DNA of 33,556 nucleotides from a virus: positions 1 to 33,556 of IMG/VR virus record IMGVR_UViG_3300034101_000883; one strand, written 5' to 3'. Positions 1 to 33,556 of this stretch are shown here, in pieces. Made by a program: the position numbers and the translations under genes. How positions within the stretch are numbered: the stretch's first letter is position 1; every line of letters starts with the position of its first letter. Under the pieces are notes generated by a model. That model saw only the letters and a program-made list of their open reading frames with translations, had not been told where the DNA came from and did no database searches.

Positions 1-589
1 AGGTCTTCTTAGCACTCTCTATCTCTGTAGGGTCGATCAAAGGGTTATCAGCAGTCGTAAAGTGCCAACTCTTCCAATCAGAATCCTCACCACTCTCACC
101 CAACTTGAAGGTATCGTGAAACCAGTTCCTACCCTTTGGCGTTCCAATAAACAACGCTCTACCCTTCTTGTCAGACAAAGAAGCCCGAATAACCTGTTCC
201 CAAGCCTCTGGCTTAATATCCGCTACCTCGTCTAACACCGCATAGGTCAAAGACACACCACGAAGGGTGTCAGGTCTATCAGCACCACGAACATAGATCC
301 TAGCCCCGTTTATCAGGGTAATGTCTAGATTATTTACATGGGAATTCTGTATAACCTCTCTACCAAGGTCTAACAGCAAGTCCCAGATAATCTGCCTCGA
401 CTGTCCCATCGTAGGACTCACATAAAGCACAGCAGAGCCTTGTGGACACTTCAATCCCTCGATTAGTAGTGTTACAGCCGCCATCCTAGACTTCCCACAC
501 CTACGCCCAGCAGCCACTACCTTGAATCTAGTCTGGTCTTTAAACACCTCTTGTTGCCAAGGAAGCAAGCTAAAATTAAGGTCTGCCAT
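1..589 (-). CDS. terL: Terminase large subunit, N-terminal part (runs off the left end)
   Basis: This is the ATPase motor that packages DNA into the prohead. The 196 visible codons read MADLNFSLLPWQQEVF at the start. Walker A (AGRRCGKS, about residues 27-34), Walker B (YAVLDE, about 116-121) and the FIGTPKG coupling motif (about 148-154) are all present. The C-terminal nuclease domain lies outside the window, so the gene is cut by the window edge, not by mutation. The start overlaps the end of the upstream small-terminase-like gene by 14 bases, as is usual for terS-terL pairs. The family call is firm from the motifs. Whether the ORF fragment at the right end of the window is its C-terminus is inference. 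Confidence 0.95.
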   Translation of the reverse strand, partial: MADLNFSLLPWQQEVFKDQTRFKVVAAGRRCGKSRMAAVTLLIEGLKCPQGSAVLYVSPTMGQSRQIIWDLLLDLGREVIQNSHVNNLDITLINGARIYVRGADRPDTLRGVSLTYAVLDEVADIKPEAWEQVIRASLSDKKGRALFIGTPKGRNWFHDTFKLGESGEDSDWKSWHFTTADNPLIDPTEIESAKKT

Positions 590-944
590 ACTTGTCCTCT
601 ACATCTATAGGCTGTTCATCAATAACAGTAGGCTCAACTCCTAGTCCTGTTATCGAGATCGTTACAGCACTCCTTTGACTCTTGTCTTTCTCAAACATAC
701 TAACAGGCAATGTCCTGTCCAAACACATCTTCAAAGCCACCAATTGATGCGGATGCTCGTCATTCAACGCTATCTCTATCACCTTCTGAGCAACATCCTT
801 ACCACCACTCCTAATCATCAACTCCTTCAACTCCTTCAACCTCTGGTGATCAGTCTTAGGCAATACAGACGGAGGGTTATCAGCAAACCTCTGTATCGTC
901 ATCTTCACAGAACCTTTAGGGCGTCCTCTTCCTCTTTTTTCCAT
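576..944 (-). CDS. Probable terminase small subunit
   Basis: A 122-residue protein directly upstream of terL, starting after a strong ribosome site (AAGGAGG, 5 bases before ATG). It opens with an AT-hook-like basic motif (RGRGRPKGS, residues 4-12), which suits DNA binding. A helical middle follows, with VALKMCLDRTLP at about residues 69-80, then an acidic tail. The small subunit normally recognises the packaging site and loads the large subunit. Position, size and the basic N-terminus support that role, but I see no textbook helix-turn-helix. It could instead be another conserved terminase-linked phage protein. Confidence 0.65.
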   Translation of the reverse strand: MEKRGRGRPKGSVKMTIQRFADNPPSVLPKTDHQRLKELKELMIRSGGKDVAQKVIEIALNDEHPHQLVALKMCLDRTLPVSMFEKDKSQRSAVTISITGLGVEPTVIDEQPIDVEDKYGRP

Positions 945-1281
945 TTTCTCCTCCTTGGAATGGATTAGTTCAATTTAGCTTTTTCGGTATAGGGGGTGTA
1001 CCACAAATTTCTACCACCCATCACCACCCCCTCCCCCCCCATACAAACCCTTACACGTTTACCCTACTGTCCAGGCATACAGCTTAGGGTTTCTACTACT
1101 GTACAAACAGCCAGGACTGTCTATCCATACAGATCAGGGTTTACCCTATCCCAAAGGTTATGCGTTTTTTGCATGAGAGAGTGATGCACCTTTTTAGGGT
1201 TACTTGAGTTACTTGGATTTGTCTTGACTGTTTACTCTTACCTTCTATTCCTTCTTACTGTCCTTAGTAGACTTGCCTCTA
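945..1281. other. Non-coding stretch upstream of terS with repeated AGGGTTT half-sites
   Basis: No convincing gene lies here on either strand. The stretch contains a C5-T-C8 tract (1027-1040). It also has a direct repeat of CATACAG-N2-(T/C)AGGGTTT with copies at about 1075-1092 and 1126-1142. A near-palindrome CAGGGTTTACCCTA lies at 1135-1148, and further AGGGTT or TTTACCC half-sites lie near 1058, 1085 and 1195. It must carry the leader of the terminase genes and may hold a late-gene control region or the packaging site. No clear sigma70 promoter was found in it. Confidence 0.5.
1017..1040 (-). other. G-rich tract with G-quadruplex potential
   Basis: On the leftward (coding) strand this reads as a run of eight G, an A, five G, then TGGTGAT and three more G. 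That is enough G-runs to allow a four-layer or three-layer quadruplex in the DNA or in the leader RNA of terS. The homopolymer also makes this spot prone to assembly error. Function is not shown. Confidence 0.35.
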
Positions 1282-1506
1282 TTAAGGGTTGTTTATTGTT
1301 CCCGACTTATTCGTAACGATTGTAATCTGTTCGACAGGATTGTCTACTCTATAACCCAATGAGTGAAGATGTTGGTAAAGGGCTAATACATTCTCGAAAC
1401 CCTTAGAGATGTCTCCCTTTCCTGCAGCCAAAAGAATCATCAGTTTGGGGTTGTCTAATTTCCTGCGAAATTGAATTGTTTTATTACTTGGCTTTCTTCC
1501 TGACAT
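1282..1506 (-). CDS. Small conserved-looking phage protein, function unknown
   Basis: A 74-residue basic protein beginning MSGRKPSNKT with a central segment LAAGKGDISKGFENVLALYQ. It has no recognised catalytic motif. The helical middle and basic N-terminus would suit a small DNA-binding or regulatory protein, but that is speculation. The start lacks a Shine-Dalgarno site. A good promoter (TTGACA-N17-TAGAAA at 1518-1546) would start the transcript only a few bases before the ATG, suggesting leaderless or near-leaderless translation. It faces away from the rightward operon at 1640 across a shared control region. Confidence 0.6.
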   Translation of the reverse strand: MSGRKPSNKTIQFRRKLDNPKLMILLAAGKGDISKGFENVLALYQHLHSLGYRVDNPVEQITIVTNKSGTINNP

Positions 1507-1517
1507 ATGGCGAAAAT

Positions 1518-1546
1518 TTTCTAAAAAAGGTTGGTTTTTTTGTCAA
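1518..1546 (-). promoter_or_regulatory. Leftward sigma70-like promoter for the 74-residue gene
   Basis: A consensus -35 TTGACA (1546-1541), a 17-base spacer and -10 TAGAAA (1523-1518, four of six matches). The predicted start lies near 1511, about five bases before the ATG. An inverted repeat TAGGG-N5-CCCTA sits three bases upstream of the -35. Confidence 0.6.
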
Positions 1547-1549
1547 AAC

Positions 1550-1564
1550 TAGGGTTTGTCCCTA
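1550..1564. promoter_or_regulatory. Inverted repeat TAGGG-N5-CCCTA between divergent promoters
   Basis: TAGGGTTTGTCCCTA is a perfect 5+5 inverted repeat with a five-base centre. It lies three bases upstream of the leftward -35 and just upstream of the rightward -10 TATATT. Similar repeats occur at 1135, 2516, 6114 and 10399, so it is a candidate operator or activator site. Confidence 0.55.
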
Positions 1565-1567
1565 TTC

Positions 1568-1596
1568 TTTTGTGCTTTCTAAGCCGTTAATATATT
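1568..1596 (+). promoter_or_regulatory. Weak candidate rightward promoter for the 1640 operon
   Basis: A -10 TATATT (1591-1596, five of six matches) lies 17 bases after a poor -35 (TTTTGT, 1568-1573). The adjacent inverted repeat at 1550-1564 could compensate for the weak -35 if it binds an activator. This is a suggestion only. Confidence 0.3.
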
Positions 1597-1639
1597 AGAA
1601 CCGAACTAGCGGAACTAGTGCAATTTAATAGGTGTCAAT

Positions 1640-2080
1640 ATGCAACAAATCACTTGGGTCAAACAGACTATTCGCTCTAAAATTTTCACAGAGTCGGTAG
1701 CACTTTACACCAATCTCCAAACAGGCAAGAAGGTTCAGAGAACTTCCAAGGGTCAATTCTTGGAGACTTATGCTCCTAATAACCACCTTCGGGAATGTGC
1801 CGAACCAACCGAAAATGTTTTTCAGATCAGAGAATTTGACGGTTGGGATTTCTATGCGGGAGGCTACGACATCGAGGATGATGGAGTAATTGGACATTAC
1901 TGTTGTGACGGAGACGGTATTGTCTCTATTGAGCTTCTGACAGACGGAACGATTCATTTGAATGTTCAGGGTTCTTATATGCTAGACCTTGACTCAGACA
2001 TTGAGGAGGCTATTAAGCAAGCTACTCAGTACATCAAAGACGAATACCCTGCAATTTACGAAGAATTCTTAAACTTTTAA
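1640..2080 (+). CDS. Unknown protein, paralogue A of a duplicated pair
   Basis: 146 residues, no recognised family. It is clearly related to the protein at 2593-3030. Both have WVKQ near the start, a GWDFY-x-GG block, a CCDGDG-hydrophobic-VS-x-EL motif, QG-x-YMLDL, and an AIKQA..Y....YP.IYE helix at the end. The vicinal CC and acidic DGDG could bind a metal, but no catalytic role can be assigned. Translation starts at an ATG preceded by AATAGGTGTCAAT, a leader box shared by four genes here. It is the first gene of a rightward operon that ends at the terminator at 4124. Confidence 0.8.
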   Translation: MQQITWVKQTIRSKIFTESVALYTNLQTGKKVQRTSKGQFLETYAPNNHLRECAEPTENVFQIREFDGWDFYAGGYDIEDDGVIGHYCCDGDGIVSIELLTDGTIHLNVQGSYMLDLDSDIEEAIKQATQYIKDEYPAIYEEFLNF

Positions 2081-2091
2081 TAGGTGTCAAT

Positions 2092-2412
2092 ATGCGCTGC
2101 ACTTACAAATACGAATTTCCCAACTTTGATTTTGAAGTTCCTGAATTACCTGAGGGCTTCGTTGATGTCTCTTGGCACAACGATGTCTGCCCTTCTTTTT
2201 CCTGTGACCTGAACGAAATGCAAGAAATGATTGTTTGGGTCAACTATGCCGATGAAAACAGACGGGAATGCGGAGGTTTACAGTTTGCCCTTGTCGTTAA
2301 AGACAAAGACAATGATTGTGACCCTTTCGATTTTGCTTGCGAACTAGAAACAAACTCATGGGATGCTATCTTGGACAAAATCAGCTCACTCACAAAAAAG
2401 GAATTAGCATGA
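2092..2412 (+). CDS. Unknown acidic protein in the duplicated-gene operon
   Basis: A 106-residue, strongly acidic protein, with five cysteines and many Trp/Phe residues. I do not recognise it. It starts 11 bases after the previous stop with the same AATAGGTGTCAATATG box. The next tiny gene starts in its stop codon (ATGA). Acidic, small, early phage proteins are sometimes inhibitors or DNA mimics, but there is no direct evidence for that here. Confidence 0.75.
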   Translation: MRCTYKYEFPNFDFEVPELPEGFVDVSWHNDVCPSFSCDLNEMQEMIVWVNYADENRRECGGLQFALVVKDKDNDCDPFDFACELETNSWDAILDKISSLTKKELA

Positions 2413-2504
2413 ACGACAACCACAAAGACATTCTCACAGCCATCATTGCAGGGCTTATCCTGTGTGTTGGTCTATTGGCTTATTTTGATATTTTGACCAA
2501 ATAG
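2409..2504 (+). CDS. 31-residue single-span membrane peptide
   Basis: Begins with an ATGA overlap on the preceding stop. After a polar, charged start (MNDNHKD) comes one hydrophobic stretch, LTAIIAGLILCVGLLAYF, long enough to cross the inner membrane, and a short Lys-ending tail. Translational coupling and the clean membrane segment support a real micro-gene. Function is unknown; holin-like or membrane-modifying roles are possible. Confidence 0.55.
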   Translation: MNDNHKDILTAIIAGLILCVGLLAYFDILTK

Positions 2505-2515
2505 TGTTTGGCAGC

Positions 2516-2529
2516 AAGGGTAATCCCTA
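2516..2529. promoter_or_regulatory. Inverted repeat AAGGG-N4-CCCTA upstream of promoter
   Basis: AAGGGTAATCCCTA, one base upstream of a rightward -35 element. It is the same design as the repeats at 1550, 6114 and 10399. Confidence 0.45.
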
Positions 2530-2530
2530 G

Positions 2531-2559
2531 TTTCCAGGCATTTGGTTATTGACTAAAAT
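2531..2559 (+). promoter_or_regulatory. Rightward internal promoter for the 2593 gene
   Basis: A -35 TTTCCA, 17-base spacer and -10 TAAAAT (five of six matches). The transcript would begin near 2566 and feed the second paralogue, the GP88-family gene and downstream genes. It gives the second half of the operon its own control. Confidence 0.5.
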
Positions 2560-2592
2560 TTCTCTCTCAATCAACTTTCAATAGGTGTTAAC

Positions 2593-3030
2593 ATGAAAAA
2601 ATGGGTTAAACAATCTGTAGCATTTCAAGGCAATATTGGTGCTATTTATACCAACATTCTCACAAACGAAAAAATCCAAGAGACAAGGCTTGGACAGTGC
2701 TTTATTGCCAACACTCACAAGCTCTGTGACAAGCCTCTAGACGTTTTCATTCCTCAAGAATTCCAAGGATGGGATTTTTATACGGGAGGCAATATTTACA
2801 ATGAAGACGCTACAGAGTATGAAGAGCCAATTTATCACTACGGGTCTTATTGTTGTGATGGGGATGGGTTTGTGTCTGTAGAGCTTTTAGTTGACGGGTC
2901 TATTCGATTGTTAGACCAAGGAGACTATATGCTTGATTTAAGCCCTAACCTTGACCAAGCCATAAAACAAGCTTCCGAATATCTCAAAGAACAATATCCC
3001 GAAATCTACGAAATGTGGCTTGCGGTCTGA
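2593..3030 (+). CDS. Unknown protein, paralogue B of a duplicated pair
   Basis: 145 residues, homologous along most of its length to the 1640-2080 product. Shared blocks are GWDFYTGG, SYCCDGDGFVSVELL, QGDYMLDL and the C-terminal AIKQA-x-EYLK-x-QYPEIYE helix. It has an insert of about eight residues after the GG block (EDATEYEE). The ATG follows AATAGGTGTTAAC, the operon's common leader box. It has a probable promoter of its own at 2531-2559. The pair looks like an old tandem duplication with two small genes between the copies. Confidence 0.8.
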   Translation: MKKWVKQSVAFQGNIGAIYTNILTNEKIQETRLGQCFIANTHKLCDKPLDVFIPQEFQGWDFYTGGNIYNEDATEYEEPIYHYGSYCCDGDGFVSVELLVDGSIRLLDQGDYMLDLSPNLDQAIKQASEYLKEQYPEIYEMWLAV

Positions 3031-3059
3031 TTATCAAAATATTTTTAATAGGTGTAAAT

Positions 3060-3821
3060 ATGCGAAATCCTTACAAAATGATTCTCCAAAATGAGGGCTT
3101 ACCTTACAAAACTCTGTTAGGTACGGCATCAACGAAAACAGTAAAAGGGGAAAAACTAGGTTATTTAACAGCCATCCTCTATCTAACACCCGATGAGAAT
3201 CTATGTCCTTTGGCTAGGTTGGCGGGTTGCATGGAGGGTTGTCTCTACTCATCTGGTAGAGGAGCTTTCAATTCTGTTCAAAAGGCTAGACAAGCCAAAA
3301 CAGATTTTTGGTATACAAACCAAAGGGCTTTTTTACTCTCACTTTGTGCAGATATTTGGCGCTTGCACTATTCCGCTGCCCGAAATAATGACCAAAAGCT
3401 CCTGGTTCGTTTAAATGGAACTAGTGACATTTGTTGGGAAAACTACATCATTGCCAAAGGTGAAACTATTTTCCAATTGTTTCCCGATGTCCAATTTTAT
3501 GATTACACAAAACACCCATCAAGAAATTTAGAGGGCAAAACGTATGAAAATTATGATTTAACCTTTTCGTTCTCTAGTATTACCCCAAAGCCAATTTCTA
3601 TTAAGGGGCTGACAAACAAAAATAACTCTAGAGTGGCTGTAGTGTTTCAAAAGAAAGAGGACATCCCTTTAAGCTTCCGATCTTGGAATGTTATCGATGG
3701 AGACGACACAGACGTTAGACATATTGAACCCAAAAACGTAGTAGTGGCTTTGTATGCCAAAGGTAAAGCCAAAAAAGATACATCGGGTTTTGTTCAAATT
3801 AAGGGGGTTCATTATGCATAA
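3060..3821 (+). CDS. GP88-family phage protein
   Basis: 253 residues from the ATG at 3060, chosen because the AATAGGTGTAAAT box precedes it; an in-frame extension upstream to 3015 lacks that box. The sequence fits the phage gene-product-88 family: KTVKGEKLGYLTAILYL, then a C-x7-C-x3-C cluster (CPLARLAGCMEGC), GRGAFNSVQKARQAKT, VRLNGTSDI-x-WE, FPDVQFYDYTKHP, and a VVAL-x-AKGKAK ending. The cysteine cluster suggests a metal or iron-sulfur site. The biochemical activity of this family is not established to my knowledge. The following gene begins inside its last codons. Confidence 0.8.
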   Translation: MRNPYKMILQNEGLPYKTLLGTASTKTVKGEKLGYLTAILYLTPDENLCPLARLAGCMEGCLYSSGRGAFNSVQKARQAKTDFWYTNQRAFLLSLCADIWRLHYSAARNNDQKLLVRLNGTSDICWENYIIAKGETIFQLFPDVQFYDYTKHPSRNLEGKTYENYDLTFSFSSITPKPISIKGLTNKNNSRVAVVFQKKEDIPLSFRSWNVIDGDDTDVRHIEPKNVVVALYAKGKAKKDTSGFVQIKGVHYA

Positions 3822-4071
3822 TTCTAATAATAAATTCTACAAAGCCATTTTTGATTCTAGACGTTTTCAATTTGAAGCTTATGCTATTAATGCAACTCTA
3901 GCAAAAGAACATTTGAAATTAGGATTAAATAATCACGCAAAACAGTATCAGCTGCCCCATGATTGGTGGCATGAATATGGGGGTGATATTTATGTAGTTG
4001 AAATTGAAATTGGTAGACCTGATTTCAATTCATGTTATCGTGATAATGATTTGATTAGGGGGCAACAATGA
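3814..4071 (+). CDS. Small unknown protein
   Basis: 85 residues from the ATG at 3814, which follows AAGGGGGTTCATT and overlaps the end of the GP88-family gene by eight bases. An in-frame start further upstream lies inside that gene and lacks a ribosome site. Notable features are aromatic-rich segments (DWWHEYGGDIYVVEIEIG). No family recognised. It is likely co-translated with its neighbour. Confidence 0.65.
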   Translation: MHNSNNKFYKAIFDSRRFQFEAYAINATLAKEHLKLGLNNHAKQYQLPHDWWHEYGGDIYVVEIEIGRPDFNSCYRDNDLIRGQQ

Positions 4072-4118
4072 TTTATGCAACATTAGCCCTCATTCTGCGA
4101 ATACTTACAAAACGATAA
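4068..4118 (+). CDS. Possible 16-residue hydrophobic peptide
   Basis: Starts in an ATGA overlap with the preceding stop and encodes MIYATLALILRILTKR. It ends five bases before the operon terminator. The start context fits the neighbouring genes, but at this length chance cannot be excluded. Confidence 0.3.
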   Translation: MIYATLALILRILTKR

Positions 4119-4123
4119 ACTCA

Positions 4124-4145
4124 AGCCCTCTTCGGAGGGTTTTTT
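4124..4145 (+). terminator. Intrinsic terminator of the 1640-4118 operon
   Basis: Stem CCCTC / GAGGG closed by a TTCG tetraloop, with flanking pairing, followed by six T. It is a textbook rho-independent terminator on the rightward strand. Confidence 0.85.
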
Positions 4146-4224
4146 CTTGTCTGTCAAAAGGCCACATTTAAGGCTCTAATGGGCTTTACCCTCATCACGC
4201 TATACCCTAGTGCCAAAAAACGGC

Positions 4225-4527
4225 TTAAAAGGGGCTTGAATCGCTTTCTAGGGGCATTTCCTGAGTTAATCTGCGAATGGTTTCATTCAGCGCTGACAAT
4301 TCGTCCATTTTGTAGACATTCCACAATCTGCGCTGCCCATGTATTCCATTGATCGACCCTCGATGACAATCGGCACACAATGGCATTGACGTAAACCATT
4401 GGCCTTGGGTTATCTCATGACATTCGCTAGGGGCTGGGTTATCGCAAATAATGCAATTCATGGCCTTGATTCTGGCAATATGTAACCTTTCACTTGCGTT
4501 TGGCTTGAGTTTATTTTTGCTAAACAT
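4225..4527 (-). CDS. Ref-like RecA-dependent nuclease (HNH type)
   Basis: 100 residues. Resembles phage P1 Ref-type nucleases: a CIIC knuckle (residues 25-28), C36-H37 followed by EITQGQ, then CADCH (51-55) and GSINGIHG (57-64). This is the zinc-stabilised beta-beta-alpha HNH layout. Ref proteins cut DNA held in RecA filaments and promote recombination; that activity is known for P1 Ref and is inferred here. It is last in the leftward operon and its ATG shares one base with the previous stop (TAATG). Confidence 0.75.
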   Translation of the reverse strand: MFSKNKLKPNASERLHIARIKAMNCIICDNPAPSECHEITQGQWFTSMPLCADCHRGSINGIHGQRRLWNVYKMDELSALNETIRRLTQEMPLESDSSPF

Positions 4528-4850
4528 TATTGCGTGGCCTTCATCTCTATCCTAGCCGAGAACATTTCCGTCCTCCAGCATTCAATTCGTGCCTGCGCTG
4601 CGGTCATCAGCCATCGATACTTTTCCTCGGTTTCTACTGCCTGCCTGATGCCTTCTAATATCTCGATATAGTCCTGGTGAGCGTAAGCGTAGGTTTCTTG
4701 TTTTCCAAGTACCTCAGTACCAGCTTGTGACATTAGTTGGGCTTTTCTGCTTTTCCTGAATTCCTCAAGATACATTCGGTCGGCTTTGGCTTTGGCATAC
4801 AGTGGAGCGGTATCGATAATGTATTGAATAGCTTTAGTTGGTTCGTTCAT
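4527..4850 (-). CDS. Helical phage protein, function unknown
   Basis: 107 residues, almost entirely charged helix (KAKADRMYLEEFRKSRKAQL; EILEGIRQAVETEEKYRWLM), probably a coiled coil. It looks like the small accessory proteins often found beside phage recombination genes. It overlaps the upstream gene by four bases (ATGA) and the Ref-like gene by one. It may be a recombination accessory, but only the location supports that. Confidence 0.75.
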   Translation of the reverse strand: MNEPTKAIQYIIDTAPLYAKAKADRMYLEEFRKSRKAQLMSQAGTEVLGKQETYAYAHQDYIEILEGIRQAVETEEKYRWLMTAAQARIECWRTEMFSARIEMKATQ

Positions 4851-5053
4851 TCTGGCTCACTTATATTTAATAATCTTTCAACTACTGGTATAAAGTTAAT
4901 ATTCAATGCTTTATCAATTAACCTTATTGATTCGTTAATCATTTCATCATATGCAGAATCTGTTTTCTGTATTGCAGATAATGTATACCTAGCATCTTCT
5001 AATGCTTCTATATCTGCGCTATTGGCTTGATATATCAATTCAATATCAGTCAT
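4847..5053 (-). CDS. Small acidic helical protein
   Basis: 68 residues starting MTDIELIYQANSADIEALED. The frame is open upstream to about 5206 from a TTG. That upstream part overlies a better gene in another frame (5055-5210), so I take the ATG at 5053, one base after that gene's TAA. Acidic and helical; no family recognised. It overlaps the next gene by ATGA. Confidence 0.6.
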   Translation of the reverse strand: MTDIELIYQANSADIEALEDARYTLSAIQKTDSAYDEMINESIRLIDKALNINFIPVVERLLNISEPE

Positions 5054-5054
5054 A

Positions 5055-5210
5055 TTATTTCTCAAAATGTCGATAGGTTGGTGCTGGCTCATCTCTACCG
5101 CAACGCCTTCCATGCTCGTTAGCCTCTTGTAAAGCCTGAAAAGCCCATTTGCAGTTAGTGCACACCCAATAGGGTGGGTTGCCTGGTGCGTCTTTCTTTT
5201 GTTCAATCAT
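5055..5210 (-). CDS. 51-residue zinc-binding protein
   Basis: The ATG at 5210 overlaps the stop of the upstream gene (ATGA), matching the pattern of the whole operon. The product has C17-x2-C20 and H33-x3-C37 (CTNC...EHGRRC), a C2HC-type zinc knuckle with aromatic core residues. It overlies the upstream extension of the 4847-5053 frame; the ATGA start and cysteine pattern make this frame the likelier one. Small zinc proteins of this sort often bind nucleic acid or partner proteins. Confidence 0.65.
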   Translation of the reverse strand: MIEQKKDAPGNPPYWVCTNCKWAFQALQEANEHGRRCGRDEPAPTYRHFEK

Positions 5211-5668
5211 GTTATTTCAACCACTAGGTTGCCGTTTGATCTGATGTAGTCTTTGGTCTTTTGGATGTACTTCTCAAAGTCTGCCCTTGGGATGCTTGAT
5301 TGTTGTAAATCAGCATATTGGATTAAATCCCTAATTGACTGTATGCCCTCACCCGATAAGCCCATTCGATTACTTGATTGAAACCTAACTGCCGCTTCAT
5401 GTAAGGCTTTTTGGGCTTTCTCGCATACGGGCAACACCTCATCTTTTCCGACACCACACCTGGCAATCGTTTCACTTAGGTTTAAAACGTCAACAAGGGT
5501 ACGCCAGTCTGTTACTGTGCCATTACCCTTAGTCATTGCTTCTAGTGCTGAGTATTCAAGCATTCTGAGCTTATCTAGCTTATCCCTTTGGGTGATGGCT
5601 GCACCAGTTAGGGCATGAGTGAGAGGATCAATCAATGCCCATACCTTGCGTTTAGTTCGCTTCCGCAT
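5207..5668 (-). CDS. Conserved phage protein, function unknown
   Basis: 153 residues from the ATG at 5668 (MRKRTKRKVWALIDPLTHAL). The frame extends to a TTG at 5701, but that part overlaps another gene. It is helical, with a basic N-terminus and the segment GLSGEGIQSIRDLIQYADLQ. The pattern is familiar from betaproteobacterial phages and prophages as a hypothetical protein. Its position among recombination genes suggests a nucleic-acid role; no catalytic motif is visible. Confidence 0.75.
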   Translation of the reverse strand: MRKRTKRKVWALIDPLTHALTGAAITQRDKLDKLRMLEYSALEAMTKGNGTVTDWRTLVDVLNLSETIARCGVGKDEVLPVCEKAQKALHEAAVRFQSSNRMGLSGEGIQSIRDLIQYADLQQSSIPRADFEKYIQKTKDYIRSNGNLVVEIT

Positions 5669-5828
5669 TGTTATGTTCTGCCAATATATTTGATGCGTCA
5701 ATAATCAATGCATCCTGTATTTGTTCAGCAACAACTTTGCTTTCTTGCCTGTTTTTGTCGCTATAAAAGCTGGCAACAGTTAGAAGTTTGCAAGCCTTAA
5801 CAAACAAATCTCTTTCTTGGTTAGTCAT
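5652..5828 (-). CDS. 58-residue helical protein
   Basis: Starts in an ATGA overlap with the upstream stop and ends 17 bases inside the next gene. The product (MTNQERDLFVKACKLLTVAS...) is a helical, weakly acidic protein with no recognised family. The overlap at both ends, matching the rest of the operon, is the main evidence. Confidence 0.6.
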   Translation of the reverse strand: MTNQERDLFVKACKLLTVASFYSDKNRQESKVVAEQIQDALIIDASNILAEHNNAEAN

Positions 5829-6061
5829 ACATCCTCCATCTTGTAGTTCAGCTTGTGGTGCTGAAAGCGCATTGCTGCTTCCATCTCTAGTTCTTTGAAG
5901 TGTTCGTCAGAGAATAGCCCTATGACGTTTCTGCCCTCAAACCAAACCTCTTTGATTGACTCGTTATAGGTAGTCTCACCATCGTTCTCATACTCGTATA
6001 CGACAGTAACAATCTCGCTACCTTCGCCTGTGGTTGTGTCAAATTCCCAAGTTTTTTCCAT
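5825..6061 (-). CDS. Small acidic phage protein
   Basis: 78 residues. Two ATGs stand in tandem (6064 and 6061). AGGAG lies six bases before the second and only three before the first, so I take 6061. It is strongly acidic (EYENDGETTYNESIKEVWFE) with a predicted beta-rich N-terminal half and helical end. It is the first gene after a likely promoter with an adjacent inverted repeat, so it heads a sub-operon of small genes. Function unknown. Confidence 0.7.
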   Translation of the reverse strand: MEKTWEFDTTTGEGSEIVTVVYEYENDGETTYNESIKEVWFEGRNVIGLFSDEHFKELEMEAAMRFQHHKLNYKMEDV

Positions 6062-6084
6062 CATTCACTCCTGTTAAAAATTAA

Positions 6085-6113
6085 ATATTAGTCTTGTTTG
6101 ATTGATGTTTGAA
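6085..6113 (-). promoter_or_regulatory. Leftward promoter before the 5825-6061 gene
   Basis: -35 TTCAAA (6113-6108), 17-base spacer, -10 TAATAT (6090-6085). Each box matches four of six consensus bases. The inverted repeat at 6114-6128 abuts the -35. Confidence 0.4.
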
Positions 6114-6128
6114 TAGGGATTTACCCTA
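6114..6128. promoter_or_regulatory. Inverted repeat TAGGG-N5-CCCTA abutting a -35
   Basis: TAGGGATTTACCCTA is a perfect 5+5 repeat. It overlaps the stop codon of the PAPS-reductase-like gene and directly abuts the -35 of the promoter for the small-gene set. Confidence 0.55.
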
Positions 6129-6968
6129 ATCTCCGCAGAAACAAGATATTCCCTCTTCGTTTTTGTCAAACATATCTGTCTGAGCCAAAGCATATTTGTG
6201 CATTTCTGCATAACTTGGGCGGTCTTTGCGGAACTTTGCTCCATCGCCATAGGTCTTGTTTGAACTATTGGCGTGAGCTTCCATCTTCATCCACCACAAA
6301 GCCCTTTCTGGCTTTTCTTGGATCAGGGACTGAATCTGGTGGGCTGGCTTTAAAAAGCACAAATCACAGTTCCCGTGCATCGTTACCCCGTTGTTGTTTG
6401 GCAATTTAAGGTCAAATGCATGGCTTTTCCAAAATGCTCCAACGTGTTCCTTTGTGATTCCTGCCGCCACTAATGGTGTTCTGCTTCGGTCAATCTTGGC
6501 TGCCCTTCTTTGCTCATCTGCTCGAATCCCCACCCAATCCATGTTTTCGTTGTGATGCCAACCCAAGGACTTCAAATAATGGTGAATTACCCGAATCTTC
6601 ATGTTGATTGTGCATATCCTGGCAACTGGATTTGGAAGATATGGCTTGCCGTTTTGGTTAATTGAGTCAAAGAAAGGCTCACCATTACGGCTTGCTGTTT
6701 CGTAAGTTACAACCTTAAACCGCTCTTTTGGCACTTCGTGGGCTTTGTACTCAAGCCAATTGATCTTGACACCCCAATTTTTTTCGCAAGCATGGACAAA
6801 CTCCAAAGTTTCCTCACATTCCTTGCCTGTATTTGCAAAACAGACAATTGCTTCGGGCGGGAGGCTCATGTCGTGAGCCTGTAGGATGCGGTAAAGCATA
6901 TAAGCCGATGTTCTACCTCCTGAGAAGCTGATACAAGTTGGCTCAATAATCTCAAATGGGTTGCTCAT
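6126..6968 (-). CDS. PAPS-reductase / PP-loop superfamily protein
   Basis: 280 residues from the ATG at 6968, which overlaps the RusA stop (ATGA). An ATP-pyrophosphatase loop SGGRTS is at residues 16-21 after a beta strand. Further blocks are CFANTGKE, IRADEQRRAA, and cysteine pairs CDLC and CFC near the C-terminus that could bind a metal or iron-sulfur cluster. The superfamily activates sulfate or sulfur-transfer substrates by adenylation. Phage members are common but their substrate is mostly unknown. Sulfur assimilation, tRNA thiolation or DNA modification are all possible. Confidence 0.85.
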   Translation of the reverse strand: MSNPFEIIEPTCISFSGGRTSAYMLYRILQAHDMSLPPEAIVCFANTGKECEETLEFVHACEKNWGVKINWLEYKAHEVPKERFKVVTYETASRNGEPFFDSINQNGKPYLPNPVARICTINMKIRVIHHYLKSLGWHHNENMDWVGIRADEQRRAAKIDRSRTPLVAAGITKEHVGAFWKSHAFDLKLPNNNGVTMHGNCDLCFLKPAHQIQSLIQEKPERALWWMKMEAHANSSNKTYGDGAKFRKDRPSYAEMHKYALAQTDMFDKNEEGISCFCGD

Positions 6969-7393
6969 TCCAAACACTCCTTAACGCAAACATCTACTCC
7001 TGAAACACTTGAATAAACCTTGGAAACATGGATATTCACGATCTGAGAATCATCCTTGTAAACAACTCCATTCATAGCGTCTTCTACACTTTTAAGCACA
7101 TTGGATGCGTCAGGCTTCTTAATTGGCTTCTCCAAGCCGTTTAAACAGGCTTCTATGCGCTTTTTAGGCAAAGACTTAGGGATTGGCGCACGAATGTACA
7201 AATACAGCGTTACAGGGGTTTCCAAAGGTTCGCTAGTTCCCATTGCTTCTATTGCGGCTTCTTTGATTAAAGTCTCATAGTTTCTTGTTTTGTCAGGGGT
7301 GTAAGTTTGGACAAAGTTTCCACGTTTGGCATACCTTGCTCTTTGTTTGCCAACAGGGTCAGCGTCAACCTTAAAAGTGACCATGAAGCTCAT
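6965..7393 (-). CDS. rusA: RusA-family Holliday junction resolvase
   Basis: 142 residues from the ATG at 7393, overlapping the methyltransferase stop as ATGA; an in-frame GTG upstream is less likely. It has the RusA pattern: DADPVGKQRAR near the start, YTPDKTRNYE, APIPKSLPKK, then KKPDASN...EDAMNGVVYKDDSQIV with Asp95, Asp105 and Asp114-115 as likely metal ligands. RusA enzymes cut four-way junctions symmetrically as dimers. With Erf and the SSB-like protein encoded at 11338-12197, it completes a phage recombination set. Confidence 0.9.
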   Translation of the reverse strand: MSFMVTFKVDADPVGKQRARYAKRGNFVQTYTPDKTRNYETLIKEAAIEAMGTSEPLETPVTLYLYIRAPIPKSLPKKRIEACLNGLEKPIKKPDASNVLKSVEDAMNGVVYKDDSQIVNIHVSKVYSSVSGVDVCVKECLE

Positions 7394-8298
7394 TTCAGGA
7401 TTCTCCAAGCTGTTGCTGCACACAAGGGGACTTGTCCATTGCCAATGGCTTTAAGTCTGTCCACCCTAGAGGCCACCCCATGAGCCACTCGACCCACGTT
7501 GGGTTCAGTTGACCACCATTTCCTGCTCCCATTAGCCGAGCCTCTTCGATTGTTGTGTTTTTGTTCAACAAATCCCAACTCCCACTCCCGCCACACATCC
7601 CCTTTGTCCGAGGTGTAGGCCAAGTTAGAACCGCTGTGCTGAGACTCGTTTGAGTGCCTTTCTTGCCCTCCCTGCGAATCTGTAGACCCTGCCTGGCCTC
7701 GCTGTGAACTGGTGTTGGCCACATTTCTTCCCTCTTTCTCAATGCTTTCCTGCTGTTGCTCCCACCATCTAATCCTGTCGTGTTGGGCGTGTGGAAGCTG
7801 TCCACGCCATTTGGCGACAATCCAGATTCTGTCCCTCTGATGGTTTGCGCCAACGTCTGCTGCTCCCAACACTCCCCATCTCGCATCAAACCCCATTGAG
7901 GCCAATTCTCCGAGAACAACTCCAAGTCCCCTAGAAGTGAGCATTGATGAGTTTTCCACAAACACATATCTTGGTCGTATTTCACGAATGACCCTTGCCA
8001 TTTCTCGCCACATCCCGCTTCGCTCTCCTTCAATTCCGACTCCTTTTCCTGCGGCTGAGATGTCTTGGCATGGAAATCCTCCAGAAACAACGTCAACAAT
8101 TCCTCTCCACGGCTTTCCATCAAAGGTTTGAACGTCATCCCAAATCGGGAAAGGCGGGAGAAGCCCGTCATTTTGTCGGGCGACAAGTACGCTTGCTGGG
8201 TATTGCTCCCATTCAACGGCACAGACTGTTCGCCATCCAAGGAGATGTCCCCCAAGTATTCCTCCACCAGCACCTGCGAATAAAGCCAACTCATTCAA
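7390..8298 (-). CDS. C5-cytosine DNA methyltransferase
   Basis: 302 residues with the standard motifs: I (FAGAGGG, residues 7-13), IV (GGFPCQDIS, catalytic Cys77), VI (ENS, 115-117), VIII (QRDRIW, 154-159) and X (GNGQVP, near 286-291). It transfers a methyl group from S-adenosylmethionine to cytosine, probably shielding phage DNA from host restriction. The variable target-recognition region (about 165-265) is Gln/Ser/Asn-rich. The only start available before motif I is TTG at 8298, four bases after GAAGGA. An ATG four bases further on opens a different frame that stays open along almost the whole gene. Confidence 0.93.
   Translation of the reverse strand: MNELALFAGAGGGILGGHLLGWRTVCAVEWEQYPASVLVARQNDGLLPPFPIWDDVQTFDGKPWRGIVDVVSGGFPCQDISAAGKGVGIEGERSGMWREMARVIREIRPRYVFVENSSMLTSRGLGVVLGELASMGFDARWGVLGAADVGANHQRDRIWIVAKWRGQLPHAQHDRIRWWEQQQESIEKEGRNVANTSSQRGQAGSTDSQGGQERHSNESQHSGSNLAYTSDKGDVWREWELGFVEQKHNNRRGSANGSRKWWSTEPNVGRVAHGVASRVDRLKAIGNGQVPLCAATAWRILK
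7395..8294 (-). CDS. Possible overprinted gene inside the methyltransferase gene
   Basis: A 299-codon open frame in the +1 frame of the methyltransferase gene. Its ATG at 8294 overlaps the upstream stop as ATGA, like most junctions in this operon, and lies eight bases after GAAGGA. The product contains WPTP twice, FSENWPQWGLMRDGECW and LNPTWVEWLMGWPLGWTDL. These motifs also occur in database phage proteins, but conservation could be a by-product of methyltransferase codons read out of frame. Real translation is unproven. Confidence 0.35.
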   Translation of the reverse strand: MSWLYSQVLVEEYLGDISLDGEQSVPLNGSNTQQAYLSPDKMTGFSRLSRFGMTFKPLMESRGEELLTLFLEDFHAKTSQPQEKESELKESEAGCGEKWQGSFVKYDQDMCLWKTHQCSLLGDLELFSENWPQWGLMRDGECWEQQTLAQTIRGTESGLSPNGVDSFHTPNTTGLDGGSNSRKALRKREEMWPTPVHSEARQGLQIRREGKKGTQTSLSTAVLTWPTPRTKGMCGGSGSWDLLNKNTTIEEARLMGAGNGGQLNPTWVEWLMGWPLGWTDLKPLAMDKSPCVQQQLGES

Positions 8299-8503
8299 TT
8301 TGTCCTTCTTTCATTTGACGCATATAAAACCTGACCCGATCTCTTGCTCCAGTTCCATAGATTCTTTCGCAACGCTCAAGCCTGGCACGAACAAAATCGT
8401 TATCTCTGTTTGTTTGCCAAGTTCGGAATATTTCCCTTGCTTCGGCTTTCTCAAGAACAACTCTGTCGCCCTCATTGGATATGTTTTTTCGGCTGTATGC
8501 CAT
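8291..8503 (-). CDS. Small basic conserved phage protein
   Basis: 70 residues, rich in Arg and Glu (EKAEAREIFRTWQTNRDNDF; RLERCERIYGTGARDRVRFY). The pattern looks like a conserved small phage protein of unknown function. It ends in an ATGA that opens the frame overprinted on the methyltransferase, and in TTGAATGA overall the methyltransferase TTG also falls here. A nucleic-acid-binding role is plausible from charge alone. Confidence 0.75.
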   Translation of the reverse strand: MAYSRKNISNEGDRVVLEKAEAREIFRTWQTNRDNDFVRARLERCERIYGTGARDRVRFYMRQMKEGQIE

Positions 8504-8509
8504 AGGTGT

Positions 8510-8617
8510 TTACTCTAGGTCGCCAGTAAGCTCTAAGGCTTTGTTTATCAGATGAAGTGGAAAGGGGACTCCATCTTTTACTTTGTCTAACAGGATGTGG
8601 GCTTGGTAGTGGCTCAA
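8510..8617 (-). CDS. 35-residue phage protein with TTG start
   Basis: The TTG at 8617 overlaps the upstream stop (TTGA) and follows a strong AAGGAG eight bases upstream. The product, SHYQAHILLDKVKDGVPFPL then HLINKALELTGDLE, looks like a compact helical peptide ending in the LTGDL motif I associate with tiny phage proteins. The strong ribosome site argues that it is real. Function unknown. Confidence 0.55.
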   Translation of the reverse strand: MSHYQAHILLDKVKDGVPFPLHLINKALELTGDLE

Positions 8618-8850
8618 AATATCTGCTCCTTGTCGTCATACCACTGAGCAACAGTTTTCACCTTCAGTTCAGGTAAATCAGGAAAAATGCGTTTCTTTTT
8701 TGGTGCGTCATTAGCCCATTGGTGCTTTGAGCATTTAGGCTTATCGCCATCAGCCCTGACAGACCATAAGTACCCACATCCATCAACTGAGCAATATGTT
8801 GAATATTCAAAGTCATCTTTTTGTTTTGCGTCTGGTTTAGCGAATGTCAT
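8614..8850 (-). CDS. Zinc-ribbon-like phage protein
   Basis: 78 residues. Cysteines in CSVDGCG (residues 20 and 25) and a later CSKH (Cys40, His43) could form a zinc site. The rest is basic and polar, ending in AQWYDDKEQIF. It overlaps the replication gene upstream by ATGA and precedes the 35-residue gene. Likely a nucleic-acid or protein adaptor in the replication operon; no enzymatic motif. Confidence 0.7.
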   Translation of the reverse strand: MTFAKPDAKQKDDFEYSTYCSVDGCGYLWSVRADGDKPKCSKHQWANDAPKKKRIFPDLPELKVKTVAQWYDDKEQIF

Positions 8851-9647
8851 TTTGCGTATTTCCCATCAATAATTTTTGCGAAGTTTGTGGCATTTATAAT
8901 CCACTCCAAATCTGGCAACCAAGTTCTGTCTTTGGTTTTAAATCCGTTCGCCAATGAAGAATCATTTGCTATGTAGCCAAAGAATGAGTCCCACCACTTC
9001 AACCCATCTTCTTTAGTTTTGTAGCCTTCAGGAGAGTAGTTGGATGGCTTGGCAGCTTGAATCCATCTAGACTTTAAAACTACCTTCCGATTACCTTCCC
9101 AAACTCTTGGCTGAGTTAAGTGTGGCAAATGCTTTTTGTAAAGCAAAAGAATATCTTGATGTGGGCAAGTTGGCAGACCCTCTGCCGACAAAGATACTTT
9201 AGTATCTTGTTTCTTAATTGAAGATATAGGTGAAGGTGAAGGTGAAGGTGATGTGCTATCTGCCGAGCATACCTCCGAGTATGCTTCATCTATGCTTGGA
9301 GCATTTTTATCCTTCCATCTAGCTTCAGCACCAGCTTTCCCACGATTAACATTTACTTGTTTATTGTGTTGAGCTTTAACCATCTCTGATTCAATTCGAG
9401 GTTGAATCCATAAACCGTCTTCTACTTGAAAGAATGCTTTAAGCATAGTCCGAGCATTACTCCAAGCATCAGGAGACAGTTTTGTTATCTGTGCAAGAAC
9501 TTGGTCATTGTCAGGCGGTGCGCCATTTTTCCAATAATCCATGATAAGCAACAGGTATGCACCATGCTGTTCTGTGGTCAACCTTGAGGTTGCAGAAAGG
9601 TAATCCGCTATGTATAGCGGCATCCAAATGTCGACTTTGGTAGCCAT
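8847..9647 (-). CDS. DUF1376-domain replication protein
   Basis: 266 residues. Residues about 6-90 match the DUF1376 (YdaU-like) domain: WMPLYIADYLSATSRLTTEQ, HGAYLLLIMDYW, and a later LWIQPRIESEM. A basic linker (KAGAEARWK), an (SP)4 repeat, and a C-terminal domain ending in a WLPDLEWIINATNFAKIIDG motif follow. That C-terminal pattern is common in phage replication initiators or helicase-loader-like proteins. With no phage polymerase in the window, it probably recruits host replication machinery. It is the first large gene after the strong promoter at 9747-9775. Its DNA contains repeats that may be an origin. Confidence 0.75.
   Translation of the reverse strand: MATKVDIWMPLYIADYLSATSRLTTEQHGAYLLLIMDYWKNGAPPDNDQVLAQITKLSPDAWSNARTMLKAFFQVEDGLWIQPRIESEMVKAQHNKQVNVNRGKAGAEARWKDKNAPSIDEAYSEVCSADSTSPSPSPSPISSIKKQDTKVSLSAEGLPTCPHQDILLLYKKHLPHLTQPRVWEGNRKVVLKSRWIQAAKPSNYSPEGYKTKEDGLKWWDSFFGYIANDSSLANGFKTKDRTWLPDLEWIINATNFAKIIDGKYAK
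9191..9208. repeat. 18-base perfect palindrome inside the replication gene
   Basis: AAGATAC-TTTA-GTATCTT, a perfect 7+7 inverted repeat in the linker-coding part of the DUF1376 gene. It lies next to the hexamer repeat at 9229. Confidence 0.6.
9229..9252. repeat. Hexanucleotide tandem repeat
   Basis: GGTGAA three times followed by GGTGAT. On the coding strand this gives four Ser-Pro pairs, a flexible linker. It is in-frame, so changes in copy number would alter linker length without shifting the frame. Confidence 0.75.
9266..9469. repeat. Phased AGCAT/ATGCT repeat clusters, candidate origin
   Basis: Eight AGCAT or ATGCT sites in two clusters: 9266, 9281, 9292, 9300 and 9434, 9442, 9453, 9465 (start positions). 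Same-orientation neighbours are 11-12 bases apart. The clusters include two perfect inverted repeats, AGCATAC-N6-GTATGCT (9266-9285) and ATGCTT-T-AAGCAT (9434-9446). Phages such as lambda carry iterons inside the initiator gene, so this is a candidate origin. It is unproven. Confidence 0.35.
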
Positions 9648-9672
9648 AATTTTCCCGCTTTTTAAACCACCC

Positions 9673-9723
9673 TTAGAAGGAATTGCCAGCAGGAGAAGGG
9701 TTAACTCTTTTCGGTGCGCTCAT
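9673..9723 (-). CDS. Possible leader peptide of the replication operon
   Basis: A 16-codon frame (MSAPKRVNPSPAGNSF) between the promoter and the DUF1376 gene. AGGTG stands seven bases before the ATG. The ATG sits in the loop of an inverted repeat (9713-9734), so its translation might be switched by folding. Very short; low confidence. Confidence 0.25.
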   Translation of the reverse strand: MSAPKRVNPSPAGNSF

Positions 9724-9734
9724 GACTTCGCACC
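9713..9734. promoter_or_regulatory. Inverted repeat in the replication-operon leader
   Basis: GGTGCG-N10-CGCACC, a perfect 6+6 repeat about 13 bases downstream of the -10 element. It could be an operator over the transcript start or an RNA hairpin. The wHTH protein encoded just upstream is a natural candidate for binding it. Confidence 0.5.
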
Positions 9735-9746
9735 TAGCTGGATTCC

Positions 9747-9775
9747 ATAATATCAAAACAATTCTACTTTGTAAA
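9747..9775 (-). promoter_or_regulatory. Strong leftward sigma70 promoter for the replication operon
   Basis: -35 TTTACA (9775-9770), 17-base spacer, -10 TATTAT (9752-9747); each box matches five of six. It starts directly after the stop of the wHTH gene and drives the genes from 9647 leftward. Confidence 0.75.
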
Positions 9776-10141
9776 TCAAATAAATTGATTATTTGTGATT
9801 TCTTTCACAGGTTTTGGTCTGCCAAGCAATCGTTTAGCTTGTGCATTCATCACCGCATACTCTGATTTACTAAAGATACCTTTGGCGTTTCTGATGTCAA
9901 AAGGGTTCAGCAAGCAGCGAGTTTCGTCTTTTGGCTTGCTTTCAATCAGGTGGTCTGCAAGGGTGTACCTAGCTACTCTGTAGCGACCAACCTTAACCTC
10001 TTCTGTCGTTAGCTCACCTTTGTATCTTAACTTCTTAGCTGTGGACAGCACAGAGGATTTAGGCATCCCTGTTAAATCACAGACTTCTTGTGAAGTAAGT
10101 GGCCCATTCTGTAGAGCTTTAATGATCATGGCTTGAGTCAT
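9776..10141 (-). CDS. Winged helix-turn-helix DNA-binding protein
   Basis: 121 residues. The N-terminal 60 residues form a likely winged HTH: helix MIIKALQNG, then PLTSQEVCDLTGMPKSSVLS as helix-turn-recognition helix, and a wing (VGRYRVARYTL). The C-terminal half is basic (AQAKRLLGRPKPVKE). It resembles small phage regulators or replication-accessory proteins. It lies directly before the replication promoter and its own start overlaps the upstream gene (ATGA), so it may control the operon, perhaps through the repeat at 9713-9734. Target is inferred. Confidence 0.75.
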   Translation of the reverse strand: MTQAMIIKALQNGPLTSQEVCDLTGMPKSSVLSTAKKLRYKGELTTEEVKVGRYRVARYTLADHLIESKPKDETRCLLNPFDIRNAKGIFSKSEYAVMNAQAKRLLGRPKPVKEITNNQFI

Positions 10142-10317
10142 TTGAAAAGGTTCTCCAAATTGATTTTGCGGTTTAGATGTAGTTCTAGCGTTCTAGCAAG
10201 CAAGGCGGTCATAGAGGCATCTAAGTCCTCAGGATCGGTTGTGTAAGCATCTGCCATTGTTTGAGAGTACCCAAGCAAGGCTTCAGCGCATCTTTGTTCA
10301 AGTATTTCAACGTGCAT
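10138..10317 (-). CDS. 59-residue helical protein
   Basis: Starts at ATG 10317 and ends in an ATGA overlap with the wHTH gene. The product MHVEILEQRCAEALLGYSQT... is helical and acidic, with no recognised family. There is no Shine-Dalgarno site (the upstream coding strand is pyrimidine-rich), so the start is less certain than the frame. It is the first gene of the long leftward operon. Confidence 0.55.
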   Translation of the reverse strand: MHVEILEQRCAEALLGYSQTMADAYTTDPEDLDASMTALLARTLELHLNRKINLENLFK

Positions 10318-10342
10318 AAGAAGAAGGAAGTAGGTAGAAGGG

Positions 10343-10356
10343 CTATTAGTTAATAG
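10343..10356. promoter_or_regulatory. Palindrome CTATTA-GT-TAATAG
   Basis: A perfect 6+6 palindrome between the predicted leftward transcript start (about 10363) and the first leftward gene. Good shape for a dimer operator. Confidence 0.4.
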
Positions 10357-10369
10357 GACAAGTCTTTTC

Positions 10370-10397
10370 AGATTAGCATAGAAAAAAGTGCTGTCTA
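10370..10397 (-). promoter_or_regulatory. Candidate leftward promoter for the 10317 gene
   Basis: -35 TAGACA (10397-10392, five of six), 16-base spacer, -10 TAATCT (10375-10370, three of six but with the key T, A and final T). The TAGGG-type repeat at 10399-10412 is one base upstream. Confidence 0.4.
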
Positions 10398-10398
10398 T

Positions 10399-10412
10399 TA
10401 GGGTTTATCCTA
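10399..10412. promoter_or_regulatory. Inverted repeat TAGGG-N4-TCCTA next to a -35
   Basis: TAGGGTTTATCCTA, with one mismatch to a perfect repeat. It sits one base upstream of the leftward -35, as in the other TAGGG boxes. Confidence 0.45.
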
Positions 10413-10429
10413 GTACAAAAGGCTAAAAA

Positions 10430-10468
10430 GGTGTGGCACATTAGCGGTGTGGGCAAATAGTAACCCAC
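10430..10468. repeat. Direct and inverted repeats before the rightward operon
   Basis: GGTGTGGCA (10430-10438) is followed 16 bases on by GGTGTGGGCA (10446-10455). GTGGG (10449-10453) also pairs with CCCAC (10464-10468). No good rightward sigma70 promoter is visible, so this may be where a regulator controls the 10486 operon. Confidence 0.35.
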
Positions 10469-10485
10469 GTTCAACAGGAGTGAAT

Positions 10486-10686
10486 ATGCCGATTCTTAAT
10501 GGAAAAAAGGTCATAGACCTAGAAGTAGATGGGGTAGACAGCAGAGATTATCCAGACTTCTGTGATGCCTACTTTTCAGGTGGATGCTATGAAGATGGAA
10601 CACCATTGACAGAAGATGAGTTAAACAAGCTCACCGATCTAGCAGGTGATGTTCTTTGGGAAATGGCTTTTGATAGGCTCACATGA
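10486..10686 (+). CDS. Small acidic phage protein
   Basis: 66 residues from the ATG at 10486, preceded by AACAGGAGTGAAT, the usual ribosome site of this genome; an in-frame GTG at 10447 lacks one. The protein is acidic, with GVDSRDYPDFCDAYFSGGCY and a helical C-terminus. No function known. It opens the rightward recombination operon and overlaps the next gene by ATGA. Confidence 0.75.
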   Translation: MPILNGKKVIDLEVDGVDSRDYPDFCDAYFSGGCYEDGTPLTEDELNKLTDLAGDVLWEMAFDRLT

Positions 10687-10865
10687 AAACACTATTTCAG
10701 ACCTATTTGGAAGAGTTCTCTGACATTAAATACTGTCCTTATTGCCTGACAATCAAGGGAAACAGAATAGTTTGCTGCCAAGAAGCAGACTTTATCGAGT
10801 TCAAGGAATTAGACCTTGACCAACAAACACAAATCATTGATCAAGAGTTAAACGATAATTTTTAA
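10683..10865 (+). CDS. Small cysteine-rich protein
   Basis: 60 residues, ATGA-coupled to the gene before it. CPYC (about residues 18-21) and a later CC pair (31-32) could form a zinc site. The C-terminal half is an acidic helix (FIEFKELDLDQQTQIIDQEL). No family recognised. Confidence 0.7.
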   Translation: MKTLFQTYLEEFSDIKYCPYCLTIKGNRIVCCQEADFIEFKELDLDQQTQIIDQELNDNF

Positions 10866-10875
10866 AGGAGTGAAT

Positions 10876-11328
10876 ATGTCAGACTGCATTCTTTGGACAA
10901 AAGCTAAAGCTGGAAACGGCTATGGCGTTACATCTCAAAATGGTAAGCAAGTTTATGCACACAGAGTTGTAGCATCAAAAGTATTTGGGGATATTCCAAA
11001 AGGAATGGTTGTTGCTCATAGGTGCGATACACCATCTTGCGTCAATCCAGATCACTTGTTTATTTGCACTCAAAAGGAAAATCTTGCCGATATGAAGCGT
11101 AAAAATAGGGGTGCAAAAGGCGATAGACACGGCTTAAGATTGCATCCCCAGTGTTCAGCAAAAGGAGAGCGAGTTGCGAATAGTAAATTGACAGAAAAGC
11201 AGATACATGAAATTAGAGGAATGTATGTCCCTGGTGTCGTTACCTTAGTAAGCATTAGTGAAAAGTTTGGGGTTGCTTTCCAAACAATAAGCAAAATAGT
11301 TAATAAATCTTCTTGGAAACATATTTAA
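10876..11328 (+). CDS. HNH homing-type endonuclease
   Basis: 150 residues from the ATG at 10876 with AAAGGAGTGAAT ahead of it. The HNH core is AHRVVASKVFG, VVAHRCDTPSCVNPDHLFIC and ENLADM (about residues 35-75), typical of phage HNH_3 nucleases. A C-terminal helix-turn-helix follows (SISEKFGVAFQTISKIVN), probably for site recognition. Such genes are often mobile and free-standing, inserting between essential genes. Here it lies between the small genes and Erf. Confidence 0.88.
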   Translation: MSDCILWTKAKAGNGYGVTSQNGKQVYAHRVVASKVFGDIPKGMVVAHRCDTPSCVNPDHLFICTQKENLADMKRKNRGAKGDRHGLRLHPQCSAKGERVANSKLTEKQIHEIRGMYVPGVVTLVSISEKFGVAFQTISKIVNKSSWKHI

Positions 11329-11337
11329 GGAAAAATT

Positions 11338-11952
11338 ATGGGTGTTCATAAAAAACTAATGGATGCAAGAATTCACTTGCAACACGCGCCTCTCAAAAAG
11401 TCAGGACACAACAAGTTTGCAGGGTATTCCTACTTTGAGCTTGGTGATTTCTTGCCAACAATCAATTCAATCTTCTATAAGATTGGTTTATGCGGTGTTG
11501 TTTCGTTTGATAAAGAACTAGCAACATTGACTATCACAGACACAGAAGATGGATCTGAGATCAAATTGACAAGCCCTATGGCAGAAGCAAACCTAAAGGG
11601 ATGTCATCCTATCCAGAATCTTGGTGCAGTAGAAACGTATACCAGGCGTTATCTTTGGGTTTCTGCAATGGAGATTGTTGAGCATGATGCTTTAGACTCC
11701 TCTGCTCCACTTAAAGAGGAGAAAGTTGTCATCACTCCTACTCAGGGTGCAACAGACAATATTCCTCCAGAGGAATTACAGTACTTGCAAGAGATGGCAG
11801 TCGATTTGATTGCGATGTGTGAGCAAGGTGATCCCAAGTCAGCTTGGGAGAAGTTAGAGGGAGAGAACCTAGACGATCAACAAAAGATTGCCTTGTGGAC
11901 ACTCCTACCAAGTAAAGTAAGAAGTGCGTTAAAGAAAGCGAAGGAAATGTGA
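11338..11952 (+). CDS. erf: Erf-family single-strand annealing protein
   Basis: 204 residues. The Erf signature is clear: KKSGHNKFAGYSYFELGDFL (about residues 20-39), QNLGAVETYTRRYLWVSAME and IVEHDALD. The C-terminal part (about 135-204) is a separate helical domain. Erf proteins anneal complementary single strands in phage recombination and genome circularisation. It is followed by an SSB-like gene, and RusA is encoded in the leftward operon. Confidence 0.92.
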   Translation: MGVHKKLMDARIHLQHAPLKKSGHNKFAGYSYFELGDFLPTINSIFYKIGLCGVVSFDKELATLTITDTEDGSEIKLTSPMAEANLKGCHPIQNLGAVETYTRRYLWVSAMEIVEHDALDSSAPLKEEKVVITPTQGATDNIPPEELQYLQEMAVDLIAMCEQGDPKSAWEKLEGENLDDQQKIALWTLLPSKVRSALKKAKEM

Positions 11953-12197
11953 TGGAAAATCGTAAAGATAATAGCGGCGTTTTATTCAAGAATGACAAAA
12001 TTGAAAACGAAAGGTCTCCTACTTATAAAGGCAACATAACTGTAGATGGCAAAGACTACTGGTTATCAGCTTGGGTAAAAGAGGGCAAGAGTGGCAAGTT
12101 CATGGGTCTAGCAGTATCACCCAAAGAAGAGTACAAAGCGAAGCCCTCAGAGCGATCTAAGGCCACCAACTTTGATTCAGACGAAATGCCCTTCTAG
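11952..12197 (+). CDS. Small SSB-like protein
   Basis: 81 residues from the ATG overlapping the Erf stop (TGATG). An N-terminal 'NSGVLFKNDK' and YKGNITVDGKDYWLSAWVKE form a compact beta-rich segment similar to the short DUF736-like proteins. The last residues, DSDEMPF, closely resemble the acidic C-terminal tip (DDDIPF) through which bacterial SSBs recruit partner proteins. Together with its place beside Erf, this suggests a single-strand-binding or SSB-mimicking accessory protein. The OB fold itself is inferred. Confidence 0.65.
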   Translation: MENRKDNSGVLFKNDKIENERSPTYKGNITVDGKDYWLSAWVKEGKSGKFMGLAVSPKEEYKAKPSERSKATNFDSDEMPF

Positions 12198-12374
12198 GAT
12201 TACGAGGCGAAAGCGGATGCTATGAGGGCTGGTTTGATTCCAGCGTAATGATTGTGAAATCGGTTGTTCGACTCAACCAACAGACGCAGCGAGTAGCCTC
12301 ACCAATTACGGGCAGGAAAGCAGACAGCAATGTCGGACGAATGTTAGTACTGCCCACCAACTTAACAGGAGTCA
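12198..12374 (+). other. Structured non-coding element
   Basis: 177 bases with no convincing gene but several stable hairpins: GCTGG-N7-CCAGC (12228-12244), GGTTG-TTCGACT-CAACC (12262-12278), and GGGCAG/CTGCCC (12310-12355) enclosing GACA-GCAA-TGTC (12323-12334). ATTACG occurs twice (12199-12204, 12305-12310) and either copy can pair with CGTAAT (12244-12249), giving two exclusive folds. It may be a regulatory RNA or leader. It is not a normal tRNA. Confidence 0.4.
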
Positions 12375-12377
12375 ATG

Positions 12378-12710
12378 ATGAATGATATTTTTAACAACAT
12401 GAAGCAGTCAATGGACAGATTCTTTGGTACACCAGCATTTAAGTTGGTACGCAAAGAAGACCCTACAACGAGCCATCAAGCCGCCCAAGGGGTAGATAGC
12501 GCCAAGATAGAGAACATGGTCTATGAGGCCATTAAAGGCTTTCCTGATGGGTGTATTTCAGATGATGTACTGGCAATGTTCCCTCAGTACCCATATTCCT
12601 CCATAACAGCCCGTTATCGTGCTTTGTTAGACAAGGGATTCATTGAGATTACTGGCACTAGAGCTGGTAAATCAGGCAGAAATCAACGGGTTATGAAGGG
12701 TCTGAAATGA
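12378..12710 (+). CDS. Winged-helix-like phage protein
   Basis: 110 residues. Tandem ATGs stand at 12375 and 12378; AGGAG is six bases before the second, so I prefer it. After an N-terminal DPTTSHQAAQ segment comes a helix (ENMVYEAIKGFPDGCISDD), then YSSITARYRALLDKGFIEIT and a basic tail (RAGKSGRNQRV), which fits a winged HTH. This type is common in phage accessory regions, with unknown targets. It could be a regulator of the rightward genes. Confidence 0.7.
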   Translation: MNDIFNNMKQSMDRFFGTPAFKLVRKEDPTTSHQAAQGVDSAKIENMVYEAIKGFPDGCISDDVLAMFPQYPYSSITARYRALLDKGFIEITGTRAGKSGRNQRVMKGLK

Positions 12711-12880
12711 CACTACCTCCACATTCCAAAATCAGTTATCCATCTACTCCTCTGAAAGACTTCAAGTGGGAATCAGGATCGGATGTCCAGGCACTATGGA
12801 GAAAGCATGGATGGACTCCACCCTCAGAGAAGATGCTTCCTCCACCACCAGAGAAGGTTGAACTAAGGAGAGTGAGATGA
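12707..12880 (+). CDS. 57-residue proline-rich protein
   Basis: ATGA-coupled at both ends. The product is rich in Pro and aromatic residues (YPSTPLKDFKWESG; WRKHGWTPPSEKMLPPPPEK) and ends in Arg. No family recognised. The two overlaps are the reason to believe it. Confidence 0.6.
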   Translation: MTLPPHSKISYPSTPLKDFKWESGSDVQALWRKHGWTPPSEKMLPPPPEKVELRRVR

Positions 12881-13038
12881 GCGTGTTTAAACTCATTGGT
12901 TGTCTACCAAAAGAGCCTGATGCCAAGTGTCAGAACTGTAAACGCTTTGGCTTAAAGGATGTTGTTCATGTTTCTTGCGTCAACAGCAAGGACAAGGCTT
13001 GCATCTATATGCCTATTTCTTTGCAGGAGAAAAAATGA
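12877..13038 (+). CDS. 53-residue cysteine-rich protein
   Basis: ATGA overlaps on both sides. Cysteines at C18-x2-C21 and later C34 and C42 suit a zinc ribbon (KCQNCKRFG...HVSCVNSKDKAC). Small zinc proteins recur in this genome (5055, 8614, 10683). Function unknown. Confidence 0.6.
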   Translation: MSVFKLIGCLPKEPDAKCQNCKRFGLKDVVHVSCVNSKDKACIYMPISLQEKK

Positions 13039-13328
13039 CTAAAGACGAAGCATTGAAGCTGGCGCTGGAGGCGTTTGGAGAGATTGAATGGAGCAACAAC
13101 AGTCAATGGCAATCAGACCGAGCCAAAGTAGCCATCACCGCCATCAAAGAAGCCTTGGCACAGCCAGAGCCTGAGCATACGTTTACTTATGACCAAGTAA
13201 AAGCCCATATTCAAGCCGCCATGATTTCAGAGCGTGAAGCGTGTGCAAAGGTGTGTGTTGATTTATGGGATGATGATTATTCCGCTTACGCTTGTGCTAT
13301 AGCCATAAAAGAAAGGGGACAAGCATGA
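13035..13328 (+). CDS. Helical phage protein
   Basis: 97 residues from the ATG at 13035 (ATGA overlap, GCAGGAG upstream). An in-frame GTG or TTG start further upstream would overlap the previous gene fully. Typical phage segment MTKDEALKLALEAFGEIE...AITAIKEALAQ, then FTYDQVKAHIQAAMISERE. Mostly helical; conserved-looking in freshwater phages, function unknown. Confidence 0.75.
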   Translation: MTKDEALKLALEAFGEIEWSNNSQWQSDRAKVAITAIKEALAQPEPEHTFTYDQVKAHIQAAMISEREACAKVCVDLWDDDYSAYACAIAIKERGQA

Positions 13329-13576
13329 CAGACTGGACAAAAGAGGAAGACGAAGCATTTAACGCTGTTGAAAAGCAAAGTAACCTTGGTAAGCAAATCC
13401 TAAGAGCAAGCAAATCTAGCGGTATGGACTGCTGCACATACGATTGTGTTCAAGGCAGAAACTGTCCTGTTAGGGCTAGAGCGCTAGAAGAGGTAGCCCT
13501 AGAGTTTGACAAGATGAAACCCTTTGGTGACACAGCATCTAGCTTTGCTTCTTTCGTAAGAAGGATGAAAGGTTAA
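13325..13576 (+). CDS. Small cysteine-containing protein
   Basis: 83 residues from the ATG at 13325 (ATGA overlap). CCTYDCVQGRNCP near the middle gives four cysteines that could bind a metal. It is the last gene of the rightward operon and its stop overlaps the stop of the endolysin gene coming from the other side (13573-13576). No intrinsic terminator follows. Confidence 0.7.
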   Translation: MTDWTKEEDEAFNAVEKQSNLGKQILRASKSSGMDCCTYDCVQGRNCPVRARALEEVALEFDKMKPFGDTASSFASFVRRMKG

Positions 13577-14166
13577 GTAAGGACAGAGAGAGCATGGGCA
13601 ATGTGCTTTTCTCTGTCTGCCAAACCTATAAAACCGCCGTTTATGCGCCTGGTCATGGTCTTATAGTCTTTAGAATCAGCGTACTGGTTTAGCTTGTGGG
13701 TGTCCCAGAACCATCCCGCAGTAAGGGCAGCGTACATCGGGGTCGCTACAAGGTCTGGATTCATCACAAAATCTACCCCTAGAGCCTGACCAGCATGGTA
13801 ATAATTGGCGTGTCCTGTCAACTGAATACACCCACGACCTCTGAAACGATAGCCATCTCCAGAAGCCTCATCCCTGTTGCCCATGCGACTAGAGTAAACA
13901 GTATTGGCGATAAGCCTTGGATTACGAGCACACATCTGTGCTTTGGTGGCATCAAACCTTCTAGGCCATAACTTCTGTAAAGCCTCTGCACGATAGTTCA
14001 GGTTTTCCTCAAGAATCTTAAAGTTCCCACACTCATGCCCACATTGACCAATGAAAGCCGCTTTTCTTAGTGGATTCATAATGTCAAAACGCTCAAAGGT
14101 GGCGTTTAAACCATCTAGCCACTCAGGGCCAATGTGAAGTTGTTTGAGTTGGTCAGCGTTTATCAT
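13573..14166 (-). CDS. GH19-family endolysin
   Basis: 197 residues. The glycoside hydrolase family 19 pattern is clear: FIGQCGHECGNFKILEENLNYRAEAL (catalytic Glu45 likely, with Glu53/54 nearby), RFRGRGCIQLTGHANY and ALTAGWFWD. These enzymes cleave the beta-1,4 sugar backbone of peptidoglycan. There is no signal peptide, so export would depend on the holin-like protein upstream. It is last in the leftward lysis set, after Rz. Confidence 0.93.
   Translation of the reverse strand: MINADQLKQLHIGPEWLDGLNATFERFDIMNPLRKAAFIGQCGHECGNFKILEENLNYRAEALQKLWPRRFDATKAQMCARNPRLIANTVYSSRMGNRDEASGDGYRFRGRGCIQLTGHANYYHAGQALGVDFVMNPDLVATPMYAALTAGWFWDTHKLNQYADSKDYKTMTRRINGGFIGLADREKHIAHALSVLT
13582..13617. other. 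Long hairpin at the junction of converging operons
   Basis: GACAGAGA pairs perfectly with TCTCTGTC, and inside them AGCA pairs with TGCT. It lies in the 3' end of the endolysin gene, just past the rightward operon's last stop. No T-run follows on either strand, so it is not a standard terminator; it may protect RNA ends. Confidence 0.45.
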
Positions 14167-14650
14167 TCAACAAGTCTCTCATCTGGTTATACGAGTCCAC
14201 ACAAGCATTGAGTGCAGCAGTATTCCGATCCCCTTGGGCCACTATTTCGGCAATGGCTTGGAGGGTTGCTCTGTCGGCATCAGAAGCTGTGTCAGCCTGT
14301 CTGTCAGGTTCACGGGTTGCTTTTGTATCTGTGGGGGCAATGGGGGCACTTGTGGGGGCTGATACACAACTGGCGGTGGGGAGGCGCACCCTACCAGCAC
14401 GAATGGCAGCATCCAAAGCACTTTGTTTTTTGTTGACAACATCGTTAACCTCCAAAAGTTTACCAGCAGTAGCGTTTAATTGTTCGTTAAGTTTCTGTTC
14501 AGTTTGACGAGATTCCTCATTCTTGCGAGCAATCTCAATCTGCATCTCTTTATCTCTGTCTGACCAACCAAAGTGATAACCACCTCTGTAAGTTCCAAAC
14601 AAGGTTATACAAAGAATCACCAGAACCCAAGGTAATGGTATGCCAAACAT
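14153..14650 (-). CDS. Rz-like inner-membrane spanin
   Basis: 165 residues. An N-terminal membrane anchor (PLPWVLVILCITLFGTYRGG, about residues 5-24) is followed by a long charged, helical periplasmic domain with coiled-coil character (EIARKNEESRQTEQKLNEQL). Inner-membrane spanins pair with a lipoprotein to fuse inner and outer membranes at lysis. The outer partner, Rz1-like, is encoded inside this gene at 14242-14442. The end overlaps the endolysin start. Confidence 0.85.
   Translation of the reverse strand: MFGIPLPWVLVILCITLFGTYRGGYHFGWSDRDKEMQIEIARKNEESRQTEQKLNEQLNATAGKLLEVNDVVNKKQSALDAAIRAGRVRLPTASCVSAPTSAPIAPTDTKATREPDRQADTASDADRATLQAIAEIVAQGDRNTAALNACVDSYNQMRDLLNDKR
14242..14442 (-). 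CDS. Rz1-like outer-membrane spanin, nested in Rz
   Basis: 66 residues in another frame, wholly inside the Rz-like gene. A strong GGAGG lies six bases before the ATG. A signal peptide with lipobox FVLVGC puts the lipidated Cys at residue 19. A proline-rich mature part (SPPPVVYQPPQVPPLPPQ) is the hallmark of Rz1 proteins. It should be anchored in the outer membrane and bind the Rz C-terminus. Confidence 0.85.
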   Translation of the reverse strand: MLSTKNKVLWMLPFVLVGCASPPPVVYQPPQVPPLPPQIQKQPVNLTDRLTQLLMPTEQPSKPLPK

Positions 14651-15144
14651 TATTGAGCCTCTTTACGAGCCATTGCCAACTGCTCACGCTCATGGTCTGC
14701 TTCTAGCAAATCAGGAGGTGTAGTCGGTGGAGGTGGTGGTGTCCATGACTCATCTAAATCAGGATTCTTGAAGTTCAACCAGTTAGGTGATGATCCTGTT
14801 GATGTCCAAGTATTAGAAGCCACAGGAGGCGATACGGGTGTTGGAGGCGGTGTAGGGCTAGGAGGCGGTGTTGGAGTGCCTTGGATGGCGTTTAAAGCCG
14901 TTCCTACACCCTTTTTACCGATAACTCCACCGATACCACCCACAATCAGTAGAACAATGTCGTTCAGCATCTTGGTGTAAGCCATATCAATCGGGGCCAT
15001 GCTCTTAATAGGTTGAGTCACAAACGTGACAGAGTAGAGCAAAGCAACAACAATAAAGCAAAGAATCAATGTGACCATGACGACCACAAAACTCCACGTT
15101 ATTGTCTCAATTTCTTCAATTGTTAGTTTTTGCTTCTGGGACAT
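14650..15144 (-). CDS. Holin-like membrane protein with proline-rich tail
   Basis: 164 residues from the ATG at 15144, six bases after AAAGG; an in-frame start at 15162 is possible. Two membrane segments are visible: SFVVVMVTLILCFIVVALLY (about residues 18-37) and IVLLIVGGIGGVIG (about 60-73). A Pro/Thr-rich linker (TPTPPPSPTPPPTPVSPP) and an acidic tail follow. Its size, two spans and place directly upstream of Rz and the endolysin suggest the holin. The proline-rich tail is unusual for one. Confidence 0.6.
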   Translation of the reverse strand: MSQKQKLTIEEIETITWSFVVVMVTLILCFIVVALLYSVTFVTQPIKSMAPIDMAYTKMLNDIVLLIVGGIGGVIGKKGVGTALNAIQGTPTPPPSPTPPPTPVSPPVASNTWTSTGSSPNWLNFKNPDLDESWTPPPPPTTPPDLLEADHEREQLAMARKEAQ

Positions 15145-15325
15145 CGTTAACCTTTTTTTCAAGAATAGGGGCGACTAAGTATTCAGGACAAGTCTGGGTA
15201 AACAAACACTTAGGTTTCTGGCAGTTAGCGTGAACAAAGTTATCAGGATTTTGGCAAAAGTACCTGTATCTGTCGTCAAAACAACCAGATAGAAATACAA
15301 CAGATAACAAAATCAAATATCTCAT
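15116..15325 (-). CDS. Small phage lipoprotein
   Basis: 69 residues. MRYLILLSVVFLSGC is a lipoprotein signal with Cys15 as the lipid site. The mature part holds four more cysteines (FCQNPDNFVHANCQKPKC...CP), probably disulfide-bonded in the periplasm. It overlaps the holin-like gene by 29 bases and its start overlaps the upstream gene (ATGA). Role unknown; superinfection exclusion or lysis support are both possible. Confidence 0.75.
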   Translation of the reverse strand: MRYLILLSVVFLSGCFDDRYRYFCQNPDNFVHANCQKPKCLFTQTCPEYLVAPILEKKVNDVPEAKTNN

Positions 15326-15471
15326 ATTGGCAACTTCGCTAAAAGAGCGTTCATTATTCTGTCTGACAAGAAGTTAGGAAGTACTTTCATAATGTCAAAG
15401 AAGAGAATAGTTCCCCAAGAATAACCCACTATCTTGAAAGTCATATCTGCTTGCTTTTGATAGAAGTTCAT
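15322..15471 (-). CDS. 49-residue membrane-associated protein
   Basis: ATGA overlaps at both ends. The sequence MNFYQKQADMTFKIVGYSWG...TILFFDIMKVLPNFLSDRIM has a moderately hydrophobic central helix that could sit on or in the membrane. It lies between the 165-residue protein and the lipoprotein in the lysis/ejection region. No family recognised. Confidence 0.6.
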   Translation of the reverse strand: MNFYQKQADMTFKIVGYSWGTILFFDIMKVLPNFLSDRIMNALLAKLPI

Positions 15472-15965
15472 CTTCCGCACCTCACTTTTGCACAATGATC
15501 TAGTAGTTCATAGACACCAAACGCAATAAGCGCAACAATAAATACAAGCCCACCAATCATTAGACCCATTTCAAGGTCTTCTTGTTCTTGCTTCTTCTTA
15601 CGAGCAAGAGCTTCTTTCTCTTTACGAGCATTGTGGGCTTCCTCTACATCCATTGCAGAGGCACGAGCCTTGATCTTTGCCCAGACATCCATTTTATTAG
15701 CCTGAAAGAACAACATCTGAAGTTCTTTCTCAAACTCACGGGTCTGCTCAAGAGCCATCTCAATCTCTATAGCCATACCCATGCTAGAGCCACCCTTCTT
15801 CTTGGACTCTACAACAGCCTTCGTAGCCTCACTCTTAGCATTGAAATACTTACCTAATAGTGGCCCAAGAGAAGCAACATCATCAACAGTCTTAGAAGCC
15901 TGTTTAATGAGCTTTACAGCACTCTGTATACCTGCTAGAGCGCTTACTGGATCTATGGGCAACAT
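15468..15965 (-). CDS. Coiled-coil protein with C-terminal membrane span
   Basis: 165 residues. The MLPIDPVSALAGIQSAVKLI start recalls a family of podovirus proteins found after the ejection proteins. A long charged helix follows (EEAHNARKEKEALARKKKQE), then one membrane span (MIGGLVFIVALIAFGVYELL, about residues 135-154). It could be a structural or injection-related membrane protein. No enzymatic motif. Confidence 0.75.
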   Translation of the reverse strand: MLPIDPVSALAGIQSAVKLIKQASKTVDDVASLGPLLGKYFNAKSEATKAVVESKKKGGSSMGMAIEIEMALEQTREFEKELQMLFFQANKMDVWAKIKARASAMDVEEAHNARKEKEALARKKKQEQEDLEMGLMIGGLVFIVALIAFGVYELLDHCAKVRCGR

Positions 15966-15997
15966 TCCAAAACCTCTGGTAAGTTGTAGTTAAGAAG

Positions 15998-17533
15998 TCA
16001 TTGTTCTGTAGGATTCATTACAGAACTTAGCAAACCTCTAGTGAAATAAGATGGTTGTTGACCAGGAGTAGTGCCAGTTAACAAGCCACTCATAGCCTTT
16101 TCAGCCGCTTGTCGTCGAATCATTGCCTGAAGTTTATCAGCGCCATAACCAGCCGCAGCAATTGGAATTGAATACTTCAATGTTTCAGGACTTCCAACGC
16201 CAAAGCCAACAGCGCCACCAGTAATCAATTGACTACGTTGTGGGTTAAATTTAGCCATCAAAGTGAGCAATGGGTCTAAAGAACTACCTTTGGCAACCGC
16301 TTTAATGGCATTTTGCTCATCTTTGCTAAACAAATTCATCTTGTTTTTGTTAGCCGCAAGACTAATGAATCCTTGGCGAATCAACTCACTTTCAGAAGCA
16401 GTTGGATTTATCGCTTTGGTTTCAGCAACATTCAAAATGTTATCAAGCGTTGAAGCACGACTTAGATTTCTAAAATCCTTACGAGCATCCATTATTGTTT
16501 TGACCGCAGTATCAATTCCACCCGCACCAGAAACAACATCTTTTGGAGACAAAGTAGCCACATGATCATCAATAGTATCAACCATCTCTCTTGCTAAACG
16601 GCGAATATTCTTGTCTGGATTGCTTTTTAGATTGTTTGCCAATCTACGCATCTGTTCAACATTGTCAAAAGTAATGTTTCCACGCTGTAGGATGCTCTCG
16701 TACTTATTCAAGATGTTTGCAACAGGCGCAGCATTTTCTGGAATATAGTCAACAGCATCAAGTTTTGTTTTTACTTTGTCTACCAAACTAGTAGCATTCT
16801 TATTAGTTAACTCAATACCTTGATCGCTTACTTTTGTGTAAGCACGAGATGCCTTTTGCTGAACATCAGCCATTGTGGTAGTTGGTTGTTTTCCAGAAGA
16901 AAGGCGACCCGCTACATCTCCAGTTGTTTTGCCAACAGCACCTGAAACGCCCAAAGCTGCAATAGTTGCCGCCAAATCGCTTCCTGTTATTTCTTTTGTG
17001 GCTTCTGCAACAGGTTGTGCAACCATAGGAGCAGTTGTAGCCGCAGGTAGTTGACGGACAAGATCCGCACCAAAGATTGATTTAGGAGCCATTGCCGCCA
17101 TACCACCAGCAGATACTAAACCCTGCATTCCAGCTTGTGCGGCTCTTTCAGCACCAGTTTCAGGTTGCGGAACACCTAACTGCGTCAAACCACGACTTTG
17201 TGCTTGAGACAAATATGGAACACGCTTTTCAGAACCAACAGCCATAGCGCCTAAATTGGCCGCTCCACTTAAAAAGTCAGTAACGATATTTGAAGGAGCA
17301 GATGCACCAGTAATAACAGCACGAGTAGCCAAGCCAAGTTGTCTACGCAACATATCACCTAGACCTTGCTCTTTTGGCGCTTCAGAAGGCGTTTTAGGAG
17401 CTTCTGGAGATGCTTGAGCAGTCTCTGTAGGTGCATTGCCTAAACTAGCCTTAATTCTGGCTAAAGCGGCTTCATTTGTTAAGCCATCAGGCAATTCATA
17501 CGATACGCCTTTGTATTCATAAACAGTTGGCAT
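15998..17533 (-). CDS. Probable internal virion / DNA-ejection protein
   Basis: 511 residues. The first 30 residues (VYEYKGVSYELPDG...) resemble a short N-terminal module common in phage structural proteins. Several glycine/alanine hydrophobic segments follow (GLVSAGGMAAMAPK; TIAALGVSGAVGK; LITGGAVGFGVG) amid helical regions, giving amphipathic segments that could insert in membranes. It is one of three such proteins in a row (to 20925), in the place where podoviruses encode the proteins ejected with the DNA. The role is inferred from position and composition. Confidence 0.65.
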   Translation of the reverse strand: MPTVYEYKGVSYELPDGLTNEAALARIKASLGNAPTETAQASPEAPKTPSEAPKEQGLGDMLRRQLGLATRAVITGASAPSNIVTDFLSGAANLGAMAVGSEKRVPYLSQAQSRGLTQLGVPQPETGAERAAQAGMQGLVSAGGMAAMAPKSIFGADLVRQLPAATTAPMVAQPVAEATKEITGSDLAATIAALGVSGAVGKTTGDVAGRLSSGKQPTTTMADVQQKASRAYTKVSDQGIELTNKNATSLVDKVKTKLDAVDYIPENAAPVANILNKYESILQRGNITFDNVEQMRRLANNLKSNPDKNIRRLAREMVDTIDDHVATLSPKDVVSGAGGIDTAVKTIMDARKDFRNLSRASTLDNILNVAETKAINPTASESELIRQGFISLAANKNKMNLFSKDEQNAIKAVAKGSSLDPLLTLMAKFNPQRSQLITGGAVGFGVGSPETLKYSIPIAAAGYGADKLQAMIRRQAAEKAMSGLLTGTTPGQQPSYFTRGLLSSVMNPTEQ

Positions 17534-17544
17534 GATGCTTACCT

Positions 17545-18801
17545 TTAGTCTAGTTTAATAGGGTTTTGTGGTGTACCAACCGCAGGGCCGTAATAAGGCT
17601 CAACACCTTGTGACTTACGGCGACTATCAATGCGTTTTTGAGCATTTTCTCTAGCTTTTTCAGTAGATTTAGAAAAGTTACTAAGAGCCTCAAGTGTTGT
17701 TTTTGTGTCATAACCACCAAAAGCGGCAATAAGTTCATTAGCAAATCGCAAAACGTCTTTATCAGTTTGAACTCCTTTAGCCGCATCTGTCTTCAAGTTG
17801 GTAGCTTCTTGAACAGCACGTTGTAAAGCCGCATAGTTACGACTTTCAACACTAGAGTTACCTGCCGCATTCTGTGCTTGATAGCGCAGATTGTTTACAG
17901 GGCCAAGTTCTAGTCGTGGTTTTCCAGTTTTAGGATCTGGTGTTAATGTAGCAATAGCAGGAGCTAATGAATCCTGACGAGCTTTTAATGAATCAACCAA
18001 TTCCAACTCTTTATCCTCTTCTTTTTGTAAAGAAGGAGCAAGGACTTTAGGGCCTTTAAGTGAATTTGTTAGCTCTCTTAACTCTCTAGCCGAGTCAATT
18101 CTCATTTGTGCAATTTCTTTGGCATTAGCGCCAGCTACACGAGCCGCTTCAAGTTTGGCATCAGCCGCAACTTTAGCCGCATCAATTCTTGCCTGATTAG
18201 CAAGTTGAGCCGTTTCATTTCTTGCTACATTTGCTGCCGCTTTGTCTGCTGAAGCCTGTAAAGCCGCCAAAACCTTATCTGGAGAGCCATATTTGGTAAC
18301 AATGGCAAGAACCTGATCTTGTGTGGCATCAGGGCCAAGTTTAGACAACTCATCACGCAATTGCTCTTCTTGTCTAATAGACAATTGAGTCTTAGACGCT
18401 TGAGCTAATGATGCTTGCTCTGCCGCTCTTCTTTGACCAACAAGAGCTAAGTCACTTTCTGCTTTACGAGCATAATCCATCAATGCAATAGCACCTTGTG
18501 CATCACCAATTTGATTTAATTGATTAGCAGCATTTACATAAGATTGTGGATTAGTTTGATCAAGTTGACCAATAATCTGTTGACGAGCAGAGATTATCTT
18601 CATTTGTGGGTCTTCTACACCCATCAAACCAGCCACACCACGACCTAGTTGACCAACACTAGCTTGTAGACCCGCTTGTGCCGCCGCACCAGGAGAGAGT
18701 TGGGCTAACTCATAACCACGCTTTAAATCTTGCTGATACTGTTGGTTTTGATACATCTCAGGAGTCAAACCAAAAAGACCCGCTACCATACTATCTGCCA
18801 T
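17545..18801 (-). CDS. Coiled-coil internal virion protein
   Basis: 418 residues, predominantly Ala/Gln/Glu/Arg-rich helix. The middle (AAKVAADAKLEAARVAGANA) and repeated QAS/ARI units predict long coiled coils. There are no cysteines, no membrane span and no enzyme motif. It lies between the other two ejection-type proteins with gaps of about ten bases. It probably forms part of the internal core or an ejection tube; that is inferred. Confidence 0.65.
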   Translation of the reverse strand: MADSMVAGLFGLTPEMYQNQQYQQDLKRGYELAQLSPGAAAQAGLQASVGQLGRGVAGLMGVEDPQMKIISARQQIIGQLDQTNPQSYVNAANQLNQIGDAQGAIALMDYARKAESDLALVGQRRAAEQASLAQASKTQLSIRQEEQLRDELSKLGPDATQDQVLAIVTKYGSPDKVLAALQASADKAAANVARNETAQLANQARIDAAKVAADAKLEAARVAGANAKEIAQMRIDSARELRELTNSLKGPKVLAPSLQKEEDKELELVDSLKARQDSLAPAIATLTPDPKTGKPRLELGPVNNLRYQAQNAAGNSSVESRNYAALQRAVQEATNLKTDAAKGVQTDKDVLRFANELIAAFGGYDTKTTLEALSNFSKSTEKARENAQKRIDSRRKSQGVEPYYGPAVGTPQNPIKLD

Positions 18802-18810
18802 GATGACTCC

Positions 18811-20925
18811 TTAAAAATACAAGCCCATGTCTTGATTACTATAGGCTAAACCAGTTCCAAAACCAGAACTACCTAGAGGAGTTTGGCTAAATAATGCTCG
18901 TGCGCCACCACTGAGTAGCCCCCCTATAGCATTGCCAAACATTGCATTAGGATTACCTGCCGCAATCAATCCTTGAGCCGCTAAGTTTCTTGTTGCATCA
19001 GCACTTGTAGCCAAACCAGCACTTAATCTAGCACCGCCGAGTCCCAATTCACCGACTCTTGCACCCGCTTGAGCCGCTTCTTTACCAAGTTGTGCGCCCA
19101 TTGTGAAGGGTTGTTGACCCAAAGCCTCAAGCCCTTGAACTTGTCCAGAAGCAGTCGTATAAGGCGCATAAGCCGCTTGTTGACCACCATAGTACTGGCC
19201 CATTGTTTGAGCACCTTGACCAAGTAATCCCGCACCAAATTGAATTTGTTGTTGACCCGCTTGTTGAGCATTAGCCGCCAATTGAGCCTCTTGCATTGCA
19301 CGAGCGTTATACAGAGCCTGTAACTCAGGAGTTGTAGCACCATAAGAGCCACCTTGGGCAACAGAAAGACCCGAACGACCTTGCTGTTGTAGTCTGTTTT
19401 GCAAGTTAGCCAACTCTAACTCTCTGCCTGGTTGCAACAAAGCCAACTGTTGATTCAAGTAATTCTGAGCAACTTGTTGAGGACTTTGAGCCAAGTACTG
19501 ATTACCAAGGTTAAACAGAGATTGAGCGCCTGTTTGCAAAGGAGCAAATTGTGCTTGAGCCTGTTCTGCCTGAGTCAATCCTTGGTTCTGTAAAGCAACC
19601 AATCTATCTTGTTGGGCTTTAGCTTCAGGCGTTAAGGTATACCCTGCGCTAACCAATTGACCAGTTGTAGGATCAACTTTGAACTCAGAAGTGCCAAATC
19701 TAGTTGTCATTCCAACAGGACGGAACTGTGCGGCTTGTTTAGCGGCAGCAGTCTCAGCATCAATCATTGCTTGCGCTCTTTGAGCCGCTTCTTTTGATTG
19801 TTGCATTTGAAGCAAGTTGCCAAAAGTTCCTAAACCACCAGAAATAAGATTGTTTAATCCACCAGTCACAGCACCTCCCAAAGCACCACCTAAAGATGAT
19901 AAAGCACCAGAAGCCAAAGCACCACCAATAGTACCTGCGCCTGGTATTGCAGAACTTAAAAGGCCACCAGCAGTCGAGGCTACAGCGGGAGCGACAGTAG
20001 AAGCTACTGTGGGAGCAACGGCAGACGCAGCAGCAGGTGCAACTGTAGAAGCAACAACCTCTGGTGCAACAGAAGCAACAGCGGGGGCAACAGAAGGTGC
20101 AACAGCCGCTACTTCTGGGGCTACTGCGGCGAGACTAGGAGCCGCACTTGAGAGTAAACCACCCGTACCTGCCGCCGCAAACTCTGCCGCTGGCAATCCT
20201 AATGCGGCTGCCTCTGTAGCTGTTAAACCTAATCCTGCGGCTTCTGTGGCTGTTAAACCTAATTCTGCGGCTGTTAAACCTGAAGCACCTGCACTGCCAG
20301 CTCCTGTAGCACCAGCTCCAAACAAACTTTCAGCTCCATAAGCACCCAATGCAAGAGCACCGATAGGGATTGCCGCTTTTACAATAGGATCACGGCTTGA
20401 TGCACCTTGGGTAAAGAAAGTAGGATTACCTTGAGCATCAAACTGAACACCATAACCAGTATTACCCTTACCCTCGTAAGTTCCACCAAAGAACTCACCT
20501 GTTTGTCGTGTTGTGTAAGTGTTAGGAACTGCTTGACCAGTTACCTTATTGCCATAGGTTTGCTCAGTTACAGTCTGATAAATTGGGTCACCCCAATCCT
20601 CATAACCAACTATCTTTTGAACTTCTTGGGTTATTGGGCCAAACTGACTAATATCTGTAATTCCTGTTTCAGCAAGAATTCGAGCCATGTCCTTAGTAGC
20701 TTGATCAGCACCAACACCACCTGACCATTGAGATGTGTTGCTTCTGGCTTGGATTTGTTTTACCAAGTTATCAATGATTGTTGCTTTATCTGTAGCCATA
20801 GTAGGTTGCTTTGCCATAGAAGGTTGCTGAACAACAGGTGGCGGAGCAAGCATTTGCTGAATACTAGGCTGTAAACCTGTGTCCTCAAAGTCCATCAGGA
20901 AATTGTTTTCTCTTATTCTTGCCAT
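18811..20925 (-). CDS. Large Ala/Gln-rich ejection-type protein with repeats
   Basis: 704 residues. A polar N-terminus (residues 1-185) leads to two low-complexity blocks: LGLT-AAELG/ATEAAG-like repeats (about 215-250), then Ala-Pro-Val repeats of the VAPEV/ASTVAP type (about 262-325). The middle has Gly/Ala hydrophobic stretches. The C-terminal half is Gln-rich (AQAQFAPLQTG; QNLNQQLALLQPG-like). This resembles internal virion proteins that interact with membranes and DNA. The repeats also show in the DNA at about 19970-20310. Confidence 0.65.
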   Translation of the reverse strand: MARIRENNFLMDFEDTGLQPSIQQMLAPPPVVQQPSMAKQPTMATDKATIIDNLVKQIQARSNTSQWSGGVGADQATKDMARILAETGITDISQFGPITQEVQKIVGYEDWGDPIYQTVTEQTYGNKVTGQAVPNTYTTRQTGEFFGGTYEGKGNTGYGVQFDAQGNPTFFTQGASSRDPIVKAAIPIGALALGAYGAESLFGAGATGAGSAGASGLTAAELGLTATEAAGLGLTATEAAALGLPAAEFAAAGTGGLLSSAAPSLAAVAPEVAAVAPSVAPAVASVAPEVVASTVAPAAASAVAPTVASTVAPAVASTAGGLLSSAIPGAGTIGGALASGALSSLGGALGGAVTGGLNNLISGGLGTFGNLLQMQQSKEAAQRAQAMIDAETAAAKQAAQFRPVGMTTRFGTSEFKVDPTTGQLVSAGYTLTPEAKAQQDRLVALQNQGLTQAEQAQAQFAPLQTGAQSLFNLGNQYLAQSPQQVAQNYLNQQLALLQPGRELELANLQNRLQQQGRSGLSVAQGGSYGATTPELQALYNARAMQEAQLAANAQQAGQQQIQFGAGLLGQGAQTMGQYYGGQQAAYAPYTTASGQVQGLEALGQQPFTMGAQLGKEAAQAGARVGELGLGGARLSAGLATSADATRNLAAQGLIAAGNPNAMFGNAIGGLLSGGARALFSQTPLGSSGFGTGLAYSNQDMGLYF

Positions 20926-20962
20926 AATTCTTACTCCACTTTAGGGATTTGTGCTTTTCAAC

Positions 20963-21256
20963 TTACCAAGGTGTACCAGTAGCCTTTACAGGGTTCTTCT
21001 TCAATTCAATCTGAGCCGCCAAAGCAGACTCAGTCGATTCCTTGTCAACAGATTCCCACACCCAATTAAGGACTGTGGCTTCTGTGAGGTTTGCATAAGG
21101 AATTGTAGGAGTGCCTTCAGCCCATGAGACTGTTGCGTAGGCAGAGGCAGAGTGTTCTCCATCTACTGCTGTGCAAGTCCAATGGGCACAGTTTACATAA
21201 CCAGTTGCTACTGTGCTATCCAATGTTGGTACTGACCAGTTGTAAGTAATAGACAT
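20963..21256 (-). CDS. Conserved phage protein next to the tail fibre
   Basis: 97 residues: YNWSVPTLDSTVATGYVNCA, HWTCTAVDGEHSASAYATVS, YANLTEATVLNWVWESVDK, ending KNPVKATGTPW. This is a recognisable small phage family found by tail-fibre genes. The beta-rich fold and the closing helix suggest a structural or assembly role. It lies 12 bases after the fibre gene. Confidence 0.8.
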   Translation of the reverse strand: MSITYNWSVPTLDSTVATGYVNCAHWTCTAVDGEHSASAYATVSWAEGTPTIPYANLTEATVLNWVWESVDKESTESALAAQIELKKNPVKATGTPW

Positions 21257-21267
21257 GATGTTTTCCT

Positions 21268-23046
21268 TTAGTTAGATTCGAGTTGAGCGACACGCTGACG
21301 CAATGATTGAATTTCCTTGACCAACATTGGCACAAGTTTGGAGTAGTCCACTCCCATCATTTGTTCTGTGTCTTCAGGCTGATGTACTGCCTCTGGTGCA
21401 ACAGTTACAAGCTCTTGAGCAACAAAACCATAACGCTGATGTGAGTTATCAGACTTCCAATCAAATTTACGAACTTGCAAAGCATCAATCAATGTGGATG
21501 CAGAGTCAGCGTCAGTAATGTTTTCTTTTAGGCGTTGGTCAGAAGTGGTGTTGAACAAAACAGCAGTAGTGCCTGATTGACCAATAGAACCAATAATGGA
21601 GTTGTCATAAGAAAAAAGTGCATAACTAAAACCACTACTAGCACCATTGGGGTGTCCTATGTTTATTGTTGAACCAGTACCTGAATTATTTTGTACTTGG
21701 AAACCTGCTCCAACACTTCCTGTTGCCGCACTCGTAGTCCCCACCAGCAAGTTACCGCTTGAGTCTATACGAGCGGCTTCATTGTTTACGTTTGAACTTG
21801 ATGTTGTATTAAACGCAAGATAGCCACCATAGTCTGAACCGCCAGATTGGTAACCCGCAATAATTCTTGCACGATTGTTTGTTCCTACACCGCCAGTTGA
21901 GCGTAGTGTTGTTTCAACTGTAGTAGAAGACCCTTCAAGCGTAAATCTGCCAACAGCAGAAGTTGCACCAACTAACAAATTCCCACTAGCATCCAATGAC
22001 ATTGCCTGAGTAAAGGTAATGTTAGCCCCTGCTGTGCCTGATGGGGCTGTGTTCCACTTAAATGCGCCAGCACCTTGCTCAATATAAGAAGCAAAACCAG
22101 TACCAATGTAATACCAAGTACCACCAACATTACGAGCATTTTTAGACCACCAACCAGCACCAGTAGAGTCTTGTGAAAATAAAGAAATGTTGCTGACTTG
22201 AAGTGCTTTAAAAGAACTATCCCAAGCACTAGGAGTAACTCCCAAGCCTAGATTGCCTGATGAGTCAAGGCGTAAACGCTCTGAGCCATTGGTATAAAAA
22301 GTTAAAGGATATGCGCCATTAGAAGACAGATAAGCAGTTCCTGATGCAAGTGCGCCAATTTCAATAGTGTTTACGCTATTATCAATTTGATGGAATACCT
22401 GATTTGCATTTGCTCCAACACTCGTTCTGGAAACAGCACCACTTGAACCCAATACATGAAGTTTCTGAGCAGGGCTACTTGTACCAATACCCAGACCTGT
22501 GCTGTTTAGGCGCATTTGTTCTGTGTTGTTATTAGCAAAAATTACTCCATCACCACCTGCATTTCCAAATGCAACGATGTCGCCTTTAGTTCCAGATAAA
22601 ACTGTACCCGCAGAACCATCTGTGTATCCAGCAATAGGAAGATTTAAAGAACTTGAACTACGTTGTGCATAAAAACGACCTGACGCATAAATGTTTGTGC
22701 CGCCAAAAAAGTTAGTCCCATCAAAAGTAAGCGCAGAACCGCTTGTAACAACCTTAGAGCCGTTTAAATACGCTACTCCGTTAGCAGTACCTCCAGAGAG
22801 GGTTACAGCACCAGAAGCCGCTAAAGTCGTGAAAGCACCAGTAGATGCAGTAGTCGCACCAATGGTTGTATCGTTGATAGTTCCACCAGTTATCGCAGCA
22901 GAAGCATTGTCTGTCTTCGTAGCAATAGCAGTAGCAATGTTATTGAACTCAGTATCAATCTCAGTACCACGAACAATCTTGAGTGGATCACCAGGTGTTA
23001 GATTGTCTTTAGTTGCAAAGTTAGTGCTTTTTGTGTAATTTGACAA
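21268..23046 (-). CDS. Tail fibre with C-terminal S74 chaperone
   Basis: 592 residues. The N-terminus (YTKSTNFATKDNLTPGDPLK) is a common fibre attachment head. Beta-repeat modules follow, such as DSSGNLLVGTTSA (several copies). From about residue 502 the S74 intramolecular chaperone begins (SDQRLKENITDADSASTLID), with the Ser502/Lys507 dyad, GFVAQELVTVAPEAV and a terminal coiled coil. In this family the chaperone helps trimer folding, then cuts itself off, releasing about 91 residues. The fibre should bind the host surface. Confidence 0.93.
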   Translation of the reverse strand: MSNYTKSTNFATKDNLTPGDPLKIVRGTEIDTEFNNIATAIATKTDNASAAITGGTINDTTIGATTASTGAFTTLAASGAVTLSGGTANGVAYLNGSKVVTSGSALTFDGTNFFGGTNIYASGRFYAQRSSSSLNLPIAGYTDGSAGTVLSGTKGDIVAFGNAGGDGVIFANNNTEQMRLNSTGLGIGTSSPAQKLHVLGSSGAVSRTSVGANANQVFHQIDNSVNTIEIGALASGTAYLSSNGAYPLTFYTNGSERLRLDSSGNLGLGVTPSAWDSSFKALQVSNISLFSQDSTGAGWWSKNARNVGGTWYYIGTGFASYIEQGAGAFKWNTAPSGTAGANITFTQAMSLDASGNLLVGATSAVGRFTLEGSSTTVETTLRSTGGVGTNNRARIIAGYQSGGSDYGGYLAFNTTSSSNVNNEAARIDSSGNLLVGTTSAATGSVGAGFQVQNNSGTGSTINIGHPNGASSGFSYALFSYDNSIIGSIGQSGTTAVLFNTTSDQRLKENITDADSASTLIDALQVRKFDWKSDNSHQRYGFVAQELVTVAPEAVHQPEDTEQMMGVDYSKLVPMLVKEIQSLRQRVAQLESN

Positions 23047-23074
23047 GATTATTCTCCTTGTGTGAGTTTAATAC

Positions 23075-24619
23075 TCACGAAATTTTGCCATTCTTAGATT
23101 GAATCTCAATCTTCTGAATTGATAATTGAGTGCCGTTAATTGTAGTTTCGTAACCAGTTTGAACAATCTTTCCCATACCAGAAGCATTCACATCCAATGT
23201 TCTGATAAGCACACCACTTGAATACTGAGCAACCCCATATTCAGCTATTCCATACTCGGAAATAGATTGTGTAGCAATGTTGGCGTTTGCAGACAGATAA
23301 TTGGCGGCGAAGTCAAATCCCCACTTGATCGTCACAGTTTGGTTTGAGCCACCAATAATGATTGTCTTAATCCTCTTAAGAACAGAGATCTGATTCTCAT
23401 TGCCTAAATCAGCATGGTTGGTGTAGTACGCCATCCGATAAGTAGATGTGCTATCTAAGTAACCATCATACTTACCAATGTATCCAGTCTTACCAATGTA
23501 TAAATCACCATTTCTAAGCGAATACAAAGACTTAGGAGTGATGGAATCCCACTTGGTTACTCTGTTAGACCCATCTTGCAATTGCATCTTTGTATCAAAA
23601 CAATAGACTTGTGCTGAAGTAGGCAAAACCAACAGATAAAAAGCATTCTTCTCTGAGTAAACAGACTTCAAATTAGCCAATGTCTCAAAAGCCAAAGACC
23701 CAATTAAATCAGAACGAACATTCTTAGATATGTCTCTCAAAGGAGCAGACTTCTCTTGGATAGTCCTCATCAATGAACGAACACCAGAGTCTGACAAGAA
23801 AATTACATCAGTACCAATACTCTGAATAGAGTCTCTAGCAATACATCCAATAGAACCTACTGTGTCACTTATCTGGAGCGTTGCAGGGGTTGTTGCACCA
23901 GAGTAAACAAGAATCTGTCGTTTACCAAAGATAAACAAGAAATCATTGTGTGCCGCCAATCCCATGATCTCATCAGAACCATTAGGCCATACACGAGACA
24001 CATCTAAAGTACCAGTAGTACCACCCCCCCATACATGACCTGCAATCAGATCAGAGAAAGTAATCGTTACTTTGTTAGTAGATGTATTGGCAACCCACAA
24101 ACGACCAAAAGCAGAAATACAGATGTTTGCTTGAGGAACAGTACCTACATAACCAGTCTTCTCAGAAACTCTGCGATAAGTGGTAGTACTCACCGCTGGG
24201 TCGTAAATCAATGGATCGTGTCCAGCTTGGAAGAAATAAGTGATTCCATTCAAAGAAGCACAATGCCAGTTACTAGCACTAATGGTAGGAGCAGAACCAC
24301 CACCACCATAGGTCAACTCAGTTACAGCATTGGAAGTACCAAGTTTGAACAACTTATTGTTGCCAGCAAACAACACAGTCAATGTGCCATCAATCTGCAC
24401 TAACTCATGGATAACAGTTACATCGTTAGACCCAAGGTTCCCAGATGAAGAATTAACCAATGTATAACCCTTGCGAGCACCAATACGTCCATACTGGTCA
24501 ATCACGCAATTAGAAGCAACCAAAGCAAAGCCAGAAGACAAATCCAATGGAGAGTCTTGCGTATTCAGACCATAAAAGCCTGGTGCGCTTACACTGTTAC
24601 TTTGTAGTGGAGCTGCCAT
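23075..24619 (-). CDS. Tail tubular protein B-like nozzle
   Basis: 514 residues. The start GFYGLNTQDSPLDLSSGFAL and NCVIDQYGRIGARKGYTLV are typical of podovirus tail tubular protein B (nozzle) and P22 gp10-like relatives. A long beta-rich body follows with repeated FLFIFGK..., YCFDTKMQ, and a C-terminal SEYGIAEYGVAQYSSG segment. It would close the short tail below the adaptor. Position after the adaptor gene (one-base overlap) supports this. Confidence 0.8.
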   Translation of the reverse strand: MAAPLQSNSVSAPGFYGLNTQDSPLDLSSGFALVASNCVIDQYGRIGARKGYTLVNSSSGNLGSNDVTVIHELVQIDGTLTVLFAGNNKLFKLGTSNAVTELTYGGGGSAPTISASNWHCASLNGITYFFQAGHDPLIYDPAVSTTTYRRVSEKTGYVGTVPQANICISAFGRLWVANTSTNKVTITFSDLIAGHVWGGGTTGTLDVSRVWPNGSDEIMGLAAHNDFLFIFGKRQILVYSGATTPATLQISDTVGSIGCIARDSIQSIGTDVIFLSDSGVRSLMRTIQEKSAPLRDISKNVRSDLIGSLAFETLANLKSVYSEKNAFYLLVLPTSAQVYCFDTKMQLQDGSNRVTKWDSITPKSLYSLRNGDLYIGKTGYIGKYDGYLDSTSTYRMAYYTNHADLGNENQISVLKRIKTIIIGGSNQTVTIKWGFDFAANYLSANANIATQSISEYGIAEYGVAQYSSGVLIRTLDVNASGMGKIVQTGYETTINGTQLSIQKIEIQSKNGKIS

Positions 24620-25266
24620 TACACTGCCTCAAATACTTGTTCTTCAGGATAACGTGTGCTCTCTGTTGCAATGGCATCAGACAACATACCTCTAAAGAGC
24701 GCATAAGCCTCAGAAGAGCTAGTACCACCATCTTCACCACGCTCAATCAAAGCACGTGCATAAGCACTCTGAGTCACCAAATAATCTAAAACCTTGACAG
24801 AAGTGCCATCAGAAGTCAAAGCCGCTTGTGGAATGATCACATCAAACAAAATAGTGAAGACACCATTAGGAATTGGATACAAGTCAATCTTTGTATCACC
24901 ACTGCCATCTACACCATTAAAACAGTACTCAGATGGGATTCCTTGAACTGGAGTCACAAAGTTCAACTTGCGATTCATACTGGTAAAAGGAATGTCATCC
25001 ATCACAACATTGCTAGTTGTATTCAAGGAGTCCATTACACGAAACTTCTGACCAGAACCAGTCAAAGAATATGAATGTGTGCCACCAGTAGTAGTTACTG
25101 TGATGGTTTGAGACAAGCAATTCCAAGTGTAGGAATCTTCAATTTGTCGCTTGGCATCATTGACAAACTTGCCAATCAAAGCAGAATATGTTGTCTCTGA
25201 AACAGTAGAAACATTAGTCTCACGCAAACGAGTGAGTACATCATTGACAAGCTCTAAGTAGGTCAT
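24619..25266 (-). CDS. Tail tubular protein A-like adaptor
   Basis: 215 residues. The N-terminal helices MTYLELVNDVLTRLRETNVS and YSALIGKFVNDAKRQIEDSY are typical of the head-tail adaptor (tail tubular protein A / gp4-like). A beta-rich middle and a C-terminal helical domain (AYARALIERGEDGG) follow. It would dock under the portal and hold the nozzle. The start overlaps the upstream gene (ATGA). Confidence 0.85.
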   Translation of the reverse strand: MTYLELVNDVLTRLRETNVSTVSETTYSALIGKFVNDAKRQIEDSYTWNCLSQTITVTTTGGTHSYSLTGSGQKFRVMDSLNTTSNVVMDDIPFTSMNRKLNFVTPVQGIPSEYCFNGVDGSGDTKIDLYPIPNGVFTILFDVIIPQAALTSDGTSVKVLDYLVTQSAYARALIERGEDGGTSSSEAYALFRGMLSDAIATESTRYPEEQVFEAV

Positions 25267-25598
25267 GTTCTTTGCGCTCCTGAAACCTCAAATGTGGCAA
25301 TAAAACTAAAGGCACTTCCAGCTTCAGTCGTAATTTGAATCTTATCGCCTTCTTCTAAAACAATATAAGCATTGCCATCAAATTGAAGGTATGCTTTTGA
25401 AGTAAAGTTGTATTCAGTCAGGATGTCGTAGGAAGTGGCGGCACTTGCATCATTCCACGCCACAGTAATATGCTTTGTAGATCCACCTGTGTTGTGGATG
25501 TACATGACTGTAAATTTGGCGTAGTAACCCGTAGGAACTGTATAAACAGTAGTCAATACTGCCGCAGTAGGGCTAACTCCAACAGATACTGGTCTCAT
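25263..25598 (-). CDS. Small beta-rich structural protein
   Basis: 111 residues, almost all predicted beta strands (TTVYTVPTGYYAKFTVMYIH; QFDGNAYIVLEEGDKIQIT). It resembles small phage head or tail decoration proteins. It is ATGA-coupled to both neighbours within the adaptor cluster. The exact role is unknown. Confidence 0.7.
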   Translation of the reverse strand: MRPVSVGVSPTAAVLTTVYTVPTGYYAKFTVMYIHNTGGSTKHITVAWNDASAATSYDILTEYNFTSKAYLQFDGNAYIVLEEGDKIQITTEAGSAFSFIATFEVSGAQRT

Positions 25599-25885
25599 TT
25601 GTTCCTCTTAGAGATCGCCTTGGCTTTAGCCTTAGCGTCTTCCTTGGACGTTGCGCCCCAAGCTCTAAGAGAAAGTAAAAGTCGGGTAGGCTTTCCATCT
25701 TTCATCTCAGCGCCAGGCATATTGCCCATTCTAGATAAAAAGGAGGCCCTTGCAGGGTTGTCACCTGATGACAATGGTGACCTTAATTTGCCACCAGTTT
25801 CTTTATTATACGATGCTCTTCCCTTGGCATTCAAGCCCCCTTTCGGGTTTTGGCCTTCTTTTCTTTGCCAAGCAGGAGTCTTCAT
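25595..25885 (-). CDS. Basic conserved phage protein
   Basis: 96 residues, strongly basic. TPAWQRKEGQNPKGGLNAKG and RASYNKETGGKLRSP match a familiar small phage family of unknown role, followed by a Lys/Ala-rich end. Basic charge suggests contact with DNA in the capsid or a role at assembly. Coupled by ATGA to the genes on both sides. Confidence 0.75.
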   Translation of the reverse strand: MKTPAWQRKEGQNPKGGLNAKGRASYNKETGGKLRSPLSSGDNPARASFLSRMGNMPGAEMKDGKPTRLLLSLRAWGATSKEDAKAKAKAISKRNK

Positions 25886-26028
25886 TTCTTTTTAGCAGTC
25901 TTAGCTGCTTGCTTGAAGTCCTTTGCAGTAGGAGCACCTTTAGAACCAACCTTACGCATCTTTTCACCAGAACCAGCCTTTATGCGCTCTCTCTTTTTTG
26001 CAATGTTAGCGTAGAGACCTTGTTTCAT
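25882..26028 (-). CDS. 48-residue Lys-rich protein
   Basis: MKQGLYANIAKKRERIKAGS, followed by GEKMRKVGSKGAPTAKDFKQ, is a pattern seen in many phage and prophage genomes beside head-tail genes. ATGA overlaps at both ends. Very basic and probably disordered; it may bind DNA or RNA. Function not known. Confidence 0.75.
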   Translation of the reverse strand: MKQGLYANIAKKRERIKAGSGEKMRKVGSKGAPTAKDFKQAAKTAKKK

Positions 26029-26177
26029 TTCTTGACCTTCCTAGCCTGAGATAAAGCAATGGCAAGAGCCTGTTTAGGCTTCTTGACAATAGGGCCACCT
26101 TTGCCAGAGTTAAGCGTTCCCGCCTTGAACTCTCGCATGACCTTAGAGATTTTGGCCTCTGCTTTGGTCTTTTTCAT
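26025..26177 (-). CDS. 50-residue basic protein (DUF6496-like)
   Basis: ISKVMREFKAGTLNSGKGGP and KQALAIALSQARK form the short signature of a small widespread phage/bacterial family (DUF6496-like). ATGA overlaps with both neighbours. Very basic. Family link from memory of the motif; function unknown. Confidence 0.75.
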   Translation of the reverse strand: MKKTKAEAKISKVMREFKAGTLNSGKGGPIVKKPKQALAIALSQARKVKK

Positions 26178-26335
26178 TTGCTACGGCCTGATTTCTTCAT
26201 CATATTGGTGGCAGTACGGCTACCACGAACAGGCATAGACTTAGGCTTACCAACAGCAATCATAATGGTTACAGGCATACCTTTAGCCTTCTTAGGTGTC
26301 TTAGAACTGGTCATTTTTGGGGATTTGCCGTACAT
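26174..26335 (-). CDS. 53-residue basic protein heading the adaptor cluster
   Basis: MYGKSPKMTSSKTPKKAKGM and a Met/Arg-rich end make it basic and probably disordered. AAGGTGA lies six bases before the ATG, giving this gene its own ribosome site, whereas the following genes start by ATGA overlap. It therefore looks like the entry point for ribosomes into a coupled chain of seven genes. Confidence 0.65.
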   Translation of the reverse strand: MYGKSPKMTSSKTPKKAKGMPVTIMIAVGKPKSMPVRGSRTATNMMKKSGRSK

Positions 26336-26339
26336 GATT

Positions 26340-26543
26340 TCACCTTACTAGTTTAGTTGCAACAAAAGAAATAATACCGCCAACAACAGAGGCGATAGCC
26401 ATACCTACAAAGAAACCACCTTTAGACTTGTTTGCCATCTCTAAAAGGGCTTTAATATCTTCACGCATTGCATGAACTTCTGTTTGCAAAGCCTGAACTT
26501 GGGCTTCTAATCTGCCAAACTCTCGTGGATCAATATCAGACAT
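26340..26543 (-). CDS. Coiled coil plus membrane span, holin-like
   Basis: 67 residues: an acidic coiled coil (REFGRLEAQVQALQTEVHAM, then REDIKALLEMANK) followed by one membrane span near the C-terminus (FFVGMAIASVVGGIISFVAT). It resembles XhlA-like lysis or membrane-associated proteins. It sits among head-tail genes, not in the lysis set, so it could be a second holin or an antiholin. No direct evidence. Confidence 0.65.
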   Translation of the reverse strand: MSDIDPREFGRLEAQVQALQTEVHAMREDIKALLEMANKSKGGFFVGMAIASVVGGIISFVATKLVR

Positions 26544-26733
26544 TTGCTACTTTCTTTGGTCTACCTAGCTTCTTGACAGGAGTAGGAGGTGATAGAACTA
26601 CTGGTTTTTCAAAGGACTCTTTTTCTTCTCCATCAATTCTGACATATCCTGCATGACCTTTCATGCTGTCAATATCGTGCTGATGAACAAAAGTTACTGT
26701 TTGACCGCTTGCTAAACACCGAAAGGTTGCCAT
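26536..26733 (-). CDS. Small conserved phage protein with AT-hook-like end
   Basis: 65 residues. SGQTVTFVHQHDIDSMKGHA and GYVRID are a pattern I associate with a small phage head-region family. The C-terminal KKLGRPKKVA is a basic AT-hook-like motif. The end overlaps the next gene by eight bases. Function unknown. Confidence 0.7.
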   Translation of the reverse strand: MATFRCLASGQTVTFVHQHDIDSMKGHAGYVRIDGEEKESFEKPVVLSPPTPVKKLGRPKKVANV

Positions 26734-26745
26734 AAAAATCCTTTG

Positions 26746-26770
26746 AAAAAGGGGGTTATTAGCCCCCTTT
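26746..26770 (-). terminator. Terminator after the head-decoration-like gene
   Basis: AAAGGGGG-N7-CCCCCTTT stem with a T run on the leftward strand, four bases past the stop at 26775. The A/T flanks make it workable on both strands. It would lower expression of genes downstream relative to the capsid genes. Confidence 0.75.
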
Positions 26771-26774
26771 AGTT

Positions 26775-27098
26775 TTAGACCATACGGGCTACAACAACAC
26801 GAAGTGTCGAAGAAGCCAAGTCTGCTGTAGATCCAGACTCATTCTGAATACGGAACTTGACTGTGTTTGCTGCAGAAACATAACCTGTTACTGTCAAACC
26901 AACCAAGTCCACACCCAGAGATGCGCCAATTACCATATCACCCAAGGCCACGCCAGGGATTGTGATGTCGTCAGTCTCGCCAGCGCCATCGACCAATGAT
27001 CCAGCGTCCAAAGTAGCACGAACTACCCATGTATCGCTGAAAAGGCCACGGAACTGATCGTTACCTCTACGAACTGTTACTGCTGATGCGGTTGCCAT
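26775..27098 (-). CDS. Probable head decoration or structural protein
   Basis: 107 residues. TVRRGNDQFRGLFSDTWVVR, then a beta-rich, Ala/Gly-rich body ending in LASSTLRVVVARM. It matches a common phage structural type near the capsid gene, often annotated as a decoration or head-fibre protein. Between two terminators, so it forms its own transcription unit by passage or attenuation. Confidence 0.7.
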   Translation of the reverse strand: MATASAVTVRRGNDQFRGLFSDTWVVRATLDAGSLVDGAGETDDITIPGVALGDMVIGASLGVDLVGLTVTGYVSAANTVKFRIQNESGSTADLASSTLRVVVARMV

Positions 27099-27120
27099 AA
27101 TAAAGCTCCTAATTAAGTTT

Positions 27121-27150
27121 AAAAAGTCCCCCCACCATTACGGCAGGGGG
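27121..27150 (-). terminator. Terminator after the capsid gene
   Basis: A nine-pair stem (CCCCCTGCC with GGTGGGGGG, two wobble pairs), five-base loop, then AC and five T. It lies just past the capsid stop and probably limits read-through so that capsid exceeds later products. Confidence 0.7.
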
Positions 27151-27161
27151 CGCAACTGCAA

Positions 27162-28136
27162 TTAGGCTGGTACTGCCAAGGCAAAAGCACCAGAAGCGTT
27201 AGCAGCAGAGCTAGTAGCGTTAGTGCGCAGAGCCTTCACGCCATACAGAGTGTCAGCAGTAAACAATGTACCGAGGTACTCTTGCTTGTACTGAGTCTGT
27301 GAACGGATGCCCAACTGCTCAACCAACACCATAGAGTCTTTATGACCCATCAAGCAAATGCGGTCAGCACCAGAAGAGCCAGCACCGAAGTCAGCATTGG
27401 AAGATGCAAACACAGCCATGCCGTACAGTTGACCGATTTCACCATTGCGGATCGCATCGCCATTACCAATGAAGGCTTGCTCGGTATAACGAGCCAGACC
27501 CATCAAAGTATTACGGCTTGAAGGAGGAATCAGGAAGAAACGACCATCCATAGGAATGTCGTTGTCGTCCAAACGCTGAATGGTGCGACGAATAGCGGCA
27601 TCAGTCAAAGCGGCAGCGTTAGAAGATGTGCTGTTGTAAGCAGTAGTACCATCAGAGCCAACAAAGGCTTTGGTAGTAGTGTTGCTAGTAGCATAGTCAT
27701 CAGTACCAACTGTAGCGCCATTGAAAGCACGACCCAATTGAACCAAGTCAGTGTCGATGCGTTTAGCCAAAGCATAACCAGCGTCTTCTGTATAGAAAGA
27801 ACGCAGTGATGTCAGGGCTTGAACTTCAACGATGTCTTCGATCAAACGTGAGTACTCATAGTGCTTGTTGATCAACACTTGAATGTTGGTGTCGCTCTCA
27901 GCAATCAAAGTCACGGCATCAGTAGCGGCTTTCAAAGAGGCATTGCCACGAGCTGGGCTAGGAATGTTGATGGTGTCACCCTTTTTGCCTTTGAAAGACA
28001 TCTTCTTGACCAAATTAGCCAAAACGAGGTTCTTTTTATAGGCGGCAACAATTTCATCACTCCAAATTTCTGGAATGAAGTTAGCTGCGGATGTAGTGGT
28101 TACACTATTTGTGGGGGAAAAGGCGGTATTTGCCAT
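27162..28136 (-). CDS. Major capsid protein
   Basis: 324 residues with an HK97-fold phage capsid pattern: FIPEIWSDEIVAAYKKNLVL and KGDTINIPSPARG near the start, YEYSRLIEDIVEVQALTSLR, RRTIQRLDDNDIPMDGRFFL and FLIPPSSRNTL in the middle, and an AV-rich end. It builds the icosahedral shell with the scaffold upstream. No cleaved N-terminal prohead domain or protease is visible, consistent with a separate scaffold. A terminator follows. Confidence 0.93.
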   Translation of the reverse strand: MANTAFSPTNSVTTTSAANFIPEIWSDEIVAAYKKNLVLANLVKKMSFKGKKGDTINIPSPARGNASLKAATDAVTLIAESDTNIQVLINKHYEYSRLIEDIVEVQALTSLRSFYTEDAGYALAKRIDTDLVQLGRAFNGATVGTDDYATSNTTTKAFVGSDGTTAYNSTSSNAAALTDAAIRRTIQRLDDNDIPMDGRFFLIPPSSRNTLMGLARYTEQAFIGNGDAIRNGEIGQLYGMAVFASSNADFGAGSSGADRICLMGHKDSMVLVEQLGIRSQTQYKQEYLGTLFTADTLYGVKALRTNATSSAANASGAFALAVPA

Positions 28137-28160
28137 AATTAAATCTCCAATAAGTTAAGT

Positions 28161-28895
28161 TTACTTAACACGACCTTCTGAATACGCTTGCATGATTTCA
28201 TCTGAAAGCGCCTCATAACGAGTCGGGTCTTGCATTTTCAGCCGAATAAGGTCAGCCCTACGATAAACCCTCTTTGATGATTCCCCAGAGCCACCTACAT
28301 CAACCCCAACTGCTTTCAAATTCTGCTTACGAGTTGCTTCACCAGCGGTACTCATTTGCTTTTGTTTGACAGAGCGAAGTTCTTTGTAGGTAGATAACAG
28401 TTCATTGGCTGAATCATAGTCAAATTCTGCATCAGCACGTTTGAACAAGTCAATGCGTACAGGGCTAGATTTAACCCAATTTGCAAAGTCCTCATTTTTA
28501 GCAATATCGCCAAAATCAGGATGTTCTTGCGCTAACTTTTGCTGAATTTGCGCCCTTTTCATCTCTAGCATGGCTTGCCTTGCCGCAATGATGTCAGGGT
28601 GACTATCAACAGTCTTTTGAACTGCCATCTGTGGATTCTCAAAGAAATCTACTTCAGGCTCAACATCTCTAGTTTGCTGCTGTTGTTGTTTAACAGTGAG
28701 GTTCTGCCTAATGAGTTCATCAGCGAGCTTTCGGACTTCTCCGACCTCTTGCGCTTGCTTACCAATTAGCTTTTCAGCCTCTTGGTGCATACGCACGACT
28801 TCATCCAAACTTTTATCCCGATATTTTTCGGGGAGTTCTGGCCTCTGTTGTTGCTCTACCGCTTCAAGTTCATTTGGCTCTTCATCAATCAACAT
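28161..28895 (-). CDS. Scaffold / capsid assembly protein
   Basis: 244 residues, mostly charged helix (EKYRDKSLDEVVRMHQEAEK; ELIRQNLTVKQQQQQTRDVE), acidic N-terminus and basic C-terminus (KRVYRRADLIRLKMQDPTRY). This is typical of phage scaffolds that coat the inside of the prohead. Its place directly before the capsid gene agrees. The start has AAAGGAAAAAGT before it. Poly-Gln (residues 71-75) is encoded by CAA/CAG repeats. Confidence 0.85.
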   Translation of the reverse strand: MLIDEEPNELEAVEQQQRPELPEKYRDKSLDEVVRMHQEAEKLIGKQAQEVGEVRKLADELIRQNLTVKQQQQQTRDVEPEVDFFENPQMAVQKTVDSHPDIIAARQAMLEMKRAQIQQKLAQEHPDFGDIAKNEDFANWVKSSPVRIDLFKRADAEFDYDSANELLSTYKELRSVKQKQMSTAGEATRKQNLKAVGVDVGGSGESSKRVYRRADLIRLKMQDPTRYEALSDEIMQAYSEGRVK

Positions 28896-28952
28896 ACTTT
28901 TTCCTTTTTCCTGCCGCTTTCGGTTGTAGGAGATTCAACTCGGCATAATTGC

Positions 28953-29180
28953 TTATGAGTTGAGTTTGCGTTCAGAATTCAACTTGTCGACATGGCTCTT
29001 TCCAAATTTGGCATAAGCCGATGGAAAAGAACCAGACCATCCTTCAAGTCGAAACGCTGGCGCAGATAATGAGCGTGTTGCATTTGCACCACATTCACAC
29101 ATTAGACCCGTTGCCTCATAATCAACGAATCTCTCTGTTTTGTGTCCGTTTTCACAGACATAATCATAAAATTTCTTCAT
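28953..29180 (-). CDS. FmdB-like zinc-ribbon phage protein
   Basis: 75 residues. YDYVCENGHKTERFVDYEAT and MCECG give C-x3-H...C-x-C for a zinc ribbon. The rest, RSLSAPAFRLEGWSGSFPSA, is the usual ending of the phage family seen between portal and capsid genes. Role unknown; perhaps capsid or tail assembly. It overlaps the next gene by 17 bases. Confidence 0.8.
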   Translation of the reverse strand: MKKFYDYVCENGHKTERFVDYEATGLMCECGANATRSLSAPAFRLEGWSGSFPSAYAKFGKSHVDKLNSERKLNS

Positions 29181-29391
29181 ATGCTCTCTCGCTGATCTCT
29201 TTAAGATTTTTCAGCCAAGTAAGTATAGATAGCTCACCTTTTTTGAATTGTAGGTCTTTTTCTGTATCTATCGTTGATATATTATTTATAGAGGCAATGA
29301 TTTTGTCAATATCTTCAATTAAATCTTTCCACCCTTCGTGAGACATCATCTCAAAACGTGCTTCGTAGTACTTTTGAAGTTCTTGATTCAT
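29164..29391 (-). CDS. Small helical protein in the head module
   Basis: 75 residues: helical, acidic and lysine-rich (MNQELQKYYEARFEMMSHEG; WKDLIEDIDKIIASINNIST). Not recognised as a named family, although small proteins of this kind are common next to portal genes. It overlaps the zinc-ribbon gene by 17 bases and follows the long fibre by 19 bases. Its DNA is more AT-rich than its neighbours. Confidence 0.7.
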   Translation of the reverse strand: MNQELQKYYEARFEMMSHEGWKDLIEDIDKIIASINNISTIDTEKDLQFKKGELSILTWLKNLKEISERAYEEIL

Positions 29392-29410
29392 AACTATAAT
29401 TGACTATAAA

Positions 29411-31441
29411 TTAAAAGGTATACCATTGAGTAGCAGTTGAAGCAAACAACTCAATAGTCAGACCTGCAACCAAAGAATAAGCCGCATTAGCACCAAGTGC
29501 ATTGATTTGTCCACCAGTTGCAGGGTAAATCTTCAATGTATCAAGGGCATCGGTGTTACGCACTAAGATACGCATACCAGCCACAGCGGTTGGAAGTCTT
29601 ACACCATCAGCTGCTGCCGCAACAACAGTTACGTTATTGATGTTTGAAACTAAGGCTGTTGCATTTGCTTGGGTAGAACCAGCCGCAGATACTGCCGCAC
29701 TAATACTGTCAATCACTAATCCGCTTAGTGTGGTTGTACTTGTTGCTCCAGATACAGCAGAACCAATAGATATGGTGGTAGTAGAACCAGATACACCAGT
29801 AGTACCAATGTTTATTGTCTTGGTCGAGCCGCTTGCGGTTGCACCAGCACCTAAAGAAACAGTCTGTGATGATGTTGATGTAGCAAGCGATGTAGTTCCG
29901 CTTGATGACAATCCGTTTGCTGCAACAGTACCGCCAGCAGTAATTGCACCTTGAACAGTCAACGCACCATCAACATAAGCGTTTGAGCCAGCAACTAGGT
30001 TTCCATTTACTGATAACTGCCCATCAATGTATAACTTTTCTGTGTCAATCTCTAACGAGTTTGTTTCTGTGTTGTATTGATAAACAGTGTCGGTACTAGT
30101 GCCAACAATGTAAACACGATTTGCCGCTGTAGAGTCAATGAACATTCCAGCGGGATTTGTTTCTTGAAACCCAACAAAAAAATTATTGGCTGGAGATGCG
30201 GTTGAAATGTCCCACGCAGTACCAAGTGTGTATTCCCAAATGTCATCGCCAGTTGTTCCTGCAACCCACATCTTTGTGCCGTCTGCGCTCAAATTGACTT
30301 GAGTTGGGCCAGATTCTTGCGTGGAAACGTTGTATGACTTATTGGCATACGAAGCAGTAGAAATATCCCATTCTGTGCCAAGTGTGTACTGAAACACTGT
30401 ATCGGTTGTGGTGCCAACCATATACATGGTCAGTCCATCTGGCTTAAACCACAAACCATTTGGCGTTGCTTCCTGCGTTGTAACGCTAAAAGACTTGCTG
30501 GCGTATGAGGCTGTCGAAATGTCCCATGCAATTGTAAGCGTGTACTGATACACAGTATCGGTTGCGCCTCCAAGCACAAACATTGTCAATCCGTCAGGTT
30601 TGAAGAAAATATCTGTCGGCCCAGTGTCTTGTGCTGATGTCGAAAACACGCGCACATAGGACGCTGTTGACACATTCCAAGCAGTTGAAAGCGTGTATTG
30701 GTTTACGTCATCGCCAGTCGTGCCGTTGACGTACAGGTTCAAACCATCAGGACTAAAAAACAAACCATTAGGGTTTGATTCTTCTGCTGAGACTGACTTG
30801 CTTAAATTTGAATAAATCCAGCCAGTGATGGTGGTGTTCTCTAGCAGAGTTGTCTCACCCGTTGCTGTTGTTACGGCAACTTCTGTAAACTTTCCTGTGG
30901 ATGGGGTTGTTGCACCAATAGGAGTTCCATCTATTGAACCACCAGTAATGTCAGCAATTGCTGTATTAGTAGACATGGTGCTAATGACTTTGATCTTTTC
31001 AGCCAAATCACTAGCAACTACTTCACCAACATTGATCTCTCTTCCAGTAGACAAAGTGATAATCAATGAGCCATCAAAGTCAATCTTTGCATCGGTTACA
31101 GATACGCCATCTTCACCATCTTGTCCATTCTGACCATCTTTGCCATCACGACCATCTCTGCCATTAACGCCATCTCGACCAGGCACACCATCAAGACCTC
31201 TGTCTCCTTTGTCACCTTTTTCAGGAACAATAGACTTTGCAATCTCTAGTTGGTCATTGACCTTCTTTTCCATCACCTTGATGGCTTCGACAATCAACTC
31301 AACATTGTCATTAACGGCTTGTTCCTCATTGTTACGCATCGCAATGAGAGTTTCTTCCATCTGATTGATGGCGGCTAGTTTTTCATCAAAAGACGAATCT
31401 CCCGACTCAATGCTTTGGATCAACTCTTTGATACTAGCCAT
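29411..31441 (-). CDS. Collagen-like, repeat-bearing structural protein
   Basis: 676 residues. N-terminal coiled coil (1-70), then about 12 Gly-X-Y triplets (76-112), a trimerisation-type beta segment, and a shared linker (164-188). Five repeats of about 51 residues follow (216-460), each with PDGL-x-MY-x-x-G-(T)TDTV-x-QYTL and W-D-(I/V)STASY, resembling a beta-propeller. The C-terminus is Ser/Thr/Gly-rich. It looks like a fibre or head appendage. Its place between portal and scaffold is unusual for a tail fibre. It overlaps the portal end by eight bases. Confidence 0.8.
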   Translation of the reverse strand: MASIKELIQSIESGDSSFDEKLAAINQMEETLIAMRNNEEQAVNDNVELIVEAIKVMEKKVNDQLEIAKSIVPEKGDKGDRGLDGVPGRDGVNGRDGRDGKDGQNGQDGEDGVSVTDAKIDFDGSLIITLSTGREINVGEVVASDLAEKIKVISTMSTNTAIADITGGSIDGTPIGATTPSTGKFTEVAVTTATGETTLLENTTITGWIYSNLSKSVSAEESNPNGLFFSPDGLNLYVNGTTGDDVNQYTLSTAWNVSTASYVRVFSTSAQDTGPTDIFFKPDGLTMFVLGGATDTVYQYTLTIAWDISTASYASKSFSVTTQEATPNGLWFKPDGLTMYMVGTTTDTVFQYTLGTEWDISTASYANKSYNVSTQESGPTQVNLSADGTKMWVAGTTGDDIWEYTLGTAWDISTASPANNFFVGFQETNPAGMFIDSTAANRVYIVGTSTDTVYQYNTETNSLEIDTEKLYIDGQLSVNGNLVAGSNAYVDGALTVQGAITAGGTVAANGLSSSGTTSLATSTSSQTVSLGAGATASGSTKTINIGTTGVSGSTTTISIGSAVSGATSTTTLSGLVIDSISAAVSAAGSTQANATALVSNINNVTVVAAAADGVRLPTAVAGMRILVRNTDALDTLKIYPATGGQINALGANAAYSLVAGLTIELFASTATQWYTF

Positions 31442-33467
31442 TTCTTAATCCATCTGTAAGTTTAGTCAAGAAGTCTTGTTTTACCTTGCTTTGGGCATTA
31501 AGTTTATCTGCCATCTGCAATTCAACAATCTTAGACTTGTTCTTAATGTCAGCTTCTTTAAGCATTAGATCAGCAATCTTAACCCGTTTATCAAACTCCT
31601 TAGAGGCTAAATCAGCATCATTTGGAAGATTCTTGGTGTTCGCTGCCATGCTCTTAGCTTGAAGTTCCATAGGCATTAACTGTGTTTCAGTCAACAACTT
31701 CTGAGCTTCAGCACGATTTTGCTCTGCTTGAGTAGTCTGAACAGCAATCTGAGCCTGTGCCGCTTGCATAGCCAACTGAGCCTGTGCTTGTTGCATCTGC
31801 TGTGCTTGTGGATCAGGCTTGCTCATCTCATCCAACATCTGAATCAACTCATATCTGTTAGACAAAGAAGAATTAGCCATGATTCCCTTGAGAATCACAG
31901 GCAAAACAGGTGTATTAGGGCCAAGTGTCTGAAGTAAGGAAATGAACTGTTGTTGTTCATGCTCACGAGCAATGATGCCCAAAGCCGCAGTCGGTATGAA
32001 CTTCATGTCCACAGTAGGATAACGCTCTGGGTCGAACTGCATATAGCGGAAAGCCGCCTTATTGATGAACGGAATCAAGAAATCTTCTTGGAAGTTCACC
32101 AATGTACGCTTGTATTTCTTGATAATTGAGGCAACAGCCATCGAAATACCACCCTGATTCGCATCCCTAGACACATTGGACACCATTCCTTGTGAGTCTA
32201 GTGTTCCAGTAGCCTGAAGTAGCATTCTCTCGAACTCTTTGGCAGTGGTAATGTTCCCAGAATCGGTATTTCCGAACTTGAAGGGGAACAAAATCTCTGA
32301 TGGATTGCCGTTTGTCAGGATTGCCTTGCCTGGCTTTACCTCAAACTTAGCACCTCTAGGCAGTCTAGTGGCATCCATAGCCATCATAGGGCTTGTGGTG
32401 AGCGCCAGAGAGTCCAAATGTGAACGAATCTGTGCGTCAATAGCCTTCTGAGAGTTATAAGCCTTCTCTACAGTACCACGACCCAACAAACGATTAGGAA
32501 CTGTATCGTCTTGATAAGCCAGAATTGGCCTATCTTTCATCATGTAAGGGTTCTTTTCTGCTTTGAGAAGCACATTGTCATTAGCAATAACAACAATAGC
32601 CTCTACCAGATCAGAATACTCGTCTTGAACAGAATCTTCAGGGAACAAGTCTTCAACTTCTGATTCATCCTCAAGTTGGTCAAGATACTCTCTAGGAACT
32701 AAGCCATAGTACGTCAATAGCTTAACTTTGTCGTCTTGGTATTGGCTAACCTCTTGGGTAGGCTCTAAGTCAGAGTCTTCAGAATCAGTACCAACTTCTA
32801 CCTTGCGATAGATGCCTTCCTCTTGGCCTCTAACAATCTTGTGGATAGAGACATACTTCTCAATAGCCACACCCATACAGTCTTCAATAGAAGTCCCATT
32901 GGGGTCAAACAAGAAGTTCTTAGGGTTAACAGGAACAATCTTGACTGCAATCCTGTCCTTTTCAATCACACCAATAGCGGCTTGACCGACTTGACCAGGT
33001 ATTGCTTGGGTAGCGGGAACAAAGATCTTCTCTGTTTTAACAATGACTTCACCAATACCAGTACCATAGATTTCAGCCATCAACTCAATCTGGTCAATGG
33101 ACTTGCGAATCTTGTCTATCTTGAAGTCTTCCATCAGTTGAGCCTTGATAGCGGCTACATCTAATGGATTGTTGTTTACATCACGAATATCGTCTTGAAT
33201 GTCAAAGAACTCACCTTGACCAAAGATGGCCTCAATGATCTCTGCATGACGGGTTTCTACAGCCTGTTGGGTAGCGGGAGTGACAATTCGGCTTCTCTCG
33301 GAATCACGGGTTTTATCTTCAGCAGCCCATTCACCAGTAAAGATGCGCTCATATTCCAACCAGTCATCCAGATAATTGGTGTTGCGATAGTCTCTCCAAC
33401 GATCACAATGGTTTACAACAAACGCTACGAGTTCTTTATCAGATTCTGTTGGCTCTTGAAATTCCAT
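31434..33467 (-). CDS. Portal protein
   Basis: 677 residues from the ATG at 33467; the frame is open to a TTG at 33503. Typical P22-like portal: an N-terminal acidic helix region, SRIVTPATQQAVETRHAEII, KIVPVNPKNFLFDPNGTSIED, NRLLGRGTVEKAYNSQKAID, and a long C-terminal Gln/Ala coiled coil (QMQQAQAQLAMQAAQAQIAV). Twelve copies should form the DNA-entry ring and bind terminase. Preferred start lacks a strong ribosome site apart from GGGGG nearby, and the upstream stop is two bases away. Confidence 0.93.
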   Translation of the reverse strand: MEFQEPTESDKELVAFVVNHCDRWRDYRNTNYLDDWLEYERIFTGEWAAEDKTRDSERSRIVTPATQQAVETRHAEIIEAIFGQGEFFDIQDDIRDVNNNPLDVAAIKAQLMEDFKIDKIRKSIDQIELMAEIYGTGIGEVIVKTEKIFVPATQAIPGQVGQAAIGVIEKDRIAVKIVPVNPKNFLFDPNGTSIEDCMGVAIEKYVSIHKIVRGQEEGIYRKVEVGTDSEDSDLEPTQEVSQYQDDKVKLLTYYGLVPREYLDQLEDESEVEDLFPEDSVQDEYSDLVEAIVVIANDNVLLKAEKNPYMMKDRPILAYQDDTVPNRLLGRGTVEKAYNSQKAIDAQIRSHLDSLALTTSPMMAMDATRLPRGAKFEVKPGKAILTNGNPSEILFPFKFGNTDSGNITTAKEFERMLLQATGTLDSQGMVSNVSRDANQGGISMAVASIIKKYKRTLVNFQEDFLIPFINKAAFRYMQFDPERYPTVDMKFIPTAALGIIAREHEQQQFISLLQTLGPNTPVLPVILKGIMANSSLSNRYELIQMLDEMSKPDPQAQQMQQAQAQLAMQAAQAQIAVQTTQAEQNRAEAQKLLTETQLMPMELQAKSMAANTKNLPNDADLASKEFDKRVKIADLMLKEADIKNKSKIVELQMADKLNAQSKVKQDFLTKLTDGLRNG

Positions 33468-33469
33468 GC

Positions 33470-33556
33470 TCAAACCCCCGATATTATGTCCACAGGCTGC
33501 CAATCATCGGTATCGTCTTCCTCAAAGTATGAGGTAACGGCGAGCTGGTCTATATA
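33470..33556 (-). CDS. C-terminal end of an upstream gene (possibly terL)
   Basis: 28 codons visible, acidic end ...FEEDDTDDWQPVDIISGV and a TGA two bases before the portal ATG. Only the frame and its acidic tail support it. In terL-portal neighbours such acidic endings are common, and terL begins at the left end of this window, so it may be the terminase C-terminus if the molecule is circular or permuted. Confidence 0.5.
   Translation of the reverse strand, partial: YIDQLAVTSYFEEDDTDDWQPVDIISGV

Follow-up and report, generated by a model that had tools for sequence, protein, structure and literature searches.

The window, by which is meant the whole stretch of 33,556 bases that was analysed, is a virus record in which an Erf-family gene, an ssDNA-binding-protein gene (here ssb) and a small gene of phrog_1123 follow one another on the + strand (Table 1). 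As read from the sequence, 177 nt lie between the end of the ssb-like ORF (12197) and the start of the wHTH ORF (12375), for whose protein no Pfam match was found. A preliminary description of the locus had called this the longest gap of the operon, and rightly so: when a 45-aa ORF at 12248-12385 is disregarded, no other neighbouring + strand ORFs (40 aa or longer) between 10683 and 13576 stand more than 9 nt apart, and some overlap.

The gap (12198-12374) separates two cistrons of a phage operon for replication and recombination and contains two tandem copies of one structured RNA, each with its own closing helix P1 and both on the gene strand. The first copy, whose P1 is formed by GAGGC and GCCTC, begins 6 nt past the ssb stop codon; P1 of the second is formed by GGGCAG and CTGCCC. 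What the copies share is a core made up of a covarying P1, a loop-E-like GAA/AGUA step and a short P2, followed by either a GGAUG/ACGCA internal loop (type A, as in copy 1) or a GGACGAA bulge (type B, as in copy 2), and capped by a helix P3 or by a variable head. GAA opposite AGUA is a sequence signature of both window copies, invariant in the type-B alignment A2, and the step may be the motif named loop-E (bulged-G), in which a G.A pair adjoins the outer helix. A GACGMR stretch resembling the copy 2 bulge is also found in types A and C. The GGAUG/ACGCA letters are open as an internal loop in the minimum-energy folds of two relatives (L003 and L012) and partly paired in that of window copy 1. 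This architecture, tandem copies of one motif, was absent from the preliminary description.

Table 1. Genes and RNA features at and around 12198-12374 of the window. R1 and R3 are models built from type-B and type-A elements, and A2, A3 and A9 are alignments, all introduced in the text.
Feature	Position	Strand	Evidence
Erf-family ssDNA-annealing protein gene	11338..11952	+	PF04404 E 1.2e-9; phrog_155 E 2.1e-21
ssDNA-binding-protein gene, acidic ...DSDEMPF tail	11949..12197	+	phrog_18154 E 5e-14; phrog_7364 E 1.5e-10
Copy 1, whole, type A	12204..12300	+	R3 match 12203-12303, 60.2 bits, E 9e-14; copy 1 is among the 25 sequences from which R3 was built
Copy 1 P1 5' arm GAGGC, pairs with GCCTC 12296-12300	12204..12208	+	P1 pairing in 135 type-A elements
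Copy 1 GAAA, 5' side of loop-E-like step (GAA/AGUA)	12209..12212	+	Invariant in A3, partly since the collecting patterns fix these letters
Copy 1 P2 GC, pairs with GC 12289-12290	12213..12214	+	Invariant in 97/97 distinct rows
Copy 1 GGAUG, facing ACGCA 12284-12288 across the 5x5 internal loop	12215..12219	+	Conserved block
Copy 1 P3 base (C12220-G12283, U12221-A12282) and variable head (three hairpins, of which two have T-loop-like loops)	12220..12283	+	128 distinct heads in 135; head replaced in L002
Copy 1 ACGCA side of internal loop	12284..12288	+	Conserved block
Copy 1 AGUA, 3' side of loop-E-like step	12292..12295	+	Invariant in A3, partly since the collecting patterns fix the letters
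Copy 1 P1 3' arm GCCTC, then ACC	12296..12300	+	P1 pairing and covariation counts
Copy 2, whole, type B	12310..12355	+	R1 match 12310-12357, 70.9 bits, E 2.4e-16; copy 2 is in the R1 training set
Copy 2 P1 5' arm GGGCAG, pairs with CTGCCC 12350-12355	12310..12315	+	6/6 P1 pairs double-changed in at least 1 A9 row
Copy 2 GAAA, facing AGUA 12346-12349 in the loop-E-like step (5' side)	12316..12319	+	Invariant in A2, partly by the collecting pattern
Copy 2 P2 GCA, pairs with TGT 12342-12344	12320..12322	+	Inner pair: GC to AU/UA double changes, 13 distinct rows
Copy 2 P3 GACA-GCAA-TGTC, GNRA-capped	12323..12334	+	2/4 pairs double-changed; 100% of cells paired
Copy 2 conserved 3'-side bulge GGACGAA	12335..12341	+	Invariant in A2
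Small downstream gene of phrog_1123 (no function given in PHROG; wHTH according to the preliminary description)	12375..12710	+	phrog_1123 E 1.7e-7

The hairpins on which the preliminary description was based are present (GCTGG-TTTGATT-CCAGC at 12228-12244, GATT-GTGA-AATC at 12250-12261, GGTTG-TTCGACT-CAACC at 12262-12278 and GACA-GCAA-TGTC at 12323-12334). As a single sequence the 177 nt fold no better than shuffles (z -0.19, with 82 of 200 dinucleotide shuffles as good); folded singly, copy 1 has z -1.06 and copy 2 z -1.95. The folding energy of one sequence can thus miss a real RNA that comparison reveals. ARAGORN found no tRNA or tmRNA gene in the window, and at the element there was no Rfam 15 match up to E 5 in the window, E 3 in 11 relatives and E 2 in 15 more (26 relatives in all).

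Relatives of the element

Relatives of the Erf and phrog_1123 genes were taken from IMG/VR (80 loci each, with some overlap), and many of these match the window element only in short blocks, ~20-25 nt each, split by unlike stretches. In the gaps between ssb and the next gene at 119 loci, among those listed, there recurs a GC-rich P1 whose letters change together, with GAAA facing AGUA and a short P2. It is after P2 that the types part: type A has GGAUG facing ACGCA and then the variable head; type B has the bulge GGACGAA on the 3' side, along with a hairpin of the kind GACA-GCAA-TGTC; and in types C to F the bulge is of like sequence (GGACGAG, GGCGAG) and the P3 hairpins are different ones. 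In type E (L115, L038, L075 and L158) A-U and G.U pairs replace the GAA/AGUA step to give one long helix, with a fold z of -3.89 for L115, and the step is therefore not strictly needed.

Models were built from type B (R1), type C only (R2) and type A (R3). Within the window the sole convincing R1 match is copy 2, the next best having E 6.2. R2 recovers types A and B and, with an E limit of 0.1, matches 34 of 35 whole records, five of the type-A records being reached only at E 0.026-0.056, and R3 recovers some members of types B and C. That a type-C model finds A and B, and a type-A model some B and C, points to types A, B and C being one family. Matches are confined to a single site in 33 of the 35 records, the exceptions being G023 with two distant sites and G030 with none; in G026, G009 and G008 the single site holds a tandem pair. 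Tandems of type A and type B as in the window, itself included, occur at 5 of the 168 sites of the regex-defined set, among the matches listed, and one recognised copy at the other 163. A tandem of a different sort is seen in L165 (2759-2920, - strand), where R3 matches at 2759-2839 and 2842-2920 adjoin. One regex match, L048, was dropped as a chance match.

The exact type-A pattern gives at least 120 stretches in viral contigs (loci L160-L279, all with the exact core) and the type-B pattern 49. In bacterial genome contigs the exact type-A pattern gives 4, which by title belong to Xylophilus sp., an uncultured beta proteobacterium, Burkholderiaceae bacterium 16 and an uncultured Armatimonadetes bin. 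A search with R3 over 300 genomes of one order, under stricter filters, left 2 with a match, one of them the centre genome and the other L334 (1501-1562, - strand, 39.9 bits). With identical sequences removed and the window included there are at least 173 elements at at least 168 distinct sites, in a sample drawn by sequence pattern that comes mostly from uncultured phages, some of them closely related. Isolated phages gave no blastn match to the window element or its neighbourhood, blastn being weak for such short cores, and no tblastn match to the downstream protein (12375..12710); two short relatives matched isolated phages at chance level only (E 2 or worse), and a related record, MW202483, has no convincing R3 or R2 match within the 11 kb examined.

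Covarying helices and a hypervariable head

The evidence that carries the RNA is covariation. In two MAFFT alignments that were not fitted to a model, A2 (type B, 14 rows) and A3 (type A, 25 rows), there are 21 double-change cells as against 5.2 when shuffled and at most 1 when slid, and 45 as against 15.2 and at most 13. The larger A8 (type A, 101 matches, 97 distinct) has 180 as against 55.3 and at most 36, and A9 (the R1 set, with 42 distinct rows out of 62 matches, nine of which belong to types C to F) has 87 as against 19.8 and at most 3, keeping in mind that both were fitted to the model structure and so lean towards it, and that a number of their loci lie on contigs from which training rows were also drawn. 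Two further alignments, A1 (62 rows, MAFFT) and A4 (25 rows covering types C to F, among them L038 and L075, which were put in by hand), were excluded from the counts because MAFFT had misregistered P1 in rows with a four-letter 3' loop; A5 keeps 11 rows.

A check free of any model used 135 unique type-A elements picked by their inner core letters alone. In these, P1 pairs 1-4 are formed in 133, 132, 133 and 124 (shuffled means 67.9, 83.9, 108.6 and 88.2) and P3 pairs 1-4 in 134, 126, 110 and 100 (shuffled means 115.4, 112.6, 60.1 and 57.3); further from the core, pair 5 of P1 forms in 83, and the frequency of pairs 6-8 does not exceed that in shuffles. Over P1 pairs 1-4 and P3 pairs 1-2 there are 24 G.U and 8 A.C appositions (p 0.007), so that RNA of the coding strand, rather than its complement, better explains the folding. 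P2 of type A never varies in the 97 distinct rows and so carries no covariation information, and RNAalifold on A9 draws P2 otherwise than proposed here, though double-change counts support it. No clear excess over shuffles was found in further pair types (A2, A3 and A9) or in the pairs changed on both sides (A3 and A8), and conservation of the core letters is partly produced by search patterns that fix those letters. That the RNA family is real, with a conserved loop core held between covarying helices, is well supported. The comparison over relatives that had been proposed for the locus finds both covariation and conservation, and the earlier assignment as a non-coding structured RNA element gains strong support.

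The head of type A is another matter. Its length ranges from 23 to 62 nt and 128 distinct heads occur among the 135 elements. When the window (12203-12303) is set beside L002 (2836-2923), the 40-nt flanks are 100% identical and the heads 53% identical; L003, L010 and L016 likewise have unlike heads despite common flanks (93-97% identical upstream, 100% downstream). The converse is seen in L010, L141 and L161, where the head is common at 93-96% and the P1 stems differ. By these comparisons the head behaves like a cassette exchanged between phages, and the swapped heads provide a natural series of variants with which to look for the partner. A coding role for the 45-aa ORF at 12248-12385 was considered and is disfavoured: head lengths leave remainders of 0, 1 and 2 on division by three in 38, 52 and 45 of the 135, heads are replaced whole and the stems covary.

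Two features that had drawn attention to the locus lie within this changeable part. CGTAAT (12244-12249) is present, as are the copies of ATTACG at 12199-12204 and 12305-12310 with which it had been proposed to pair in two mutually exclusive ways, making a switch. The sequences thus stand, but the switch gains nothing from the relatives, since, of 135 type-A elements scored with 10 nt on either side, just 1, that of the window, has both CGTAAT and ATTACG. CGTAAT itself is found in 3 (the window, L162 and L188), and L002, whose 40-nt flanks are identical to those of the window, has another head without it; a copy would also lose its first P1 base pair to the switch pairing. The tRNA-like T-arm is similarly a local matter: the hairpin sequence is there, and T-loop hairpins occur in 3 of the 135 (shuffled mean 0.44, maximum 3). 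Sitting as they do in the head, neither the T-arm-like hairpins nor CGTAAT are conserved.

Neighbouring genes

A same-strand ORF of at least 60 aa ends within 60 nt upstream of the element in 118 of 167 unique instances, and one starts within 70 nt downstream in 99, among the matches listed; opposite-strand ORFs near the same instances, again among those listed, number 22 upstream and 22 downstream. The distance to the upstream gene is often narrowly set: of 140 type-A elements, among the matches listed, 76 have P1 starting 4-8 nt past the stop codon of the chosen upstream ORF, 62 of these at 5-7 nt, and the remaining 64 comprise 53 at other distances and 11 that have no ORF within 200 nt.

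Among the 120 upstream ORFs scanned, phrog_7364 and phrog_18154, both named ssDNA-binding, are each matched by 41, and other ssDNA-binding profiles by fewer (phrog_112, Gp2.5-like, by 6, phrog_44 by 4 and phrog_6015 by 2). If no ORF matches two unrelated profiles, about 53 of the 120 are accounted for by ssDNA-binding profiles, which represent several unrelated families, and about 67 fall outside the listed ones as other or unknown families or apparent wrong-frame calls. Other upstream families are phrog_27714 (8), phrog_9528 (6), Pam3_Gp34 (5), endonuclease VII (2) and Mu Gam-like (2), and in L331 RecT is upstream. The C-terminal residues are PF in 54 of the 120, an ending that we take to be an SSB-type tip. 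Downstream, 53 of 99 ORFs match phrog_1123 and the others are mixed, with primase, MazG, RusA, HNH and polymerase in 1-3 each. Since ssb and phrog_1123 occur together in the lineage of the window, association with the upstream gene and with the downstream gene are inseparable there. No protein family common to all neighbours, as a candidate binder, was found. Frequent placement after stop codons, often those of unrelated ssDNA-binding-protein families, suggests a control need common to phage replication modules.

Some loci depart from this layout. In L001, L014, L037 and L097 there are extra ORFs, by eye HNH-endonuclease-like, between ssb and the element, and the junction thus also collects cargo genes. 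L284 has type-B copies at 1886-1919 (- strand) and 2367-2400 (+ strand), on opposite strands of one 5-kb contig, to be explained either by a departure from the one-strand pattern or by misassembly. In L294 (1032-1338, - strand) and L309 (7011-7354, + strand) a type-A and a type-B element flank an ORF of 78 aa whose product falls in the Acb2/Tad1 hairpin family (PF24729, E 3.8e-10), one that includes anti-defence sponges.

Possible roles and known systems

The element is probably a real control element, judging from its strong conservation and its placement. The explanation judged best, tentatively and with confidence that falls somewhat short of even, is a cis-acting intercistronic mRNA element that would fold behind the ribosome leaving the ssb-type cistron and be bound by a putative protein. 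With P1 starting 5-7 nt past the stop codon, a ribosome terminating on that cistron should, given the size of its footprint, cover the 5' edge of P1, so that the structure would form only behind the last ribosome. The conserved loops suggest a protein partner, and the core, with its GAA/AGUA step and GACGMR loop, may then be held by a host or phage protein. Structure at this place could mark the 3' end of the ssb cistron for mRNA processing, for stability or for insulation from translational coupling, and the ssDNA-binding protein would thus be made at a level different from that of the genes after it. Counting against the cis reading are the hypervariable swapped head, which a simple stability element does not explain, the partial nature of the upstream link (the about 67 of 120 without a listed ssDNA-binding profile) and the presence of copies on both strands in L284.

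The hypervariability of the head and its exchange as a cassette speak for a small RNA (or decoy) that would be processed out of the operon transcript and act in trans, in which the core would be a protein-binding handle and the head would meet host or rival targets, and the bracketing of an Acb2/Tad1-family ORF in L294 and L309 favours the same. This is nevertheless rather unlikely, as the frequent position a few nt past a stop codon suggests a role in cis and types B and C carry a small P3 in place of the variable head. A compound idea, to be thought unlikely in its turn, is that of a new phage RNA class with a fixed protein-binding core, which would tie the RNA to the ssDNA-binding-protein operon, and an exchangeable, fast-diversifying head. 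Were it true, the head swapping would be as expected for contact with a fast-changing factor of host or competitor, be it a defence that targets RNA, an RNA of the host or a competing phage.

Quite improbable is that the element acts as DNA, as a structured single-stranded site, for instance a start of replication or recombination, on which ssDNA-binding or annealing proteins would act. Such proteins are encoded nearby and 33 of the 35 whole records have a single site, but G.U exceeds A.C by 24 to 8 on the coding strand, a GNRA loop and the loop-E-like signature, which are features of RNA, are present, and the strand of the element is that of the genes, 118 of 167 having an upstream ORF on the same strand and 22 one on the opposite strand, among the matches listed. 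A self-cleaving ribozyme, for which a small conserved internal-loop core in phage genomes could speak, is the least credible proposal of all, in that the core varies greatly between types and no Rfam match was obtained in the window and 26 loci. Core variation weighs also on a metabolite riboswitch controlling the next gene: the core is compact, conserved and shortly upstream of a ribosome-binding site, and the tandem copies of the window have counterparts in some riboswitches, but loops that differ among types A, B, C, F and E are unusual for a ligand pocket, the downstream genes are mixed and no Rfam riboswitch was matched in the window and 26 loci. The 3' arms of P1, moreover, vary freely, and so show by eye no consistent complementarity to Shine-Dalgarno sequences; sequestration of these by P1 was rejected on that ground and a riboswitch is considered very improbable. 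That the element would be an antiterminator like put of HK022, a two-stem RNA that binds the beta' zinc-binding domain of RNA polymerase, is rated just as low. Two bulged hairpins on a phage transcript would recall put, as sketched in PMC9378689, yet one recognised copy rather than a two-stem unit is present at 163 of 168 sites, among the matches listed, and the element follows a gene, whereas putL is just downstream of its promoter and putR ~270 nt downstream in the account given there.

HK022 putRNA (PMC9378689) is a cis RNA of about 70 nt on a phage early transcript, with two bulged stem-loops, near early promoters. Compared by description, the likeness (a cis RNA with bulged stem-loops on a phage transcript) is a functional parallel only, since put is a two-stem unit near early promoters and the present element a one-stem unit after a gene, duplicated at a minority of sites. 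STAXI, as outlined by Weinberg et al. 2010 (PMC2864571), consists of pseudoknots repeated in tandem, often with UUCG loops, in the neighbourhood of genes whose proteins bind ssDNA or handle DNA in other ways, and for STAXI a role as RNA or as ssDNA was left undecided; the idea of a DNA site was raised for it there. It resembles the present element in being structured, tandem and near genes for ssDNA-binding proteins (here 41 of 120 for phrog_7364 and 41 of 120 for phrog_18154), and differs in that a single nested hairpin with the GAA/AGUA step and GACGMR loop accounts for the covariation here. Presumably included in the Rfam library searched, STAXI gave no match in the window and 26 loci. On what could be compared of it, STAXI is the nearest published idea found, and its defining pseudoknot is not needed to explain the element.

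Glutamine riboswitches (glnA and downstream-peptide) have a loop-E step and a GGACG-like stretch, with the parts in a different order, and no Rfam match ties them to the element in the window and 26 loci. The L17 downstream element and other 3'-UTR cis elements (PMC2864571) are likewise structured RNAs after a gene that they possibly concern, the gene being a different one. A limited literature search, with the 2017 paper on 224 candidate RNAs outside its scope, found no published description. Going by sequence comparison, the element is apparently an uncatalogued, orphan structured phage RNA carried by many bacterial viruses, and as a compact and strongly covarying RNA in many otherwise different phages, unmatched in Rfam 15 for the window and 26 loci, it is a candidate new RNA class.

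Two other Rfam hits in the window lie away from the gap, both on the - strand. That to isrG at 19952-20205, in repetitive coding sequence, is taken as chance (23.1 bits, with a gathering threshold of 100). The other, to int-alpA RNA (RF02996), which has no match in 12198-12374, is at 9670-9744, flanked by a wHTH-like ORF and by a replication gene of DUF1376/O-like kind, and is below threshold (27.6 bits, gathering 35.8); as weak int-alpA matches are likewise present in L025 (32.3 bits), L120, L109 and L102, it is possibly a divergent member of that family.
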